Shown here piece after piece: positions 1-64,000 of a stretch of DNA of 64,000 bases; positions within the stretch are counted from its first letter, which is position 1, and every line of letters begins with the position of its first letter. Under the pieces are notes generated by a model. It did not search any database and was not told where the DNA came from. It saw nothing but the letters and a program-made list of their open reading frames with translations. Position numbers and translations under genes: made by a program. Origin of the DNA: an uncultured Flavobacteriaceae bacterium (GTDB lineage: Bacteria; Bacteroidota; Bacteroidia; Flavobacteriales; Flavobacteriaceae); assembly GCA_905181615.1 (NCBI GenBank), contig CAJIYH010000006.1, positions 62,001 through 126,000 of the forward strand, read 5' to 3'.

Positions 1-63
1 AACTAAAAAACTTAGGTGTAAAGAATAAAAAAGATTTACCGAACGAATTTAAAACCATAAAAA

Positions 64-310
64 ATGAATAAAAACACAGATTTAGGATTATTAATCCATC
101 GCATGCAGTTGGTGGATTAATGTTGTAGCTTGGTATTGCAAAATTAAATGGGGTATCCAACATTGAAGGAATGTTAATTGCAACAGGCCTACGGCATTTT
201 CAGCTTATGGCGTGTACATCACAGAAATTGTTGCACCCATTTAATTCTTATTGGGTTTAGAACACGTTTGGCTTCTGCTGTTTTTGTATATGGTGCATTG
301 TTTGCGCAAC
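64..310 (+). pseudogene. DoxX-family membrane protein remnant
   Basis: Decayed gene. Starting at the ATG at 64, the translation is a typical DoxX N-terminus (MNKNTDLGLLI), but the reading frame must be changed about three times. The pieces GGLML, GIAKLNGVSNIEGML, AYGVYITEIVAP and GFRTRLASAVFV follow in the order expected for DoxX. A TAG stands within the first transmembrane segment and a TAA follows the EIVAP segment. The last third of a normal protein (about 130 residues) is missing; homology stops near 310, where an antisense remnant of another gene begins. The assignment rests on my memory of the family. That it is dead follows directly from the stops and frameshifts, unless the assembly here is of poor quality. 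Confidence 0.75.
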
Positions 311-623
311 TGAACATCTTGCATTCCTATATCTAAAGCGTCTATTTTGTCTCGATAGGCTCCATCTACAACATCACATATTCCAAATTGTTCTCGTTTC
401 AAAAAAGACTTACGCTGCTCTATCGCTTGGGTTGTGTTTTTGATAACTGATTTTAAATCATAGAGGCGATTCCAAATTTTCCAAAGCATTCCGTTACTAC
501 TTCCGTAACAAAAATCTATATCTTGATCGTTATCGCTTCAGTCGAAGATCATGGCGGAGGTAATGTGCCAACAATTAAGCGAGTTGAGTTTTCGAGAATA
601 TAAGGATGCTTATGGAACCACAT
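311..623 (-). pseudogene. uracil-DNA-glycosylase-family remnant
   Basis: Decayed gene on the minus strand. From the ATG at 623 the translation reads HPYILENS then LIVGTLPPP, the N-terminal signature of the Bacteroidota uracil-DNA-glycosylase-like family. It then meets an in-frame TGA where the family has Arg, and a one-base shift. Reading resumes as NDQDIDFCYGSSNG, then LWKIWNRLYDLKSV, then FGICDVVDGAYR and IDALDIGMQDV. About 100 of the usual 180-200 residues remain; the C-terminal half is absent and the sequence runs into the DoxX remnant. The 82-codon open frame seen in the middle (241-489) is only the surviving central part plus read-through into antisense DoxX sequence. Confidence 0.75.
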
Positions 624-677
624 AATAGGAATTTGCACTAAAAATAGATATATTAGTTAAAAGTAAATCAACTAGTT

Positions 678-782
678 ATGGGAAAAGGAGATAAAAAAAC
701 ACGACGAGGAAAAATTAATCTTGGCACTTCTGGTGTAACACGTAACCGAAAAGACAGCAAGAAAAAACGCGCTAAATCTTAG
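678..782 (+). CDS. 30S ribosomal protein THX
   Basis: A 34-codon gene, easily missed because it is short. The product begins MGKGDKKTRRGKI and is extremely basic, ending in a Lys/Arg-rich tail. This matches the small subunit protein THX (bTHX), which binds near the 16S rRNA head and is common in Bacteroidota as a 30-45 residue protein. Its TAG stop shares the bases TTAG with the TAA stop of the convergent yaaA. It is the first intact gene to the right of the decayed locus. Identification rests on the conserved N-terminus and length. Confidence 0.88.
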   Translation: MGKGDKKTRRGKINLGTSGVTRNRKDSKKKRAKS

Positions 783-1540
783 CGAATAAAGACAGGCTGC
801 ATCTCGTTTGTTGTATACTCTTCGCTGTACTGATAACCAGCTACATCAAAATCTTGTAAATCGGATAGGCTTTGGCAGTCGTTATCCAAAACATAGCGTA
901 CCATAATTCCACGGGCTTTTTTGGCAAAGAAGGAAATTATTTTGAGCTTTCCGTTTTTAAAATCTTTGAACTGCGGAGTTACTATCGGAGCTTCTAATGC
1001 TTTGGTATCGATTGCAGCAAAATATTCGTTGCTGGCAAGGTTTACAAAAAGTTCGTCTTTCTTAAATTCTTCGTTCAACAAACTAGTAACCTTAGTTTTC
1101 CAAAAGTCAGGTAAATTTTTCTTAGTTCCTACGGGGAATTTTGTTCCCATTTCTAAACGGTAGGGTTGAATTAAATCCAAAGGTTTTAATAAACCATACA
1201 AACCCGAAAGAATGCGAAGTTGGCTTTGTAATGCCTCAATTTTTTTTGAATCAAGAGAATAAACATCAAGGCCTGTATAGACATCCCCATCAAAAGCATA
1301 AATTGCAGGGCGGGCATTTTTTGGTGTAAAAGGAAGTTCAAATGCTTGGTTGCGCTCCCAGTTTAGTTGAGATAATTTTTGGGAAATTCCCATCAAGTTG
1401 CCTAAACCAGCAACCGATTTTTTCTTTAGCAATTTATTGATGCGTTCAGATTCAGACAAAAAAACAGACTGAGATGCTTTTGAAGTTGGGAGTTCCTTTT
1501 CAAAATTCAAGGATTTGGCGGGTGAAATAATCATTTTCAT
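779..1540 (-). CDS. yaaA: Peroxide stress protein YaaA (DUF328)
   Basis: 253 residues, normal for YaaA. Conserved segments are ISPAKSL at 5-11, FDGDVYTGL at 83-91, LSGLYGLL at 111-118, QPYRLEMGT at 125-133 and FFAKKARG near the C-terminus. In E. coli YaaA lowers intracellular free iron during H2O2 stress and has been reported to bind DNA; the exact biochemical activity is not settled. It is a single-gene unit: convergent with the THX gene and with a good promoter of its own just upstream. The start ATG at 1540 gives the usual MKMIISPAK beginning. Confidence 0.95.
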   Translation of the reverse strand: MKMIISPAKSLNFEKELPTSKASQSVFLSESERINKLLKKKSVAGLGNLMGISQKLSQLNWERNQAFELPFTPKNARPAIYAFDGDVYTGLDVYSLDSKKIEALQSQLRILSGLYGLLKPLDLIQPYRLEMGTKFPVGTKKNLPDFWKTKVTSLLNEEFKKDELFVNLASNEYFAAIDTKALEAPIVTPQFKDFKNGKLKIISFFAKKARGIMVRYVLDNDCQSLSDLQDFDVAGYQYSEEYTTNEMQPVFIR

Positions 1541-1557
1541 AGTCCTACAATTTTAAT

Positions 1558-1589
1558 CTAAAGTAAGGGGCTTATTTGAAAAACACAAA
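1558..1589 (-). promoter_or_regulatory. Promoter candidate for yaaA
   Basis: On the minus strand, TTTG (1589-1586), a 20-nt spacer and TACTTTAG (1565-1558) match the Bacteroidota -33/-7 consensus with one mismatch in the -7 box. The yaaA start codon lies 17 nt downstream of the box. Confidence 0.5.
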
Positions 1590-1619
1590 TGAAATGGATT
1601 TCAACTCTTTATACCTTCA

Positions 1620-2654
1620 TTATAAATTTTTATGAACGGCGTATTGACGCCATTTTTCAAGTGCTAATTCCATGTCGTTTGGAATTTCAGAATCGAACTG
1701 CATCCACTTTCCAGTAACAGGGTGTTCAAAACCAAGAGTCTTTGCATGCAACGCCTGACGGGGTATTAACTTAAAACAATTGTCAACAAATTGCTTGTAT
1801 TTTGTAAAACTCGTCCCTTTAAGAATCGAATCACCACCATACCGTTCGTCGTTAAATAAGGTATGTCCAATGTGTTTCATATGTGCACGAATTTGGTGTG
1901 TTCGTCCCGTTTCTAATTGACATTCCAGAAAGGTCACATAACCCAAACGCTCCAATACTTTGTAATGAGTAACCGCGTTTTTTCCAGCTTCTCCCTCTTC
2001 AAATACGGTCATCTGTAAACGGTTTCTAGGGTGACGCCCAATGTTACCTTCTACAGTGCCACTATCGGCTTTTACGTCTCCCCATACCAAAGCATAGTAT
2101 TTGCGTTCTGATGTTTTATCAAAAAACTGCTTAGACAAATGCGTCATTGCAGTTTCGGTTTTGGCAACTACCAACAAGCCCGAAGTGTCTTTATCTATAC
2201 GATGAACCAAACCTGGTCTTTGTTGATCATTTTGAGGTAAATTATCAAAATGAAACATTAAAGCATTTATTAATGTACCTGAATAATTACCGTGTCCAGG
2301 ATGAACAACCATTCCGGCTGCTTTGTTTACGATGATTAAACTATCGTCTTCATAAACCACATCAACAGGCAAATCTTCTGCTACCAATAAATTTTCGTGT
2401 GGTGGATGACCAAAAAGTACACGAACAGTGTCGCCGCCCTTGACTTTATAGCTGGATTTCACAACCTCATTATTGACAAAAATACTGCCCTCTTTAGCTG
2501 CATTTTGAATTTTATTACGGGTTGCATTTTCTACTCGATTCATCAAGTATTTATCCACTCGAAGTGGCTCTTGTCCTGGATCTGCAGTAAAAGAAAAGTG
2601 TTCGTGTAACACCTGTTCTCCTTGAAATTCAGGCTCTAAATTATCGTTTTCCAT
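1620..2654 (-). CDS. rluD: RluA-family 23S rRNA pseudouridine synthase (RluD-like)
   Basis: 344 residues. An N-terminal S4 RNA-binding domain (about 31-85, starting LRVDKYL) is followed by the RluA catalytic domain. The active-site motif HRIDKDTSG is at 151-159, with the catalytic Asp at about 154; ETGRTHQIRAH follows further on. RluD-type enzymes modify uridines 1911/1915/1917 of 23S rRNA helix 69. RluC and RluA paralogues share this architecture, so the target site is inferred. The gene overlaps the upstream PASTA gene by 14 nt, so the two are co-transcribed and probably translationally coupled. Confidence 0.9.
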   Translation of the reverse strand: MENDNLEPEFQGEQVLHEHFSFTADPGQEPLRVDKYLMNRVENATRNKIQNAAKEGSIFVNNEVVKSSYKVKGGDTVRVLFGHPPHENLLVAEDLPVDVVYEDDSLIIVNKAAGMVVHPGHGNYSGTLINALMFHFDNLPQNDQQRPGLVHRIDKDTSGLLVVAKTETAMTHLSKQFFDKTSERKYYALVWGDVKADSGTVEGNIGRHPRNRLQMTVFEEGEAGKNAVTHYKVLERLGYVTFLECQLETGRTHQIRAHMKHIGHTLFNDERYGGDSILKGTSFTKYKQFVDNCFKLIPRQALHAKTLGFEHPVTGKWMQFDSEIPNDMELALEKWRQYAVHKNL

Positions 2655-3192
2655 TTCCTAAGACTAAGCCTATTTTTGAAGTTTTAGGGAGGACAATTCC
2701 GGGCTCAATTTTATTTCCTTGATAACGGATTTCGAGAACCATATCCTTTCCTATATTGTCGCGGTAGCTGATTTCTCCCAATTGAAATCCTACTGCCGTA
2801 AGACGGGTTTCTGCATTACGCTTGGTAATTTGAATTACATTGGGAACGCTCAACTTTCGATAGCCCGATGGATTTACAGTTAAATATATTTTTCTTCCTT
2901 TTTTTACATCTGAACCAGCTGTTGGATGTTGTTCAATTACAGAAAAAGGTGGGTATTCAGGATTAAATTTAGCAGAATCTAAAACTTGGAAACGCAATTC
3001 TTTTTGTTCTAAAACAGAGGCAACAAAAACTAAGTCAAGTGTCTCTAAGTCAGGAACTTGAATGTGATTACCGTGCTGGGTGTAAAGATTTAAAGCCCCA
3101 AAACAAAAGCCTAAGAAAAGCACAAAAAAGAGACTTGCCTTAAAAAACGTTTTTAAAAAAACTTTGCTTAATAAGAAGCGTAAAAAAATCAT
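2641..3192 (-). CDS. Membrane-anchored PASTA-domain protein
   Basis: 183 residues. There is one N-terminal transmembrane helix (about 13-35) after a short basic stretch, then two PASTA repeats (about 44-110 and 112-180). Short PASTA proteins of this kind lie next to rluD in many Flavobacteriia. PASTA repeats in other bacteria bind muropeptides or lipid II when attached to Ser/Thr kinases or PBPs; here no kinase or transpeptidase domain is present. A cell-wall-sensing role is therefore only an inference, strengthened slightly by the divergent neighbour ddl, a peptidoglycan precursor enzyme. A weak -7-like box (TATCTTTA) lies upstream of the start. Confidence 0.85.
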   Translation of the reverse strand: MIFLRFLLSKVFLKTFFKASLFFVLFLGFCFGALNLYTQHGNHIQVPDLETLDLVFVASVLEQKELRFQVLDSAKFNPEYPPFSVIEQHPTAGSDVKKGRKIYLTVNPSGYRKLSVPNVIQITKRNAETRLTAVGFQLGEISYRDNIGKDMVLEIRYQGNKIEPGIVLPKTSKIGLVLGNGKR

Positions 3193-3233
3193 TTTGTTTT
3201 AGTTCTGGCGTAAAGATAATAAATCCCACTTGT

Positions 3234-3261
3234 TTTGAACGCTGGAAAACAATTACCTTTA
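3234..3261 (+). promoter_or_regulatory. Promoter candidate for ddl
   Basis: TTTG at 3234-3237, a 16-nt spacer and TACCTTTA at 3254-3261 (one mismatch to TAnnTTTG). The box lies upstream of the ATG at 3313 but inside the longer open frame, which supports the shorter start chosen for ddl. Confidence 0.45.
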
Positions 3262-3312
3262 CGTAAGTATGTTATTAAGTTCTTATTTTTGAATTTTATA
3301 AAAAATAAACAA

Positions 3313-4302
3313 ATGAATACAGTTGTTGGCGTCGCATGGGGAGGGTTTACCTCAGAACACGATATCTCAAAAAAAAGTGGTAGTACGGTTTTTAATGCAT
3401 TAAAAAGTAGTCCTCATCAGGTTTATAAAATTCATATTTCAAAAAATGATTGGTATGTAACCGATGATCTAGAAAATAAATACGCGTTAAATAAAGCGGA
3501 TTTTTCTTTTATAAAAGAAAACCAAAAGCTAACCTTTGAAGTCATCATCAATATGATTCATGGGGCACCCGGAGAAAGTGGACAGCTTGCTGCCCTACTC
3601 GAGCTTTTACAAATCCCTCAAAGCAGTTGTTCTAGTTATACCGCAGCATTAACTTATAACAAAAGAGATTTTTTAGCAGTTGCGCGTTCTCTTAACATAC
3701 CTACAGCTCGATTTTTTACCTTAGATCAAGGCGATGTTTACAGTCTTGAAGCAATTGAAACAGCATTAGGCTTTCCCTGTTTTGTAAAAGCAAATAGAGC
3801 AGGAAGTAGTTTTGGAATTTATAAGGTATACAAAAAAGAAGATTTAAAATCAGCCATAGAAAAAGCATTCGAAGAAGACACACAAATTTTAATTGAAGCA
3901 GCGCTTGAAGGAAGAGAAGTAAGTGTTGGGGTTTTGAAATGGAAAAACGAAATTAAAGTTTTACCCATAACAGAAATAATCAGTGAAAATGACTTCTTTG
4001 ATTACGAAGCAAAATACGAAGGGAAATCTCAAGAAATAACCCCAGCTCAAATCCCTGAGGCTTGGACCGAAGCAGTTACTGTTTTATCAAAAGAAATCTA
4101 TCAAAAAATAGGTCTTGAAGGGATTACTCGCAGCGAGTTTATTTTCGAAAATAATATTCCCCACTTACTAGAAATCAATTCCATTCCCGGAATGACCTTA
4201 GAAAGTATAGTGCCGCAGCAGCTCGAACGTGATGGTATTTCAATGCTTGATCTCCTTGAAGAGCTTATCGCAGAAGCTCTAAGAAAAAAAGAATATCTTT
4301 AG
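3313..4302 (+). CDS. ddl: D-alanine--D-alanine ligase
   Basis: 329 residues from the ATG at 3313. The frame is open upstream to 3235, but the extra 26 residues precede the conserved start and overlap the likely promoter. ATP-grasp ligase making D-Ala-D-Ala for peptidoglycan in the cytoplasm. Visible motifs: GGFTSEHDIS near the N-terminus, HGAPGE at 83-88, the ATP-binding FVKANRAGSS at about 157-166, FDYEAKY at 229-235 and the Mg-binding EINSIPGMT at 287-295. It is followed 26 nt later by coaD. Length and all motif blocks are normal. Confidence 0.95.
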   Translation: MNTVVGVAWGGFTSEHDISKKSGSTVFNALKSSPHQVYKIHISKNDWYVTDDLENKYALNKADFSFIKENQKLTFEVIINMIHGAPGESGQLAALLELLQIPQSSCSSYTAALTYNKRDFLAVARSLNIPTARFFTLDQGDVYSLEAIETALGFPCFVKANRAGSSFGIYKVYKKEDLKSAIEKAFEEDTQILIEAALEGREVSVGVLKWKNEIKVLPITEIISENDFFDYEAKYEGKSQEITPAQIPEAWTEAVTVLSKEIYQKIGLEGITRSEFIFENNIPHLLEINSIPGMTLESIVPQQLERDGISMLDLLEELIAEALRKKEYL

Positions 4303-4328
4303 TCTAACAAAACAAAAGGAGTTAACCG

Positions 4329-4784
4329 ATGAAAAAAGCAATTTTTCCTGGCTCATTCGACCCAATTACAAACGGACATATTGACATCATTAAGCGTGCA
4401 TTACCGCTTTTCGATGAAATTGTAATTGCTATCGGAGTGAATTCAAACAAAAAATATATGTTTTCAATAGATGAACGCACAAAGTTTATTGAAAAAACTT
4501 TTGAGAATGAAAAGAAAATAAGTGTCAAAACGTATGAAGGTCTTACCGTAAATTTTTGTGAAAGAATTAATGCGTCCTTTATATTAAGAGGGCTCAGAAA
4601 CCCTGCCGACTTTGAATTTGAAAAAGCCATTGCACACACCAATAGAAGTTTATCTGATATTGAAACTGTTTTCCTTTTAACCTCAACAGAAACCTCGTTT
4701 ATTAGCAGCAGTATTGTTCGGGAAGTAATTCAAAATCATGGAAATTATTCAAACTTAGTACCCGAAGCTGTTATAAGTTCTTAG
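4329..4784 (+). CDS. coaD: Phosphopantetheine adenylyltransferase
   Basis: 151 residues, the usual size. Transfers AMP from ATP to 4'-phosphopantetheine, the penultimate step of CoA synthesis. The nucleotidyltransferase motif GSFDPITNGH is at 8-17, LRGLRNPADFEFE at 86-98 and ISSSIVRE at 125-132, the last being the nucleotide-binding signature of the family. Its stop overlaps the stop of the convergent Nudix gene by the tetranucleotide TTAG. Confidence 0.97.
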   Translation: MKKAIFPGSFDPITNGHIDIIKRALPLFDEIVIAIGVNSNKKYMFSIDERTKFIEKTFENEKKISVKTYEGLTVNFCERINASFILRGLRNPADFEFEKAIAHTNRSLSDIETVFLLTSTETSFISSSIVREVIQNHGNYSNLVPEAVISS

Positions 4785-5374
4785 AGTGACTGATAAACTT
4801 GCTTGATGTTCTCGTAAGCATTTTGAAATTTTGACGGTATTTCATCCTCAAAAACCCATACCGCTTCTTCAATTCCCTCATCAGTTTGTGGAATTAACTT
4901 TACTTGAGAAGATGTTTTCATTTCAAACCAGTAGGTTTTTTTGAGTCTATACTTTCCGTTTCTAGAGAATATATGATAAGTTTCGATAAGTGGTCTTAGA
5001 ATCTCTAACCCGTCTACCCCTGTCTCCTCTTCTACTTCTCGAATTGCAGCTACACGAACCTGTTCGTGTCTTTCTATCCTTCCTTTAGGTAAATCCCATT
5101 TATTGTTTCGGTATATAAAAAGTAGGCGTTGATCTTGATGGCGAACTAAACCACCTGCAGCTTTTACGACAGGGAAATATTTGAGAAAATGCTTCCAAAG
5201 TTTATCTTCAGATTTGTGATATAAATACAGGCAATCTGTTTTTTTCGACTTTAGCACCTTTAAAATGTTTTCTACAGATGAAAATTTAATATATAAAACA
5301 GGAGCCTGTTCCGTTTGATTACGGAATTCAGTTGTTAAGAAAATTGGTTTTTTATTAAAAAATACTTTATACAT
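4781..5374 (-). CDS. Nudix hydrolase
   Basis: 197 residues from the ATG at 5374. The frame stays open to 5422, but that would run into pyrE on the opposite strand and past a -7 promoter box. The complete Nudix box GX5EX7REVEEETGV is at about 98-120, with the preceding AAGGLV strand. About 70 N-terminal residues ahead of the Nudix domain are not a domain I recognise. Substrate unknown; Nudix enzymes cleave nucleoside diphosphates linked to another moiety. It is divergent from pyrE with start codons only 6 nt apart, a head-to-head arrangement. Confidence 0.85.
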   Translation of the reverse strand: MYKVFFNKKPIFLTTEFRNQTEQAPVLYIKFSSVENILKVLKSKKTDCLYLYHKSEDKLWKHFLKYFPVVKAAGGLVRHQDQRLLFIYRNNKWDLPKGRIERHEQVRVAAIREVEEETGVDGLEILRPLIETYHIFSRNGKYRLKKTYWFEMKTSSQVKLIPQTDEGIEEAVWVFEDEIPSKFQNAYENIKQVYQSL

Positions 5375-5377
5375 TTG
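5370..5377 (+). promoter_or_regulatory. -7 box ahead of pyrE
   Basis: TACATTTG, a perfect TAnnTTTG match, ends 3 nt before the pyrE ATG at 5381. There is no clear -33 element at the normal spacing (TTGG lies 22 nt upstream). If used, it would give a leaderless or nearly leaderless pyrE mRNA. It also overlaps the start codon of the divergent Nudix gene. Confidence 0.4.
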
Positions 5378-5380
5378 CGT

Positions 5381-6022
5381 ATGATTTACAATGAAAAAAT
5401 TGCTTTTGAAACAGCAGCTCATCTATTACAAATTAATGCAATAAAATTGGAACCAAAAAATCCATTTACTTGGGCTAGTGGTTGGAAGTCTCCAATATAT
5501 TGCGACAACAGACTTGCGCTCTCTTTTCCAGAGGTTCGCACCTACTTAACTAATGCTATTGCTCAGCAAGTTACAGTAATTTATGGTACTGATGTTACCA
5601 TTGCTGGAGTTGCTACTGGAGCTATTGGCATTGGTGCCTTAGTTGCTCAGAAATTAAATTTATCTTTTGTTTATGTTCGCCCAGAACCAAAAAAACATGG
5701 AAGACAAAATCAAATTGAAGGTGTGGTTCAAGATGGACAAGCAGTAGTTGTCATCGAAGATCTAATCAGTACGGGTATGAGTAGTCTAAATGCAGTAACT
5801 GCAATTAAAGCTGCAGGAATTGAAGTACTTGGAATGATTGCTTTGTTTTCTTATGGATTTGAAATTGCTGAAAGTAATTTTAAAGATGCAGCAGTAGAGC
5901 TCTACACATTAAGTGATTATAATCATTTAATTAAGCATGCTACCGCAACGGAAACTATTAAAAAAGAACAAAAAGAAACGTTGGTTAATTGGAGAAAAAG
6001 CCCCTCAACTTGGAAGCCTTAG
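5381..6022 (+). CDS. pyrE: Orotate phosphoribosyltransferase
   Basis: 213 residues. Joins orotate and PRPP to give OMP in pyrimidine synthesis. The PRPP-binding motif VVVIEDLISTGMS is at about 122-134, and the catalytic-loop region KKHGRQNQIEG at 104-114. The ATG at 5381 gives the normal beginning; a TTG two codons upstream is less likely. The gene converges on birA, sharing a TTAG stop overlap. No other pyr gene is nearby. Confidence 0.96.
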   Translation: MIYNEKIAFETAAHLLQINAIKLEPKNPFTWASGWKSPIYCDNRLALSFPEVRTYLTNAIAQQVTVIYGTDVTIAGVATGAIGIGALVAQKLNLSFVYVRPEPKKHGRQNQIEGVVQDGQAVVVIEDLISTGMSSLNAVTAIKAAGIEVLGMIALFSYGFEIAESNFKDAAVELYTLSDYNHLIKHATATETIKKEQKETLVNWRKSPSTWKP

Positions 6023-6753
6023 TTTTTAAGCTGAATTGATTTTAGGTCAAACTCTACAAGTTTAAAATCTTCTAATTGAACTTTCAATAAACCATTGGGA
6101 GTAACGCCTCTAATAATTCCCGAAAACAGTTCACCATTAGCCTCAAAAGTACTGGCTATATTTAAGCGGTATAACGATTCCTCGTAAAGTTTTAAAATGT
6201 ATTCTTCAGGTTGATCTATGAGTTTTAGTTTTTGATTTAAAAAAGTTAAGCATACATTCAAGACTTCATCAAGATCAAAATTTTTGTTTGAAATTTGAAA
6301 CATAGAAGCTGCATTTGGTAGCTTTTCAAAAGCTTCTTGATTAACATTGAGTCCAATTCCGATGATGCTGGCGTTAAGTGACGAACCTTTAAATATATTT
6401 TCTAGCAACAAACCACATATTTTTTTATTCTCTGACATAATGTCGTTAGGCCATTTTACATATATTTTGGGAATTTTAAATGATTGCAATGCAGCTTGAA
6501 TAGCCAGCGACACAAGACAGCTTATTAAAAATGGATTTTTAAGTGATACATCCCCAAACTCCCTGTATAAACTTAGGGTTAGGTTTTTCCCGGGGGCTGA
6601 ATTCCACACAGAATTGTGCTGCCCTCTACCCTTTAGTTGCGCATTTGCAAACAAAACATCTCCGTCGGAACAGTTGTTTGACAAATATCGCTCCCTCATT
6701 AAGGAATTTGTCGAGTCGGTGGCATCAATTTTGATTAGTTTAAAATATGACAT
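6019..6753 (-). CDS. birA: Biotin--[acetyl-CoA-carboxylase] ligase
   Basis: 244 residues. Attaches biotin to the carboxyl-carrier protein through biotinyl-AMP. TDSTNS at 12-17, GRGQHNSVW at 42-50 (the biotin/AMP loop), KWPNDI at 100-105 and KICGLLLE at 111-118. There is no N-terminal helix-turn-helix, so this is the catalytic-only form and cannot be the DNA-binding repressor known from E. coli BirA. Divergent from rsfS. Confidence 0.95.
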   Translation of the reverse strand: MSYFKLIKIDATDSTNSLMRERYLSNNCSDGDVLFANAQLKGRGQHNSVWNSAPGKNLTLSLYREFGDVSLKNPFLISCLVSLAIQAALQSFKIPKIYVKWPNDIMSENKKICGLLLENIFKGSSLNASIIGIGLNVNQEAFEKLPNAASMFQISNKNFDLDEVLNVCLTFLNQKLKLIDQPEEYILKLYEESLYRLNIASTFEANGELFSGIIRGVTPNGLLKVQLEDFKLVEFDLKSIQLKN

Positions 6754-6784
6754 TTTAATTAGCTAGTGTTTCCCTAGAATATAA

Positions 6785-6792
6785 TAAATTTG
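6785..6792 (+). promoter_or_regulatory. -7 box for the rsfS-ftsH operon
   Basis: TAAATTTG, a perfect match to TAnnTTTG, ends 18 nt before the rsfS ATG at 6811. No convincing -33 element. The box overlaps an upstream in-frame TTG, which makes the ATG the better start. Confidence 0.5.
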
Positions 6793-6810
6793 TACCAAAG
6801 AAAAAAATTA

Positions 6811-7173
6811 ATGACAAAAGCTTCCAATAGTGCAGATAACCTTATCGCACAAATCATTTTAGGTGTAGATGAAGTTAAAGGCCTAGAAGTAAAACTTCTT
6901 GATTTAAGAAATATCGAAAATACAGTTTGTGATTACTTTATTGTTTGTACCGGAACATCAAACACCCATGTTTCTGCAATATCAGGCTCAATTCAAAAAA
7001 CTGTAAGTAAAGCAATCCACGAAAAACCGTTCCATACAGAAGGACTGGATAATGCAGAATGGGTATTAATGGATTATATAGATATTGTAGTCCACGTGTT
7101 TCAAAGAGAAGTTAGAGAACATTACAATATTGAAGAGCTTTGGGGAGATGCAGAAATCACCCTAATCGCCTAA
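6811..7173 (+). CDS. rsfS: Ribosomal silencing factor RsfS
   Basis: 120 residues from the ATG at 6811. RsfS (Iojap/YbeB/DUF143) binds L14 on the 50S subunit and blocks subunit joining under starvation. Typical segments are LDLRNIENTVCDYFIVCTG, EGLDNAEWVLMDYIDIVVH and the C-terminal YNIEELWGDA. It is followed after 11 nt by ftsH; the rsfS-ftsH-LUD-cdsA-psd order recurs in Flavobacteriia. Confidence 0.96.
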   Translation: MTKASNSADNLIAQIILGVDEVKGLEVKLLDLRNIENTVCDYFIVCTGTSNTHVSAISGSIQKTVSKAIHEKPFHTEGLDNAEWVLMDYIDIVVHVFQREVREHYNIEELWGDAEITLIA

Positions 7174-7184
7174 AAAAATAAAAA

Positions 7185-9116
7185 ATGGCTAAAGAAAACC
7201 CTGTTAAAAAACCTAAATTTAATTCCTATTGGATATACGGAATAGTAGTTGTAGGATTATTTACTTTTAGTATGTTTGGGGATGGTAGCTCTCAAACACT
7301 TAAAAAAACAAATGTTTCTGAATTTGAACGTTTCCTAAATGATGGTGACGTTATGGAGGTTGTCGTTTACAACAAAAACCTTGCAAAGGTTTCGCTTACA
7401 AAACAAGCCATAGAAAAACCTATACACGAAGCCACTAAGACTAAAAATCTATTTGGTCAAGTAAACATTAATGGCCCTCATTACCAATTTGAAGTTGGGA
7501 ATTTAGAGCTATTTCAACGCAAGTTAGAAGAAGCTGAAGACAATAACATCGCTTTTAAATACGAATTTACAACTATTGAAAATAGATGGATGGACGTGTT
7601 TCTTAGCTTTCTTCCTATTCTGCTTATTGTTGGTGTATGGATATTCTTGATGCGTCGTATGTCAGGCGGAAGTGGAGTTGGCGGCGGAAGTCAGATTTTT
7701 AATATTGGTAAATCTAAAGCAAAGCTTTTTGACGAAAAAACAGATATTACAACTACATTTAAAGATGTAGCAGGACTTGAAGGAGCTAAAGAAGAGATTC
7801 AAGAAATTGTTGACTTCCTTAAAAATCCTCAAAAATATACTGTATTAGGAGGGAAAATTCCAAAAGGAGCCTTGCTCGTTGGACAACCAGGAACAGGTAA
7901 AACCCTACTTGCAAAAGCTGTAGCAGGTGAAGCTAAAGTTCCTTTCTTCTCTTTATCTGGATCTGATTTTGTGGAAATGTTTGTAGGTGTTGGAGCCTCT
8001 AGGGTTCGAGATCTTTTTAAGCAAGCCAAAGAAAAATCCCCTGCAATTATTTTTATTGATGAAATTGATGCCATCGGAAGAGCTCGTGGAAAAAGTAACA
8101 TGACAGGTTCAAATGATGAGCGTGAAAATACACTGAATCAGCTCTTAACAGAAATGGATGGTTTTGGAACCAATACAAATGTAATTGTATTAGCGGCTAC
8201 AAACCGAGCAGATGTATTGGATAAAGCTTTGATGCGAGCAGGTCGTTTTGACCGTCAAATATATGTCGACCTTCCTGATGTTCGTGAGCGTAAACAAATT
8301 TTTACAGTTCATATTGCGCCTCTTAAGACAACTAAAACCCTAGATATAGATTTCTTATCAAAACAAACGCCCGGTTTTTCTGGAGCAGATATTGCTAATG
8401 TTTGTAATGAAGCCGCATTAATAGCTGCACGTAAAAACAAGAAGGCTGTTGGAAAGCAAGACTTTTTAGATGCGGTTGATCGTATTGTTGGAGGTTTAGA
8501 AAAGAAAAATAAAATCATCACTCCTGGAGAAAAAAGAACGATTGCCTTCCATGAGGCAGGACATGCAATGACCAGTTGGTTACTTGAACATGCTGCACCC
8601 TTAGTAAAGGTTACTATTGTGCCCAGAGGACAGTCCTTAGGAGCCGCTTGGTATCTTCCAGAAGAACGTATGATTGTAAGAACAGAACAAATGCTTGATG
8701 AAATGTGTGCTACCCTTGGTGGTCGTGCAGCAGAAAAAGTTATTTTTAACAAAATCTCAACAGGAGCATTAAGTGACTTAGAAAAAGTAACTCGCCAAGC
8801 AAAGGCAATGGTTACAGTATATGGACTAAATGAAGAATTAGGAAACATCACCTATTACGATTCTAGTGGTCAATCTGATTATAGTTTTTCTAAACCATAC
8901 TCCGAAGACACTGCTCAAAAAATTGATAAAGAAATTTCTAAGTTAATTGAAGGACAATACGACCGAGCCCTAAAGTTAGTTGCCGATAATAAAGAAAAAC
9001 TGACGACCTTAGCAGAACGTCTTCTAGAAAAAGAAGTGCTTTTCAAAGATGATCTTTTGAAAATTTTAGGAAAAAGGCCCTTTGATAAGGAAGGTGAAAA
9101 AGAGGATAAAAAATAG
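7185..9116 (+). CDS. ftsH: ATP-dependent zinc metalloprotease FtsH
   Basis: 643 residues, normal. Membrane-anchored hexameric AAA+ protease for quality control of membrane proteins and regulated turnover. Two transmembrane helices (about 15-31 and 137-156) flank a periplasmic domain. Then follow Walker A GQPGTGKT at 233-240, Walker B IIFIDEID at 288-295, the second region of homology ending GRFDRQ at 353-358, and the zinc-protease motif HEAGH at 456-460. The C-terminus is rich in Lys and Glu. It is the second gene of the rsfS operon. Confidence 0.98.
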
Positions 9117-9140
9117 GTAACCAAATAAATTCAATTTCTT

Positions 9141-9731
9141 GTGGGAATATTCAGTAATCTTTTTGGATCAAATAAAAAGGAGCTCGAAAATGAGAAAAGT
9201 CCTTATTTAAAGTCAGAGAAGGATCCAAAAGAAATTGAATTTGCCCGAAACTTTACCGACAAAGGCGGCAAGTTCATTTTTAGTGAAAATGCAAATCAAA
9301 CTTTAAATTATTTCAATCAAATTCTTGCTGAAAATTGTTGGGGCATAAATGATTTAAAAAGCGAATCGACTAGTTTGAATAATTTTTTTAATATCACTAA
9401 GAAACCTATTCAGGATAATAAAAAATTAACAACACAGGTTCTCGGCTGTGAATATTTAATCGCAAACAAAGGTTCTTTACTAATATGCAGTCACCAAATA
9501 AAAAATAACAAACTCGATGAACTTCCCGAAAATCTAATCATATTGGCGAGTGCATCTCAATTTGTAAATGATGTAAGTGAGGCAATGTCCTTAATAAATA
9601 CTCGGTATAAAGAAGATCTCCCATCAAACATTACAACACTAAATGCATTTGATCCAAACAAAGAAGAAGACTTTCTTTCTTATGGGAGTAGCACAAAAAA
9701 CTTATATTTAATCGTTCAAGAAGATTCTTAA
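9141..9731 (+). CDS. LUD-domain (LutC-like) protein
   Basis: 196 residues, start GTG at 9141. It resembles the small LUD-domain proteins related to LutC, a subunit of the iron-sulfur lactate-oxidising LutABC complex. However, lutA and lutB are absent here, and the protein sits between ftsH and cdsA, its usual place in Flavobacteriia. It starts with a short basic segment containing FGSNKKE and contains a long alpha/beta domain with GSLLICSH-like and LPENLIILA-like strands. No signal peptide or metal motif. The lactate link is therefore doubtful; its role in this conserved neighbourhood is unknown. Confidence 0.8.
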   Translation: MGIFSNLFGSNKKELENEKSPYLKSEKDPKEIEFARNFTDKGGKFIFSENANQTLNYFNQILAENCWGINDLKSESTSLNNFFNITKKPIQDNKKLTTQVLGCEYLIANKGSLLICSHQIKNNKLDELPENLIILASASQFVNDVSEAMSLINTRYKEDLPSNITTLNAFDPNKEEDFLSYGSSTKNLYLIVQEDS

Positions 9732-10526
9732 ATGAAAGAAATTCATATTCGTGCCCTATCTGGCTCACTTTACGCGAGTGTTATTGTTGGAGCTATTTTT
9801 CTGTCTCCACTAGTAATATGTATTGTAATTCTTGTTTTTTCTGTTTTAGCTCTTTTGGAGTTTCAACGTCTCGTGCAATTTAAAAGTGTTCTTCCGATAA
9901 CGATTCTACTTCTTCTTACAGGTTATGGTTACTTTGGTTACACTACCAAATTCAATGATGGGATTATAGTTCACATTTCAATTGCAATCAATCTTTATTT
10001 ACTTGTTTTACTATTTGTTTCTAAAAAATTAAAATACAATTATCCTGTTAAGCTTTTTTTAAGCATTGGGTATGTTGCCTTTTCTTCCTATTTCATTTCT
10101 CGATCTGCGTTTGAAGGGACTGAATATAACCCATGGCCGCTAGCGCTTCTCTATTTCTCTATTTGGACCAACAACAGCTCTGCTTATATCTTTGGAACTA
10201 CCCTTGGAAAACATAAATTACTCCCATCCATATCCCCTAAAAAGTCATGGGAAGGTTTTTTTGGCGGAATGCTAGCTACCCTTCTACTCAACTATTTCAT
10301 CAAAGATCATGTCTCTGTTTTCAATAATGATTCACAATGGATTATATTTGCCTTTACAATTCCCGTTCTAGCTACTTTTGGTGACTTTGTTCAATCCTAC
10401 TTTAAAAGGATCGCTAAGGTTAAAGACAGCGGTAGTTTGATTCCAGGTCATGGAGGTTTTTATGATCGAATGGATAGTGTTATTTTTGTTGCCCCCTTTT
10501 ATTATTTACTTTTAAAATTTGTTTAA
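9732..10526 (+). CDS. cdsA: Phosphatidate cytidylyltransferase
   Basis: 264 residues, about seven to eight hydrophobic helices. Makes CDP-diacylglycerol, the precursor of phosphatidylethanolamine and other phospholipids, in the inner membrane. The family signature KDSG-LIPGHGG-DRMDS lies at about 231-249; KKSWEG at 170-175 is also conserved. It begins directly after the LUD stop codon and ends 1 nt before psd, so CDP-DAG synthesis and PE formation are encoded side by side. Confidence 0.96.
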   Translation: MKEIHIRALSGSLYASVIVGAIFLSPLVICIVILVFSVLALLEFQRLVQFKSVLPITILLLLTGYGYFGYTTKFNDGIIVHISIAINLYLLVLLFVSKKLKYNYPVKLFLSIGYVAFSSYFISRSAFEGTEYNPWPLALLYFSIWTNNSSAYIFGTTLGKHKLLPSISPKKSWEGFFGGMLATLLLNYFIKDHVSVFNNDSQWIIFAFTIPVLATFGDFVQSYFKRIAKVKDSGSLIPGHGGFYDRMDSVIFVAPFYYLLLKFV

Positions 10527-10527
10527 G

Positions 10528-11178
10528 ATGTTTCACAAAGAAGGTTTCTTTATTATAATTTTTACATTTCTGTTTACCGCAGGAATAGCTCTTGGTGCAG
10601 AATATTTTGTTTCAATAGTTTGGTTAAAATTTGCACTACAAATTGTAAGTTTAGGCTTGCTTGTTATAGTGCTTCAGTTTTTTCGGAATCCTAAAAGGAC
10701 TACTCCAATTAACACCGAACACATTATAGCTCCTGTTGATGGAAAAGTTGTTGTTATTGAAGAGGTATTCGAAAAAGAATATTTTAAAGACCAACGTTTA
10801 ATGGTTTCAATATTCATGTCTCCAATTAACGTTCATGTTACGCGGTATGCAATGAGTGGAAAAGTTTTGTTTAGTAAATACCATCCAGGAAAATATCTTG
10901 TTGCATGGCATCCAAAAGCATCTGAAGAAAACGAACATTCCACTATAGTTCTTGAAAACAAAACTTTTGGCGGCATATTGTACCGTCAGATTGCAGGAGC
11001 ACTTGCACGTCGAATTGTCAATTATGCCCAAGAGGGTCAAGAAGTTGTTCAAGGAACTGATGCTGGATTTATTAAATTTGGCTCAAGAGTAGATCTTTAC
11101 TTACCTATAGGCACCAAGATAAATGTCGAACTTGACCAAATGGTTAAAGGTGGTGTCGATGTAGTTGGAATAAAATAA
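10528..11178 (+). CDS. psd: Phosphatidylserine decarboxylase proenzyme
   Basis: 216 residues from the ATG at 10528 (a TTG three codons earlier is in frame but less likely). Short (type B) Psd. It self-cleaves between Gly and Ser of the FGSR motif at about 184-187, creating the pyruvoyl group on the new N-terminal Ser. APVDG at 68-72 and SPINVHVTRY at 98-107 are typical. Two N-terminal hydrophobic segments anchor it. It yields phosphatidylethanolamine. No pssA lies beside it. Converges on valS. Confidence 0.95.
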   Translation: MFHKEGFFIIIFTFLFTAGIALGAEYFVSIVWLKFALQIVSLGLLVIVLQFFRNPKRTTPINTEHIIAPVDGKVVVIEEVFEKEYFKDQRLMVSIFMSPINVHVTRYAMSGKVLFSKYHPGKYLVAWHPKASEENEHSTIVLENKTFGGILYRQIAGALARRIVNYAQEGQEVVQGTDAGFIKFGSRVDLYLPIGTKINVELDQMVKGGVDVVGIK

Positions 11179-11184
11179 AGATTT

Positions 11185-13815
11185 TTAAAGCGCAGCTAAG
11201 CTTTTTTCAATCACTTCTATTTTCTCAAGAGCATCTGCTTCTTTCTTTCTTTCATTTGCCAAAACTAGATCTGGAGCGTTTGAAACAAAACGTTCATTAG
11301 AAAGTTTCTTTTGAACAGAAACCAAAAAACCTTTAGCATACTTAAGCTCTTCTTCTAATTTTAATCTTTCTTTTTCAAAATCAATTTTTCCTTCCAAAGG
11401 AATGAAAAATTCTAAGTTATTTGCTCTAAAAGATCCTCCCGATTTCTCTGGTGCAGAATCTATATAATTAACACCGCTCAATTGACCCATCTTTTGAATC
11501 AAAGACTCAAATGGAATTTCCTCGCTTGAACCAATTACTTGTAATGCTAGTGATTCTTTATAACCAAGTTCTTTTTCTTTTCTAAAATTTCGAATCCCTC
11601 CTATTATTGAAGTTGCTTCTTCGAAGCGTTCAATTAGTTTTTTATCAAACTCGTCAACCTGTGGCCAAGAACTAACAATTAAAGCTTCTTCTGGAGTACG
11701 TGTTTCCATATCCTGCCATAACTCTTCAGTTAAGAAAGGCATGAAAGGATGAAGTAACTTTAAGTTTTCTTGAAACAAACCACGAACTTCTCGGTAAGTT
11801 TGTCCATCTATTGGATCTCCATACGCAGGCTTAATAGCCTCTAGCAACCAAGAACAAAAGTCATCCCAGATTAGCTTATAAGAAGTCATCATTGCATCTG
11901 ATATTCGATATTTCTCGAAATGATCATTGATTAACGTCAAAGATTGTTGGAATTTCTGAGCATACCAAAGAAGTGCTTCTTTGTTTACAAGAGAATGTTC
12001 TCTTGTATCATCTACTTCCCAGCCATCGATAAGGCGGTAAGCATTCCAAATTTTATTTGAAAAATTCTTTCCTTGTTGACATAAACTCTCATCGAACAAC
12101 AAATCGTTTCCAGCTGCAGAACTTAGCATAAGACCAACCCGAACTGCATCTGCACCAAAATCATGTATTAATTTTAATGCGTCGGGTGAGTTTCCTAATT
12201 GCTTCGACATTTTACGCCCCTGTTTATCACGAACTAATCCGGTTAGATATACTTTTGAAAAGGGCTTTTCATTGCGAAATTCGTAGCCAGAAATAATCAT
12301 ACGTGCTACCCAGAAAAATAAAATATCCGGACCAGTTACAAGATCCTGAGTTGGGTAGTAGTAATTAATTTCTGCATTTTCTGGGTTACGAATACCATCG
12401 AATACCGATATTGGCCACAACCAAGAAGAAAACCAGGTATCTAGCACATCATTATCTTGACGAAGATCTGTTTCTTTTAAATCTGGATTTTCTGATTTCA
12501 TTCGCGCTAATTCCAATGCCTTTTCAGCAGAAGGAGCAACCACAAAATCTTCAGGCTTGTTACTGAAATAGTATGCAGGAATTTGTTGCCCCCACCATAA
12601 CTGACGAGATATGTTCCAATCTCGGATATTTTCCATCCAATGTCGGTAAGTATTCTTAAACTTTGCAGGAACTAAAGCCACTTCTTCTGAATCAAGGACC
12701 GCTTTAATTGCGGGCTCTGCTAATTTTTCCATCTTTAAGAACCATTGATCTGACAAACGAGGTTCAATTACAGCTTTGGTACGTTCAGATATCCCTACCT
12801 TATGTGTATATTCTTCTTTCTTAATCAAAACACCCAAGCCATCAAGCTCTTTAGCTACAGCTTTTCGAACTACAAAACGGTCTTGTGATTCATAATGCAA
12901 ACCGTGAGCATTTAGTGTAGCATCTGCATTGAAGATGTCGATAACCTCTAAGTTATGCTTTTCGCCTAAAACTTTATCATTTATATCATGAGCAGGTGTT
13001 ACTTTCAAGCAACCTGTCCCAAATTCAATCTCTACATAAGTGTCCTCAATTATTGGAATCCACCGGTTTGCAATTGGCACTTTTACTTTTTCCCCTTTCA
13101 AATGCTCAAAACGTGGATCTTCTGGATGAATACAAATTGCAGTATCTCCAAAAATAGTTTCAGGTCTTGTGGTAGCAATTACTAAAGGTTCTTTAACTCC
13201 ATCTAACTCGTATGCTATATGATATAAAAACCCTGGTTTTTCTTCGAAAATAACTTCCTCGTCTGACAAAGTGGTTTGGGCTTCAGGATCCCAGTTGACC
13301 ATTCTATAGCCCCTATAAATCAAACCTTTATTAAATAAGTCAACAAATACCTGAATTACAGATTCTGACATATCTTCATCAAGAGTAAACTTGGTTCTAT
13401 CCCAATCGCAAGAGGCTCCTAACTTTTTAAGTTGCTCTAAAATAAGCCCTCCATATTCTTCAGTCCAATCCCAAGCATGCTTCAAAAAATCTTCACGACT
13501 CAGATCGTTCTTATCAATGCCTTGTTCTTTAAGTCGGGCTACTACTTTAGCTTCGGTTGCAATTGAAGCGTGATCTGTTCCTGGAACCCAACATGCATTA
13601 TAACCTTGCATTCTAGCTCTGCGAATTAGAATATCCTGCAAAGACAAATTAAGCATGTGACCCATATGTAAAATTCCCGTTACATTAGGTGGAGGTATTA
13701 CGATAGAATAGGCAGGACGTTCGTCTGGAGTAGAAGCAAAATGTTTATTCTCAAGCCAATATTCATACCACTTCTTTTCAACAGTTGAAGCTTCAAATTT
13801 TGAGAAAATTGACAT
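11185..13815 (-). CDS. valS: Valine--tRNA ligase
   Basis: 876 residues from the ATG at 13815; ten further codons upstream are in frame but are not conserved and reach towards the promoter. Class I synthetase: PPPNVTG then the HIGH-type motif HMGH at 50-53, an editing (CP1) domain with ATTRPET at about 214-220, and the KMSKQ loop at 535-539. A C-terminal coiled coil (about 805-876) is rich in Lys and Glu. It is a single-gene transcription unit with its own strong promoter. Confidence 0.98.
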   Translation of the reverse strand: MSIFSKFEASTVEKKWYEYWLENKHFASTPDERPAYSIVIPPPNVTGILHMGHMLNLSLQDILIRRARMQGYNACWVPGTDHASIATEAKVVARLKEQGIDKNDLSREDFLKHAWDWTEEYGGLILEQLKKLGASCDWDRTKFTLDEDMSESVIQVFVDLFNKGLIYRGYRMVNWDPEAQTTLSDEEVIFEEKPGFLYHIAYELDGVKEPLVIATTRPETIFGDTAICIHPEDPRFEHLKGEKVKVPIANRWIPIIEDTYVEIEFGTGCLKVTPAHDINDKVLGEKHNLEVIDIFNADATLNAHGLHYESQDRFVVRKAVAKELDGLGVLIKKEEYTHKVGISERTKAVIEPRLSDQWFLKMEKLAEPAIKAVLDSEEVALVPAKFKNTYRHWMENIRDWNISRQLWWGQQIPAYYFSNKPEDFVVAPSAEKALELARMKSENPDLKETDLRQDNDVLDTWFSSWLWPISVFDGIRNPENAEINYYYPTQDLVTGPDILFFWVARMIISGYEFRNEKPFSKVYLTGLVRDKQGRKMSKQLGNSPDALKLIHDFGADAVRVGLMLSSAAGNDLLFDESLCQQGKNFSNKIWNAYRLIDGWEVDDTREHSLVNKEALLWYAQKFQQSLTLINDHFEKYRISDAMMTSYKLIWDDFCSWLLEAIKPAYGDPIDGQTYREVRGLFQENLKLLHPFMPFLTEELWQDMETRTPEEALIVSSWPQVDEFDKKLIERFEEATSIIGGIRNFRKEKELGYKESLALQVIGSSEEIPFESLIQKMGQLSGVNYIDSAPEKSGGSFRANNLEFFIPLEGKIDFEKERLKLEEELKYAKGFLVSVQKKLSNERFVSNAPDLVLANERKKEADALEKIEVIEKSLAAL

Positions 13816-13842
13816 AAATGGTCTAGTTTTTGTTATATGTAA

Positions 13843-13872
13843 CAAAAGTAATTTTCTTAAAGGGATTACAAA
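13843..13872 (-). promoter_or_regulatory. Promoter of valS
   Basis: On the minus strand TTTG (13872-13869), an 18-nt spacer and TACTTTTG (13850-13843) match the Bacteroidota -33/-7 consensus exactly. The start codon is 27 nt downstream of the -7 box. I see no T-box or leader hairpin in the short 5' UTR. Confidence 0.75.
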
Positions 13873-13951
13873 AGGAAACTGTACACTTTTGTTCTGTTTT
13901 TATTTAGTGTAGATAAATTATGTATATTAGTAATAAACTATTACGTTAAAG

Positions 13952-14341
13952 ATGAAAAATATTGCATTTGCATTCAGTTTATTTTTAGCCTTCAATTTTA
14001 GTGTGTTTTCCCAGACTACAGGCCCAAAAATAACGTTTGAAAACCCAGTGGTTGATTATGGTCAAATTACCAAAGGTAGCGATGGGATTAGAATATTCAA
14101 TTTCATTAATTCGGGAGATATGCCTCTGGAAATAACCAAAGTATATTCTTCCTGTGGTTGTACTATTCCAAAAAAGCCGGAAGCTCCGATTGCTCCTGGA
14201 GCAAAAGGTGAAATTCAAGTAAAATACGATACCAATCGTATTGGACCTATTCGCAAAACAATTACAGTTAATTCTAATGCGAGGGATAATCCTGTTGTTT
14301 TATTAAAAATAAAAGGGGCGGTACAGCCTTCTTTAAAGTAA
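13952..14341 (+). CDS. Exported DUF1573 protein
   Basis: 129 residues with a signal peptide (about 1-20, ending FSVFSQ). The rest is a single DUF1573 domain, an immunoglobulin/MSP-like beta sandwich: an 'ENPVVDYGQI' start, VYSSCGCTIPKKP in the middle (the Cys-Gly-Cys pair typical of this family), then APGAKGEIQVKYD and a final strand pair. Periplasmic or surface location is inferred. Function unknown; the family is very common in Bacteroidota, often as short stand-alone lipoproteins or exported proteins. It is a monocistronic unit between valS and an aminotransferase. Confidence 0.9.
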   Translation: MKNIAFAFSLFLAFNFSVFSQTTGPKITFENPVVDYGQITKGSDGIRIFNFINSGDMPLEITKVYSSCGCTIPKKPEAPIAPGAKGEIQVKYDTNRIGPIRKTITVNSNARDNPVVLLKIKGAVQPSLK

Positions 14342-14479
14342 ACTTATATTTGTGTTTTATTCCGTTTCTAAGAACTCCTAATTTAATTGGTTGTAATTTA
14401 TATATTTTTAATTTTTCGCAATAAAAAGATACAAAAAAACAAAATTCACATTTAAGTCAACAAAAAGCATTACACATAA

Positions 14480-14508
14480 TTTGAACAATATATTTTTCAT
14501 CATATTTG
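14480..14508 (+). promoter_or_regulatory. Promoter candidate for the 14527 aminotransferase
   Basis: TTTG at 14480-14483, a 17-nt spacer and CATATTTG at 14501-14508 (one mismatch to TAnnTTTG). It lies in the very AT-rich 185-nt gap after the DUF1573 gene. Confidence 0.45.
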
Positions 14509-14526
14509 ATAATATTTAAATTCATC

Positions 14527-15720
14527 ATGCCTGTTTTATCAGAAAAAGGGTTAAATTTACCTGAATCTCCAATTAGAAAATTAGTTCGGTTTGCCGACCA
14601 AGCTAAAGCTAGAGGAACTTATGTTTACCATCTTAACATTGGGCAACCTGATGTCGATGCTCCAAAGGAATCTCTTGAAGTAATTCAAAACAGTAATTTA
14701 AAACTATTGCCATACGGATCTTCTGAAGGTTCTTTGAGTTTTAGAAAATCTTTGTGTACTTATTTTGCTAAAAATAAAATTGCCGTTGACCCACAAGATA
14801 TAATTGTTACTTCTGGGGCAAGTGAAGCTATTGCCTTTGCTTTTAATTGTATTGCTGACGTTGGTGATGAAATCATTATACCAGAACCTTTTTATGCAAA
14901 CTATAGTGGATTTACAGCTTCTTCAAACATTAATGTAATACCCGTAATATCAATATTTGAAGATCAATTTTGTCTTCCTTCTATTGAATCAATAGAGTCT
15001 AAAATTACTTCTAGAACTAAAGCCATTTTAATTTGTAATCCCTGCAATCCAACAGGGTATTTATACTCGAAAGAAGAAATAGAAAGACTTGGTGATCTAG
15101 CAATCAAGCATAATATCTTTTTAATTATTGATGAAGTGTATCGAGAATTTATTCATGATGATAAAAGGGAACATTATTCTGTTTTAGAATCAAGAAAATT
15201 AGCGGATCATGCCATAATGATTGATTCTGTCTCAAAGCGATACAGCCTATGTGGTGCACGTGTTGGGTGTTTAGTATCAAAAAATAAAACACTGATTGCA
15301 AATGCATTGAAATTTGCACATTTAAGATTATCCCCTGCCACCTATTCGCTTTTGGCAAGCGAAGCAGCAATAAATTCAGATTCATCCTATTTATTAGCAG
15401 TAAAAAAAGAATACACTGCGCGTAAAAAGACATTAATTTCTTCCCTTGAAAAAATTGATGGGGTTCGGGTTTCAAATCCCAAAGGAGCATTTTATTGTAT
15501 TGTAGAGTTGCCCGTCGATGATGCTGAGTTATTTTCTAAATGGATGCTAACCGATTTTACTGATAACAATGAAACGGTCATGTTTGCTCCAGCTTCAGGC
15601 TTTTACTCTTCTCCAGGTTATGGTAAAAAGCAAATTCGAATTGGGTTTGTTCTCAATGAACAAAAACTTTTAAGAGCAACCGAAATTCTAGAAAAAGCAT
15701 TAAAGACTTATTCCAATTGA
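14527..15720 (+). CDS. Class I/II PLP aminotransferase (aspartate-type)
   Basis: 397 residues from the ATG at 14527. Fold type I PLP enzyme with ASEA in the cofactor-binding loop, CNPCNPTG at 170-177, DEVYREF at 202-208, and the Schiff-base Lys237 in SVSKRYSLCGAR. It is a full-length relative of aspartate/aromatic aminotransferases; the natural amino donor and acceptor cannot be told from motifs. Two other class I aminotransferases are in this window, and this one is not in an amino-acid operon; murB follows 37 nt downstream. Confidence 0.85.
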   Translation: MPVLSEKGLNLPESPIRKLVRFADQAKARGTYVYHLNIGQPDVDAPKESLEVIQNSNLKLLPYGSSEGSLSFRKSLCTYFAKNKIAVDPQDIIVTSGASEAIAFAFNCIADVGDEIIIPEPFYANYSGFTASSNINVIPVISIFEDQFCLPSIESIESKITSRTKAILICNPCNPTGYLYSKEEIERLGDLAIKHNIFLIIDEVYREFIHDDKREHYSVLESRKLADHAIMIDSVSKRYSLCGARVGCLVSKNKTLIANALKFAHLRLSPATYSLLASEAAINSDSSYLLAVKKEYTARKKTLISSLEKIDGVRVSNPKGAFYCIVELPVDDAELFSKWMLTDFTDNNETVMFAPASGFYSSPGYGKKQIRIGFVLNEQKLLRATEILEKALKTYSN

Positions 15721-15757
15721 TTTGAGTTTTCTATCTTGTACCTACCTAAAATAGGAG

Positions 15758-16759
15758 TTGAAAAACATTGAACAACATAAATCTTTAAAAGCCTATAACA
15801 CCTTTGGTGTTGAGTGCTTTTGTGAAAATTTCATTAGTGTAACTAATGAAATTGAGCTTCGTGATGCTTTATTAAATTCTGATTTTAAAGAAAAATTCAT
15901 CTTAGGTGGTGGAAGTAATTTACTTTTTACCAAAAACCTAAGTGGTTTATGCATTCAAATCAACCTCAAAGGGATTTCCATTGTCCAAGAAAATGAAAAA
16001 GAGGTTGTTGTAGAAGCACAGGCTGGAGAAAATTGGCATGAATTTGTGCTTTGGACTCTAGATCAAGGTTTTGGTGGCTTAGAGAACTTGGCTTTAATCC
16101 CAGGGAATATCGGAACTGCTCCAATTCAAAACATTGGAGCCTATGGCGTGGAACTCAAAGATAGTTTTGTGAGTTGCAAAACTTTAGACCATAAAACTGG
16201 ATATGAGCATACATTCTCTCTTGACCAAGTTGGATTTGGATATCGAACATCCATATTCAAAACAACATTAAAAGGGAAACATGTTATAACATCTGTTCAA
16301 TTCAAACTGACTAAAAAAGAGCATCTGCTAAAAACAGATTATGGCTCTCTTAAAGATGAATTAAAAGAACAGAACCCAAAAAGCATTGCCGAAGCAGTCA
16401 TTGCTATTCGCAAACGCAAACTTCCCGATCCAGCAGAAATTGGAAACAGCGGTAGTTTCTTTAAAAACCCTATAGTAACAGAGTTAGATTTTCAAAAGCT
16501 AATTAAAATTCATTCTGAAATGCCTCATTATCGGATTAATATTTCGGAAGTCAAAATTCCAGCAGGATGGATTATAGACAAGCTTGGATATAAGGGATAC
16601 AAAAAAGGTGATGCAGGAGTGCATAAAAATCAAGCATTGGTTTTGGTAAATCATGGAAATGCTTCTGGAAGTGAAATACTAAGCTTAGCAAAAGAAATAC
16701 AGGAAAAAGTATTTGAGCGCTTTAATATTCATCTGGAAACTGAAGTTAATATCTATTAA
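15758..16759 (+). CDS. murB: UDP-N-acetylenolpyruvoylglucosamine reductase
   Basis: 333 residues. FAD-dependent second step of UDP-MurNAc synthesis. NTFGV near residue 14, LGGGSNLL at 49-56, IPGNIGTAPIQNIGAYG at 114-130, GYRTSIFK at 161-168 and the proton-donor Ser in GNSGSFFKNP at 229-238; this is the type I MurB form. The start is TTG at 15758: no ATG is available before the conserved domain. The purine-rich AGGAG directly abuts this TTG, so the nearby ATT codon at 15767 is an alternative. Confidence 0.93.
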   Translation: MKNIEQHKSLKAYNTFGVECFCENFISVTNEIELRDALLNSDFKEKFILGGGSNLLFTKNLSGLCIQINLKGISIVQENEKEVVVEAQAGENWHEFVLWTLDQGFGGLENLALIPGNIGTAPIQNIGAYGVELKDSFVSCKTLDHKTGYEHTFSLDQVGFGYRTSIFKTTLKGKHVITSVQFKLTKKEHLLKTDYGSLKDELKEQNPKSIAEAVIAIRKRKLPDPAEIGNSGSFFKNPIVTELDFQKLIKIHSEMPHYRINISEVKIPAGWIIDKLGYKGYKKGDAGVHKNQALVLVNHGNASGSEILSLAKEIQEKVFERFNIHLETEVNIY

Positions 16760-17212
16760 CTACTCTTTATTTTTAGAATCTAACTGAAGAGTAACAGGGC
16801 CATCATTACAGAGTGAAACCTGCATATCTGCTCCGAAAACACCTGTTTCTATTTTATTGCCTAAAACTTTTTCAACCTCAACAATAAAGCTTTCATAAAG
16901 AGGAATAGCATGATCGTGTTTAGCAGCCCGAATGTATGAAGGTCTGTTTCCCTTTTTTGTTGCTGCCATTAAGGTAAATTGACTAATTAGCAAAAGTTCT
17001 CCTTTTGCATCAATAAGGGAGTCATTCATGATGTCTTTTGAGTCAGAAAATATTCTAAGTTGAGTGACTTTTTTCACAGTCCATAAAACATCCTCTAGAG
17101 TATCTGCCATTTCAATACCCAACAGAACAACTAAACCTTGATTAATGGCTCCAACTGCTTCTTGGTTAACCTCTACTTTTGCGTTTTTGACACGTTGAAT
17201 AACTACTCGCAT
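16760..17212 (-). CDS. dtd: D-aminoacyl-tRNA deacylase
   Basis: 150 residues, normal. Hydrolyses D-amino acids (and Gly from tRNA-Ala) from mischarged tRNA. It has the conserved LLISQFTL at 74-81, GNRPS at 88-92, and the C-terminal NDGPVT (Gly-cisPro motif) that forms the chiral filter. It lies 9 nt after rsgA on the minus strand, so the two are one operon; the stop is next to the convergent murB stop. Confidence 0.96.
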   Translation of the reverse strand: MRVVIQRVKNAKVEVNQEAVGAINQGLVVLLGIEMADTLEDVLWTVKKVTQLRIFSDSKDIMNDSLIDAKGELLLISQFTLMAATKKGNRPSYIRAAKHDHAIPLYESFIVEVEKVLGNKIETGVFGADMQVSLCNDGPVTLQLDSKNKE

Positions 17213-17221
17213 ATTACTTTA

Positions 17222-18154
17222 TTAATTTCTATAAGGGGTATCATCTTCTAAAAGCTGGACATAGCTTTTGTAACGAGAAGTTGGAATTGATTCGTCATCG
17301 ACTCCATTTTTAACTGCACATCTAGGTTCATCGAGGTGGAGGCAATTATTAAATTTACATTCCTGCTTAACTTTTAAGAATTCAGGGAAATAATTCCCCA
17401 GCTCTTCTGATGCTATATCAACCACTCCAAAACCTTTAATCCCAGGCGTGTCAATAATTCGAGCGTTTCCTTCCAAATCAAACATTTCGGCATAGGTAGT
17501 TGTGTGCTGACCTTGCTGATGCTGTTCTGAGATAACTTTGGTTTTTAGATTTAAGCCTGGAGAAATTGTGTTAAGTAAGGTGGATTTTCCAACACCACTA
17601 TGTCCAGTGAACATCGAGGACTTATTTTCCATCAATTCGCCAATCAGCCTTACGTCCTTTTTATTGAAACTTGAAATCTGATAACAGGCATAACCTATAG
17701 ATTCATAAACACTTTGCATCCTACTTACTTCTACTTTTTCTTCATCAGAATAAGTATCCATTTTATTGAATAATAAAACTGCTGGAATTTGATAAGCTTC
17801 GGTGGTAATTAAAAAACGATCAATAAAAGTAAAAGATGTCGGCGGATTATTGAGTGTAATTAATAAAAAAGCCTGATCAATATTAGAAGCTATAATGTGA
17901 ATTTGTTTGGATAAATTCACAGACTTCCTTACGAGGTAATTTTCTCTAGGTCCAATCTCTGTAATAATTCCAAGCATCTCAGAGCCTTCTTCGACAAGAT
18001 CAAACTCTACTTGATCACCTACTGCTATTGGGTTAGTGCTCTTGATTCCTTGGATCCTAAATTTCCCTTTGATACGACAAGAATAAAAAAAACCCTGACT
18101 GTCTTTTACAAGATACCAACTCCCTGTAGACCGATAAACAATTCCTTTATTCAA
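17222..18154 (-). CDS. rsgA: Ribosome small-subunit GTPase A
   Basis: 310 residues. Late 30S assembly GTPase. An N-terminal OB domain is followed by a circularly permuted GTPase: G4 NKMD at 130-133, then G1 GHSGVGKS at 184-191, then G3 DTPG at 235-238. The C-terminal zinc site is Cys266, Cys271, His273, Cys279. The best start is TTG at 18154, as no ATG exists in frame before the OB domain. A -7-like TATCTTTA lies 20 nt upstream on the minus strand. Divergent from gpmI. Confidence 0.95.
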   Translation of the reverse strand: MNKGIVYRSTGSWYLVKDSQGFFYSCRIKGKFRIQGIKSTNPIAVGDQVEFDLVEEGSEMLGIITEIGPRENYLVRKSVNLSKQIHIIASNIDQAFLLITLNNPPTSFTFIDRFLITTEAYQIPAVLLFNKMDTYSDEEKVEVSRMQSVYESIGYACYQISSFNKKDVRLIGELMENKSSMFTGHSGVGKSTLLNTISPGLNLKTKVISEQHQQGQHTTTYAEMFDLEGNARIIDTPGIKGFGVVDIASEELGNYFPEFLKVKQECKFNNCLHLDEPRCAVKNGVDDESIPTSRYKSYVQLLEDDTPYRN

Positions 18155-18223
18155 ATAAAACGTTTTAGAAAGTTTAAAGATAGGTTAGAATTCTTAATGG
18201 GGCAATTTCATTGACATATTTGC

Positions 18224-18231
18224 TATCTTTG
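18224..18231 (+). promoter_or_regulatory. -7 box for the gpmI operon
   Basis: TATCTTTG, a perfect TAnnTTTG match, 14 nt before the gpmI ATG at 18246. A TTGACA upstream is at the wrong distance for a -33 element. Confidence 0.5.
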
Positions 18232-18245
18232 TTTAAAAAAATTTC

Positions 18246-19766
18246 ATGTCTCAAAAAGCAATTTTGATGATTTTAGACGGTTGGGGAAAATCTCCTGATC
18301 CATCTGTCTCTGCAGTTGATCAAGCTAAAACACCTTTTATTGATAGTTTATATGAGAACTACGCTCACAATAGTCTTAGAACCGATGGTTTACATGTTGG
18401 TCTTCCCGAAGGACAAATGGGGAATAGCGAAGTAGGGCATGTGAATTTAGGCGCTGGAAGGATTGTATATCAAGATTTAGCTAAAATAAATTTAGCCGTT
18501 GAAAATAATACTTTGAAAGATGAAATTGTTTTAAAAGAAGCCATTGCATACGCTAAGAGTAAGGGTAAAAAGATACACTTAATGGGATTAGTTTCTGATG
18601 GTGGAGTTCATTCCCACGTAAATCATATTAAAGCTTTACTTCAAGTTTTATCAGATGAAGAAATGAGTGAAGTATACCTTCATGCCTTTACTGACGGTCG
18701 TGATGTAGATCCTAAATCCGGAAAAAAAATCATTGAAGATATTGAAGCTAGCATGGCTAAAACTACTGGGAAAATAGCTTCCATTATAGGACGATATTTT
18801 GCTATGGATAGAGATCAACGTTGGGAACGAGTTCAAAAAGCTTATGATGTTATTGTTCGAGGAACTGGAACTGCAGTTGATAATTTTGGAGCCGCCTTAC
18901 AAAAATCGTATGATAACGGAATTACCGACGAATTTGTTGAGCCTTTGATAGCTATAGACCAAGAAGGGAATCCTTTGGCAACACTCAAAGATAATGATGT
19001 TGTTATATTTTTTAACTTCAGAACGGATAGAGGTCGTGAGTTAACGCAAGCTTTATCTCAAAAAGCATTTGAAAATCAAGGAATGACTCCTCTAGATTTA
19101 CACTACGTAACTTTAACTAACTACGACAGCTCATACAATAATGTCAAGGTAGTTTTTGACAAAGAAAACCTTGCTGACACCCTTGGAGAGACACTCTCAA
19201 ATGCCAGTAAAATTCAAATTAGAATTGCAGAAACCGAAAAATACCCTCATGTTACTTTCTTTTTTAATGGTGGAAGAGAAGAACCTTTTAAAGGAGAAGA
19301 GCGAATTTTATGTCCATCACCTAAAGTAGCAACTTACGATTTACAGCCTGAAATGAGCGCGTTTGAAATCCGAGATGCCATTATCCCAGAAATACAAAAA
19401 GAAACAGCTGACTTCATTTGTCTAAACTTTGCTAATCCTGATATGGTTGGACATACAGGTGATTTAGCAGCAGCTATTAAGGCTTGTGAGACTGTTGACA
19501 CTTGTGCACAAGCCGTAATTGAAGCTGCATTAACTCAAGATTACGCTACGATAGTGATTGCAGATCATGGAAATTGTGAAACAATGATTAACCCCGATGG
19601 AAGCCCTAATACTGCACACACAACAAACCCCGTGCCCATTATATTAGTTGATAATCACAAAAAAAGTATTGCCTCAGGAGTTCTAGGTGATTTAGCACCA
19701 ACCATTCTTGACCTCATGGGTATTGAAAAACCTGAGGCTATGACTCAAAAATCTTTAATCTTATGA
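18246..19766 (+). CDS. gpmI: 2,3-bisphosphoglycerate-independent phosphoglycerate mutase
   Basis: 506 residues, normal for the iPGM family. Interconverts 3- and 2-phosphoglycerate in glycolysis using two Mn ions. Asp11 in LDGWG and the phosphorylated Ser61 in GNSEVGH are present. HADHGN-like ADHGNCE and the final HTTNPVP supply the other metal ligands. It is the first gene of a tightly coupled run: the following lipoprotein gene overlaps it by ATGA. Confidence 0.97.
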   Translation: MSQKAILMILDGWGKSPDPSVSAVDQAKTPFIDSLYENYAHNSLRTDGLHVGLPEGQMGNSEVGHVNLGAGRIVYQDLAKINLAVENNTLKDEIVLKEAIAYAKSKGKKIHLMGLVSDGGVHSHVNHIKALLQVLSDEEMSEVYLHAFTDGRDVDPKSGKKIIEDIEASMAKTTGKIASIIGRYFAMDRDQRWERVQKAYDVIVRGTGTAVDNFGAALQKSYDNGITDEFVEPLIAIDQEGNPLATLKDNDVVIFFNFRTDRGRELTQALSQKAFENQGMTPLDLHYVTLTNYDSSYNNVKVVFDKENLADTLGETLSNASKIQIRIAETEKYPHVTFFFNGGREEPFKGEERILCPSPKVATYDLQPEMSAFEIRDAIIPEIQKETADFICLNFANPDMVGHTGDLAAAIKACETVDTCAQAVIEAALTQDYATIVIADHGNCETMINPDGSPNTAHTTNPVPIILVDNHKKSIASGVLGDLAPTILDLMGIEKPEAMTQKSLIL

Positions 19767-20320
19767 AAAATCTCTTGATTCTATTTGTTTCGGTTTTATT
19801 TATTAGTTGTGGGGATTCCCCTTCCCAAAAAAAAGAGACTGTAGTCACAATATCCGATAGTCTTAAAAGCACTACAATAGAAGGTGAGGAAATTCTGATA
19901 GGTAAAATTAATTTAGCACAACTGGATCTATTTTCGCCATGGTATGCTAAGGAATATCAATTTTATAAAATAAACGCTTCCAAGACAGAAGAAATAAAAC
20001 CTCTTTTAAAAGACATCTCGTTTGTTTTGTTAATGGGAACTTGGTGCGAAGACAGTCAACGAGAAGTTAGTGGAATGTTAAAAATATTAGAAGCGGCTGG
20101 TTATCCAATAAATTCAATTGAAATTATTGCAGTTTCTGAAGACAAAGACACTCCAAATGGACTAGAAAAACCATTCGATTTATATAATGTGCCTACATTA
20201 ATCTTTAAGAAAGATGGCAAAGAAATGAATCGAATTGTAGAATTTCCTATTCAAACCCTAGAACAAGATATGCTTGAAATACTTAAAGGTAATCCCTACA
20301 AAAACGCATATGCAGAATGA
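19763..20320 (+). CDS. Thioredoxin-fold lipoprotein
   Basis: 185 residues with a lipoprotein signal, the lipobox Cys being residue 16 (LFISC). A thioredoxin-like domain follows, with LLMGTWCEDSQRE at about 89-101 and the cis-Pro loop NVPT at 142-145. Only one Cys (Cys95) is in the WCEDSQ motif, so it is not a CXXC disulfide oxidoreductase; such WC-D-SQ proteins are common in Flavobacteriia but I know no assigned role. Anchored in the periplasm by inference. Overlaps gpmI and map by 4 nt each. Confidence 0.8.
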   Translation: MKNLLILFVSVLFISCGDSPSQKKETVVTISDSLKSTTIEGEEILIGKINLAQLDLFSPWYAKEYQFYKINASKTEEIKPLLKDISFVLLMGTWCEDSQREVSGMLKILEAAGYPINSIEIIAVSEDKDTPNGLEKPFDLYNVPTLIFKKDGKEMNRIVEFPIQTLEQDMLEILKGNPYKNAYAE

Positions 20321-21141
20321 GTAGTATCGTATTAAAAAACGCGGAAGAAATAGAGTTGATGCGCGAAAGCGCTTTGATTGTTTCCAAAACATTAGGAATG
20401 CTTGCTGGTGAAATAAAGCCAGGAATTAGCACCTTAGCCCTAGATGCACTTGCAGAAAATTTCATTCGTGATCATGGAGCAGTCCCTGGATTTCTGGGTT
20501 TGTACGAGTTCCCTAATACCCTTTGCATGAGCCCAAACGCACAAGTGGTTCATGGAATTCCTAATAAAAACCCTTTAGTTGAAGGGGATATTATATCGAT
20601 AGATTGTGGATCTCTTAAGAACGGTTTTTATGGTGATCATGCCTATACTTTTGCAGTTGGTGAGATTGATCCCAAAACTGAAAAATTATTACAAGTAACC
20701 AAAGAGTCTTTATACAAAGGAATTGCAGAATTTAAAGCAGGAAACCGAATTGGTGACCTGGCATTTGCAATACAAAACCATGCAGAAAACGAAGGCTATG
20801 GAGTAGTTCGTGAGCTAGTGGGTCATGGGCTTGGAACTATAATGCATGAAGGCCCTGAAGTTCCAAACTATGGCAGAAGGGGTCGTGGTAAGAAATTTCA
20901 AGATGGAATGGTATTAGCAATAGAACCAATGATTAACAGAGGAACACATCGCATCAAACAACTAAAAGATGGTTGGACAATTTCAACTGCAGACGGATTA
21001 CCAAGTGCTCATTTTGAACATGACGTAGCTTTGATTGATGGAAAACCAGAATTACTTTCTACTTTTCATTACATCTATGAAGCACTTGGAATTACAAGCT
21101 ATGAAGAAACTCCTTTTCGTAAAGATGCTTTGAAATTATGA
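20317..21141 (+). CDS. map: Type I methionine aminopeptidase
   Basis: 274 residues. Removes the initiator Met from nascent proteins. The five metal ligands are visible: Asp96, Asp107, His170, Glu203 and Glu234, in the contexts SIDCG, GDHAY, GHGLG, IEPM and HFEHDVAL. Substrate His79-80 region HGIP is intact. The gene is coupled through ATGA overlaps to the lipoprotein gene before it and the methyltransferase gene after it. Confidence 0.97.
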   Translation: MSSIVLKNAEEIELMRESALIVSKTLGMLAGEIKPGISTLALDALAENFIRDHGAVPGFLGLYEFPNTLCMSPNAQVVHGIPNKNPLVEGDIISIDCGSLKNGFYGDHAYTFAVGEIDPKTEKLLQVTKESLYKGIAEFKAGNRIGDLAFAIQNHAENEGYGVVRELVGHGLGTIMHEGPEVPNYGRRGRGKKFQDGMVLAIEPMINRGTHRIKQLKDGWTISTADGLPSAHFEHDVALIDGKPELLSTFHYIYEALGITSYEETPFRKDALKL

Positions 21142-21890
21142 AAACCTTACTCAACCTTGTTCCTAGACCTTGGTTGATACAACTGAGCATTTGGTTTAGA
21201 CCGCTCATCAAACTTTACTTTAAAGGAAATCGATTTATTGATCCTATTGATGGCAGCTCATACCGAAAATTCTTATCCTATGGATATAAAAACATTCGTA
21301 AAAATGCACTTTGTCCCGGAACACTTTCACTTGAAAGACATCGCCTTTTGTGGTTGTATTTAGACCGGGAAACTTCATTTCTAAAAAATGAAATTAAAGT
21401 TTTGCATGTTGCTCCTGAACAAGTTTTCTATAGAAAATTCAAACACTTTAGTCATTGGAACTACACAACTTCAGACCTTTATTCACCCCTAGCAGATATT
21501 AAAGCCGATTTGTGTGCATTACCGTTTGAAGATAATATTTTTGATCTTGTACTTTGTAATCATGTACTAGAACATGTCTCTAACGATAAAAAAGCAATGG
21601 AAGAAATTCACAGGGTTCTTAAACTAGGCGGAACTGCTATACTTCAAGTACCATTAGATGAAAACCGACTAGAAACCTTTGAGGATGATTCCATAACTGA
21701 TCCCGAAGAACGAACTCAGATTTTTGGACAATATGATCATGTTCGAGTCTATGGTCAGGATTACTATAACAGATTGAAGGAGGTTGGCTTTGACACTACT
21801 CCCGTAGATTTGGGAAGTAAAATATCTGAAAAGGAATTTATACAGTTTGCTTTACCAAAAGAGCGAATTCCAATTGCAGTAAAAAGATAA
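21138..21890 (+). CDS. Class I SAM-dependent methyltransferase
   Basis: 250 residues. The motif I region (VLHVAPE) is atypical, lacking the GxGxG loop. It is followed by ADLCALPFEDNIFDLVLCNHVLEHV (a motif II/III-like block) and then EIHRVLKLGGTAILQVPL (the motif IV-V block of Methyltransf_11). The last third contains YDHVRVYG and DYYNRLKEVGF, typical of enzymes acting on small or lipid-like substrates. Substrate unknown. It is the last gene of the gpmI run; its stop lies just before the convergent apbE. Confidence 0.8.
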   Translation: MKTLLNLVPRPWLIQLSIWFRPLIKLYFKGNRFIDPIDGSSYRKFLSYGYKNIRKNALCPGTLSLERHRLLWLYLDRETSFLKNEIKVLHVAPEQVFYRKFKHFSHWNYTTSDLYSPLADIKADLCALPFEDNIFDLVLCNHVLEHVSNDKKAMEEIHRVLKLGGTAILQVPLDENRLETFEDDSITDPEERTQIFGQYDHVRVYGQDYYNRLKEVGFDTTPVDLGSKISEKEFIQFALPKERIPIAVKR

Positions 21891-21891
21891 T

Positions 21892-22884
21892 TTACTTTTT
21901 CCAGCCGTCAGAAAAATATTCTTGAATGGAATCGTTGGATGCGGTAATCCAATAAGCCTCGACATCAGTGAGCTTTTTTATTAACTGCATACTCGTTTCT
22001 AATGGGAGAACCATAAGTGCTGTTGCATAAGCATCTGCAGTCATACAATCTGCAGCACGAACAGAAGCACTCAAAACATTAGATTTGATAGGAATCCCGG
22101 TTAAAGGGTTAATTGAATGTACATATCGTTCTCCAGTTTCAACATCAACTCTAAACTTTCTGTAATTACCTGATGTTGCAATAGCTTCGTTATTTATAGA
22201 TAATCTTTGAATCATCTTTCTTTCGTTTTGTTGTTTAGGGTCGTCTATTGCTATACTCCATGGTAGATTTGTTTTTGGGCTATTTCCAAAAGCTACAATC
22301 TCTCCTCCTATTTCAACTAGGTAATTCGAGGAACCCAATTTTGAAAGGTATTCTGCTAAAACGTCAACTGCATAACCTTTTGCCAAAGCATTAAAGTCTA
22401 GATACGTTTCCAAATGTGATTTTTTAATAGTACTATCAACGGTTAGTTCAATTGTATGCCAGCCTGTTATCTTAGATAAATACGCTTTCTTTTCTTGGGT
22501 TAAAGTCTTTATAGGTTTTTCTGGGCCAAAACCATAGGCATTGACCCAAGCGCCAACAGTTGGATCAAAATAACCATTTGTAGCTTTCCAAACTTCTGTT
22601 GCTTTCTCATATACTTTTATAAAATGAGCATCAACTTGTAACAAAGAATCTCCACTATTTATTTTAGAAATATCTGAATTAGGAATATAGGTTGACATGG
22701 ATTTGTTGATAACTGTAAACAAGGAATCAATGCCATTTTGAACTTCATCAAAAGACATCACTACACCGGTATACTGAATAGTATATGAAGTCCCTAATGC
22801 ATTACCGGCATGGGCTTGTGGTGGTTTTGTTTCTGCACATCCAAAAACAAACAATAAAATTAATGATAAAAAAGCTTTAGGCAT
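21892..22884 (-). CDS. apbE: FAD:protein FMN transferase
   Basis: 330 residues with a lipoprotein signal, Cys16 in VFGC. Uses FAD to attach FMN to Thr residues of NqrB and NqrC, whose genes lie just upstream. AKGYAVD at 168-174, EIGGEI at 191-196, ATSGNYR at 236-242, HSINPLTG at 256-263 and MTADAYATAL at 281-290 form the Mg and FAD site. It overlaps the small conserved gene by 8 nt and follows the nqr operon terminator, so it may be expressed by read-through or from its own promoter. Confidence 0.95.
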   Translation of the reverse strand: MPKAFLSLILLFVFGCAETKPPQAHAGNALGTSYTIQYTGVVMSFDEVQNGIDSLFTVINKSMSTYIPNSDISKINSGDSLLQVDAHFIKVYEKATEVWKATNGYFDPTVGAWVNAYGFGPEKPIKTLTQEKKAYLSKITGWHTIELTVDSTIKKSHLETYLDFNALAKGYAVDVLAEYLSKLGSSNYLVEIGGEIVAFGNSPKTNLPWSIAIDDPKQQNERKMIQRLSINNEAIATSGNYRKFRVDVETGERYVHSINPLTGIPIKSNVLSASVRAADCMTADAYATALMVLPLETSMQLIKKLTDVEAYWITASNDSIQEYFSDGWKK

Positions 22885-23245
22885 CAGATTCTATTTTTTG
22901 AAGTCCTTGAAAATTAATCGCGTAAGGATCATTTGTTTTTAATGGCAAATCATAATCATCTGCATGAGCTAAACCGACTCCTGCATAATACGTTTTAGCT
23001 TCAAACTTATCTGCATGAGCACGAACAGTATCCATAAAGACCTTATCAAAATCCAAGGGGTTGTTTGGATAAGAGATTGCACGAACAATAACAAAGTGAA
23101 GTTTTTTATCTTTGAGACAAACAAATTGAGGATCTTTTTGAAGCTCTGAATTTACCGTCATAAATTCAAACCCTTCTTCCTCCATTCTTTTTCCTACAAT
23201 TTCCATTGCGAGGTTATGTAATCCTTGTTCTGCTATTATTTCCAT
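22877..23245 (-). CDS. Small conserved NQR-associated protein
   Basis: 122 residues, soluble, no signal peptide and no cofactor motif. Two clear features: a VICLKDKKLHFVIVRAI-like beta strand pair in the middle, and a DKVFMDTVRAHADKFEAK helix before a final strand. Proteins like this between nqrF and apbE in Flavobacteriia are often labelled 'NqrF subunit', although they share nothing with NqrF; I think that label is wrong. Given the location, a role in NQR assembly or flavinylation is a reasonable inference but is not shown. Overlaps apbE by 8 nt. Confidence 0.7.
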   Translation of the reverse strand: MEIIAEQGLHNLAMEIVGKRMEEEGFEFMTVNSELQKDPQFVCLKDKKLHFVIVRAISYPNNPLDFDKVFMDTVRAHADKFEAKTYYAGVGLAHADDYDLPLKTNDPYAINFQGLQKIESDA

Positions 23246-23280
23246 GGAAATACTAAGTTATATAAATCCCTGTTGAAAGC

Positions 23281-23314
23281 AAAAAAGGTGGCTCTATATG
23301 AACCACCTTTTTTT
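23281..23314 (-). terminator. Terminator after nqrF
   Basis: A hairpin with arms GGTGGCTC / GAACCACC (one C-A mismatch) and loop TATAT is flanked by A and T runs, so it can act in either direction. It lies 3 nt past the nqrF stop and separates nqrABCDEF from the small gene and apbE. Confidence 0.8.
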
Positions 23315-23317
23315 ATT

Positions 23318-24613
23318 TTATCCTCCGAAATCATCGAATCGAACATTTTCTGGTGGTATACCAAAGTCGTCTGACATACGTTCTACTGCTTGATTCATTA
23401 ATGGTGGTCCACAGAAATATACTTCAATATCTTCTGGCGAATCATGATTTAAAAGGTAATTGTCAATCACGACTTGATGAACGAAGCCTTTGAATCCATC
23501 ACCTTCACCGTCTAATCCATCTTTTACTTTCCAGTTATCTACCTCTAACGGTTCTGACAATGCAACATAAAACTTGAAATTAGAAAAGTCTCTTTCTAGA
23601 GCACGGAAATGATCTAGGTAAAAAAGTTCTCTTTTAGAACGTCCTCCGTACCAAAATGTAACTTTTCGTCCAGTTTTAAGGGTTCTAAATAGTTCATATA
23701 AGTGTGAACGCATTGGAGCCATTCCAGCACCACCACCAACATATAGCATTTCTGATTCAGAAGGGTTGATGAAAAATTCTCCAAAGGGTCCAGAAATTGT
23801 AACCTTATCTCCTGGTTTTTTTGCAAATATATAGGAGGAAGCAATTCCAGGATTAACATCCATCCATCCATTCTTATCACGATCCCAAGGTGGCGTTGCA
23901 ATACGAACGTTTAGCATAACTTCTCTTCCTTCTGCTGGAAAAGATGCCATTGAATAGGCACGTTCTACAGATTCTGGATTTTTCATGGACAAGGGCCATA
24001 AATTAAAATTATCCCATTCCATTTTAAATTTATCTGGCTCCCCTGGGTGTTCTTCTGGGTGAGCTGAAATATCAATATCAGAATATTTGATTTCACATTC
24101 AGGTATTTCAATTTGTATATATCCTCCAGCTTTGTAGTTCATTTCCTCAGGAAGTTCAACTACAAATTCTTTAATAAAGGATGCAACATTCCAGTTTCGT
24201 AAAACAGTAGCTTCCCATTTTTTTATTCCAAAAACTTCTTCAGGAACTTGAATAACCATGTTTTCCTTAACTTTTACTTGACATCCCAAACGCCATCCAT
24301 CTGCAATTTCTTTTCTAGAAAAGTGGGGTTTTTCAGTAGGGAGAATTTCTCCACCACCTTCCATAATCTGGCATTTACATTGAATACAAGTTCCTCCACC
24401 TCCGCAAGCAGAAGGAAGAAATATTTTGTTGTTACCTAGGGTTGTAAGCAACGTGCTTCCCGATGAAACTTCAATATTGTTTTCCCCATTAATCATTAGA
24501 GCAACAGGCCCCGATGGCATCAATTTGGCTTTAGCACCTAACAACATTCCTACCAACAAAAAGATGATTAGTAAGAAAACAACAACACTCGCTAAAATAA
24601 TAGTATAATCCAT
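23318..24613 (-). CDS. nqrF: Na+-NQR subunit F (NADH-oxidising)
   Basis: 431 residues. Entry point of electrons from NADH into the Na+-pumping NADH:quinone reductase. One N-terminal membrane helix (about 4-25), then a 2Fe-2S ferredoxin domain with Cys70, Cys76, Cys79 and Cys111, then the FAD/NADH reductase module with RAYSMAS at 218-224 (FAD) and GGGAGMAPMRSH at 293-304 (NADH). The C-terminus is the usual FDDFGG. Last gene of the nqr operon. Confidence 0.98.
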   Translation of the reverse strand: MDYTIILASVVVFLLIIFLLVGMLLGAKAKLMPSGPVALMINGENNIEVSSGSTLLTTLGNNKIFLPSACGGGGTCIQCKCQIMEGGGEILPTEKPHFSRKEIADGWRLGCQVKVKENMVIQVPEEVFGIKKWEATVLRNWNVASFIKEFVVELPEEMNYKAGGYIQIEIPECEIKYSDIDISAHPEEHPGEPDKFKMEWDNFNLWPLSMKNPESVERAYSMASFPAEGREVMLNVRIATPPWDRDKNGWMDVNPGIASSYIFAKKPGDKVTISGPFGEFFINPSESEMLYVGGGAGMAPMRSHLYELFRTLKTGRKVTFWYGGRSKRELFYLDHFRALERDFSNFKFYVALSEPLEVDNWKVKDGLDGEGDGFKGFVHQVVIDNYLLNHDSPEDIEVYFCGPPLMNQAVERMSDDFGIPPENVRFDDFGG

Positions 24614-24622
24614 ACGATGATC

Positions 24623-25240
24623 TTATAATTTAATACCCATAAAACTCATAAACCCAATTGCCATCAATCCAGTAATGATGAACGTAATACCCAAACCTCT
24701 AAGAGGGGCTGGAACATTTGAATAGGTGATTTTTTCTCTAATAGCGGCAATGGCTATAATGGCTAAAAACCAACCAATTCCAGAACCTAATCCGTATACA
24801 CCTGATTCAAGTACACCACCGAAATCTTTTTGCTGCATAAAAAGTGAACCCCCTAAAATTGCACAGTTAACAGCAATTAAGGGTAAAAATATCCCCAAAG
24901 CACCGTAAAGAGCTGGTGCGAATTTTTCGACAATCATCTCAACTAACTGAACCATCGAAGCAATAACAGCGATGAACATAATGAAACTTAAAAAACTTAA
25001 ATCGATTGATGCATAATCACTACCTAACCAAGCTAATGCTCCTGGTTTGAGTAAATAGGTGTCTAACAAAAAGTTGATTGGAACCGTAATCGCAAGAACG
25101 AAAATAACGGCAAAGCCGAGACCAACTGCTGTTTTTACTGTTTTTGATACTGCTAAATAGGAACACATTCCTAAGAAGTAGGCGAAAATCATATTTTCAA
25201 TGAAAATACTTTTTACAAATAAATTAATGTATGCTTCCAT
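24623..25240 (-). CDS. nqrE: Na+-NQR subunit E
   Basis: 205 residues, six membrane helices. Conserved membrane Cys26 (GMCSY) and Cys126 (VNCAIL) correspond to the two Cys that hold the intramembrane iron centre together with NqrD. The N-terminal [19 protein letters not shown] is typical. Spacing to nqrF is 9 nt and to nqrD 3 nt. Confidence 0.98.
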
Positions 25241-25243
25241 ATC

Positions 25244-25936
25244 TTAGTTTTTTTCAATGAGTTTACGGTTTCTAGAACGCTGAATCCAAATAAAAATTCC
25301 AACGGTGATTAATGCCATTGGAGATAGGAGCATTAAACCATTGTTCTCATATCCCATTGAGTACAATGAATCTGGGATAACTTGATATCCAAATAATTTT
25401 CCTGACCCTAATAATTCTCTAAAAAATGCAACTACGATAAGAATGAATCCATATCCTGCAGCATTCCCAATACCATCTAAGAATGATTTCCATGGGGTGT
25501 TTGCTAAAGCAAATGCTTCGAGGCGACCCATGACAATACAATTGGTAATAATCAAACCTATAAATATCGAAAGTTCTTTATATACATCGTATGCAAAAGC
25601 TTTTAGTACCTGATCTACCAATACTACCATAGCAGCTACAACTACAAGCTGAACAATAATTCGAATTCGATTAGGAATTAAATTACGGAGTAAGGAAATG
25701 ATAACATTTGATGCGGCCATAACGACTACAACAGAAATACTCATTACTATAGCAGGCTTTAATTGAACTGTGATAGCTAAAGCAGAACAAATTCCTAATA
25801 CCTGAACAGTAATGGGATTGTTATCGTCCATTGGGTCAGATAGCAATACTCTGTTTTTCTTAGAAAACAAAGCTTCTTTGTCTTTGTTGATAAAGAACAA
25901 ACTTGGCTTTTGTTGCTGTGTATTTTTTTGCTTCAT
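25244..25936 (-). CDS. nqrD: Na+-NQR subunit D
   Basis: 230 residues from the ATG at 25936. The frame is open further upstream inside nqrC, but the added residues are Lys-rich and not conserved. Six membrane helices with Cys50 (GICSAL) and Cys132 (TNCIVMG), the partners of the NqrE cysteines in the intramembrane iron-sulfur site. NqrD has an N-terminal hydrophilic extension of about 35 residues relative to proteobacterial forms. Confidence 0.97.
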   Translation of the reverse strand: MKQKNTQQQKPSLFFINKDKEALFSKKNRVLLSDPMDDNNPITVQVLGICSALAITVQLKPAIVMSISVVVVMAASNVIISLLRNLIPNRIRIIVQLVVVAAMVVLVDQVLKAFAYDVYKELSIFIGLIITNCIVMGRLEAFALANTPWKSFLDGIGNAAGYGFILIVVAFFRELLGSGKLFGYQVIPDSLYSMGYENNGLMLLSPMALITVGIFIWIQRSRNRKLIEKN

Positions 25937-25940
25937 AATC

Positions 25941-26735
25941 TTAATTTTGGTAAGCAATTGTTTGTACTTCTTTAGAAGGAATCTCTTCTTTAGAAATTTC
26001 TTCATTTACTTCTTCAACTGGTTTAACAGTTGTTAAATTAAAGTATGGTGTGTAATGTGCTAATCGTTCAGAGATCATATCCGTTACTCCATCTCCAGTA
26101 ATCGTAGCTCCAGAGATAGCGTCAACTTCATGATCTGTTTTATCTGCACCGTTTGGATCGTTGTTGGTTTTAGAAACTGCTATACCTACAAGATTACCTT
26201 CATCATCTGTTATAGTCTCACCAACAAATCGATCTTGAAACCATTGTTGGGTAATTTCTGCACCTAAACCTGCTGTTTCTCCTTTATGGTCAAAAACAGC
26301 ACCTTTAATTGTTTTCATATCACTTTCAAGAGCAATATATCCCCAAATTGCGTCCCATAGACCCGAGCCACGTAGCGGGACAATATAATAAGTTTGCGCT
26401 TTTACTTCTGCAACATATAAAGGGAAACGTTGTTGTTCGATTGGTTTTTTAACTTCTGTTCCCAATTTAATTTTAAATGCATTTACTTTATCATCTGCAA
26501 CACCTTCAAGTGTAAGTGCTAACTGTTGCTTAACGTATTGGTTGTATAATACTTCTGCACCATCTCGGCCACTTTGAATTCCAATGGTAGAAAGTATGTT
26601 TTGCATTTGTTCTTTACGAACATTTTCATCTTGCTTCTCTTTCAAAGAAGTTGCAGTAAACGCCAAAGACGAGGCTACTACAAAAACCATTACGGCTGCA
26701 AAAAGAAAGGTATAAGAATTGCTGTCTCTATTCAT
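25941..26735 (-). CDS. nqrC: Na+-NQR subunit C
   Basis: 264 residues from the ATG at 26735. One N-terminal membrane helix and a periplasmic FMN-binding domain. The flavinylation motif SGATIT is at 208-213; Thr213 carries covalent FMN placed by ApbE. The motif is intact. Gap to nqrB 2 nt, to nqrD 4 nt. Confidence 0.97.
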   Translation of the reverse strand: MNRDSNSYTFLFAAVMVFVVASSLAFTATSLKEKQDENVRKEQMQNILSTIGIQSGRDGAEVLYNQYVKQQLALTLEGVADDKVNAFKIKLGTEVKKPIEQQRFPLYVAEVKAQTYYIVPLRGSGLWDAIWGYIALESDMKTIKGAVFDHKGETAGLGAEITQQWFQDRFVGETITDDEGNLVGIAVSKTNNDPNGADKTDHEVDAISGATITGDGVTDMISERLAHYTPYFNLTTVKPVEEVNEEISKEEIPSKEVQTIAYQN

Positions 26736-26737
26736 GA

Positions 26738-27895
26738 TTAAGCTGTTTTTAATTGAGCTGCTGCCCAACGTTTTTTACGTTTAGAAATGTTAGCTTCAAC
26801 TACATAATGATCGATTGTAGGTGCAAATACATTCATTAACAAAATTGCAAGCATAACTCCTTCTGGGTATGCTGGGTTAAATACTCGAATCAGAATACAA
26901 AAGAATCCAACTAAGATTCCGTAAATCCATTTTCCTTTATTGGTTTGAGCTGCAGATACTGGATCTGTAGCCATAAAAACAATTCCAAAGGCAAATCCAC
27001 CTACCATCAAATGGTTTGTCCATGAGAAACTCATTAAAGCGTTAGCTCCCCAGAGGTTAAACAAGAAGCCCATTATTGCTGCTCCTGCAATTCCTCCAAA
27101 AATAATACGCCAACTCCCTACACCTGTTATAATTAGGATTAGGGCCCCTACTCCAACCCATAGAGCGGAAGTTTCGGCAATTGATCCTGGAATAGAACCG
27201 TTAAACATTTCTAACATAGAATAAGTTACTTCGTTTCCTGCAGCAAGTGATCCTAGAATTGTTTCTCCAGAAATAGCATCTAGATTAGAAGCTTCTGAAA
27301 CCCATACTTTATTACCCGACATGTAAGTAGGATATGCGAAAAAGGCAAAAGCACGTGCTGTTAAAGCTGGATTCAAAATGTTCATTCCCGTTCCACCAAA
27401 AGCTTCTTTGGCAATCAAAACAGCAAAAGCTGTTGAAACTCCTACCATCCAAAGTGGAATATCTACGGGCATGATCATCGGTATTAGAAGACCGGTTACT
27501 AGGTATCCTTCATTAACTTCATGTCCTCTATATACGGCAAAGATAAATTCTATTGTAAGACCAACTACATAAGACACAATAATCATGGGTACAATTTTCC
27601 ATGCACCGTGCATGAATGCATCGATAAAAGAGAAAGCTTCTCCGATTTGAATAAAGTATTGATATCCTGTATTGTATATCCCATAAATCAAGGCCGGTAA
27701 AAGCGCAATTATTACAGTAACCATGGTTCGCTTTAAATCAACTGCATCACGAATGTGAGCACCTTTGTGGGTGGTATGATTTGGTACAAAAAGAAATGTA
27801 TCAAATGCATTAACCGCTGGAGCAAATTTTTCCCACTTCTCACCTTTTGCAAAAGGTTTCTTTATTTGGTCAATTTTGTTTCTTAAAAAACTCAT
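26738..27895 (-). CDS. nqrB: Na+-NQR subunit B
   Basis: 385 residues, about ten membrane helices; main part of the Na+ channel and site of a second covalent FMN and of riboflavin. The flavinylation segment reads DAISGETILG, with the modified Thr at about 212. The usual Ala before this Thr (SGAT) is Glu here, while Ser, Gly and Thr are kept. Other conserved blocks such as GYLVTGLLIPMIMP, NILNPALTARAF and MATDPVSAAQT are normal, so I regard it as functional. Confidence 0.96.
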   Translation of the reverse strand: MSFLRNKIDQIKKPFAKGEKWEKFAPAVNAFDTFLFVPNHTTHKGAHIRDAVDLKRTMVTVIIALLPALIYGIYNTGYQYFIQIGEAFSFIDAFMHGAWKIVPMIIVSYVVGLTIEFIFAVYRGHEVNEGYLVTGLLIPMIMPVDIPLWMVGVSTAFAVLIAKEAFGGTGMNILNPALTARAFAFFAYPTYMSGNKVWVSEASNLDAISGETILGSLAAGNEVTYSMLEMFNGSIPGSIAETSALWVGVGALILIITGVGSWRIIFGGIAGAAIMGFLFNLWGANALMSFSWTNHLMVGGFAFGIVFMATDPVSAAQTNKGKWIYGILVGFFCILIRVFNPAYPEGVMLAILLMNVFAPTIDHYVVEANISKRKKRWAAAQLKTA

Positions 27896-27906
27896 ACGTT
27901 TTGTTT

Positions 27907-29262
27907 TTATCCTACTTCTTTAATCATTAACTCAATTCCTTTTTTGATGATGTCTTGCGCTTCAATTTTAGAAGTAGAAGCATAATCTACCAAACCAAAG
28001 TCTTCCGGAACAACTTCATAAATTCCTAGAGCTTCCATACGTTCGATATCCTCTACCAAACAAGCTTTGATTAACTGCATAGGGAATATATTCATTGGGA
28101 AAACTTTTTCCATTTCACCTGTTACAACTAATGCACGTTCTTCACCGTTAAGATTTGTATTAACCTTAGCTTTCTTTGATCCAAGCAGCCAAGAAAATGA
28201 AGTTCTAGAAATACTTGGCACATGATTGTCTACAAAAGGTAACCAACCAAACATACGGTAGTGGTTTCCTTCGGGAATAACAGAAATTAAATTGTTGTAA
28301 AAACCAACATAACCATCTTCTGAAGTCTTTGATCCGCTTAAAACGTCTCCATTAATTATTCGAACATCCTCTTTTAGATCTATTCCTGAAGTTTCTAAAT
28401 AAGGTTTTAAAGAGGCACCTATTGTAGCTTTGTAATACTGTGGTTTTTGAACTGAAGACCCAACGACAGCTAATGTTCGCTGTGCGGAAAATTCACCTTT
28501 AGAAAAAAGAATTCCAAGGTTAACCACATCTTCTGGATTTACTACCCATACTTTATCTCCGTAATTAATAGGGTCAATTTTGTGAATCTGTACACCAACA
28601 TTTCCAGATGGATGTGCACCAGAAACACCAATTAATGTAGCTTCTTTAACCGTTTCAAAAAATCCTTTAAATGAATTATCAACGGTAAGATTTACATCTC
28701 CCATTGTAAGCTTATTCAAAACTTTAATTCCTCTTTGAAAATCATCCTTATTATTTTTCAACAAAAAATCATAATCTACATCTAGCGGAGAAGTAGCGTA
28801 AGTGGAAACAAAAATAGATTTAGGCGTATCTTCTGGCTGAGCTATGATATTGTAAGGTCGTTGCTTTATAAAAGGCCAACTTCCACTTTTCAATATAATT
28901 TCCTTGACTGCATCAGCATCAAGTGATTCAAAATCAGAAATATCATGAGACACAACTTCGTTAGATCCGTCACAAGTAATAACAACCTGAATAATTTTTC
29001 GCTTTGCACCTCTTACAATTGCAGTTACTTCTCCTGCAGCTGGAGAAACAAAATGAATTCTAGGGTTCTGTTTTGAGAAAAACAAGGGAGATCCTTTCTT
29101 AACGGAGTCTCCTTCTTTTACAATCAACTTAGGTGTGATGTTGAAAAAATTATCTGGGTTTAGTGCAAATGTCTTAGAAACGGGTATATCTACCAGAATC
29201 TTATCTGCATCTCCCTCTAAGTTTAAATTTGATCCATTACGGATCTGAATGTCTTTGGACAT
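27907..29262 (-). CDS. nqrA: Na+-NQR subunit A
   Basis: 451 residues, normal. Peripheral cytoplasmic subunit involved in quinone binding. Recognised by length, the N-terminal GLxLxL-like INLEG region with VKEGDSVKKGSPLF, HPSGNVGVQIHKIDPIN in the middle and the C-terminal EDIERMEALGIYEVVPEDF. First gene of nqrABCDEF; spacing to nqrB 11 nt. Confidence 0.97.
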   Translation of the reverse strand: MSKDIQIRNGSNLNLEGDADKILVDIPVSKTFALNPDNFFNITPKLIVKEGDSVKKGSPLFFSKQNPRIHFVSPAAGEVTAIVRGAKRKIIQVVITCDGSNEVVSHDISDFESLDADAVKEIILKSGSWPFIKQRPYNIIAQPEDTPKSIFVSTYATSPLDVDYDFLLKNNKDDFQRGIKVLNKLTMGDVNLTVDNSFKGFFETVKEATLIGVSGAHPSGNVGVQIHKIDPINYGDKVWVVNPEDVVNLGILFSKGEFSAQRTLAVVGSSVQKPQYYKATIGASLKPYLETSGIDLKEDVRIINGDVLSGSKTSEDGYVGFYNNLISVIPEGNHYRMFGWLPFVDNHVPSISRTSFSWLLGSKKAKVNTNLNGEERALVVTGEMEKVFPMNIFPMQLIKACLVEDIERMEALGIYEVVPEDFGLVDYASTSKIEAQDIIKKGIELMIKEVG

Positions 29263-29292
29263 GAAATGAATTATTAAATTCTAAAAATCATG

Positions 29293-29322
29293 CAAATTTA
29301 CTAATTAAAACAGAGTAGTAAA
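29293..29322 (-). promoter_or_regulatory. Promoter of the nqr operon
   Basis: On the minus strand TTTA (29322-29319), an 18-nt spacer and TAAATTTG (29300-29293), a perfect -7 box. It lies 30 nt upstream of the nqrA ATG at 29262. Confidence 0.6.
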
Positions 29323-29425
29323 AGTGGTTTCAAAAGGAATTTATTTTATTTATAATGATTCTAAACAACTTGTTTAACATAGGGTAGTATTGAGAAGCAA
29401 TAGAAATTAATTGGTTGAGAATTCG

Positions 29426-29433
29426 TACATTTG
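29426..29433 (+). promoter_or_regulatory. -7 box ahead of the T9SS plug gene
   Basis: TACATTTG, a perfect match, ends 4 nt before the ATG at 29438. No matching -33 box at the usual distance. As for pyrE, transcription from this box would give a leaderless mRNA. Confidence 0.45.
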
Positions 29434-29437
29434 CGCC

Positions 29438-30691
29438 ATGGAAGCCTTCAGGTCATTTTTCACCCTTTTTTTAGCACTCATTATACTCTTTTCTGGGAAC
29501 GCACAAGAGTTAAACGAAACTACTAACGTTTTATACCTTAGAAGTATTTCATTCAAATCTGAAGATGAAAAACATCAATTTCCGATAATTGAAAAAGGAG
29601 GTTCTTTTACTTTAAAATTTGATGACCTTTTGGCGTCAGAAAATGATTATTATTATCGAATTTCATATTTCAATCACGACTGGACTTCTTCAAATTTATT
29701 TAAGAATGAATTTTTAATAGGGTTTGATGATCAGCGAATTTCTAATTATCAAAGTTCTTTTGGAACCTTACAACGCTATACCCATTACGAATTAAGTTTA
29801 CCTAACGAGAATACTCAATTTAAGATTTCGGGAAATTACATGATTTCCATATACAACAGTGCCGATGAACTGATGTTTAGCAGGAAGTTTTTAATTCATG
29901 AAAATCTTGCGGCGATAGATGGTGGTATTTTTAGAAGCAGAGAATTGGAAAGTTACGCCACAAATCAAACCGTTGAGTTTTCGATTAACCCAATAGGATT
30001 CAGCCTGAGAAACCCGAACAGCGATCTAAATGTTGTGATTCTGCAAAATGATCAATGGGATGAAATTAGAACCATATCTAAACCTCAATATGTTATTGGG
30101 AGTGAACTACATTATCGTTATGATTTACCCTTGCAATTTAGCGGAGGAAATGAGTTTTTATATTTTGACACAAAAGACAATAGGGTTGTTAACCCCAGTA
30201 TAAGTCATGTTGCTCTAGACGATATATATCAGACCTATCTCTATACAGATCCTGAGCGAAAGAATTTCCCGTACACATTAAACCCAGATATTAATGGTGA
30301 TTTTTTAATTAATACAGTTCAAGGAGATGAACCAGACATTGAGGCAGATTACACACAGGTATATTTTAGTCTAGCAAAACAATACACCCTTCAGGATGAA
30401 GCAATATATCTTTATGGTAAGTTTAGCAATTATGAATTGTCTGATCAATACAGACTAACCTATAACCCAAGTTATGAGGTTTACGAAACTACTTTATTAT
30501 TAAAACAAGGGTTTTATAATTACAAATATGTTTGGAGCACCAAACGTGGTTTTGACAAAAACAACATAAGCGGTTCTCATGCTGCAACCGAAAACCAATA
30601 CCTGATCCTGATTTATACTAGAATCATCGGAAGTCAACATGACGCTTTGATTGCAACAAGGACATTATCTTCTTTTGAAATAGAAAACTAA
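29438..30691 (+). CDS. Type IX secretion system plug protein (DUF5103)
   Basis: 417 residues from the ATG at 29438, with a signal peptide of about 22 residues (FSGNAQ). The N-terminal half is the beta-rich DUF5103 domain: LRSISF, FDDLLASENDYYYRISYFNHDW, ISNYQSSFGTLQRYTHYEL. This is the protein described as the plug that occludes the SprA translocon of the type IX secretion system. The C-terminal half is a carbohydrate-binding-like beta sandwich (YNPSYEVYETTLLLKQGFY). Periplasmic or outer-membrane associated. Its presence marks a T9SS-bearing Bacteroidota; no other por/spr gene lies nearby. Confidence 0.87.
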   Translation: MEAFRSFFTLFLALIILFSGNAQELNETTNVLYLRSISFKSEDEKHQFPIIEKGGSFTLKFDDLLASENDYYYRISYFNHDWTSSNLFKNEFLIGFDDQRISNYQSSFGTLQRYTHYELSLPNENTQFKISGNYMISIYNSADELMFSRKFLIHENLAAIDGGIFRSRELESYATNQTVEFSINPIGFSLRNPNSDLNVVILQNDQWDEIRTISKPQYVIGSELHYRYDLPLQFSGGNEFLYFDTKDNRVVNPSISHVALDDIYQTYLYTDPERKNFPYTLNPDINGDFLINTVQGDEPDIEADYTQVYFSLAKQYTLQDEAIYLYGKFSNYELSDQYRLTYNPSYEVYETTLLLKQGFYNYKYVWSTKRGFDKNNISGSHAATENQYLILIYTRIIGSQHDALIATRTLSSFEIEN

Positions 30692-30743
30692 TTTTTTTAT
30701 TTTAAATCATTATGTGGCAATTAAACGAACGCACTATATAATA

Positions 30744-31130
30744 ATGATTCAACAAGTTACAATGGGAATTCGAATTTCTGTAGAAACAAAATACGAGGGC
30801 AGTTTTCTAAAAAATAGCTTACCTAATCATGCATTTCGTTATTTAATTACAATAGAAAATCAAAGCAACGAGATCATCCAACTCGTAAAAAGACATTGGA
30901 ATATCATGGAAAGCACTAAGCCTACACAAATCTTTGAAGGTCCTGGAGTTGTTGGCAAAAAATCTATTATTAAAACGGGTCAAATGGTACAATATGAATC
31001 CGGCTGTATAATAAACTCCCAAAGGGGTGCAATGAAAGGATTTTATACCATGATAAATCATAGTACTGCTAAAGAATTTAATTTAGAAATACCTGTTTTT
31101 CAACTGGACAACCTTTTTTCTTTAAACTAA
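30744..31130 (+). CDS. apaG: ApaG-domain protein
   Basis: 128 residues from the ATG at 30744; the frame extends 10 codons upstream but the family begins with MxQQVT. One ApaG (fibronectin III-like) domain with KISVET-like IRISVETKYEGSF, LVKRHWNIMES, GPGVVGKK and the closing QRGAMKGFYTMIN. Family role unclear; E. coli ApaG is linked to Co/Mg resistance, and the fold is shared with F-box ApaG proteins. 52 nt after the T9SS gene; converges on rsmG with a 5-nt gap. Confidence 0.92.
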   Translation: MIQQVTMGIRISVETKYEGSFLKNSLPNHAFRYLITIENQSNEIIQLVKRHWNIMESTKPTQIFEGPGVVGKKSIIKTGQMVQYESGCIINSQRGAMKGFYTMINHSTAKEFNLEIPVFQLDNLFSLN

Positions 31131-31135
31131 TTTTT

Positions 31136-31753
31136 TTATATGGGTAAGTGTACAATTTTTTTTGTGTCAAAGAACTCTTCTTCAAAAAATTCTGACAATT
31201 TAAAAACCTTAGCCATAGGAAAATTTTGGAGCTCTTCTTTTAAATCACCTCCTTTTAAAAACAAAATGCCATTTGGTAAATTATGTTTGCTTTTTTTAGC
31301 AATGTTTTTTTTTACCCAAGGAACAAAAGTTTCCATTTTAGTTACGGCTCTGCTCACTACAAAATCAACAGGAAGCTTAAATTCTTGTGCTCGCTGGTGT
31401 CTAGCCTCTACATTTCTAATGTCTAATGCTTGACTGATTTCTTGAACTACTTTAATTTTTTTGCCAATGCTATCGATTAGATAAAAGTCTACTTGTGGGA
31501 ATAAAATTGCCAAAGGAATACCTGGAAAACCTCCACCAGTTCCGACATCGAGGATCTGACTTCCAGGAGCAAATTCTATTAACCGAGCAATACTCATAGA
31601 ATGCAAAACATGTCTTTCATAAAGTTCTACTATATCTTTGCGTGATATTACATTTATTTTTTCGTTCCACTCTCCGTAAAGTGACTCCAATTGCGTAAAT
31701 TGCTTCTTTTTACGAGGAGATAAATCGGGAAAATAATTTTTTATTATATTCAA
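31136..31753 (-). CDS. rsmG: 16S rRNA (guanine527-N7)-methyltransferase
   Basis: 205 residues. SAM-binding motif ILDVGTGGGFPGIP at 67-80, VEARHQRAQEF and VVSRAVTKMETFVPW later: the RsmG/GidB pattern. Methylates N7 of G527 in the 530 loop. Monocistronic, divergent from the desaturase with a 62-nt gap. Confidence 0.96.
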   Translation of the reverse strand: MNIIKNYFPDLSPRKKKQFTQLESLYGEWNEKINVISRKDIVELYERHVLHSMSIARLIEFAPGSQILDVGTGGGFPGIPLAILFPQVDFYLIDSIGKKIKVVQEISQALDIRNVEARHQRAQEFKLPVDFVVSRAVTKMETFVPWVKKNIAKKSKHNLPNGILFLKGGDLKEELQNFPMAKVFKLSEFFEEEFFDTKKIVHLPI

Positions 31754-31815
31754 ATTATAAATTTTAGTAAAAATATAACTAGTTAAACAAATAACTCACA
31801 ATTAATTCATTAAGT

Positions 31816-32916
31816 ATGACTAACGAAAATGCTCTTCTAAGGTTTTCACGAAAAGATCCAAAAAAATTCTTTATTACCTTAAACCAAAGAGTAAATGACC
31901 ATTTCAAAAAAATTAATGTTTCCAAAGCAGGAAATTGGAAGTTGTATTTTAAAACAGCTTTCATGCTTACCCTATTTATCGCTCCTTATTTTCTTATTCT
32001 ATTTACAAACACTAATGCTTGGGTTAAGCTTCTTTTTGCTATAATAATGGGTGTTGGAATTGCGGGTGTTGGAATGAATGTAATGCACGATGGTAATCAC
32101 GGATCTTTCTCAAAAATTCCATGGATTAATAAAGTCATGGGAGCAACCATATACTTATTAGCAGGTAATGTACACAACTGGAAAGTTCAACACAACATCC
32201 TTCATCATACCTACACCAATATTCATGGACATGACGAGGACCTAGAAGCCGGTCGAATTATCCGTTTCTCCAAACACAGTGATTGGTTGCCTATTCATAG
32301 ATTTCAACATTTATACTCCGTTTTTATTTATGGATTACTGACAATAAATTGGGCTATTACTACCGATTTTCAACAAACTCCCAGATTCTTGAAACGCAAA
32401 TTAACTTACAAGAATGCATTACAGCCACTTCGTCAGTGGCTTGTCTTGATTTTAACCAAGACTCTTTATATTACTATTTGGATTGTTATTCCAATGGTGT
32501 TTTTAGAGCTCGCTTGGTGGAAAATTTTGATTGGCTTTTTTGCTATGCATTATATTGCTGGGGTTATTTTAAGTTTAGTCTTTCAATTAGCTCATATCAT
32601 AGAAGATGCTCAAATGCCTTTACCTGACAAAGAAACAGGAACTATGAAAAACACATGGGCAATTCATCAATTACTTACGACGGTTAACTTTTCTACTAAA
32701 AATAGATTTGTAAATTGGTTCACTGGTGGTCTAAATCATCAAATTGAACATCATATTTTTCCACACATAAGTCATATACATTATACAGAAATAGCTAAAA
32801 TTGTTAAAAAAACTACAAAAGAGTTTAATTTACCTTACAACGAGTATAAAACTACGAGAGATGCATTATTTTCGCATTTTAGATTTTTAAAACAAATGGG
32901 AGTTCAACCCGTTTAA
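31816..32916 (+). CDS. Acyl fatty-acid desaturase
   Basis: 366 residues, four membrane helices. Three His boxes: HDGNH at 91-95, HNILHH at 126-131 and HQIEHH at 308-313. The third box begins with Gln-type HQIEHH as in acyl-lipid and linoleoyl-type desaturases; there is no cytochrome b5 domain. It introduces a double bond into a membrane acyl chain; the position is not predictable. Adjusts membrane fluidity, fitting a cold or marine life, though that is inference. The aminotransferase follows 12 nt later. Confidence 0.88.
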   Translation: MTNENALLRFSRKDPKKFFITLNQRVNDHFKKINVSKAGNWKLYFKTAFMLTLFIAPYFLILFTNTNAWVKLLFAIIMGVGIAGVGMNVMHDGNHGSFSKIPWINKVMGATIYLLAGNVHNWKVQHNILHHTYTNIHGHDEDLEAGRIIRFSKHSDWLPIHRFQHLYSVFIYGLLTINWAITTDFQQTPRFLKRKLTYKNALQPLRQWLVLILTKTLYITIWIVIPMVFLELAWWKILIGFFAMHYIAGVILSLVFQLAHIIEDAQMPLPDKETGTMKNTWAIHQLLTTVNFSTKNRFVNWFTGGLNHQIEHHIFPHISHIHYTEIAKIVKKTTKEFNLPYNEYKTTRDALFSHFRFLKQMGVQPV

Positions 32917-32928
32917 ACTTGTTATTTT

Positions 32929-34113
32929 ATGGATGCATTATCGAAAAGAATAAACAGTCTGCCCGTATCTGCTACTCTAGCGATGGCAGCAAAAGCTCGG
33001 GAGCTAAAAAACAGTGGTGTTGATGTAATTGGGCTAAGCTTAGGAGAACCTGATTTCAATACCCCAGAATACATCAAAGATGCGGCAATTCAAGCTGTAA
33101 AAGATAACTACAATTCCTATTCTCCAGTTGATGGATATGTTGATTTAAAAAAAGCTATTTGTACAAAATTTGAACGCGATAATAACCTTAGATACAAGCC
33201 CTCGCAAATTGTTGTTTCGAATGGAGCTAAGCAGTCTATTGCAAATTTATGTATGGTTTTACTTAATCCAGGTGACGAAGTATTACTTCCTGCTCCTTAT
33301 TGGGTAAGTTATTCTGCCATTGCAACTTTGGCAGAAGCTGAGTCTATAATAATCCCATCTTCAATAGAAACAGACTTTAAGATTACGCCTGAACAATTAG
33401 AAGCTGCAATAACTCCAAACACTAAATTAATCATGTTCAACTCTCCGAATAATCCGAGTGGAACAATATATAGTGAATCTGAATACCGCGCTTTAGGAAA
33501 GGTGTTAGAAAAGCATCCAGACATCTACATCATGTCTGACGAGATTTACGAGCACATAAATTATGGTACTCCGCATTTCAGTATAGCCCAAATTCCAGAG
33601 CTTTATGATCGGACCATTACAGTAAATGGTGTGGCTAAAGCATTTGCAATGACTGGATGGAGAATTGGATATATTGGAGCAGCAGAATGGATTGCAAAAG
33701 CTTGCAATAAAATGCAAGGTCAAATCACCAGTGGAGCAAATTGTATCGCCCAACGAGCAACCATTACAGCACTCCTAGAACCTGTTAGCAGGATTCAATA
33801 TATGGTTGATGAATTTAGCAACAGGAAAGACTTAATCATTAGCTTACTAGAAAAAATCGAAGGTTTTAAACTCAACAGACCCGATGGAGCATTTTATGTG
33901 TTTCCTGATGTTTCGTTTTACTTTGGCAAAATAATAGACGGCATAGAAATTAATAATGCAAGTGACTTTGCTTTGTTTTTATTAGAAAAAGCACACGTAG
34001 CTACTGTTACTGGTCAAGCTTTTGGAAACGATGATTGTATTCGAATTTCTTATGCAGCATCTGAAAAAAATATTAGAGAAGCCGTTTCAAGAATAACAAA
34101 AGTTCTTAGCTAA
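32929..34113 (+). CDS. Aspartate/aromatic aminotransferase (class I)
   Basis: 394 residues. NSPNNPSG at 171-178, SDEIYE at 203-208, PLP Lys237 in NGVAKAFAMTGWRIGY and Arg245 for the substrate carboxylate; SLGEPDF near residue 37 is the subgroup Igamma start. Most similar in pattern to bacterial AspC of the Thermus type, acting on aspartate (and possibly prephenate). It ends at a strong bidirectional terminator facing the aromatic operon. Confidence 0.9.
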   Translation: MDALSKRINSLPVSATLAMAAKARELKNSGVDVIGLSLGEPDFNTPEYIKDAAIQAVKDNYNSYSPVDGYVDLKKAICTKFERDNNLRYKPSQIVVSNGAKQSIANLCMVLLNPGDEVLLPAPYWVSYSAIATLAEAESIIIPSSIETDFKITPEQLEAAITPNTKLIMFNSPNNPSGTIYSESEYRALGKVLEKHPDIYIMSDEIYEHINYGTPHFSIAQIPELYDRTITVNGVAKAFAMTGWRIGYIGAAEWIAKACNKMQGQITSGANCIAQRATITALLEPVSRIQYMVDEFSNRKDLIISLLEKIEGFKLNRPDGAFYVFPDVSFYFGKIIDGIEINNASDFALFLLEKAHVATVTGQAFGNDDCIRISYAASEKNIREAVSRITKVLS

Positions 34114-34133
34114 TTACTCTTTATCTATTAAAT

Positions 34134-34161
34134 AAAAAAACCGGCATATGCCGGTTTTTTT
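34134..34161. terminator. Bidirectional terminator between converging operons
   Basis: ACCGGC-ATAT-GCCGGT hairpin with seven A before and seven T after. A perfect 6-bp GC-rich stem that works for the aminotransferase (+) and for the aromatic operon (-). Confidence 0.92.
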
Positions 34162-34177
34162 ATTTAATCTAACTCGA

Positions 34178-35260
34178 TTATTTATTTACAATTTCTTCCT
34201 GGTGGTTAATAGACTCTTGGTGAATTGCTTTGAATATCTTCAGGATAAACTCTTCTGAAAGATTGCGATCTTGACCTTCTAAAATCATTTTACCTAAAAT
34301 CTCATTCCAACGTTTGTTTTGTAAAACAGCAACGTTTTTAGATTTTTTAAGAGAACCTATTTCTTCGGCTACTTTCATTCGCTTTCCTAAAGTATCTAAT
34401 ATGGTTTGATCTGCAATATCAATTTGTGCACGAAGTGTATTTAAAGAAATATTGTATGCTTCTTCTTGATTCGTTTCTTTTCTAATTTTGAGATCCTTCA
34501 TAATTTGAACTAAAACCGTTGGGGTTACTTGTTGGGCTGCATCACTCCAGGCATTATCTGGATCCCAATGCGTCTCAACCATAAGCCCATCATAATTTAG
34601 ATCCAATGCCATTTGACAGATATCAAAGATTAGATCTCTTCTTCCAGCAATGTGAGAAGGATCGCAGATCATAGGTAAATCTGGAAATCTATTTTGTGCC
34701 TCAACAGCAATTTGCCATTCTGGATTATTTCTGTATTTTGATTTTTCATAAGAAGAAAAGCCTCTATGAATTAAACCTAATTTCTTGATGTTGGCTGTGT
34801 ACAAACGTTCTACACCTCCCAGCCATAAAGCTAAATCTGGATTTACAGGATTCTTAACTAAAACAATCTTATCCGTTCCTTCAAGAGCATCTGCAATTTC
34901 TTGCATAATAAAAGGGCTTACAGTTGAGCGAGCTCCAATCCAAAGTATATCTACATCATGCTCGATTGCTAATTTAATATGAACTGCATTAGCAACTTCA
35001 GTTGCAGTAAGAAGTCCTGTTTCTTGTTTTGCTTTTTGAAGCCACTTTAGTCCAATTGCACCTACTCCTTCAAACATTCCTGGGCGCGTTCTTGGTTTCC
35101 AAATTCCGGCACGTAAAACCGTTACATCGGTATCTTTAAGTTCGTGGGCAATTTTCAATACTTGTTCTTCTGTTTCTGCGCTACAAGGACCGCCAATTAC
35201 AAGTGGGTGAGAAAGACTAAAGTCGTTAAGCCATTCTCTCATTTGAGGTTTGTTTTCCAT
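34178..35260 (-). CDS. DAHP synthase / chorismate mutase fusion
   Basis: 360 residues in two domains. About 1-265: type Ibeta DAHP synthase related to KDO8P synthase (GGPCSAETEEQ, LRAGIWKPRTRPGMFEG, DPSHIAGRRDL), the first step of the shikimate pathway. About 270-345: AroQ-type chorismate mutase (LRAQIDIADQTILDTLGKRM, EEIGSLKKSKN). The fusion ties entry into the pathway to the branch enzyme and often makes DAHPS sensitive to prephenate or chorismate. Last gene of the Phe/Tyr operon; 10 nt after tyrA. Confidence 0.95.
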   Translation of the reverse strand: MENKPQMREWLNDFSLSHPLVIGGPCSAETEEQVLKIAHELKDTDVTVLRAGIWKPRTRPGMFEGVGAIGLKWLQKAKQETGLLTATEVANAVHIKLAIEHDVDILWIGARSTVSPFIMQEIADALEGTDKIVLVKNPVNPDLALWLGGVERLYTANIKKLGLIHRGFSSYEKSKYRNNPEWQIAVEAQNRFPDLPMICDPSHIAGRRDLIFDICQMALDLNYDGLMVETHWDPDNAWSDAAQQVTPTVLVQIMKDLKIRKETNQEEAYNISLNTLRAQIDIADQTILDTLGKRMKVAEEIGSLKKSKNVAVLQNKRWNEILGKMILEGQDRNLSEEFILKIFKAIHQESINHQEEIVNK

Positions 35261-35270
35261 TTTATTTGAT

Positions 35271-36125
35271 TTATTTTTTGCTAATTCCGTTTAAAATTGA
35301 TGTTAACTGATTTGTATTTTTCATTTCCTGAAACAAAGCTTCATAGTCATCATTTGCTAGAAGACTTTTGAAGTTTTCTAAATTCTTAATATAGGCCTCA
35401 AGTGTTTCAATTACATTTTCTTTATTCTGTTCAAAGATTGGTGTCCACATAGCGGGAGAACTTTTGGCCAATCGAACAGTGGATTCAAATCCACTTCCCG
35501 CGAGGTCAAAGATATTATTCTCATTCTCTTCTTTCTCAAGAACAGTTTTTCCTAACATAAAAGAGCTAATGTGTGATAAATGAGAAACATATGCCATATG
35601 CTTGTCGTGTTCTTCTGCTTCCATAAAACGCAAGTACATTCCCATTTGACGAAAGGTTTGTTTTGCCCACAACAACAGGTCAGGGCGCGTTTTATTGCAC
35701 TCACATAATATCTGTGGTTTACTCTGAAACAGGCCTTTGTGGGCAGCTTGAGGACCCGAAAATTCAGTTCCTGCAATGGGGTGTGCCGCTAAAAACTGAT
35801 CTCTCTTTGGGTGACTTGAGATGAGTTTACATAATTGTTCTTTTGTAGAGCCAACATCCCAAATCAGTGCATCGGCATGTATCTTGTCTAACAACTCAGG
35901 AAGGAGATGCATTGATTCTTTAACAGGAATACTCAAAATAACGCGGTCTGCTTCGGTTATAGATTCTAAAGATCCTATTCGATCTATAATCCCTAGACTA
36001 AGAGCATCGTCTAAATGAATTTTATTTGTATCTATTCCAATGATTTCTATATCATTCAATGTTTTTTTTAGATCTAAACCCATAGAACCTCCAATCAAAC
36101 CAATTCCGATTACATAAATTTTCAT
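35271..36125 (-). CDS. tyrA: Prephenate dehydrogenase
   Basis: 284 residues. Oxidises prephenate to 4-hydroxyphenylpyruvate with NAD(P). Rossmann motif GIGLIGG at 7-13, AAHPIAGTEFSG at 113-124 and the SHLSH helix at 181-185, which contains the catalytic/substrate His region. No chorismate mutase domain and no ACT domain, so feedback by Tyr at the protein level is not apparent; the mutase comes from the neighbouring fusion protein. Overlaps the aminotransferase gene by 4 nt. Confidence 0.95.
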   Translation of the reverse strand: MKIYVIGIGLIGGSMGLDLKKTLNDIEIIGIDTNKIHLDDALSLGIIDRIGSLESITEADRVILSIPVKESMHLLPELLDKIHADALIWDVGSTKEQLCKLISSHPKRDQFLAAHPIAGTEFSGPQAAHKGLFQSKPQILCECNKTRPDLLLWAKQTFRQMGMYLRFMEAEEHDKHMAYVSHLSHISSFMLGKTVLEKEENENNIFDLAGSGFESTVRLAKSSPAMWTPIFEQNKENVIETLEAYIKNLENFKSLLANDDYEALFQEMKNTNQLTSILNGISKK

Positions 36126-37276
36126 GATTTAAGTCGATTAATTGCGGTTTGTATATCTTCTAATTTAACACATAAAGAGAAGCGGATATATCCTTCTCCT
36201 TGGCTTCCAAATATTGTTCCCGGAGTGATGAAAATATTATATTCTAAAAGTACGCTGTCTATGAATTCTTCTGATTTTATAGACTGGTTCTTTAACTTAG
36301 CCCACAAAAACATCCCTACACTTTTAGGATCAAATTCACTTCCCATAAGGGTTGCTAACTCAATCATGGCTTTCCTGCGTTCTGCATAAATTTTATTTAG
36401 CTCTTCAAACCAAATGTTTTCAAGTTTTAACGCTGCAATTGCACCTTTTTGAATTCCAAAAAACATTCCAGAATCCATATTACTTTTAACCTTTAATACC
36501 GCATTAATATATTTTGAATTTCCAGTTAGCATTCCTACGCGCCATCCCGATAAGTTATATGCCTTACTTAAAGAGTTAAGTTCTATAGCAACATCCATTG
36601 CTCCAGTTTGACTCATTAAACTTTGTGGATTTTTATTTAAAATAAAACTATATGGATTGTCATTGATTAATAAAACATCATTTTTCTTTGCCCATTCAAT
36701 CAAGCGGATAAAGGTATCAACATCTACTTGAGCACCAGTTGGCATGTGTGGATAATTTAACCACATTAACTTCACATTTGTTGTGTCAACTTTTGATAAA
36801 GCTTCAAAATCAGGTTGCCAATTGTTTTCTTCTTTCAAATCATAGAATACAGCTTCTGCTTCAAGCAATTGAGTAATGGAACTGTAGGTAGGATATCCTG
36901 GGTTTGGAATTAATACTTGATCTCCTTTGTTCAGAAATGCCATAGAAATATGCATTATACCTTCTTTCGAGCCCATAAGAGGAAGCACTTCAGAATTAGC
37001 GTCTAGAGTCACATTATACTGTTTTTGATAAAAAGAAGCAATCGCCTCTCTTAACTCTGGAAGCCCTTGATAACTTTGATACATGTGCGCTTTTGGCTCG
37101 AGCAAACTATCCTTGATAGCCGCAATAACTGAAGGATCTGGAGGTAAGTCTGGACTTCCAATCCCCATATTAAGGATTGGTTTCCCTGCTTTAATCAAAG
37201 CCGATACTTCTCTAAGTTTTTTAGAAAAATAATATTCTTTTACGCTGTCAAGGCGCTTTGCTGTTCGAGTACTCAT
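36122..37276 (-). CDS. Class I aminotransferase of the Phe/Tyr operon
   Basis: 384 residues. NYPHMPTG at 174-181 and PLP Lys238 in LNSLSKAYNLSGWRVG. It resembles the LL-diaminopimelate-type/aspartate subgroup by overall pattern, but its position between pheA and tyrA with 4-nt overlaps on both sides makes it the likely aromatic aminotransferase turning phenylpyruvate and 4-hydroxyphenylpyruvate into Phe and Tyr. Substrate is inferred from context only. Confidence 0.88.
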   Translation of the reverse strand: MSTRTAKRLDSVKEYYFSKKLREVSALIKAGKPILNMGIGSPDLPPDPSVIAAIKDSLLEPKAHMYQSYQGLPELREAIASFYQKQYNVTLDANSEVLPLMGSKEGIMHISMAFLNKGDQVLIPNPGYPTYSSITQLLEAEAVFYDLKEENNWQPDFEALSKVDTTNVKLMWLNYPHMPTGAQVDVDTFIRLIEWAKKNDVLLINDNPYSFILNKNPQSLMSQTGAMDVAIELNSLSKAYNLSGWRVGMLTGNSKYINAVLKVKSNMDSGMFFGIQKGAIAALKLENIWFEELNKIYAERRKAMIELATLMGSEFDPKSVGMFLWAKLKNQSIKSEEFIDSVLLEYNIFITPGTIFGSQGEGYIRFSLCVKLEDIQTAINRLKS

Positions 37277-38100
37277 AGTTTGTTTTTTGGGTATTCTCCA
37301 AGAATTTTAAATTCAGTTGCCATGATTTCTATTATAGATCGGGCTTTTTTATAATGCTCAATAGCGTCAAAGGTAACGTCAACAAAAAAGGCATATTTAC
37401 CAGGTGTTTCAATTACAGGTAAGGATTGAATTTTGGTTAAGTTCAATTGACAATCACTCATAACGTTTAAAACCGCAGCAAGACTTCCTCTTTGATGGTC
37501 TAATACAAATTTTAGAGCCGCTTTATTTATGTTTTTATCTTCAACCAAAGCTCCCTTTTTCTGAACGATTACAAAACGAGTTACATTGTTCTTAATGGTT
37601 TGAATTGATTCTGAAAACACTTCCAAATTAAAAATATTAGCAGCTTTTGTACTCGCCACTGCTCCAATTCCATGAAGTTGATCTTCTTCGATCTTACGGG
37701 CTATATCCGCAGTGTCTTCGGCTTCAACTAAACGTATATGTGAATGTTCTGAGAAAAAAGATTTACACTGCAACAAAGCCATGGGATGAGAATGCACTTC
37801 TTTTAGGTCTGCAATAGATTGACCTTGAAGTCCCATTAGGTTATGTTCTATATTTAAGTATGATTCTCCAATAATTTGCAGGTTGTGCTTGTCTAATAAT
37901 GCATAATTTGGGATGATGGATCCGGCAATAGAATTTTCAATTGCCATAACCGCTTGGGTTGCTCTCCCTGAAACTAAAGCGTCTGCTAAGGCATCAAAAG
38001 TTAGGCATTCTGAAATCTGAATATCTGACGGAAAATAGTTCAATGCCACCTGATGGTGAAAAGATCCTTGAATTCCTTGAATAGCGATTATCGATTGCAT
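37273..38100 (-). CDS. pheA: Prephenate dehydratase
   Basis: 275 residues. A catalytic PDT domain (ENSIAGSI at 55-62, HSHPMALLQC at 103-112, NNVTRF at 171-176 with the catalytic Thr) and a C-terminal ACT domain (about 195-270) for Phe feedback, with ETPGKYAFFVD at 231-241 in place of the classical ESRP loop. No mutase domain. First gene of the operon behind the attenuator, so it is controlled by transcription attenuation and probably also allosterically by Phe. Confidence 0.95.
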   Translation of the reverse strand: MQSIIAIQGIQGSFHHQVALNYFPSDIQISECLTFDALADALVSGRATQAVMAIENSIAGSIIPNYALLDKHNLQIIGESYLNIEHNLMGLQGQSIADLKEVHSHPMALLQCKSFFSEHSHIRLVEAEDTADIARKIEEDQLHGIGAVASTKAANIFNLEVFSESIQTIKNNVTRFVIVQKKGALVEDKNINKAALKFVLDHQRGSLAAVLNVMSDCQLNLTKIQSLPVIETPGKYAFFVDVTFDAIEHYKKARSIIEIMATEFKILGEYPKNKL

Positions 38101-38121
38101 TATTTGTTTTACTTTTTGTTC

Positions 38122-38150
38122 AAAAAAAAAGTCCCGATTAAATCAGGACT
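38122..38150 (-). terminator. Attenuator terminator (3:4 helix) before pheA
   Basis: On the minus strand AGTCCTGAT, loop TTA/TAA, ATCGGGACT: nine base pairs with one T-G wobble, plus a flanking A-T pair, followed by nine T. It stands 22 nt before the pheA ATG and after the leader peptide, so it would stop transcription unless the antiterminator forms. Confidence 0.9.
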
Positions 38151-38210
38151 TGTATAGGTTATCAACTTAATAATATTACAATGCCCTGTTGTCTTCTAGA
38201 TAAAAGAAGA
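38130..38210 (-). promoter_or_regulatory. Phe/Tyr attenuator RNA (helices 1:2, 2:3, 3:4)
   Basis: Minus strand, in order. Helix 1:2: TCTTCT (38210-38205, within the Phe codons) pairs with AGAAGA (38197-38192) over a 7-nt loop. Helix 2:3 antiterminator: CAGGGCATTGTA (38188-38177, ending at the leader stop codon) pairs with TACAAGTCCTG (38154-38144) as CAGG/CCTG and TTGTA/TACAA with a small internal loop. Helix 3:4 is the terminator, which uses the same GTCCTG. A ribosome stalled on the Phe run frees strand 2 and permits readthrough. One reaching the stop codon covers strand 2 and lets the terminator fold. Confidence 0.85.
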
Positions 38211-38247
38211 AAAAGAAACGGTTGTAATATGAAGTTGTTGTTGTCAT
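38176..38247 (-). CDS. Phe/Tyr leader peptide of the pheA operon
   Basis: 23 codons: Met, four Thr, Ser, Tyr-Tyr, Asn, Arg, five Phe in a row, Tyr, then LEDNRAL and TAA. Eight of 23 residues are Phe or Tyr, the two end products of the operon. The ATG is 18 nt past the -7 box, the stop lies inside antiterminator strand 2, and the terminator follows 25 nt later. Codons, structure and gene context all fit a ribosome-sensing leader peptide comparable to enterobacterial pheL but independent in sequence. Confidence 0.88.
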   Translation of the reverse strand: MTTTTSYYNRFFFFFYLEDNRAL

Positions 38248-38265
38248 TTTTGTTTTAATACATTA

Positions 38266-38296
38266 CAAATGTACACTCCAGATTGAGAAAAACAAA
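38266..38296 (-). promoter_or_regulatory. Promoter of the Phe/Tyr operon
   Basis: On the minus strand TTTG (38296-38293), a 19-nt spacer and TACATTTG (38273-38266), an exact match to the Bacteroidota consensus. The predicted transcription start near 38259 leaves about 12 nt before the leader-peptide ATG. Confidence 0.8.
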
Positions 38297-38311
38297 TTTT
38301 TACCTATTTAA

Positions 38312-38342
38312 TTTATCTAAGACGAACAAATCTGTATATTTA
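38312..38342 (+). promoter_or_regulatory. Promoter candidate for the desaturase-CDGSH gene
   Basis: TTTA at 38312-38315, a 19-nt spacer and TATATTTA at 38335-38342 (one mismatch in the -7 box). It lies back-to-back with the aromatic operon promoter. Confidence 0.4.
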
Positions 38343-38353
38343 ATATCGATATT
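38342..38353. promoter_or_regulatory. 12-bp palindrome at the start site
   Basis: AATATCGATATT is a perfect palindrome, immediately after the proposed -7 box of the desaturase-CDGSH gene and spanning the expected transcription start. It could be a repressor operator; in AT-rich DNA chance is not excluded. Confidence 0.3.
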
Positions 38354-38380
38354 GAATTGAAATCTCATAAAACACATTAA

Positions 38381-39463
38381 ATGATTGAAGAAATCCTAAA
38401 CATTGAAAATATTGACATATACTTTGTTATTGGAATAATATTATTTTTTGGGATTTTAGAGAGTATTTCTGGTTTTTTAAAAAACTCAAATCGAAAAAAA
38501 GGAGATTGGATTCAAGAAATTATGAGTTTTTTTGTTTTAGGAAATCTAGTTAAGCCTCTTATTGTTTTTTTGATATTCAAAGCTGGAGATTTGTATTTTC
38601 CAGAGTATCGATCTAGTTTAGGTTCATATTCTTTTATCATATTATTTTTAAGCTACATACTTATAGACGACCTTCTTCAATATTGGTATCATCGCACAGC
38701 TCATGAAACTCCATTTCTATGGAAACTACACAGACCACATCACCAAGCTGAAGAAATGGGATATTTTGTTTCCTATAGAAATGCATTACTTTATTACTTA
38801 TTGATGCCTAACATTTGGTGGGTTGCACTGGTTCTGTTTTTGGGCGGTGCTAAGGCAGTAGCTCTAGGATTAATCCTGAAACAATTTGTTATTATAGGCT
38901 CTCACAGCCGATTGAAGTGGGATAAACCTTTTTATGAATATGCTGTGTTACATCCAATAATTAAAGTAATAGAGCGGATCATTATCACTCCAGCATTCCA
39001 CCACTCACACCATGGAACTTCTCGTTTAGATTCTGCTAGTGAACCCAATGGAAATTTTGGCAATATGTTTAGTCTTTGGGATCAACTTTTTGGGACAGCT
39101 ACGTTTCAAAACAGCTATCCAAAAGAATATGGTTTACAACAAAAAACAAACGATCCTTGGACTGCATCCTATTTTTATCCTTTTGTTAAATCACCTGACC
39201 CAAAAAGCGAATGGAATTCAGGATTTAAAAAAACGGATACTTTGTCTTTAGAAGCACTTTCTGTTTCTTTAACCAAAGGAGAAAATTATTTATGGTGCGC
39301 GTGTGGCATGAGTACTAAACAGCCCTTTTGTGATGGTTCGCATCATGGATCTAAGTTTAAACCTCAAAAATTCACTGCTAAAAGAACGGGAGAAGTTAAA
39401 CTCTGTAATTGCAAAAAAAGTAATCAAACTCCGTTTTGTGATGACACCCACCTTACCCTATGA
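38381..39463 (+). CDS. Sterol desaturase/hydroxylase fused to two CDGSH motifs
   Basis: 360 residues. About 10-245 is a membrane fatty-acid hydroxylase/sterol desaturase domain with four or five helices and di-iron His motifs HRTAH (104-108), HRPHH (117-121) and HHSHH (207-211). After a linker come two CDGSH-type 2Fe-2S motifs: Cys306, Cys308, Cys317, His321 (FCDGSH) and Cys342, Cys344, Cys353, His357 (FCDDTH). The tail could deliver electrons to the di-iron centre, which normally depends on an external donor; that is inference. Lipid substrate unknown. The SDR gene overlaps its end by 4 nt. Confidence 0.88.
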   Translation: MIEEILNIENIDIYFVIGIILFFGILESISGFLKNSNRKKGDWIQEIMSFFVLGNLVKPLIVFLIFKAGDLYFPEYRSSLGSYSFIILFLSYILIDDLLQYWYHRTAHETPFLWKLHRPHHQAEEMGYFVSYRNALLYYLLMPNIWWVALVLFLGGAKAVALGLILKQFVIIGSHSRLKWDKPFYEYAVLHPIIKVIERIIITPAFHHSHHGTSRLDSASEPNGNFGNMFSLWDQLFGTATFQNSYPKEYGLQQKTNDPWTASYFYPFVKSPDPKSEWNSGFKKTDTLSLEALSVSLTKGENYLWCACGMSTKQPFCDGSHHGSKFKPQKFTAKRTGEVKLCNCKKSNQTPFCDDTHLTL

Positions 39464-40185
39464 AAAACACACCAAAGAAAGCCATAATTATCGGTGCAAG
39501 TTCAGGAATTGGAAAGGCACTAGCTCGAGAGCTAATTCAAAATAATTACCGTGTTGGTGTTACAGGTCGGAGGAAAGAACAACTTGTAGCACTTCAAAAA
39601 GAACATCCAAAAGAAATTTACATCAAGGCATTCGACTGCAAGCAGGAAGATGCATTGGATCATATAGAAGCCTTAACCGACTCCCTAGGTGGTGTTGATC
39701 TATTCATTATAAGTGCAGGGGTTGGGCACATTAATCCTAATTTTGATTTTAATTTAGAAGACCAAACCAATCAGTTGAACGTAATTGCTTTTACACTTTT
39801 AGTGAATTGGAGCATGCATTATTTCAGAACAAAAGGGCATGGACATTTAGTGACTATTTCATCTGTAGCAAGTTTGAGGGGAGGTAGGCACGGCCCCGCA
39901 TACGGTGCTTCCAAAGCATATCAATCGAACTACATTGAAGGGATGGCTCAAAAAGCTATTCAAAGTAAATTACCTATTTATACCACAGACGTTCGTCCTG
40001 GTTTTGTTAAGACAGCCATGGCTAAAGGGCCTAAAATGTTTTGGGTGTCCAGTAAAGAAAAGGCAGCAAAGCAAATTTACAGGAGTATTCAGAAGAAAAA
40101 ACGAATTGTATACATCACGCGTCGCTGGATACTAATTGGTTGGATTCTAAAACGAATTCCTTGGTTTATATACAAACACATGTAA
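39460..40185 (+). CDS. SDR-family NAD(P)-dependent oxidoreductase
   Basis: 241 residues. Classical SDR: cofactor motif GASSGIG at 12-18, active-site Ser134/135, Tyr148 and Lys152 (YGASK). The C-terminal basic helices (KKRIVYITRRWILIGWILK) look membrane-associated. Coupled by a 4-nt overlap to the desaturase-CDGSH gene, suggesting the two act on the same lipid, for example hydroxylation followed by oxidation. Confidence 0.88.
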   Translation: MKNTPKKAIIIGASSGIGKALARELIQNNYRVGVTGRRKEQLVALQKEHPKEIYIKAFDCKQEDALDHIEALTDSLGGVDLFIISAGVGHINPNFDFNLEDQTNQLNVIAFTLLVNWSMHYFRTKGHGHLVTISSVASLRGGRHGPAYGASKAYQSNYIEGMAQKAIQSKLPIYTTDVRPGFVKTAMAKGPKMFWVSSKEKAAKQIYRSIQKKKRIVYITRRWILIGWILKRIPWFIYKHM

Positions 40186-40219
40186 GCATTTTTTAATTTA
40201 TCTTTATAAAAAAAAGCGA

Positions 40220-41113
40220 GTGGCATTAATTATCAATCAAGTCAAAAAAAAGTACGGAAAAATTGAAGCTCTTCAAGGGGTTTCAATAGCACTTAAAGCA
40301 GGTGAGGTAGTTGGTTTATTAGGTCCTAACGGGGCAGGAAAATCTACGCTCATGAAAATACTAACCGGATCCGTAGAACAGTGGAATGGTACAATTACTT
40401 ATAAAGATTTAGATTTAAGGGATTCCCTTAAAAGTATTCAACAAAACACAGGATACCTACCCGAAAATAATCCTTTGTATGGCGAGTTATTTGTATTGGA
40501 ATATCTGCACTTTACGGCTTCGCTTTACAAAATCAAAGATGCACCATTTACAAAAATCATAGACCAAGTTGGTCTTACAGAATATAGAAACCGAAAAATA
40601 GATACGCTCTCAAAAGGATATCAGCAGCGCGTGGGACTTGCAGCTGCATTGCTTCATAATCCAGAAATATTAATTTTAGATGAGCCAACAACTGGCTTGG
40701 ACCCAAACCAAATGGTCGAAATTAGAAAGTTAATTCGAAATCTCGGCAAAGACAAAATTGTAATTCTTTCCAGTCACATCCTCTCAGAAGTAGAAAGTGT
40801 TTGTGACAGAGTTGTTATTATAAAAGAAGGGAAACTTGTCGCAGATAAAAATCTAGAAGATCTTAGAAAAGGACAGCAGCAAGTTATATTAGTAGAATTT
40901 GATTACCGTGTTGAAACAGAGGCTTTGTCCAAAATTCCTCACGCAACTAAAGTGGTCAATACCTTTGATTTTACTTATGAAATAAATTTTGACACAAAAG
41001 AAGACATGCGAACTCAAGTATTTGATTTTGCACGCGAAAATGAACTTAAAATTTTGGGATTACAACTTAAAAACGAAAACTTAGAACAGTTGTTTACAGA
41101 AACAACAACCTAA
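40220..41113 (+). CDS. gldA: ABC transporter ATPase, GldA-type
   Basis: 297 residues, start GTG at 40220. Walker A GPNGAGKS at 35-42, a Q-loop region with YLPENNPLY at 79-87 (a hallmark of GldA), signature LSKGYQQRV at 130-138 and Walker B ILILDEP at 150-156. GldA was described as the ATPase of the GldAFG transporter needed for gliding in Flavobacterium johnsoniae. gldF and gldG are not next to it here, so the partner must be elsewhere; the gliding role is thus uncertain. Confidence 0.82.
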   Translation: MALIINQVKKKYGKIEALQGVSIALKAGEVVGLLGPNGAGKSTLMKILTGSVEQWNGTITYKDLDLRDSLKSIQQNTGYLPENNPLYGELFVLEYLHFTASLYKIKDAPFTKIIDQVGLTEYRNRKIDTLSKGYQQRVGLAAALLHNPEILILDEPTTGLDPNQMVEIRKLIRNLGKDKIVILSSHILSEVESVCDRVVIIKEGKLVADKNLEDLRKGQQQVILVEFDYRVETEALSKIPHATKVVNTFDFTYEINFDTKEDMRTQVFDFARENELKILGLQLKNENLEQLFTETTT

Positions 41114-41116
41114 AGA

Positions 41117-41644
41117 ATGATAAAAAAACCTCGTCTTATCATAGCACCTTTAACCAAATCTGACTGTGCAGATATTCATTATAAAAATAGTTTTTCTGAA
41201 GTTGCAGCATTCAACACCATTGGAATCCCTAAAAACCTTAAGGTTACAGAAGACTTTTTACAGCCTCTTTTTAAGCCTCAACAAGTTGAAAATGGTCAGC
41301 AATTGGGATGGAGTATTCGCTTGCTTAAAGACAATACTTTTATTGGTGAATTGGGGAAGCGTGTTTCTACCCCTAAGTTCAACAAAGGTGAAATTCATTA
41401 TAGTCTAATTCCAGAATTTTGTAATAAAGGCTATGCGACCGAAGCAGTTCAGGCTATCTTAAAGCATGGTTTTGAAACCCTAAACTTACACCGTATCGAA
41501 GCAGGGGTAACTTCTCAGAATTTAAAATCTATTAAATTACTAGAAAAAGTAGGGATGACGCGTGAGGGAATGCACCGAAAAATTTTGCTGATTCGCGGAC
41601 AATGGATTGACAATTTTAGCTATGCTATTTTGGTGGAAGATTAA
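41117..41644 (+). CDS. GNAT N-acetyltransferase (RimJ/RimL-like)
   Basis: 175 residues. The acetyl-CoA site region YSLIPEFCNKGYATEA at 95-110 and AIL.HGFETLNLHRIEAGVTSQN typical of RimJ/RimL enzymes, then KLLEKVGMTREG. These acetylate ribosomal protein N-termini or small amines; the target here is unknown. It follows gldA by 3 nt but shares no obvious function with it. Confidence 0.88.
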   Translation: MIKKPRLIIAPLTKSDCADIHYKNSFSEVAAFNTIGIPKNLKVTEDFLQPLFKPQQVENGQQLGWSIRLLKDNTFIGELGKRVSTPKFNKGEIHYSLIPEFCNKGYATEAVQAILKHGFETLNLHRIEAGVTSQNLKSIKLLEKVGMTREGMHRKILLIRGQWIDNFSYAILVED

Positions 41645-41668
41645 GTTGAGCTTATCTTTTTAAACTCC

Positions 41669-42625
41669 CTAAAAAACCGCCTCAGCTACCGCTTTAATAT
41701 TATCGGATTTTCCCATTGAATAATAATGCAAAAAAGGAACACCAGCAGCTTTTAGTTCGTTACTCTGTTGTATACACCATTCTACTCCAACCTGACGAAT
41801 TGCGGAATTATCCTTACACTTGATTACTGACTTGATTAATGCCTCCGGCAAATCAACGTGAAAACGTTGCGGTATAGCGTTCAATTGTTTTAAAGTTGCA
41901 AAAGGTTTTAGACCTGGGATTATAGGCACATTAATTCCTGCTTCTTTACATTTATCTACAAACTCAAAATATTTTTGGTTGTCAAAAAACATTTGTGTTA
42001 CTATATAGTTTGCGCCGGCTTCAATTTTTTTCTTTAAAAAATGAATGTCACTTTCTAGCGAAGGTGCTTCCATATGTTTTTCGGGATAGCCCGAAACTCC
42101 AATGCAAAAATCAGTCTTCGAGGTATTTAAAATCTCTTCATCTAAATAGTACCCCTTATTTAATTCCTGAACCTGATTTACAAGTTCATTAGCAAATGTA
42201 TGTCCATCTTTGTGGGGCTTAAAATAGGTTTCTGACTTAATTGCATCACCACGTAGTGCCACTACGTTATCGATACCTAAAAAATCGAGGTCAATCAAAA
42301 AATTTTCTGTGTCTTCTTTTGTGAATCCACCACATAATATGTGTGGAATAGCGTCAACATTATACTTATGTTGTAATGCAGCGCAAATACCAACAGTCCC
42401 CGGACGTTTTCTTATAACGTGCTTCTCTAGAAGTCCATTAGAAAGTTCCTTGTAAACGTATTCTTCTCTATGATAAGTAACATCAATAAAAGGAGGATTG
42501 AAATCCATTAAAGGATCTATGGATTCATATATTGATTGTATGTTCTGACCTTTTAAAGGAGGTAATATTTCAAAGGTAAACTGGGTTAAACCAGCCGCTT
42601 TTTTAATGTGGTCTGTTACTTTCAT
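41669..42625 (-). CDS. metF: 5,10-methylenetetrahydrofolate reductase
   Basis: 318 residues. FAD enzyme making 5-methyl-THF, the methyl donor of MetH. FEILPPL at about 18-24, DVTYHREEY, VVALRGD and VTQMFFDNQKYFEFV are family blocks. Last gene of the SAM-riboswitch operon, 6 nt after metH, so folate and methionine enzymes are made together. Confidence 0.97.
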   Translation of the reverse strand: MKVTDHIKKAAGLTQFTFEILPPLKGQNIQSIYESIDPLMDFNPPFIDVTYHREEYVYKELSNGLLEKHVIRKRPGTVGICAALQHKYNVDAIPHILCGGFTKEDTENFLIDLDFLGIDNVVALRGDAIKSETYFKPHKDGHTFANELVNQVQELNKGYYLDEEILNTSKTDFCIGVSGYPEKHMEAPSLESDIHFLKKKIEAGANYIVTQMFFDNQKYFEFVDKCKEAGINVPIIPGLKPFATLKQLNAIPQRFHVDLPEALIKSVIKCKDNSAIRQVGVEWCIQQSNELKAAGVPFLHYYSMGKSDNIKAVAEAVF

Positions 42626-42631
42626 AAATAG

Positions 42632-45313
42632 TTATTTAATGTTTGGACGAAGCCACTTTTCTGCTTCTTTTAAATCTATATTCTTTCTTTTACTATAACT
42701 AGCAACTTGATCTTGAGTGATTTTACCAACGCCAAAATACTGTGCTTCTGGATGTGCAAAATAATAACCTGAAACTGAAGCTGCTGGCCACATTGCTAAG
42801 CTTTCGGTAAGTGTTACTCCTATGTTCTCTTCAACTTGTAGTAGGTCCCAAATAGTGTTTTTTTCTAAATGATCTGGGCATGCTGGATATCCCGGTGCCG
42901 GACGGATTCCTTTGTAAGCTTCCTTTATTAAGGCTTCGTTATCTAAAACTTCATCTGATGCATACCCCCAAGACTTTGTTCTAACTTCTTTGTGCAAAAA
43001 TTCGGCAAAAGCTTCGGCGAATCGATCGGCTAATGCTTTTACCATAATGGCATTATAATCGTCGTTATCATCCTCATATGCTTTGGCTAGTTCTGGAGTT
43101 CCAAAGCCTGTCGAAACACAAAAACTCCCGACATAATCTTTAACTCCACTATTTTTTGGAGCTATAAAGTCGGCTAAAGCAATGTTGTTTTTTCCTGCTC
43201 TTTTTTTGAGCTGTTGACGTAAAGTCAAAAACGTGACTTGTCCTTCAGATCTAGTTTCATTTTCATAAACTTCAATGTCATCGTCAGCAATTGAATTCGC
43301 TGGAAAAATTCCAAAAACTGCTTTAGCAGTTAGTGACTTATTTTCTAAAATTTCTGACAAAATAACCTGTGCGTCTGCAAATAATTCTGTGGCTTGTTCT
43401 CCAACCACAGCATCGTCTAAAATAGCTGGGTAATGCCCATGTAAATCCCATGAACGGAAAAATGGACTCCAATCTATAAAAGGAACTAATTCCTCTAAAT
43501 TTTGATTTTCTATGACTTGAATTCCTAATTGATTAGGAACCTTGGGCTGGTATGAATCCCAATCTAATTTTAATTTACGCTCTCGAGCTGTTTTTAAATC
43601 AATATGCTGTTTGGTTTCTTGACGATCCATAAATTTTGATCTAAAAAGATCATATTCATTTCGAATCGAATCTTTATAAACTTGTGAATTTTCTTTATTC
43701 AATAAGCTCCCTGCAACAGTTACAGCTCTAGAGGCATCATTTACATGAATTACTGTAGTAGTTAACACTGGAGCAATCTTGACCGCTGTGTGTGCCTTAG
43801 ATGTTGTAGCGCCTCCTATCATCAAGGGGATTTTTAAGTCCCGACGTTTTATTTCTTGGGCGACATAAATCATTTCGTCTAACGATGGAGTGATTAAACC
43901 TGATAATCCAATAATGTCTACTTCTTGCTCTATGGCAGTGGCTATGATTTTCTCGAGAGGAACCATAACTCCTAGGTCAATTATTTCATAGTTATTACAT
44001 GCCAAGACAACCCCAACAATGTTTTTTCCAATATCGTGCACATCCCCTTTTACAGTTGCCATCAATATTTTTCCTGCAGCTTCTTGTTTTCCATCTTTTT
44101 CAGCCTCAATGAAAGGTAATAAGTGAGCTACAGCTCTTTTCATAACCCGTGCAGATTTAACTACTTGAGGTAGAAACATTTTCCCTGAACCAAATAAATC
44201 ACCAACGACATTCATTCCGATCATCAGGTTACCTTCAATAACTTCAATTGGTCTCGATGCTGATAATCGTGCTTCTTCAATATCCTCTAAAATGAACTCA
44301 TCAATTCCTTTAACTAAAGCGTATGTTATGCGCTCTTGAAGTGGAGTGGATCTCCATTCTTTTACTACAAGCTTTTTTTTGGTTGTGTTATCAATAATTT
44401 GTTCTGCAAAATCAAGTAGGCGTTCCGTAGCATCTTCCCTCCTATTGAGCAAAACATCTTCAACATGAATTAAAAGTTCAGAATCAATTTCGTCATAAAT
44501 TTCTAACATGGTTGGGTTTACAATTCCCATGTTCATTCCGTGCTGAATTGCATGATATAAAAATGCAGAATGCATTGCTTCCCGTACTTTGTTATTTCCT
44601 CTAAATGAAAAAGAAATATTACTAACTCCTCCACTAACATGGACGTGGGGTAAATTTTCTCTTATCCAAGATGCTGTTTTAAAAAAATCTACAGCGTTGT
44701 TTTTATGTTCATCCATTCCTGTAGCTACAGGAAAAATATTAGGGTCAAAAATGATGTCTTGTGGAGGAAAACCTACCACCTTTACCAAAACATCATAGGA
44801 GCGCTCACATATTTCTATTCTTCGTTCAAGAGTGTCTGCTTGACCATCTTCATCAAAAGCCATTACTATAACTGCCGCACCATATCTTCTAATGGTATTG
44901 GCTTGTTCTATGAAATTTTCTTCCCCTTCTTTTAAACTAATTGAGTTTACAACAGATTTTCCTTGAACAACTTTTAGACCCGCTTCAATAATTTCCCATT
45001 TAGAACTATCGATCATTATAGGTATTCGCGAAATATCCGGTTCGGCAGCTAAAAGATTCAGGTAGGTTGTCATGGCTTCAGCTCCATCAATCATACCTTC
45101 ATCCATGTTCACATCCAAAATTTGTGCACCACCATCTACCTGATCTCTAGCAACCTCAACGGCAGTGTTAAAATCTCCCTGCTCGATTAAACGTAAAAAT
45201 TTGCGCGAACCGGTTACATTGGTCCGTTCTCCAATATTTATGAAATTCGTCTCTGGAGTAACCACAAGAGGTTCTAGTCCGGAAAGTTTGAGGTATTTAG
45301 TTCCGGTTTTCAT
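42632..45313 (-). CDS. metH: Methionine synthase, folate/B12/activation part
   Basis: 893 residues. Carries the MetH domains after the homocysteine domain: pterin-binding ([12 protein letters not shown] at 26-37), cobalamin cap, B12-binding with DVHDIG at 424-429 (His426 is the lower axial ligand), and the C-terminal SAM-dependent activation domain (about 570-893, with [12 protein letters not shown]). It lacks the homocysteine-binding domain, which is the product of the overlapping upstream gene. The enzyme needs cobalamin; no cobalamin synthesis genes are in the window. Confidence 0.96.
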
Positions 45314-46314
45314 ATAGAAATTGGCTGTGTTTTTCTTGGTTTGTAATCACGGGTAACTGAGGCAATTTGAGCAATATGTTCTGGTGTGGAGCCACAACAA
45401 CCTCCTATAATATTAATTAAATTTTCTTCTAAATATTTTTCAATTAAATCACGCATTTCTTCAGGAGTTTGATCATATGCTCCAAATGCATTTGGCAATC
45501 CTGCGTTAGGGTGAGCAGATGTAAGTAAATCTGTTTCTTTCGAAAGTCTTCTTAAGTAAGGAAGTAATTGATCCGCTCCAAGGGCGCAATTAAACCCGAT
45601 ACTTAAAAGAGGTATATGCGAAACCGAGATCACAAAAGCTTCAACTGTTTGACCGGAAAGGGTTCTTCCGCTGGCGTCGGTAATGGTTCCGCTAACCATT
45701 ACGGGGATTTCCCAATTATTTTTTTCTTTTAAAGCATCAATTGCAAATAAAGCAGCTTTAGCATTTAGGGTGTCAAAGATTGTTTCAACCAATAGCACAT
45801 CCGATCCTCCATCGACTAAGCCTTGTATTTGCTCTGTATAAGCTTCGACTAAGTCATCAAAAGTAACCGCACGATATCCCGGGTCATTGACATCTGGAGA
45901 CATGCTGGCTGTTCTGTTAGTAGGTCCAATAGAGCCCGCAACAAAACGTGGCTTATTAGAGTTTGCATTGGTAAACTCATCTGCTACTTCTCTTGCAAGT
46001 TTAGCCGACTCAAAATTTAATTCATAAACCAAGGGTTCCATTTGATAGTCTCCCATACCAATTGAAGTAGACGAAAAAGTATTCGTCTCTACAATATCCG
46101 CCCCCACTTCAAAATATGCTCGATGAACCGCCTTTATCGCCTCTGGCTGAGTAAGGGAAAGTAAGTCATTATTACCTTGAAGTGAACAAGGGTGATCCTT
46201 AAACCTTTCGGCTCTAAAATCCTCTTCAGTAAACTTATATGCTTGCAGCATAGTGCCCATTGCTCCATCTAGCACAAGAATCTTATCCTGTAAAGCTTTT
46301 TCTATTGCTGTCAT
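45310..46314 (-). CDS. metH: Methionine synthase, homocysteine-binding part
   Basis: 334 residues. Homocysteine S-methyltransferase domain with the zinc ligands Cys243 (GFNCALGA) and Cys306-Cys307 (GGCCGST); [10 protein letters not shown] at the N-terminus. It is the N-terminal third of MetH as a separate protein, overlapping the second part by 4 nt for coupled translation. Splitting at this point is seen in many Bacteroidota. Both halves are intact, so it is not a frameshift error. Confidence 0.94.
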
Positions 46315-47484
46315 TTATAGCTTAGCTAACGCCTGATTTAAATCGTTTTTAATGTCTTCAATATGTTCTAATCCTATCGACAAACGAACCATTCCATCAG
46401 TAATACCTACTTCCGAACGATCTGACTCAGACAACTTACTATGTGTTGTTGAAGCTGGATGAGTAACTATTGATCTGGAATCTCCAAGGTTTGAAGAAAG
46501 TGATAACATTTCTAATGTATTTAGAAAATTTCTGCCTGCATCTATACCTCCTTTAATTTCAAAAGCTACAATACTCCCCCCTTGACTCATTTGTTTTTTT
46601 GCTAACTCAAATTGTGGATGTGACTTTAAGAAAGGATATTTGACCCAGTTAATCTTGGGGTGATTTTCTAAATATTCTGCAGTCTCCAAAGCTGTCTGAC
46701 AATGTCGATCTACTCGAACTGGAAGGGTTTCCATACTTTTCGATAAAATCCATGCATTGAAAGGTGAAAGTGCTGACCCCGTGTTTCGTGCAAAAAGATA
46801 TATTTCATGAATCAAATCTAAACTTCCAACAGTAACACCACCTAAAACTCTTCCTTGACCATCGATTAATTTAGTAGCGGAATGAATAACTAAGTCTGCA
46901 CCAAATTTAATGGGTTGTTGTAAGTAAGGGGTTGCAAAACAATTATCAATAATTAATATTAAGTTATACTCTTTTGCTATATGACCCAAATATTGTAAAT
47001 CCAATATATCTACACCCGGATTTGTAGGTGTTTCTGCATATAAAATTTTAGTGTTTGGTTTAATTAAATCTGCTATAGCTTCTGGCTCTTCAACCTTAAA
47101 ATATGAAGTTTCTATATTCCATTTAGGTAAATATTTTGTGAATAAAGTATGGGTAGAACCAAACACAGATCGTGCTGAGACTATATGATCTCCTGCGTTG
47201 AGTAAAGCTGCAAAAGTTCCATATATGGCTCCCATACCCGTAGCAAAAGAAACACCATCTTCAGCACCTTCCATTTCAGTAACTTTTTGAACAAATTCCG
47301 AAGTATTGGGGTTTGTAAAGCGGCTGTAAATATTGCGTTGTTTTTCTTCTGCAAAAGAAGCACGCATGTCCTCAGCGTCTTCAAACACAAAACTAGATGT
47401 AAGGTGTAATGGGGTGGAATGTTCAAGATACTGAGAACGGTCCATTTGAGTCCTTACAGCTCTTGTCTCTAATTTATGGCTCAT
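46315..47484 (-). CDS. metZ: O-succinyl/acetylhomoserine sulfhydrylase-type PLP enzyme
   Basis: 389 residues. Cys/Met-metabolism PLP family: YSRFTNPN at 53-60, DNCFATPYLQ at 180-189, Lys205 in VIHSATKLIDGQG. The pattern suits MetZ (activated homoserine plus sulfide to homocysteine), although cystathionine gamma-synthase is hard to exclude. A second family member, metY, lies in the same operon; the two may differ in acyl-homoserine or sulfur donor. It abuts metH directly. Confidence 0.87.
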   Translation of the reverse strand: MSHKLETRAVRTQMDRSQYLEHSTPLHLTSSFVFEDAEDMRASFAEEKQRNIYSRFTNPNTSEFVQKVTEMEGAEDGVSFATGMGAIYGTFAALLNAGDHIVSARSVFGSTHTLFTKYLPKWNIETSYFKVEEPEAIADLIKPNTKILYAETPTNPGVDILDLQYLGHIAKEYNLILIIDNCFATPYLQQPIKFGADLVIHSATKLIDGQGRVLGGVTVGSLDLIHEIYLFARNTGSALSPFNAWILSKSMETLPVRVDRHCQTALETAEYLENHPKINWVKYPFLKSHPQFELAKKQMSQGGSIVAFEIKGGIDAGRNFLNTLEMLSLSSNLGDSRSIVTHPASTTHSKLSESDRSEVGITDGMVRLSIGLEHIEDIKNDLNQALAKL

Positions 47485-47909
47485 GCTTCTACTCCGTTTA
47501 CAACGATTGTTTGATTAATAATTATGCTGGGATCAAGTGACTTTGATACAGAACAATACTTATCAAAAGAAAGCTGTGCTGCTCGTTTTGCTTTTTCAGG
47601 TGTAATGTCTTCACCTTCTAGAAAGAGGGTAACATTGATGCCTTGAAATGGAGCTGGAACTGCACTTGCATCTCTAATTCCTTCTACTTCCATTCTTAAA
47701 GTAATGGGATTGATACGTTGTTTATTTAAAATAGATACCACATCAATACTACTGCAGCCAGCTACTCCCATAAGCAAAACTTCCATGGGACTTATTCCTT
47801 CAACCTTGCCCTCTGATTTGGATTTATTATCCATCAATACCTTTAGGTTGTTTGAACTTGTAGCTTCGAAAAGATAGTCTTTGTTAACTCGATTTAATGA
47901 AATTTTCAT
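47481..47909 (-). CDS. OsmC-family protein
   Basis: 142 residues from the ATG at 47909. OsmC/Ohr fold with both redox Cys (AGCSSIDV and KYCSVSKSL) and the SPMEVLLMGVAG helix. OsmC proteins reduce organic peroxides, and the YhfA subgroup has no known substrate. Located between metX and metZ and overlapping metZ by 4 nt, it is co-regulated with homocysteine synthesis; protection of the pathway or a sulfur-related reaction are possible explanations, neither demonstrated. Confidence 0.88.
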   Translation of the reverse strand: MKISLNRVNKDYLFEATSSNNLKVLMDNKSKSEGKVEGISPMEVLLMGVAGCSSIDVVSILNKQRINPITLRMEVEGIRDASAVPAPFQGINVTLFLEGEDITPEKAKRAAQLSFDKYCSVSKSLDPSIIINQTIVVNGVEA

Positions 47910-47919
47910 GCTTTTCGTT

Positions 47920-48870
47920 TTAATTAAAAATCGGATGTAATAAGGGTACAACTTTTTCTGATTCCATCAAAAATGCATCATGACCATATTCTGAACTAAT
48001 GATTTGATGATTAATTGTTACCCCAACTTTTTTGGCCCTTTGAACTGTTTCTTCATCTTCAGTTAGAGGAAAGAAAAGATCACTGTCAATAGAAAATATA
48101 TGTATGGAGGCTTTTATCGTTTTAATCAATTCTTCAAAAGACTTCCCATTTCTTGTAATGTCAATAGAGCCTAGTAAATGGTTCATGGTTTTATAAGCTT
48201 GAACTTGAAAGCGCTCGGTTAACTTTTTCCCATGATGACTTAACCAAGACTCCACATTAAAACCTCCGAGACTTTCATTTTTTGTGCGATTGAATCTGAT
48301 TTTAAAAGACTGCGGCGTACGATAACATAGCATTGCATGCATTCTGGCAATTTCAAGAGGTCTAGGATTAGTCGACAAAATTTGCTTTTGTAAAAACGAA
48401 TTCGCAATCATCCAATCAGTAGACTTCCAATCTCCTCCTACTGGAATCAGATTGGTTATGAAGTTTGGATACAAAGCTGCCATTTCCCATGAAATTCCTG
48501 CACCTAATGAGCCCCCAATGACCGTATGCAAATGCCCTATTCCCAGTAGTTTTAGACCCTCGTAAAAAAAGCTTGCGATTGTTCCCGCATTCCAAGACTC
48601 AAAATCATCAATTAAATTTCCATCAAATCCATTACCAGGAATATTAAATGAAATAATTGCAAATTTATGAGTGTCTATTGTTTTACCTTCACCAATAAGT
48701 TTACTCCACCAACCAAATTCTCCCGTTACCCTAGAATCTCCGGTTAAAGGATGATTAACTAGAACTATAGGGGCCGTTAGATAGTCTTGCCCAAAAGATT
48801 GGAAACTAAGCTTAACTCCATTGGATAGGGTTAATTGATGTATACCGTTATGTAGGTGTGTTACACTCAT
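47920..48870 (-). CDS. metX: Homoserine O-acetyltransferase (alpha/beta fold)
   Basis: 316 residues. Alpha/beta-hydrolase fold with nucleophile Ser121 in GGSLGAG, Asp262 (or 264) in SIDSDLFFP and His297 in YGHDAF: the MetX triad. VLVNHPLTGDS replaces the usual NALTGD oxyanion region. Shorter than the typical 350-380 residue MetX. Activates homoserine for the sulfhydrylases encoded beside it. Confidence 0.9.
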   Translation of the reverse strand: MSVTHLHNGIHQLTLSNGVKLSFQSFGQDYLTAPIVLVNHPLTGDSRVTGEFGWWSKLIGEGKTIDTHKFAIISFNIPGNGFDGNLIDDFESWNAGTIASFFYEGLKLLGIGHLHTVIGGSLGAGISWEMAALYPNFITNLIPVGGDWKSTDWMIANSFLQKQILSTNPRPLEIARMHAMLCYRTPQSFKIRFNRTKNESLGGFNVESWLSHHGKKLTERFQVQAYKTMNHLLGSIDITRNGKSFEELIKTIKASIHIFSIDSDLFFPLTEDEETVQRAKKVGVTINHQIISSEYGHDAFLMESEKVVPLLHPIFN

Positions 48871-48878
48871 TTAATATA

Positions 48879-50144
48879 TTAAAAAGCTTGTTTTAAATCA
48901 TTTTTTAAATCTTCAACATCTTCTAAACCGACAGATAAACGAACTAAATCTTGAGTAACCCCAGTTGTTTTTTGTGCTTCTGGACTTAATTGTTGGTGCG
49001 TGGTACTCGCTGGATGAATGATTAAAGATTTAGTATCTCCGATGTTTGCTAGTAAAGAAAAGATGTTGGTTTTGTCTGCTACTTGCTTAGCAGCTTCAAA
49101 ACCTCCTTTTAAACCGAAAGTAACGATTCCACTTTGACCAGTCGGAAGGTATTTTTTTGCTAAATCATTATATTTACTTGAAGCTAAACCAGGATAGTTT
49201 ACCCAAGTTACTTCTTCTTGTGCCTCCAACCATTGAGCAATTTCTAATGCATTTTTGGAATGTTGATTCATGCGAATAGAAAGTGTTTCTAATCCCTGAA
49301 TAATTTGAAAACTATTAAACGGACTCAAAGCGCCACCAAAATCGCGTAATCCTTCTATACGAACTTTAGCTATATATGCAGCGGGACCCAAAGCTTCATG
49401 ATAAACCAGACCATGATATCCCGGTGATGGTTCAGTAAATTCTGGAAACAAACCGTTTCCATAATCAAAAGTTCCAGCATCTATTACAACTCCTCCTAAA
49501 GAAGTTCCATTTCCGTTGATGTATTTTGTTAAAGAGTGAATTACAATATTAGCTCCATATTCAATAGGGTTTAATAATGCTGGAGTTGCAACAGTATTAT
49601 CTACAATAAAGGGCACTTTAACTTTCTTTGAATAAGAAGCAATTTCTTTTAAATCCAAAACATCCAACTTAGGATTTCCTAAAGATTCAGCAAAAAATGC
49701 ACGGGTATTGTCTTGTACTGCTTTTTCGAAATTTTCGGGGTCAGCAGGATCTACAAATGTGGTTGTAATACCTAAACGAGGTAAAGTAACATTAAGTAAG
49801 TTATAGGTTCCTCCATAAAGACTACTAGAGGCAACTATATGATCTCCTGCTTTCAATAAAACCATTAAAGCCGTAGAAATAGCCGCAGTTCCAGAAGCTG
49901 TAGAAACCGCCGCAATTCCTCCTTCAAGGGTAGCAAGTCTTTGTTCTAGAACATCATTTGTTGGATTATTTAATCGGGTATAAATGTAACCAGGTTCAGC
50001 TAACGAAAATAAATTTGCAGCATGATCTGCATCTTTAAAAACATAGGCTGTAGATTGATAAATAGGAACTGCTCTAGTGCCTTGAGTGATGCTTGGGTCA
50101 TGACCTGCATGTAGAGATTTTGTTGTAAAGTTGAGATTTTTCAT
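48879..50144 (-). CDS. metY: O-acetylhomoserine sulfhydrylase
   Basis: 421 residues, larger than MetZ, as usual for MetY. YTRLNNPTND at 55-64, SLGNPKLDVLD at 154-164, Lys207 in VIHSLTKYINGNG. Makes homocysteine from O-acetylhomoserine and sulfide. Follows metK by 2 nt; metX, making its substrate, follows it. Confidence 0.95.
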   Translation of the reverse strand: MKNLNFTTKSLHAGHDPSITQGTRAVPIYQSTAYVFKDADHAANLFSLAEPGYIYTRLNNPTNDVLEQRLATLEGGIAAVSTASGTAAISTALMVLLKAGDHIVASSSLYGGTYNLLNVTLPRLGITTTFVDPADPENFEKAVQDNTRAFFAESLGNPKLDVLDLKEIASYSKKVKVPFIVDNTVATPALLNPIEYGANIVIHSLTKYINGNGTSLGGVVIDAGTFDYGNGLFPEFTEPSPGYHGLVYHEALGPAAYIAKVRIEGLRDFGGALSPFNSFQIIQGLETLSIRMNQHSKNALEIAQWLEAQEEVTWVNYPGLASSKYNDLAKKYLPTGQSGIVTFGLKGGFEAAKQVADKTNIFSLLANIGDTKSLIIHPASTTHQQLSPEAQKTTGVTQDLVRLSVGLEDVEDLKNDLKQAF

Positions 50145-50146
50145 TC

Positions 50147-51406
50147 TTAAGTTATATTAAATTGTTTTTTTATTTGGTTGATATGATCTAGTTTTTCCCA
50201 CGTAAATAATTCAACTTCTTGAGTGATTTTACCGTTGTAAGGAGATTCGAAAGTTTTAGTTATTTTTCTGGGGAGGCGCCCCATATGACCATAAGCTGCA
50301 GTCTCGAAATATATTGGACTACGCAGTTTTAAGCGTTGTTCAATTCCATAAGGAGTCAAATCAAAAAGAGACGTGATCTTTTCCGCAATTTGACCATCAG
50401 TTAAATTGATTTTAGATTTACCAAAAGTATTAACCGCAATAGAGGTAGGGTGAGCAACACCAATAGCATAACTCAATTGAACTAAAAGCTCGTCCGATAC
50501 ACCCGCAGCAACCAGGTTTTTGGCTATATGTCTTGAAGCATAAGCTGCACTGCGGTCAACTTTACTGGGATCTTTCCCGCTAAAAGCTCCACCACCATGC
50601 GCTCCTTTTCCTCCGTAAGTATCTACAATTATCTTTCTCCCTGTCAAACCAGTATCTCCATGAGGACCTCCAATAACAAATTTACCTGTAGGGTTAATGT
50701 GATAGGTTATCTTATCATCAAAAAGAAGTTGAATGCGCTCTGGTAATTGGGCTTTTACTCTTGGAATTAAAAAAGAAATTAAATCACTTTTAATCTTCGC
50801 TAGCATAGCATCATCATCCGTATCAAATTGATCGTGTTGCGAAGATATCACAATAGTATCTATTCGAATGGGGGTTCCATTATCATCATATTCTAAGGTA
50901 ACTTGAGATTTCGCGTCGGGTCTCAAATATGTAATGTCTTTCAACTCTCTTCTAAGAGCTGCAAGTTCAATCAGCAGCTTATGAGATAAATCGAGTGCTA
51001 GAGGCATAAAGTTATCCGTCTCGTTAGATGCATAACCAAACATAATTCCCTGATCACCTGCTCCTTGATTTTTTTTGTCCACTCGAACAACTCCCTGGTT
51101 TATATCCTGAGATTGTTCATGAATTAAGGAAATAACGCCACAAGAATCACCGCTGAACTGATATTCTCCTTTAGTGTATCCAATTTTATTAATGGTATCA
51201 CGAGCAATTTTCTGGACATCTAGATAGGTTGTACTCTTAACTTCTCCTGCCAAAACAGCTTGACCTGTAGTTACTAAGGTTTCACAAGCCACCTTGCTTT
51301 CGGGGTCAAAAGCTAAAAAATTATCAACAAGTGCATCACTTATTTGATCTGCTACTTTGTCAGGATGACCTTCACTTACGGATTCTGATGTAAAAAAATA
51401 AGACAT
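50147..51406 (-). CDS. metK: S-adenosylmethionine synthetase
   Basis: 419 residues. ATP + Met to [18 protein letters not shown] at 11-25, [12 protein letters not shown] in the middle, [19 protein letters not shown] later: all MetK signatures. It contains a modest insertion near 150-200 compared with E. coli MetK (384 aa), typical of Bacteroidota. First gene of the met operon, directly behind the SAM-II riboswitch, so its own product closes the feedback loop. Confidence 0.98.
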
Positions 51407-51415
51407 GTATATATA

Positions 51416-51459
51416 TTGCTTTCGGGAAGGATTTGAAGATTACTTCATTGTGAAAGCAA
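51416..51459 (-). promoter_or_regulatory. Expression platform of the metK riboswitch
   Basis: Minus-strand TTGCTTTC (51459-51452) and GAAAGCAA (51423-51416) are perfectly complementary and would form a hairpin ending 9 nt before the metK ATG. Inside its loop lies TCAAATCCTTCC (51436-51425), an exact 12-nt complement of the aptamer segment GGAAGGATTTGA. The two pairings interlock and should exclude each other: aptamer plus start-proximal hairpin (off) or aptamer-loop pairing (on). The off/on assignment is inferred. Confidence 0.7.
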
Positions 51460-51460
51460 C

Positions 51461-51513
51461 ACTGGTTTAGCATTTTTTTTTATGAGGTCTGCAATCAGTC
51501 AAATCCTTCCTCA
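51461..51513 (-). ncRNA. SAM-II riboswitch aptamer
   Basis: Minus strand: P1 arms TGAGG (51513-51509) and CCTCA (51487-51483); a loop with ATTTGACTGATTGCA, matching the SAM-II core (UUUAACCGUAUUGCA-like); then an A-rich linker and GCTAAACCAGT, the 3' strand of the pseudoknot. ACTG of the loop can pair with CAGT of the 3' end. SAM-II (SAM-alpha) is an H-type pseudoknot known from Proteobacteria and Bacteroidota. It is immediately 5' of metK and seven more methionine genes. Confidence 0.87.
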
Positions 51514-51522
51514 GTTATGGGA

Positions 51523-51530
51523 CAAATTTA
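51523..51530 (-). promoter_or_regulatory. -7 box of the met operon
   Basis: TAAATTTG on the minus strand, an exact TAnnTTTG. It ends 10 nt before the first base of the SAM-II aptamer, so the riboswitch would sit at the very 5' end of the transcript. The -33 region is only T-rich. Confidence 0.6.
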
Positions 51531-51673
51531 AACTTAAAACTTTTAAAAAAAAATGTTTTAGGATTAATTTTTTTTTCAGCCTTTTGATAGTACATTTATC
51601 TTTAATAAATTACTGTTGATTTGCAATACAAATTCAATAATGTATTCATACAATTCGTTAGAAAATAATAATT

Positions 51674-52288
51674 ATGCACATAGCTATAGCCGGAAATATT
51701 GGTGCTGGAAAAACAAGCCTTACAGATTTGCTCTCAAAACATTATAAATGGCAGGGTCATTTTGAGGAAGTTGTCGAAAATCCATACTTAGATGATTTTT
51801 ACCATCAGATGGAGCGTTGGTCATTTAACCTTCAAATTTATTTTCTAAACAGTCGCTTTAGTCAACTAATAGAGATTCAAAAAAGTGGAATAAATGTAAT
51901 TCAAGATCGAAGTATTTATGAAGATGCACATATATTCGCACCAAATCTGCATGCAATGGGTCTTCTTTCTCAAAGAGACTACCAAAACTACAAGTCGCTA
52001 TTTGAATTGATGGAAGGAATGGTAACAGGTCCAGATTTAATGATCTACCTGCGCTCAAGTATTCCTAATTTGGTAGATAACATCCACAAACGAGGTCGGG
52101 AGTTTGAAAACTCAATAAGCATCGATTACTTGAATAGATTGAACGAACGCTATGAAGCATGGATTCATAATTACGATAAAGGCAAATTATTAATCCTAGA
52201 TGTTGATGAACTTAATTTCGTTGAAAACCCATCAGATATAGGAGCTATAATAGAAAAGATAGATTCGGAGATAAACGGATTATTCTAA
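51674..52288 (+). CDS. Deoxynucleoside kinase
   Basis: 204 residues. P-loop GNIGAGKT at 7-14, FNLQIYFLNSRF at 51-62 and the DRS motif at 78-80 (QDRSIYEDAHIFA), followed by a LID-type RGREFE. Salvage of deoxynucleosides (dA/dG/dC type); the base preference cannot be read. Monocistronic, divergent from the met operon and convergent with hppA. Confidence 0.93.
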   Translation: MHIAIAGNIGAGKTSLTDLLSKHYKWQGHFEEVVENPYLDDFYHQMERWSFNLQIYFLNSRFSQLIEIQKSGINVIQDRSIYEDAHIFAPNLHAMGLLSQRDYQNYKSLFELMEGMVTGPDLMIYLRSSIPNLVDNIHKRGREFENSISIDYLNRLNERYEAWIHNYDKGKLLILDVDELNFVENPSDIGAIIEKIDSEINGLF

Positions 52289-52299
52289 AATAAGAACGC

Positions 52300-54666
52300 T
52301 TAGTGTTCTACGTGTAACTTTACACCTTTAATTTCAGCAATAGAAGCTTCGATTTCAGATTCAGTACCCTTAATTGTTTTAGTTTCTACTTTAACTTCTC
52401 CACCTTCAGTAGTCTTTGTGGTTATGGTAGCTTCCATTTGATCCGCTTCTCTAGCTTCCACCTCAACACGAATTTCTTTACGTATTTCATCAACAACAGC
52501 CGTATGAACATCTTCATGTGGAACTAAGATTGGAGCAATTACTAAACTCACCAAACACGTAAGTTTAATTAATATATTCATAGAAGGGCCTGAAGTATCT
52601 TTAAATGGATCTCCAACAGTATCACCAGTCACTGCAGCTTTATGTGCATCGGAACCTTTATATGTCATTTCACCATTGATTTCAACACCTGCCTCAAATG
52701 ATTTTTTTGCATTGTCCCAAGCACCACCTGCGTTGTTTTGAAAAATAGCCCACATTACACCACTCACACATACTCCAGCCATATAACCTCCTAAAGGTTC
52801 AGCACCGAAGACAAGTCCAATAATAATTGGAGTTATGATGGTTAGTAGACCTGGTAAGATCATTTCTCTTAAAGCTGCTTTTGTAGAAATATCTACACAT
52901 TTAGCATATTCTGGAGTTCCAGTTCCTTCCATAATTCCAGGAATTTCTCTGAACTGTCTTCTAACCTCTTCTACCATTTCCATTGCAGCTTTTCCAACAG
53001 ATTCCATTGCAAGAGCAGAGAATACAACCGGTATCATCCCACCCACAAATAGCATCGCTAAAACATCGGCCTTGAAAATGTTAATTCCATCAATTCCTGT
53101 AAAAGTTACATAAGCAGCAAATAAGGCTAAAGCAGTTAAGGCTGCCGAAGCAATTGCAAATCCTTTACCTACAGCAGCTGTAGTATTTCCAACAGAATCT
53201 AATATATCGGTACGCTCTCTTACTTCTGGAGCTAATTCACTCATTTCAGCAACACCTCCTGCATTATCTGCGATAGGTCCAAAAGCGTCAATAGCCAACT
53301 GCATTGCGGTAGTAGCCATCATTGCAGACGCAGCAAGTGCTACTCCGTAAAATCCTGCTAATTCGTATGAACCATATATTGCAGCTGCAAATAAAATTAC
53401 AGACAAGAAGGTAGATTTCATACCTACTGCTAGACCAGCGATAATATTTGTTGCAGCTCCAGTAGAACTGTTTTTAACGATATCCATTACTGGTTTTTTA
53501 CCCAAACTTGTGTAGTATGCTGTAACAATAGAAATCAATGCTCCAACAGCAAGACCAATACAAGCTGCATAGAAAACATTCATTGAGGAAATTGATTTTT
53601 TAGCATCTTCTCCAAAAAACTCCATATCCATTGTTGGAGGTAACATCCATTGAATAAGAAAATAACTTGCAACAAGGGTAATCGCAATAGCAGCCCAGTT
53701 CCCAAGATCTAATGCTGATTGAACTTTAGATTCTTTAGCATCGTTTGATGAAATTCTTACGAAGAAAGTACCAACTATTGAGGCTAAAATACCAACACCT
53801 GCAATTACAACAGGAAGTAAAATTGGTCCCATGTTATTGAAAGCATCTGTAAACTGAACGTCTATAGAGTTATCACGAATTAAGTAGTTTCCTAAAACCA
53901 TTGCAGCAAGAACAGTAGCTACATAAGAACCAAATAAATCAGCTCCCATACCAGCAACATCCCCAACATTATCTCCTACGTTATCTGCAATAGTTGCAGG
54001 GTTTCGAGGATCATCCTCAGGAATTCCAGCTTCTACTTTCCCAACTAAATCAGCTCCAACATCTGCAGCTTTGGTATAAATACCTCCACCAACACGTGCA
54101 AATAAAGCAATCGATTCAGCACCTAAAGAAAAACCTGCTAATGTTTCAAGAACCATAGTCATGTTCTCGTAAAAAGAACCTTCTTGACCCATAAACTGTC
54201 CTAATAAGAACATGAATAATAATGTTAATCCAAGTACAGCAAGACCGGCAACACCTAGACCCATTACTGTTCCACCGCCAAAAGCAACTTGAAGTGCTTT
54301 AGGTAAACTTGTTTTAGCTGCTTCTGCAGTTCGAGCATTAGCATCGGTAGCAATACGCATTCCAATGTTTCCTGCCAAGGCAGAAAATATAGCACCGATA
54401 ATAAAGGCAGGAACAATCATCCAGCTTGTAGTAGGAACCATTACTGAAATTCCAAAAAGAGCTGCAGAAGCGATTATCACAAATATAAGCAACAAACGAT
54501 ACTCAGCATTAAGAAAAGCAAGCGCTCCTTCTTTAATTGCTTTAGATATCTCTTGCATTCTTTCGCTTCCAGGCGATTGCTTTTTTACCCAACTTGCTCG
54601 GATAAACATATAAACTAAACCTACAACTGCAAGTACTAGCGGTATTAAAATGACATTTTGTTCCAT
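52300..54666 (-). CDS. hppA: Membrane-bound cation-pumping pyrophosphatase
   Basis: 788 residues, about 16 membrane helices. Uses PPi hydrolysis to pump H+ or Na+ out of the cytoplasm. The PPi site [11 protein letters not shown] is at 202-212 and [15 protein letters not shown] at 681-695. [10 protein letters not shown] at 493-502 has Ala in place of the Lys of K+-independent enzymes, so it is of the K+-dependent class. A charged tail of about 73 residues (716-788), rich in Glu, Lys and Thr, follows the last helix and is not part of the core enzyme. The pumped ion is not determined; Na+-NQR in the same genome makes Na+ plausible. Confidence 0.95.
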
Positions 54667-54710
54667 AATAACTTTAAATTGATTGTAATTAGATCAATAC
54701 TAATGATCTT

Positions 54711-55694
54711 TTATTTTTTGAAATACATAACTTTTTTGACTGCTGCAATAACGTCTTCGCTGTTTGGAAGCCATTCTTTAAATAGAACCGGAGAAAAAGG
54801 CGCCGGGGTATCTGCAGTATTTATTTTTTCGATTGGAGCGTCTAGATAGTCAAACACTTCGTTTTGAACTTGGTAGGTTATTTCAGTAGAAATATTTCCA
54901 AAAGGCCAAGATTCCTCAAGAATTACAAGACGGTTAGTTTTTTTAACTGAAGCGAAAATTGCTTCAATATCCAAAGGTCTAATGGTTCTTAAATCTATAA
55001 TTTCACAAGAGATGCCTTCTTTTTCAAGTGCATCTGCTGCTTTGTAGGCTTCTTTAATAATTTTTCCGAATGATACAACGGTAACATCATCACCTGATCT
55101 TTTGATGTCTGCAACTCCAATGGGAAGAATATACTCTTCCTCAGGAACTTCTCCTTTGTCACCATACATCTGCTCGGATTCCATAAAAATAACAGGATCG
55201 TTGTCACGAATCGCTGCTTTCAATAGCCCCTTTGCGTCATATGGATTTGAAGGAACTATAACTTTCAAGCCGGGGCAGTTAGCATACCAACTTTCGAAGG
55301 CTTGCGAATGAGTTGCTGCAAGTTGACCTGCAGAAGCAGTTGGACCTCTGAATACAATTGGACAAGGAAATTGCCCTCCAGACATTTGACGAATTTTAGC
55401 CGCATTATTGATGATTTGATCAATTCCGACAAGTGCGAAATTAAAAGTCATAAATTCAATAATTGGTCTGTTACCTGTCATTGTCGAGCCGACACCTATT
55501 CCTGCAAAACCTAATTCAGATATAGGGGTATCGATCACTCGTTTTTCTCCAAATTCATCAAGCATACCTTTTGAAGCTTTATAAGCACCATTATACTCCG
55601 CAACCTCTTCACCCATTAAATAGATGGATTCGTCACGGCGCATTTCTTCGCTCATTGCTTCACAGATAGCTTGTCTAAATTGTAATACTTTCAT
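54711..55694 (-). CDS. pdhB: Pyruvate dehydrogenase E1 beta subunit
   Basis: 327 residues. Transketolase-like pyrimidine-binding domain with DTPISELGFAGIGVGS at 55-70 (Glu60 activates ThDP) and RGPTASAGQLAATHSQ at 116-131, then the C-terminal transketolase domain. E1 beta of the alpha2beta2 PDH complex; branched-chain 2-oxoacid dehydrogenase is the alternative. pdhA and the E2/E3 genes are not adjacent, so this subunit stands alone. Confidence 0.93.
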   Translation of the reverse strand: MKVLQFRQAICEAMSEEMRRDESIYLMGEEVAEYNGAYKASKGMLDEFGEKRVIDTPISELGFAGIGVGSTMTGNRPIIEFMTFNFALVGIDQIINNAAKIRQMSGGQFPCPIVFRGPTASAGQLAATHSQAFESWYANCPGLKVIVPSNPYDAKGLLKAAIRDNDPVIFMESEQMYGDKGEVPEEEYILPIGVADIKRSGDDVTVVSFGKIIKEAYKAADALEKEGISCEIIDLRTIRPLDIEAIFASVKKTNRLVILEESWPFGNISTEITYQVQNEVFDYLDAPIEKINTADTPAPFSPVLFKEWLPNSEDVIAAVKKVMYFKK

Positions 55695-55728
55695 ACGATC
55701 TAATGTTGACGTTTTCTTAATAGGTGCG

Positions 55729-55736
55729 CAAATTTA
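55729..55736 (-). promoter_or_regulatory. -7 box for pdhB
   Basis: TAAATTTG on the minus strand, exact match, 34 nt before the pdhB ATG. A T-rich TTTT lies 19 nt upstream in the -33 position. Confidence 0.5.
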
Positions 55737-55856
55737 AGTTTTTTAACTGTATATAAAAAACCTTATTAAGCAAGAAGTTGCTATTTGAAATGAAAAATCC
55801 AATAAATTGAAAGATTTTTTCAAAAAAGAACTAATTTCACAACCGTAAATGATATT

Positions 55857-56468
55857 ATGGATTTGATCAAACTTAAAATTATTGGGGTGTCTTATACTCA
55901 AGCTCAAACTGGTGCTTATGCGCTTATTTTGAGTGAAAATGAAGGTAATCGGAAACTACCCATAGTAATAGGTGGTTTTGAAGCAGAAGCAATCACGGTT
56001 GGACTGGAAAGTGATATTGTTCCTCCTAGACCCTCTACTCATGATTTGTTCATCAACTTACTGGAACGCTTCGAAATCACAATAAAACAGGTCATTATCC
56101 ACAAACTTGTTGATGGCGTGTTTTTCTCAAGTTTAATTTGTGAGCGAGATGAGATTGAAGAAATCATTGACGCTCGAACTTCCGACGCAATTGCTCTTGC
56201 CATTCGCTTTGATGCCTCTGTTTTTACTTACGAAAACATCATGAAAAAAGCAAGCTACTCTGATGATACGGACGCAAATGAGCCTCAAAAAGAAGATAAA
56301 AATTGGATCAAAAACTTCATGAAAGAACAAGATTCTAAGGACAGTTCAACGCAAAACCTTTCTACTGTATCAACCAAAGACTTAAATTCTATGCTAGCAA
56401 AACTGGTTAAAGCAGAAAGCTATGAGGCTGCAGCAAAAATAAGAGATGAGCTTTCTCGAAGAAAATAA
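55857..56468 (+). CDS. Bifunctional nuclease (DUF151) with UVR domain
   Basis: 203 residues. An N-terminal bifunctional-nuclease domain (about 1-135): LPIVIGGFEAEAI, RPSTHDLF, DARTSDAIALAIRF. A linker rich in Asp/Ser/Lys follows, then a C-terminal UVR helix pair (about 168-203, LNSMLAKLVKAESYEAAAKIRDEL) as in UvrB/UvrC and ClpC. The family is reported to have RNase and DNase activity; the UVR domain suggests contact with a repair or Clp partner. Monocistronic. Confidence 0.9.
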   Translation: MDLIKLKIIGVSYTQAQTGAYALILSENEGNRKLPIVIGGFEAEAITVGLESDIVPPRPSTHDLFINLLERFEITIKQVIIHKLVDGVFFSSLICERDEIEEIIDARTSDAIALAIRFDASVFTYENIMKKASYSDDTDANEPQKEDKNWIKNFMKEQDSKDSSTQNLSTVSTKDLNSMLAKLVKAESYEAAAKIRDELSRRK

Positions 56469-56537
56469 GTTTCAGTTGTTAACGAATCCTTTTAATAACT
56501 ATTCTTAGACTTATATCATTTCAAAAGCATAAAAATT

Positions 56538-56545
56538 TACTTTTG
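56538..56545 (+). promoter_or_regulatory. -7 box for thyA
   Basis: TACTTTTG, an exact match, 17 nt before the thyA ATG. No clear -33. Confidence 0.5.
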
Positions 56546-56562
56546 ATCATAATCTTATTTTA

Positions 56563-57387
56563 ATGCAACAATATTTAGACCTTATTCGCCACATTCAAGC
56601 CGAGGGTGTTGAAAAAACAGACCGAACCGGAACAGGAACCAAAAGTGTATTTGGATATCAAATGCGATTTGACCTTTCTAAAGGTTTCCCGATGGTTACT
56701 ACAAAAAAACTTCATTTAAAATCTATCATTCACGAATTGTTATGGTTTTTGAAAGGAGACACCAACATACATTACCTACAAGAAAATGGAGTTAGAATAT
56801 GGAATGAGTGGGCAGATGAAAAAGGAAACTTAGGCCCTGTATATGGTTATCAATGGCGGAATTGGAATGGGGAAGAAATTGATCAAATTAAAGACATAAT
56901 TCACACACTTAAAACATCTCCAGACAGCAGAAGGATGCTTGTGTCGGCTTGGAATCCTAGTGTACTGCCAGATACTTCCAAAAGTTTTGCTGAAAATGTT
57001 GCAAATAAAAAAGTTGCTTTACCTCCTTGCCATGCTTTTTTTCAGTTTTATGTGGCAGATGGTAAGCTTTCCTGTCAGCTGTATCAAAGAAGTGCTGATG
57101 TATTCTTAGGTGTACCTTTTAACATTGCTTCTTATGCATTGTTAACTTTAATGATGGCTCAAGTTTGTGGTCTTGAAGCAGGAGATTTTGTTCATACCTT
57201 CGGTGATGCACATATTTACTCCAACCACAAAGAACAGATTCAACTACAACTATCGCGCGCTCCAAAAAAACTGCCAACCATTAAAATGAATTCAGAAATC
57301 AAAGATTTATTTGAATTTACATTTGATGATTTTGAATTGGTAGATTATGATCCTTACCCATTAATAAAAGGAGCTGTTGCTATTTAA
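56563..57387 (+). CDS. thyA: Thymidylate synthase
   Basis: 274 residues. dUMP to dTMP with methylene-THF. [16 protein letters not shown] at 21-36, catalytic Cys156 in [30 protein letters not shown] and the C-terminal [14 protein letters not shown]. Folate-dependent partner of the nearby folA. Ends with an 8-nt overlap into the convergent aminotransferase gene. Confidence 0.98.
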
Positions 57388-58417
57388 GTGCCTGATCTAA
57401 TGTTTTCAAAAGATAATCAACATCCTCTTTCGTATTATAGAAGTGTAATGAAACCCGAACTCCCAGTCCGCGTTGAACACAGCGGATGCTATTTTTAATA
57501 AGGAAGTCAAAAATATCCTTACCTATTATTAAGGTAAATATTGAAGAATGCTCCTTTCTCAAGGCAACAAATTCTTCGAGTAAGGCTCTTTTATTTAAGG
57601 CATTGAATAAGTATTGACCCAGACTTCTGTTGTTTTCAAATACGCGTTCCAAACCATACGACAGCAATTCTTCGATTGCAAAACCCAGAGAACCCATGGC
57701 TAACGGAGCTCTGTGTCCTCGATCCAAAAGATTGATTATATCCTTGGAAGAAAGTTTTAGGCGACTCAAAAGAGATTCTTTTAAGCACATAAAACCATTT
57801 CCATGGCCCGCTAAAAGCCACTTATAACCGCTTACAAAAATTCCATCTACAACACTCTTGTTAAAATCGAAGTGAACATTAGCTATGAATTGAGTACCGT
57901 CGACAAGGATTATTATGTCTGGAAATTCTTTTTTAATGGTTTTAAGAAAATCCATATCAAACAAGAGACCGGAGTTATATTGAACCGCGCTGAAAAGAAA
58001 AACTTCAAAATTTTTGTTTCTTAATTCACTTAATACCGCTTCCTCAACATCTTTTTGTAATGGAATTTCGGTATAATTAAATTGGTGGTCTACTACCATA
58101 TCGGTTATGGAAGGATAATCATCTTTTAAAAGGAGAAAATTATAATGCTTAGGGATTTTAAATAAAAATGCTTGTAACCCTGCCGAACAACTCGTAGCCA
58201 AGAAAGTTTCGCTAAGCGATGCATTCATTAATTTTGAAACCTGTTGCTGGGCATGCTTTTCCATTTCAACAGCTTGGATACTTTTGAAATAATCTGCATT
58301 CTCAGAATAAAGTTGATCCGTTTTAATTCTCCATTCTACCATAGAATCTGAAAATATCCCACAATATGCAGTATTGAGGTAGGTACAGTTTTTTAAAGAT
58401 GGATAACTATTTTTCAT
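57380..58417 (-). CDS. Class V aminotransferase-fold PLP protein
   Basis: 345 residues. Aminotransferase class V fold: VDGTQF around Asp173 and Schiff-base Lys199 in [15 protein letters not shown], the pattern of cysteine desulfurase/isopenicillin-epimerase-like enzymes. No catalytic Cys loop of IscS/SufS is visible, so a desulfurase role is unlikely. Substrate unknown. Monocistronic, between thyA and folA. Confidence 0.82.
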
Positions 58418-58514
58418 AAGGAATGCTGAGTTGAAGTAAATTAAGGGAAATTAAACACACAGTAAATATAACAAACTAAAACAAATTCTAATCTGGGAAA
58501 TTTGGCAAAATCAC

Positions 58515-58545
58515 TTTGTTATTAAGCATATTTTTACTGTCTTTG
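58515..58545 (+). promoter_or_regulatory. Promoter candidate for folA-fabD
   Basis: TTTG at 58515-58518, a 19-nt spacer and TGTCTTTG at 58538-58545 (one mismatch to the -7 box). It would give a 5' UTR of about 125 nt before the folA ATG, containing a small open frame at 58563. Confidence 0.5.
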
Positions 58546-58562
58546 TATCGAATTGTATTTCG

Positions 58563-58619
58563 ATGAAAATTAAACTTAAAGCTAAAAAATACTTTGAACA
58601 GAACACAAGAAGTAATTAA
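58563..58619 (+). other. Small upstream ORF in the folA leader
   Basis: 18 codons (MKIKLKAKKYFEQNTRSN, then TAA), beginning 17 nt past the proposed -7 box. It is basic and resembles no leader peptide with a stalling run. It may be a remnant of a gene that once stood here, a uORF, or chance. The folA frame is also open leftwards from 58678 to 58594, which hints at a former longer gene in this gap. Confidence 0.3.
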
Positions 58620-58677
58620 ATCTCAGAACGAACAAGTTTTGTACGAAGATGAAATAAGTTCGAAAAAAAAATCACAA

Positions 58678-59175
58678 ATGTTTGAGAAAAAAACAATAAC
58701 ACTTATTGCAGCAGCAGCACAAAACGATGCTCTTGGAAAAGACAACGATTTGATTTGGCACATCTCGGAAGATTTAAAACGCTTTAAAAGATTAACTACC
58801 GGTCATGCCATCATCATGGGTCGAAAAACTTTTGAATCCATGCCAAAAGCGTTGCCTAATAGGACCAACATAGTTTTAACTAAAAATGAAAACTATAAGG
58901 CAGAAGGTGCAGTTGTAGCGTCTACAATAGACGAAGCCTTGGTCTTAGCAGGAGAGGATAATCAACCTTTTATTATTGGTGGAGCTCAAATCTATTCGCT
59001 TTTTATGGATCATTGTAATCGAATTGAACTTACACGCGTACATCATGATTTTGAAGCTGATGTTTTTTTTCCAAAAATAGACACAAGCAAATGGAAGATT
59101 AGCAAAGAGGAATTTATTTCTAAAACAGAAGATCAACCATACAACTTCACATACATAACGTACGATAAAAAATAA
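58678..59175 (+). CDS. folA: Dihydrofolate reductase
   Basis: 165 residues from the ATG at 58678; the open frame upstream (28 codons from a TTG) is not part of the family. NADPH reduction of dihydrofolate produced by ThyA. GKDNDLIWHISEDLKRFK near the N-terminus, GHAIIMGRKTFESMP, then PFIIGGAQIYSLFM. Fully typical. fabD follows after 4 nt. Confidence 0.97.
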   Translation: MFEKKTITLIAAAAQNDALGKDNDLIWHISEDLKRFKRLTTGHAIIMGRKTFESMPKALPNRTNIVLTKNENYKAEGAVVASTIDEALVLAGEDNQPFIIGGAQIYSLFMDHCNRIELTRVHHDFEADVFFPKIDTSKWKISKEEFISKTEDQPYNFTYITYDKK

Positions 59176-59179
59176 TTCA

Positions 59180-60064
59180 ATGAAAGCATTTTTATTTCCT
59201 GGACAAGGAGCTCAATTTCCTGGAATGGGAAAAGATTTATATGAAGCTTCAGAAGAAGCAAAAATACTCTTTCACCAAGCAAATGACATTTTAGGGTTTA
59301 ACATTACAGACATAATGTTTGGCGATGATGCTGAAGCACTTAAACAAACTCAAGTAACGCAACCTGCCATATTTTTACATTCGGTTATTCTGAGTAGTGT
59401 AATGGGTAAATCATTTAATCCCGACTGTGTTGCTGGTCATTCATTGGGTGAGTTCTCTGCCCTAGTAGCGGCAAAGGCTCTTAGCTTTGAAAATGGACTG
59501 AAACTAGTCCATCAGCGAGCTTTGGCCATGCAAGAGGCCTGTGATGAAGTTCCCGGAACCATGGCTGCCGTTCTTGGGCTTGACGATACAATAATTGAAG
59601 AAGTTTGTGCAAAAATTCTAGGTATTGTTGTTGCTGCAAATTACAACTGCCCGGGTCAATTGGTTATTTCTGGGGAAAAGGAAGCCATAGCTTTGGCTTG
59701 TGAAGCCATGAAAGAAGCGGGTGCAAAACGAGCACTTCCTCTTCCGGTTGGAGGAGCATTCCACTCTCAACTAATGGAACCTGCAAAAACAAAACTTGCT
59801 ACTGCAATAGAGAATACCGAAATTCAAAATCCAATTTGCCCCGTTTATCAAAATGTAGCTGCTGTTGGAATTACGAACGCTGCAACAATAAAAGAAAATT
59901 TAATTGCTCAACTTACAGCCCCTGTTCGCTGGACGCAAAGCGTGCAGAAAATGATAGAAGATGGTGCTAATTCGTTTACAGAAGTTGGCCCAGGAAAAGT
60001 GTTACAAGGATTGGTTAAAAAAATCGATCGCTTCGTAGAAACTAGTTCGGGAACGATCGTTTAA
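59180..60064 (+). CDS. fabD: Malonyl-CoA:ACP transacylase
   Basis: 294 residues. Loads malonyl onto ACP for fatty-acid synthesis. FPGQGAQ at 6-12, QPAIFLHS, catalytic Ser88 in GHSLGEFSAL, and His195 in GGAFHSQLM. Other fab genes are not nearby; co-transcribed with folA. Confidence 0.97.
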   Translation: MKAFLFPGQGAQFPGMGKDLYEASEEAKILFHQANDILGFNITDIMFGDDAEALKQTQVTQPAIFLHSVILSSVMGKSFNPDCVAGHSLGEFSALVAAKALSFENGLKLVHQRALAMQEACDEVPGTMAAVLGLDDTIIEEVCAKILGIVVAANYNCPGQLVISGEKEAIALACEAMKEAGAKRALPLPVGGAFHSQLMEPAKTKLATAIENTEIQNPICPVYQNVAAVGITNAATIKENLIAQLTAPVRWTQSVQKMIEDGANSFTEVGPGKVLQGLVKKIDRFVETSSGTIV

Positions 60065-60070
60065 ATCTTT

Positions 60071-61348
60071 TTACTGATTATAAACCACACCATTCTTCAT
60101 CACAAAAGTGATGTTTTCTAAGCTTGAAATATTGTCTAGAGCATTTGAATCTGAAGCAATAATATCCGCGTAAAAACCTGCTTTTATCTGTCCTAACTTG
60201 TCTTCTTGATCTAAAACAGATGCATTTACAATAGTAGCCGATTGAAGCGCTTCGCTGGCTGGCATTCCAACCTCAACCATGTAGCCAAACTCTTTTCCGT
60301 TTAAACCATGTGAAAATACGCCTGCATCAGTTCCAAAAGCAATTGGAACTCCCATTTCGTATGCTTTTCTGAAAGTTTCTTGAATTTTTGGACCCACCTT
60401 CAAGGCCTTAGGCACTATAATCGCTGGATAATACCCAGGTATTTTAGCTTTTTCTACTACTTGCTTTCCAGCTGTAATGGTTGGTACTAGATAAGCTTGT
60501 TTTTCGATCATCAGTTTCATGGTTCTTTTACTCATCAATGTACCGTGTTCAATGGTTTTTACACCAGAAGCAACTGCTCTATACATTCCTTCGTCACCGT
60601 GTGCATGTGCAGCTACGCTCATACCGTAATCTTTCGCAGTAGAAGTAATGGCTTTTATTTCTTCTTTTGTGAATTGAGGATTTTCTCCGCTTTTAGCGAC
60701 ACTCAAAACTCCACCAGTCGCTGTAATTTTAATCCAATCTGCTCCGTTCTTGTAGCGTTGACGGACTGCTTTACGAGCATCTTCTACAGAATTAACAACC
60801 CCTTCTTTAGGTCCTGGGTCACCTTGCAAAGTAGCTTTATTTCCGTTTGTTGGATCTCCATGACCTCCGGTTGATGCTAATGTTTTTCCAGCTGTAAAAA
60901 TTCGTGGCCCTGCAACTTTACCCTTTGCAATTGCATTACGAAGTGCAATGTTTACACCAGAACCTCCTAAGTCTCTAACTGTAGTAAATCCTGCCATTAA
61001 TGTACGTTCTGCATAAACAACCGCATCAAAAGCCATGTCGGCTTCATTTAGTCTGTAACGATTTAAGTATGCTTGTGGGCTAGATTCTGACTCAATATGA
61101 ACATGCATGTCAATAAATCCGGGATAAACTGTTTTACTTTTTAAATCGACTATAGTGACGTCATTCGACTCACCGGATTTAAAACCTTTTTCTACCGAGG
61201 TAATAAGATTTCCCTCGACAATGATGGTCTGTTCTTTTTTCATTTTTCCAGATTTACTGTCAAATACTTGACCGCAATGCAGATAAGTTGTTTGAGCAAT
61301 TAGCCCAAAAGACATCAAAAAAGTAAATAGGTAAATAATTTTCTTCAT
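60071..61348 (-). CDS. Exported amidohydrolase (Xaa-Pro dipeptidase-like)
   Basis: 425 residues from the ATG at 61348, with a signal peptide (about 1-19, MKKIIYLFTF start). Amidohydrolase superfamily: GFIDMHVH (metal ligands His82 and His84), WIKITATGGV (the Lys/metal strand), AAHAHGDEG, EHGTLM and FGTDAGV with the catalytic Asp. It resembles the binuclear zinc prolidases of the Sgx9260/CC2672 group that cleave X-Pro dipeptides; imidazolonepropionase-like enzymes share the fold. Periplasmic peptide scavenging is inferred. Confidence 0.88.
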   Translation of the reverse strand: MKKIIYLFTFLMSFGLIAQTTYLHCGQVFDSKSGKMKKEQTIIVEGNLITSVEKGFKSGESNDVTIVDLKSKTVYPGFIDMHVHIESESSPQAYLNRYRLNEADMAFDAVVYAERTLMAGFTTVRDLGGSGVNIALRNAIAKGKVAGPRIFTAGKTLASTGGHGDPTNGNKATLQGDPGPKEGVVNSVEDARKAVRQRYKNGADWIKITATGGVLSVAKSGENPQFTKEEIKAITSTAKDYGMSVAAHAHGDEGMYRAVASGVKTIEHGTLMSKRTMKLMIEKQAYLVPTITAGKQVVEKAKIPGYYPAIIVPKALKVGPKIQETFRKAYEMGVPIAFGTDAGVFSHGLNGKEFGYMVEVGMPASEALQSATIVNASVLDQEDKLGQIKAGFYADIIASDSNALDNISSLENITFVMKNGVVYNQ

Positions 61349-61421
61349 AATCGTAAAGTTTTGCATGAAGATACTATTTTCGTACAAACTTTAAAATGAC
61401 ATCTAAAACCAATCTTGACTC

Positions 61422-62237
61422 TTGAAAAAAAATATAATTCGCTTTTTATCTTCAATCTTTCCTAATGTATTTGTTTCAATCGCATACAAACACTTAACAA
61501 CTCCCAAGACTCATAACCTAAGAGCGCACGAAGTGGTTGTTTTATATCATGCAAAACAGGATTATTTTACCTTTGAAAATTTTAAAATCAAAACCTACCA
61601 ATGGGGCTCGGGTTCGAAATCAATTCTATTAGTTCACGGCTGGGAAGGTCAGGCAGGTAATTTTGCAGACTTAATTAACGTCTTAGTTAAAGACGATTAT
61701 ACCGTTTACGCTTTTGATGGGCCAGGTCATGGAAGTAGTTCTAAGGGAGAAACAAGCTTGTTCAAATTCAGTAATTTGGTGGGTGCACTAATCCGGAAGT
61801 TCAAAGTAAAAAAACTAGCAAGCCATTCTTTTGGGGGTGTTGCTACTGCTGTTTATTTGGGTAAAAATCCAGACATTTTTATTGAACGCTATGTCCTTTT
61901 TACTACTCCAAATAAATTTGAAGATAGAATTAAATTTGTTGCTGAAACCGTTGGTGTATCTGACAAAGTAACTGAAATGCTCTTTGATAAAATTGAACAG
62001 GAAGAAGGGATATTAATACGTGACATGAATGTTGCAGATTACGCTCAAAAATCTAGCGTAGAAAAAGCACTAATACTTCACGACACCAATGATCGAATTC
62101 TGCCCTTAGATCAGTCCAAGGAAGTCAATTTGGTTTGGGAAAATGCTACTTTAGAAGAAGTAACAGGATCCGGACACTACAAGATTTTGAGAACTGAACA
62201 GGTTTTACAAAGAGCCCTCGGGTTTTTAAATAGTTAG
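61422..62237 (+). CDS. Alpha/beta hydrolase
   Basis: 271 residues, start TTG at 61422 (no ATG at the expected place). VHGWEG at 71-76 (oxyanion), nucleophile Ser136 in SHSFGG, Asp in ALILHDTNDRIL and His in GSGHYKILR near the C-terminus. Complete triad; esterase or lipase-like, substrate unknown. Convergent with the DegT gene with a TTAG stop overlap. Confidence 0.87.
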   Translation: MKKNIIRFLSSIFPNVFVSIAYKHLTTPKTHNLRAHEVVVLYHAKQDYFTFENFKIKTYQWGSGSKSILLVHGWEGQAGNFADLINVLVKDDYTVYAFDGPGHGSSSKGETSLFKFSNLVGALIRKFKVKKLASHSFGGVATAVYLGKNPDIFIERYVLFTTPNKFEDRIKFVAETVGVSDKVTEMLFDKIEQEEGILIRDMNVADYAQKSSVEKALILHDTNDRILPLDQSKEVNLVWENATLEEVTGSGHYKILRTEQVLQRALGFLNS

Positions 62238-63367
62238 CTAAAAAACGCTTTGATCTTAGACACAATGTGTTCCACTTGATCTTCAGTTAATTCTGAATGC
62301 ATGGGTAGCGCAATAACTTCTTTCACCAATTGATTGGTAACTTTAAAATCATCTTCATTATAGCCATCATGCGTGTATGCTTTCTGGGCATGCAAAGGGA
62401 CCGGATAATACACACCACATGGAATATCGTTTTCATTTAGAAACTTCACTAAAGCGTCTCTATCGCTATTTATTATTCTTAGCGTATATTGATGAAATAC
62501 ATGTGAGTTACAATCAGCTAATCTATAAGGAGTAATCACATTAGGATGATTGGAAAGTAAGTTTGTGTATTGAATAGCAGCCTGTTTTCTTCTTTCGTTA
62601 TAGTAATCTAAATACTGTAATTTAATTTTAAGAACCGCTGCTTGCATAGAATCTAGTCTAGAATTAACACCTACAACGTCGTGGTAGTATCGTGTGTACA
62701 TTCCGTGATTTACAATTCCTCGAATTAGGTGTGCTAATTCATCATCATTTGTAAAAATTGCACCCCCATCGCCATAAGCTCCTAAGTTTTTGGACGGGAA
62801 AAAAGAAGTTGCAGCTACATGACCAATAGTTCCGGTCTTTGCTTTGGTTCCGTCTTTGTGCTTATAGGTTGCGCCTATTCCTTGAGCGTTATCTTCAATC
62901 ACAAAAAGGTTGTATTTATTTGCCAAATCCATAATTTCGTCCATGGGAGCACTTTGTCCAAAAAGGTGCACTGGGATTATTGCTTTGGTTTTTGATGTAA
63001 TTGCTTTTGCAATTTCAGTTGGATCGATATTAAAGGTTTTAGGGTCAACATCAACCAGAACAGGTGTTAAGTTGAGTAAACTTATAACTTCTACTGTAGC
63101 AGCAAAAGTAAAATCTGCAGTGATGATTTCATCCCCAGGCTTCAAGCCTAAGCCCATTAAGGCTATTTGTAATGCATCTGTTCCGTTTGCACACGGAATA
63201 ACGTGCTTAACACCAAGATAGGCCTCTAAATCTGTTTGGAATTCTCGAACTGCAGGACCATTTATAAAAGAGGTGTTTTCTAAAACCTCCTGCAAAGCAG
63301 CATTAACTTCAGGTTTTATAAATTCATACTGAACTTTAAGGTCAACCATTTGAATTTTTTTCATCAT
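62234..63367 (-). CDS. DegT/DnrJ/EryC1/StrS sugar aminotransferase
   Basis: 377 residues. FINGPAVREF at 34-43, PCANGTDALQIAL at 58-70, PVHLFGQSAPMDEI at 132-145, EDNAQGIGA at 158-166 and PLP Lys193 in SFFPSKNLGAYGDGG. Close in pattern to WbpE/WlbC, which aminate UDP-3-keto-GlcNAcA in surface polysaccharide synthesis. Other pathway genes are not beside it, but kdtA (LPS core) is divergent from it. Start is one of two consecutive ATG codons. Confidence 0.9.
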   Translation of the reverse strand: MMKKIQMVDLKVQYEFIKPEVNAALQEVLENTSFINGPAVREFQTDLEAYLGVKHVIPCANGTDALQIALMGLGLKPGDEIITADFTFAATVEVISLLNLTPVLVDVDPKTFNIDPTEIAKAITSKTKAIIPVHLFGQSAPMDEIMDLANKYNLFVIEDNAQGIGATYKHKDGTKAKTGTIGHVAATSFFPSKNLGAYGDGGAIFTNDDELAHLIRGIVNHGMYTRYYHDVVGVNSRLDSMQAAVLKIKLQYLDYYNERRKQAAIQYTNLLSNHPNVITPYRLADCNSHVFHQYTLRIINSDRDALVKFLNENDIPCGVYYPVPLHAQKAYTHDGYNEDDFKVTNQLVKEVIALPMHSELTEDQVEHIVSKIKAFFS

Positions 63368-63368
63368 G

Positions 63369-63376
63369 CAAAATTA
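63369..63376 (-). promoter_or_regulatory. -7 box ahead of the DegT gene
   Basis: TAATTTTG on the minus strand, an exact TAnnTTTG, ending 1 nt before the first ATG (63367) and 4 nt before the second (63364). Compatible with a leaderless transcript starting at the second ATG. Confidence 0.4.
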
Positions 63377-63404
63377 AAGTGTAAATTTAAAAAAAGGAAT
63401 CTTC

Positions 63405-63435
63405 TTTCATGGGATTCATAGATAAACTATTTTTG
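63405..63435 (+). promoter_or_regulatory. Promoter candidate for kdtA
   Basis: TTTC at 63405-63408, a 19-nt spacer and TATTTTTG at 63428-63435 (exact -7 box), 18 nt before the kdtA ATG at 63454. Confidence 0.6.
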
Positions 63436-63453
63436 AATACTGAATAAGTAACT

Positions 63454-64000
63454 ATGTTATATTCCTTTTTAATAGAGATTTCGCTCCTTCTTTTACGAGT
63501 TGTTGCACTTTTTTCTAAAAAAATCGCACACTTTCTTAGTGTAAGGATTCATATTTTGGATACAATTCAAGAAAAAATCAATCCTTCAGATCATGTTTTA
63601 TGGTTTCATTGTGCTTCTTTAGGTGAGTTTGAACAAGCCAGACCCTTAATCGTTGCTGCCAAAAAAGAATATCCAAACCATAAAATTGTCCTTACTTTTT
63701 TTTCACCCTCAGGCTATGAAGTTCAAAAGAAATATTCACTTGCCGATGTTGTTACTTACCTTCCTCTGGATCGAAAAAAATCGATTAAAAGATTCATTGA
63801 AATTTTACAACCAGAAGCACTATTCCTTATAAAATATGAGTTTTGGCCAAACCTAATCAAGGTTTTGAAAAGCCAAAATGTCCCTATTTTCTCTATTTCA
63901 AGTGTTTTCAGAAAAAAACAACTTTTCTTTAAACCACACGGAACTTTCATGCGTAGGTTATTGAAAAAAATTGATTTCTTTTTTGTTCAAAACGAGCAAT
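63454..64000 (+). CDS. kdtA: 3-deoxy-D-manno-octulosonic acid transferase (5' part)
   Basis: The first 182 codons; the gene continues past the window. Adds Kdo to lipid IVA in LPS synthesis at the inner membrane. An N-terminal membrane helix (about 1-20) is followed by FHCASLGEFEQARPL, LTFFSPSGYE and the characteristic FLIKYEFWPNLI. Divergent from the DegT-type sugar aminotransferase. No frameshift in the visible part. Confidence 0.94.
   Translation, partial: MLYSFLIEISLLLLRVVALFSKKIAHFLSVRIHILDTIQEKINPSDHVLWFHCASLGEFEQARPLIVAAKKEYPNHKIVLTFFSPSGYEVQKKYSLADVVTYLPLDRKKSIKRFIEILQPEALFLIKYEFWPNLIKVLKSQNVPIFSISSVFRKKQLFFKPHGTFMRRLLKKIDFFFVQNEQ

Follow-up and report, generated by a model that had tools for sequence, protein, structure and literature searches.

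Classical attenuation is represented by the trp, phe, and his leaders of enterobacteria. In Escherichia coli, pheL encodes a short Phe-rich leader peptide upstream of pheA. The thrL and ilvL leaders of enterobacteria each serve several end products of a branched pathway. A comparative study of 2010 by Lopatovskaya and colleagues may cover Bacteroidetes. Leader-like ORFs are mentioned for Bacteroides thetaiotaomicron in the available part of one report (PMC7366714). In the available part of another, transcriptomics of Flavobacterium psychrophilum revealed a structured, transcribed 5′ element at pheA without an Rfam hit, and structured 5′ elements at pheA and hisG were also present in other Flavobacteriaceae genera (PMC9723704). 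Its authors saw strong indications of attenuation by leader peptides upstream of amino-acid operons in these bacteria, whose messages, according to the same text, are devoid of Shine-Dalgarno sequences (PMC9723704).

It was found that the pheA gene of an uncultured marine Flavobacteriaceae bacterium has a leader that is most likely of this kind. The gene lies in the window, that is, the whole stretch of 64,000 nucleotides analysed here. Like the E. coli pheA attenuator, the leader combines a Phe-rich peptide, a terminator before pheA, and a competing antiterminator, with the same proposed logic. Unlike pheL, it would read Phe and Tyr (and Trp too in many relatives), and it drives a pheA-aminotransferase-tyrA-DAHP synthase/chorismate mutase operon from a flavobacterial promoter. 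It resembles thrL and ilvL in that a single leader would serve multiple end products of a branched pathway, but the amino acids (Phe, Tyr, and in relatives Trp), the operon, and the phylum are different, and the operon includes the entry enzyme of the pathway. The F. psychrophilum element is likewise structured, located upstream of pheA, and found in several genera; the available text of that report is without the peptide, helices, codon content, and spacing, which are given here (PMC9723704). The two are very probably the same element. In the literature searched (mostly open full text, without supplements), I identified no other account of the pheA leader in flavobacteria, of its Trp codons, or of its spacing rule. 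The attenuation principle is old and a pheA 5′ element in Flavobacteriaceae has already been noted; the window leader is a well-supported further case. Its computed anatomy, conservation, and geometry suggest, with a probability of about 93%, that it is a ribosome-mediated transcription attenuator, in which termination, readthrough, and a response to Phe and Tyr would follow from the arrangement described below.

The aromatic operon and its leader

The start of pheA at 38100 and a divergent ORF beginning at 38381 enclose a gap of 280 nt, as an earlier note on this DNA had claimed. On the minus strand, the gap holds the promoter, the leader ORF, and the terminator in this order, with a competing antiterminator, followed by pheA. 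The operon genes are as follows.

37273–38100, minus strand: pheA, prephenate dehydratase (PF00800)
36122–37276, minus strand: class I/II aminotransferase (PF00155), overlapping pheA by 4 nt
35271–36125, minus strand: tyrA, prephenate dehydrogenase (PF02153; NF006307 above its cut-off)
34178–35260, minus strand: DAHP synthase fused to chorismate mutase (PF00793 and PF01817)

Judging from the gene context, the aminotransferase is probably the aromatic one. A genome search showed that the second PF00793 protein is a KDO-8-phosphate synthase, with no further ones, and a search for a type II DAHP synthase in the 95.5%-complete genome gave none. Thus, the DAHP synthase of the operon is the only one found in the genome. 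The nearest named relatives, taken as the best 80 of 523 matches, belong to Candidatus Arcticimaribacter, other Flavobacteriaceae, Flavobacterium, Winogradskyella, and Mesoflavibacter; the order of the four genes is kept in 78 of these 80, and fewer of the four genes were found in the other two. The divergent ORF (38381–39463, plus strand) encodes a single protein with a fatty-acid-hydroxylase domain (PF04116) and CDGSH iron-sulphur motifs (PF09360). With this ORF pointing the other way, the terminator cannot be that of an upstream gene and would act only on the pheA transcript. The features of the leader region are listed below.

38266–38296, minus strand: Bacteroidota sigma-A-type promoter, with −33 TTTG (38293–38296), a 19-nt spacer, and −7 TACATTTG (38266–38273)
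38176–38247, minus strand: leader ORF of 23 codons, MTTTTSYYNRFFFFFYLEDNRAL, with ATG start and TAA stop; similar leaders occur in relatives
38222–38237, minus strand: strand 1 of helix 1:2 (CAACUUcAUAUUACAA), from the minimum free energy (MFE) fold; pair counts refer to the inner nine pairs
38224–38229, minus strand: Tyr codons 7 and 8, within strand 1 (codon reading)
38200–38217, minus strand: main regulatory run, codons 11–16, five Phe and then Tyr (codon reading)
38192–38210, minus strand: small hairpin UCUUCU/AGAAGA, the apical part of the real helix 1:2
38177–38188, minus strand: 5′ strand of antiterminator 2:3 (CAGGGCAUUGUA), ending within the stop codon
38163–38181, minus strand: strand 2 of helix 1:2 (UUGUAAUAUuauuAAGUUG), across the stop codon, from the MFE fold; pair counts refer to the inner nine pairs
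38144–38154, minus strand: 3′ strand of antiterminator 2:3 (UACAAGUCCUG), which overlaps the terminator in its 5′ arm
38129–38151, minus strand: terminator stem-loop 3:4, 10 pairs with loop UUA, AAGTCCTGAT-TTA-ATCGGGACTT
38122–38130, minus strand: T9 tract of the terminator, whose first two T are also paired in the stem

The promoter was present where it had been noted (38296 to 38266); TAnnTTTG is given as the −7 box in the available text of PMC9723704. The bare pattern has four matches in the window against 2.49 expected, and 20 of 100 shuffles contained as many. Being no commoner in the window than chance would give, it was rejected as evidence by itself; only its position and conservation count. 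A similar pattern, with at most one mismatch per box, yet recurs before 128 of 145 leaders of relatives (88%), against 18% in mononucleotide shuffles. The predicted 23-codon ORF (38247 to 38176) was also as claimed: a run of end-product codons, FFFFF, with three Tyr codons in all, stands before the pheA/tyrA operon.

The leader RNA fold is 4.3 standard deviations below shuffles in energy, and none of 200 shuffles was equally stable. In the MFE fold, helix 1:2 is formed by CAACUU-c-AUAUUACAA (38237–38222) with UUGUAAUAU-uauu-AAGUUG (38181–38163). Its strand 1 sits on the Ser-Tyr-Tyr-Asn codons (Tyr 7 and 8), off the Phe run. The earlier note had placed helix 1:2 on the Phe codons as TCTTCT/AGAAGA, which proved to be the tip only. 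This hairpin (38210 to 38192) lies outside the pairing strand of 2:3 and therefore cannot compete with it, so that the proposed set of three overlapping helices did not hold with it; as the protector helix 1:2 it was rejected, AGAAGA being outside the strand used by 2:3. Its pairs are present in 77% of the relatives' cells (29–59% when slid; 1 of 500 shuffles as high), partly via TTC and GAA codons, and it may be a real apical hairpin, though not the switch. The long helix is the true 1:2: its strand 2 runs across the stop codon and has bases in common with the antiterminator strand.

Antiterminator 2:3 pairs CAGGGC-(A)-UUGUA with UACAA-GUCCUG, giving 11 pairs with one bulged A at −13.6 kcal/mol. 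The helix had been correctly recognised, except that it does not start at the leader stop; its 5′ strand (38188–38177) ends inside the stop codon. Similarly, the nine T of the terminator are there (38130–38122), and the stem has 10 pairs instead of 9. A terminator scan found one here against 0.2 in shuffles, placing an intrinsic terminator between the leader and the first gene. The terminator and the antiterminator have AAGUCCUG in common. Since the real 1:2 and the terminator each overlap 2:3, the helices are mutually exclusive as attenuation needs; with the hairpin on the Phe codons as 1:2, the excluding helix would be missing.

Conservation of the leader and its helices

An ATG-initiated ORF with at least seven Phe or Tyr in 12 codons, no more than 230 nt from pheA, was found in all 80 of the best named relatives (of 523 matches), each of which also has a terminator with 6 to 9 T. 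Is this common in the family? Among 199 genomes drawn from Flavobacteriaceae, 178 have a pheA match, and 123 of these formed the family sample: L099–L217 (119) and L279–L282 (4), with L271 standing for L127. A Phe/Tyr-rich leader precedes pheA in 119 of the 123 (114 of 119, L271, and 4 of 4); at the score rule, none was found before pheA in the remaining four, L102, L195, L210, and L216. The score of 6 was reached by 114 of 118 real family regions and by 167 of 2360 shuffles of the same regions. The leaderless pheA gap of L102 contains a GC-rich inverted repeat (TCCCGC...GCGGGA) at least twice.

Outside the family, eight genomes of the order included five clear leaders (L272, L273, L274, L277, and L278) and a weak one below the rule (L276), and no leader was found in the other two (L275 and L283). 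A leader is present in 9 of 12 genomes from other families of the class, none being found in L233–L235. In other classes of the phylum, the count is 4 of 19. These four (L236, L242, L243, and L244) have a pheA closer to that of the window (42–44% identity) together with a Phe/Tyr-rich leader; in the remaining 15, pheA is more distant (31–36%) and stands without such a leader. It is possible that leader and pheA were transferred together in the four.

For the helices, 156 loci ranging from genus to phylum level yielded 148 leaders, eight scoring below 6 having been left out. A terminator was found in 148 of 148 leaders scoring at least 6, against 6 of 148 shuffles. Duplex energies were computed for 146 leaders, two with too short a strand-2 region being omitted. 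The mean for 2:3 was −13.3 kcal/mol against −6.5 in shuffled strands, with 90% of leaders individually at 5% or better, and that for 1:2 was −16.7 against −10.1 kcal/mol, with 79% at that level. Since the leaders are of common ancestry, such shuffle comparisons overstate independence. Removal of three duplicates from the 148 left 145 leaders, and of two more with short regions 143, which were used for partner exchange and spacing. Exchange of partners between leaders of different sequence weakened every helix (2:3 from −13.0 to −9.2, 3:4 from −13.7 to −9.8, and 1:2 from −16.7 to −11.2). Pairing with the own partner was better than the average over partners from other leaders in 94% (2:3), 99% (3:4), and 97% (1:2) of the 143, and the median share of non-cognate partners pairing equally well was 11%, 6%, and 5%, respectively. 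This loss in all three helices is covariation seen without an alignment.

In an alignment of 36 close leaders, 1:2 and 3:4 were paired in 94.1% of cells, against 38–51% when slid. These two helices had 21 two-sided cells against 6.9 in shuffles; controls slid by +1 to +3 also gave 15–17 two-sided cells, and pair types did not exceed their number in shuffles. In relatives, helix 1:2 is not perfect, 89% of its cells being paired. Its pair 21:73 is U-A in 12, C-G in 10, U-G in 9, and other or unpaired in 5 of the 36. Thus, in leaders that end at this point, the silent third position of a Tyr codon changes along with the third position of the stop codon. Helix 2:3 was paired in 88.4% of cells of the 36 leaders, with no two-sided change and no covariation above shuffles. 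The comparative check suggested beforehand, for conserved Phe/Tyr runs and helices in relatives, was strongly positive across the family. Compensatory changes were clear in 1:2, whereas the cores of 2:3 and 3:4 are nearly invariant in close relatives and are backed by the partner exchange among distant ones.

Ribosome position and competing explanations

In the proposed mechanism, RNA polymerase would initiate from the promoter (TTTG/TACATTTG), trailed by a ribosome on the 23-codon leader. With ample Phe and Tyr, the ribosome would reach the stop codon and cover the antiterminator's 5′ strand, leaving strand 3 to pair with strand 4, and transcription would end at T9, short of pheA. Under a shortage of charged tRNA-Phe or tRNA-Tyr, the ribosome would stall at codons 7–8 or 11–16, block or break 1:2, and leave the antiterminator strand free, so that 2:3 would form first. 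The terminator would then come too late, and pheA, the aminotransferase gene, tyrA, and the DAHP synthase/chorismate mutase gene would be transcribed. Without a ribosome, 1:2 and 3:4 would form and transcription would terminate.

The ribosome was modelled with its front edge at +14 nt, counted from the first base of the codon in the A site. This value is borrowed from other bacteria; the available text of PMC4833913 gives a coverage of up to 12 nt beyond a stop codon. At any codon up to 16, the modelled ribosome leaves all 11 pairs of 2:3 before strand 4 exists, while at codons 17, 18, and 19 the free pairs number 7, 5, and 0. Codon 16 is the last Phe/Tyr codon of the window leader, and the 2:3 strand begins 14 nt past its first base. 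In the computed geometry, a ribosome at the control codons thus frees the 2:3 strand, and one at the stop codon covers it. In equilibrium folds of the full leader, the terminator is favoured over 2:3 by about 1 kcal/mol with the ribosome at codons 6–10 or 13–16, and 2:3 is favoured at codons 4, 5, 11, and 12. The switch therefore needs 2:3 to be formed first, before strand 4.

This spacing recurs among the leaders. Counted from the first base of the last codon for Phe or Tyr, the antiterminator starts 10–18 nt further on in 140 of 143 leaders, against 23% of shuffles, in a search that began just past that codon; with a wider search region beginning at codon 11, the count was 140 of 145. The median is 14 nt with a standard deviation of 2.1, against 12.7 in shuffles, and the spacing is looser when measured from the stop codon (standard deviation 6.5). 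With the edge at +14, the last ribosome position freeing 2:3 and the last Phe/Tyr codon are at most one codon apart in 140 of 145 leaders. A spacing tied to the last Phe/Tyr codon is a prediction of a ribosome-read switch, not of a riboswitch or a plain terminator.

Could the leader RNA be a metabolite riboswitch or a protein-bound attenuator, with a short ORF that is incidental or marginally used? A structured 5′ region with a terminator and an antiterminator would suit such an element, and riboswitches can precede amino-acid genes. However, no riboswitch, T-box, or other Rfam cis-element matched the pheA leader at the gathering score, and the weak matches look like chance. The Phe_leader family RF01859 scored 17.9 bits (E 1.1) against a gathering score of 55, and the window leader is therefore not in that RNA family. 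Moreover, codon identity is conserved (Phe, Tyr, and Trp in frame, with ATG in all 148 leaders) while the sequence of the RNA varies, and strand 2 keeps a set distance from the last Phe/Tyr codon. I regard this explanation as very improbable. Equally improbable is a constitutive partial terminator accompanied by a conserved small protein with its own function and no switching: the peptide is conserved in outline, yet its carboxy end varies among relatives (e.g., SRS, KRNEALYV, RTL, and RGTGLL) while the Phe/Tyr/Trp content and the antiterminator spacing are kept, and helices 1:2 and 2:3 would be left unexplained. Least probable of all is a translational leader whose coupled or re-initiating ribosomes set pheA translation, the hairpin being secondary; for leader genes near structural genes, a role in re-initiation has been proposed, with a Bacteroidetes peak at 11–14 bp in the available text of PMC4833913, but here the leader stop is 75 nt before pheA (38176 to 38100), well past that peak, with the T9 terminator in between. 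Ribosome-mediated attenuation by Phe and Tyr, as the earlier note had read the locus, is supported by the family-wide leaders, terminators, helices, and spacing.

Amino acids probably sensed and related leaders

Which amino acids would be sensed? From its codons, the window leader appears to read Phe and Tyr and may respond to charged tRNA-Phe and tRNA-Tyr. In 70 of 114 family leaders, Trp occurs within the regulatory run, and it never occurs outside the run; it makes up 71 of the 547 non-Phe/Tyr residues of the 13-codon regulatory stretch against 0 of 1037 outside. The Trp positions are often Phe or Tyr in other genera and sometimes Asn. Since Trp lies inside the regulatory run, many genera probably have a pan-aromatic sensor, unlike the window. 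Retention of the Trp codon for RNA pairing and not for sensing was not favoured, because Trp codons are no more paired than their neighbours (0.60 against 0.64). A mixed aromatic signal fits the operon, the sole place in the genome where a DAHP synthase was found. I lean, by a little, towards the view that across Flavobacteriaceae and several other families of the class one leader is a pan-aromatic gauge of Phe, Tyr, and, in most genera sampled, Trp on a DAHP-synthase operon, with Trp swapping with Phe or Tyr, and that the Arcticimaribacter-like clade of the window has lost or never had Trp.

The same genome has other leaders. On the minus strand at L245 (G000:C2), a His-bearing leader MKRNLLHNNHHFTVSNEL and a terminator CCCGTTTGATGTTTCAAACGGG-T8 lie shortly before hisG, likely a his attenuator as read from the sequence. 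At about 54 kb (L246, G000:C6), outside the window, a Trp-Trp leader MKRLTNFTAWWNE and a terminator GGCTTGTCATCACGACAAGCC-T6 lie shortly before a probable trpE, likely forming a trp attenuator by the same kind of reading. Neither the his nor the trp leader locus has an Rfam match, and no terminator was found by the rule used at the thrA-like and ilvD loci of the genome. The Rfam scan of the window gave a single match, a SAM-II riboswitch (RF01726, 51457–51518, minus strand, 66.5 bits). It lies directly 5′ of a metK-like ORF (50147–51406), followed by O-acetylhomoserine sulfhydrylase-like and homoserine acetyltransferase-like ORFs, named by sequence reading.

The pheA leader offers a fully laid-out and testable attenuator in a phylum where such control has been noted but, in the literature searchable, not dissected. 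The spacing rule gives a simple route to finding more leaders in Bacteroidota. If confirmed, the leader would mean that attenuation is at work in bacteria with messages lacking Shine-Dalgarno sequences. The Trp codons predict a three-amino-acid sensor at the gateway of aromatic synthesis. If this is true, the pan-aromatic leader would be a widespread branch of attenuation, with his and trp sister leaders within one genome, in a phylum where Shine-Dalgarno pairing is said to be little used.
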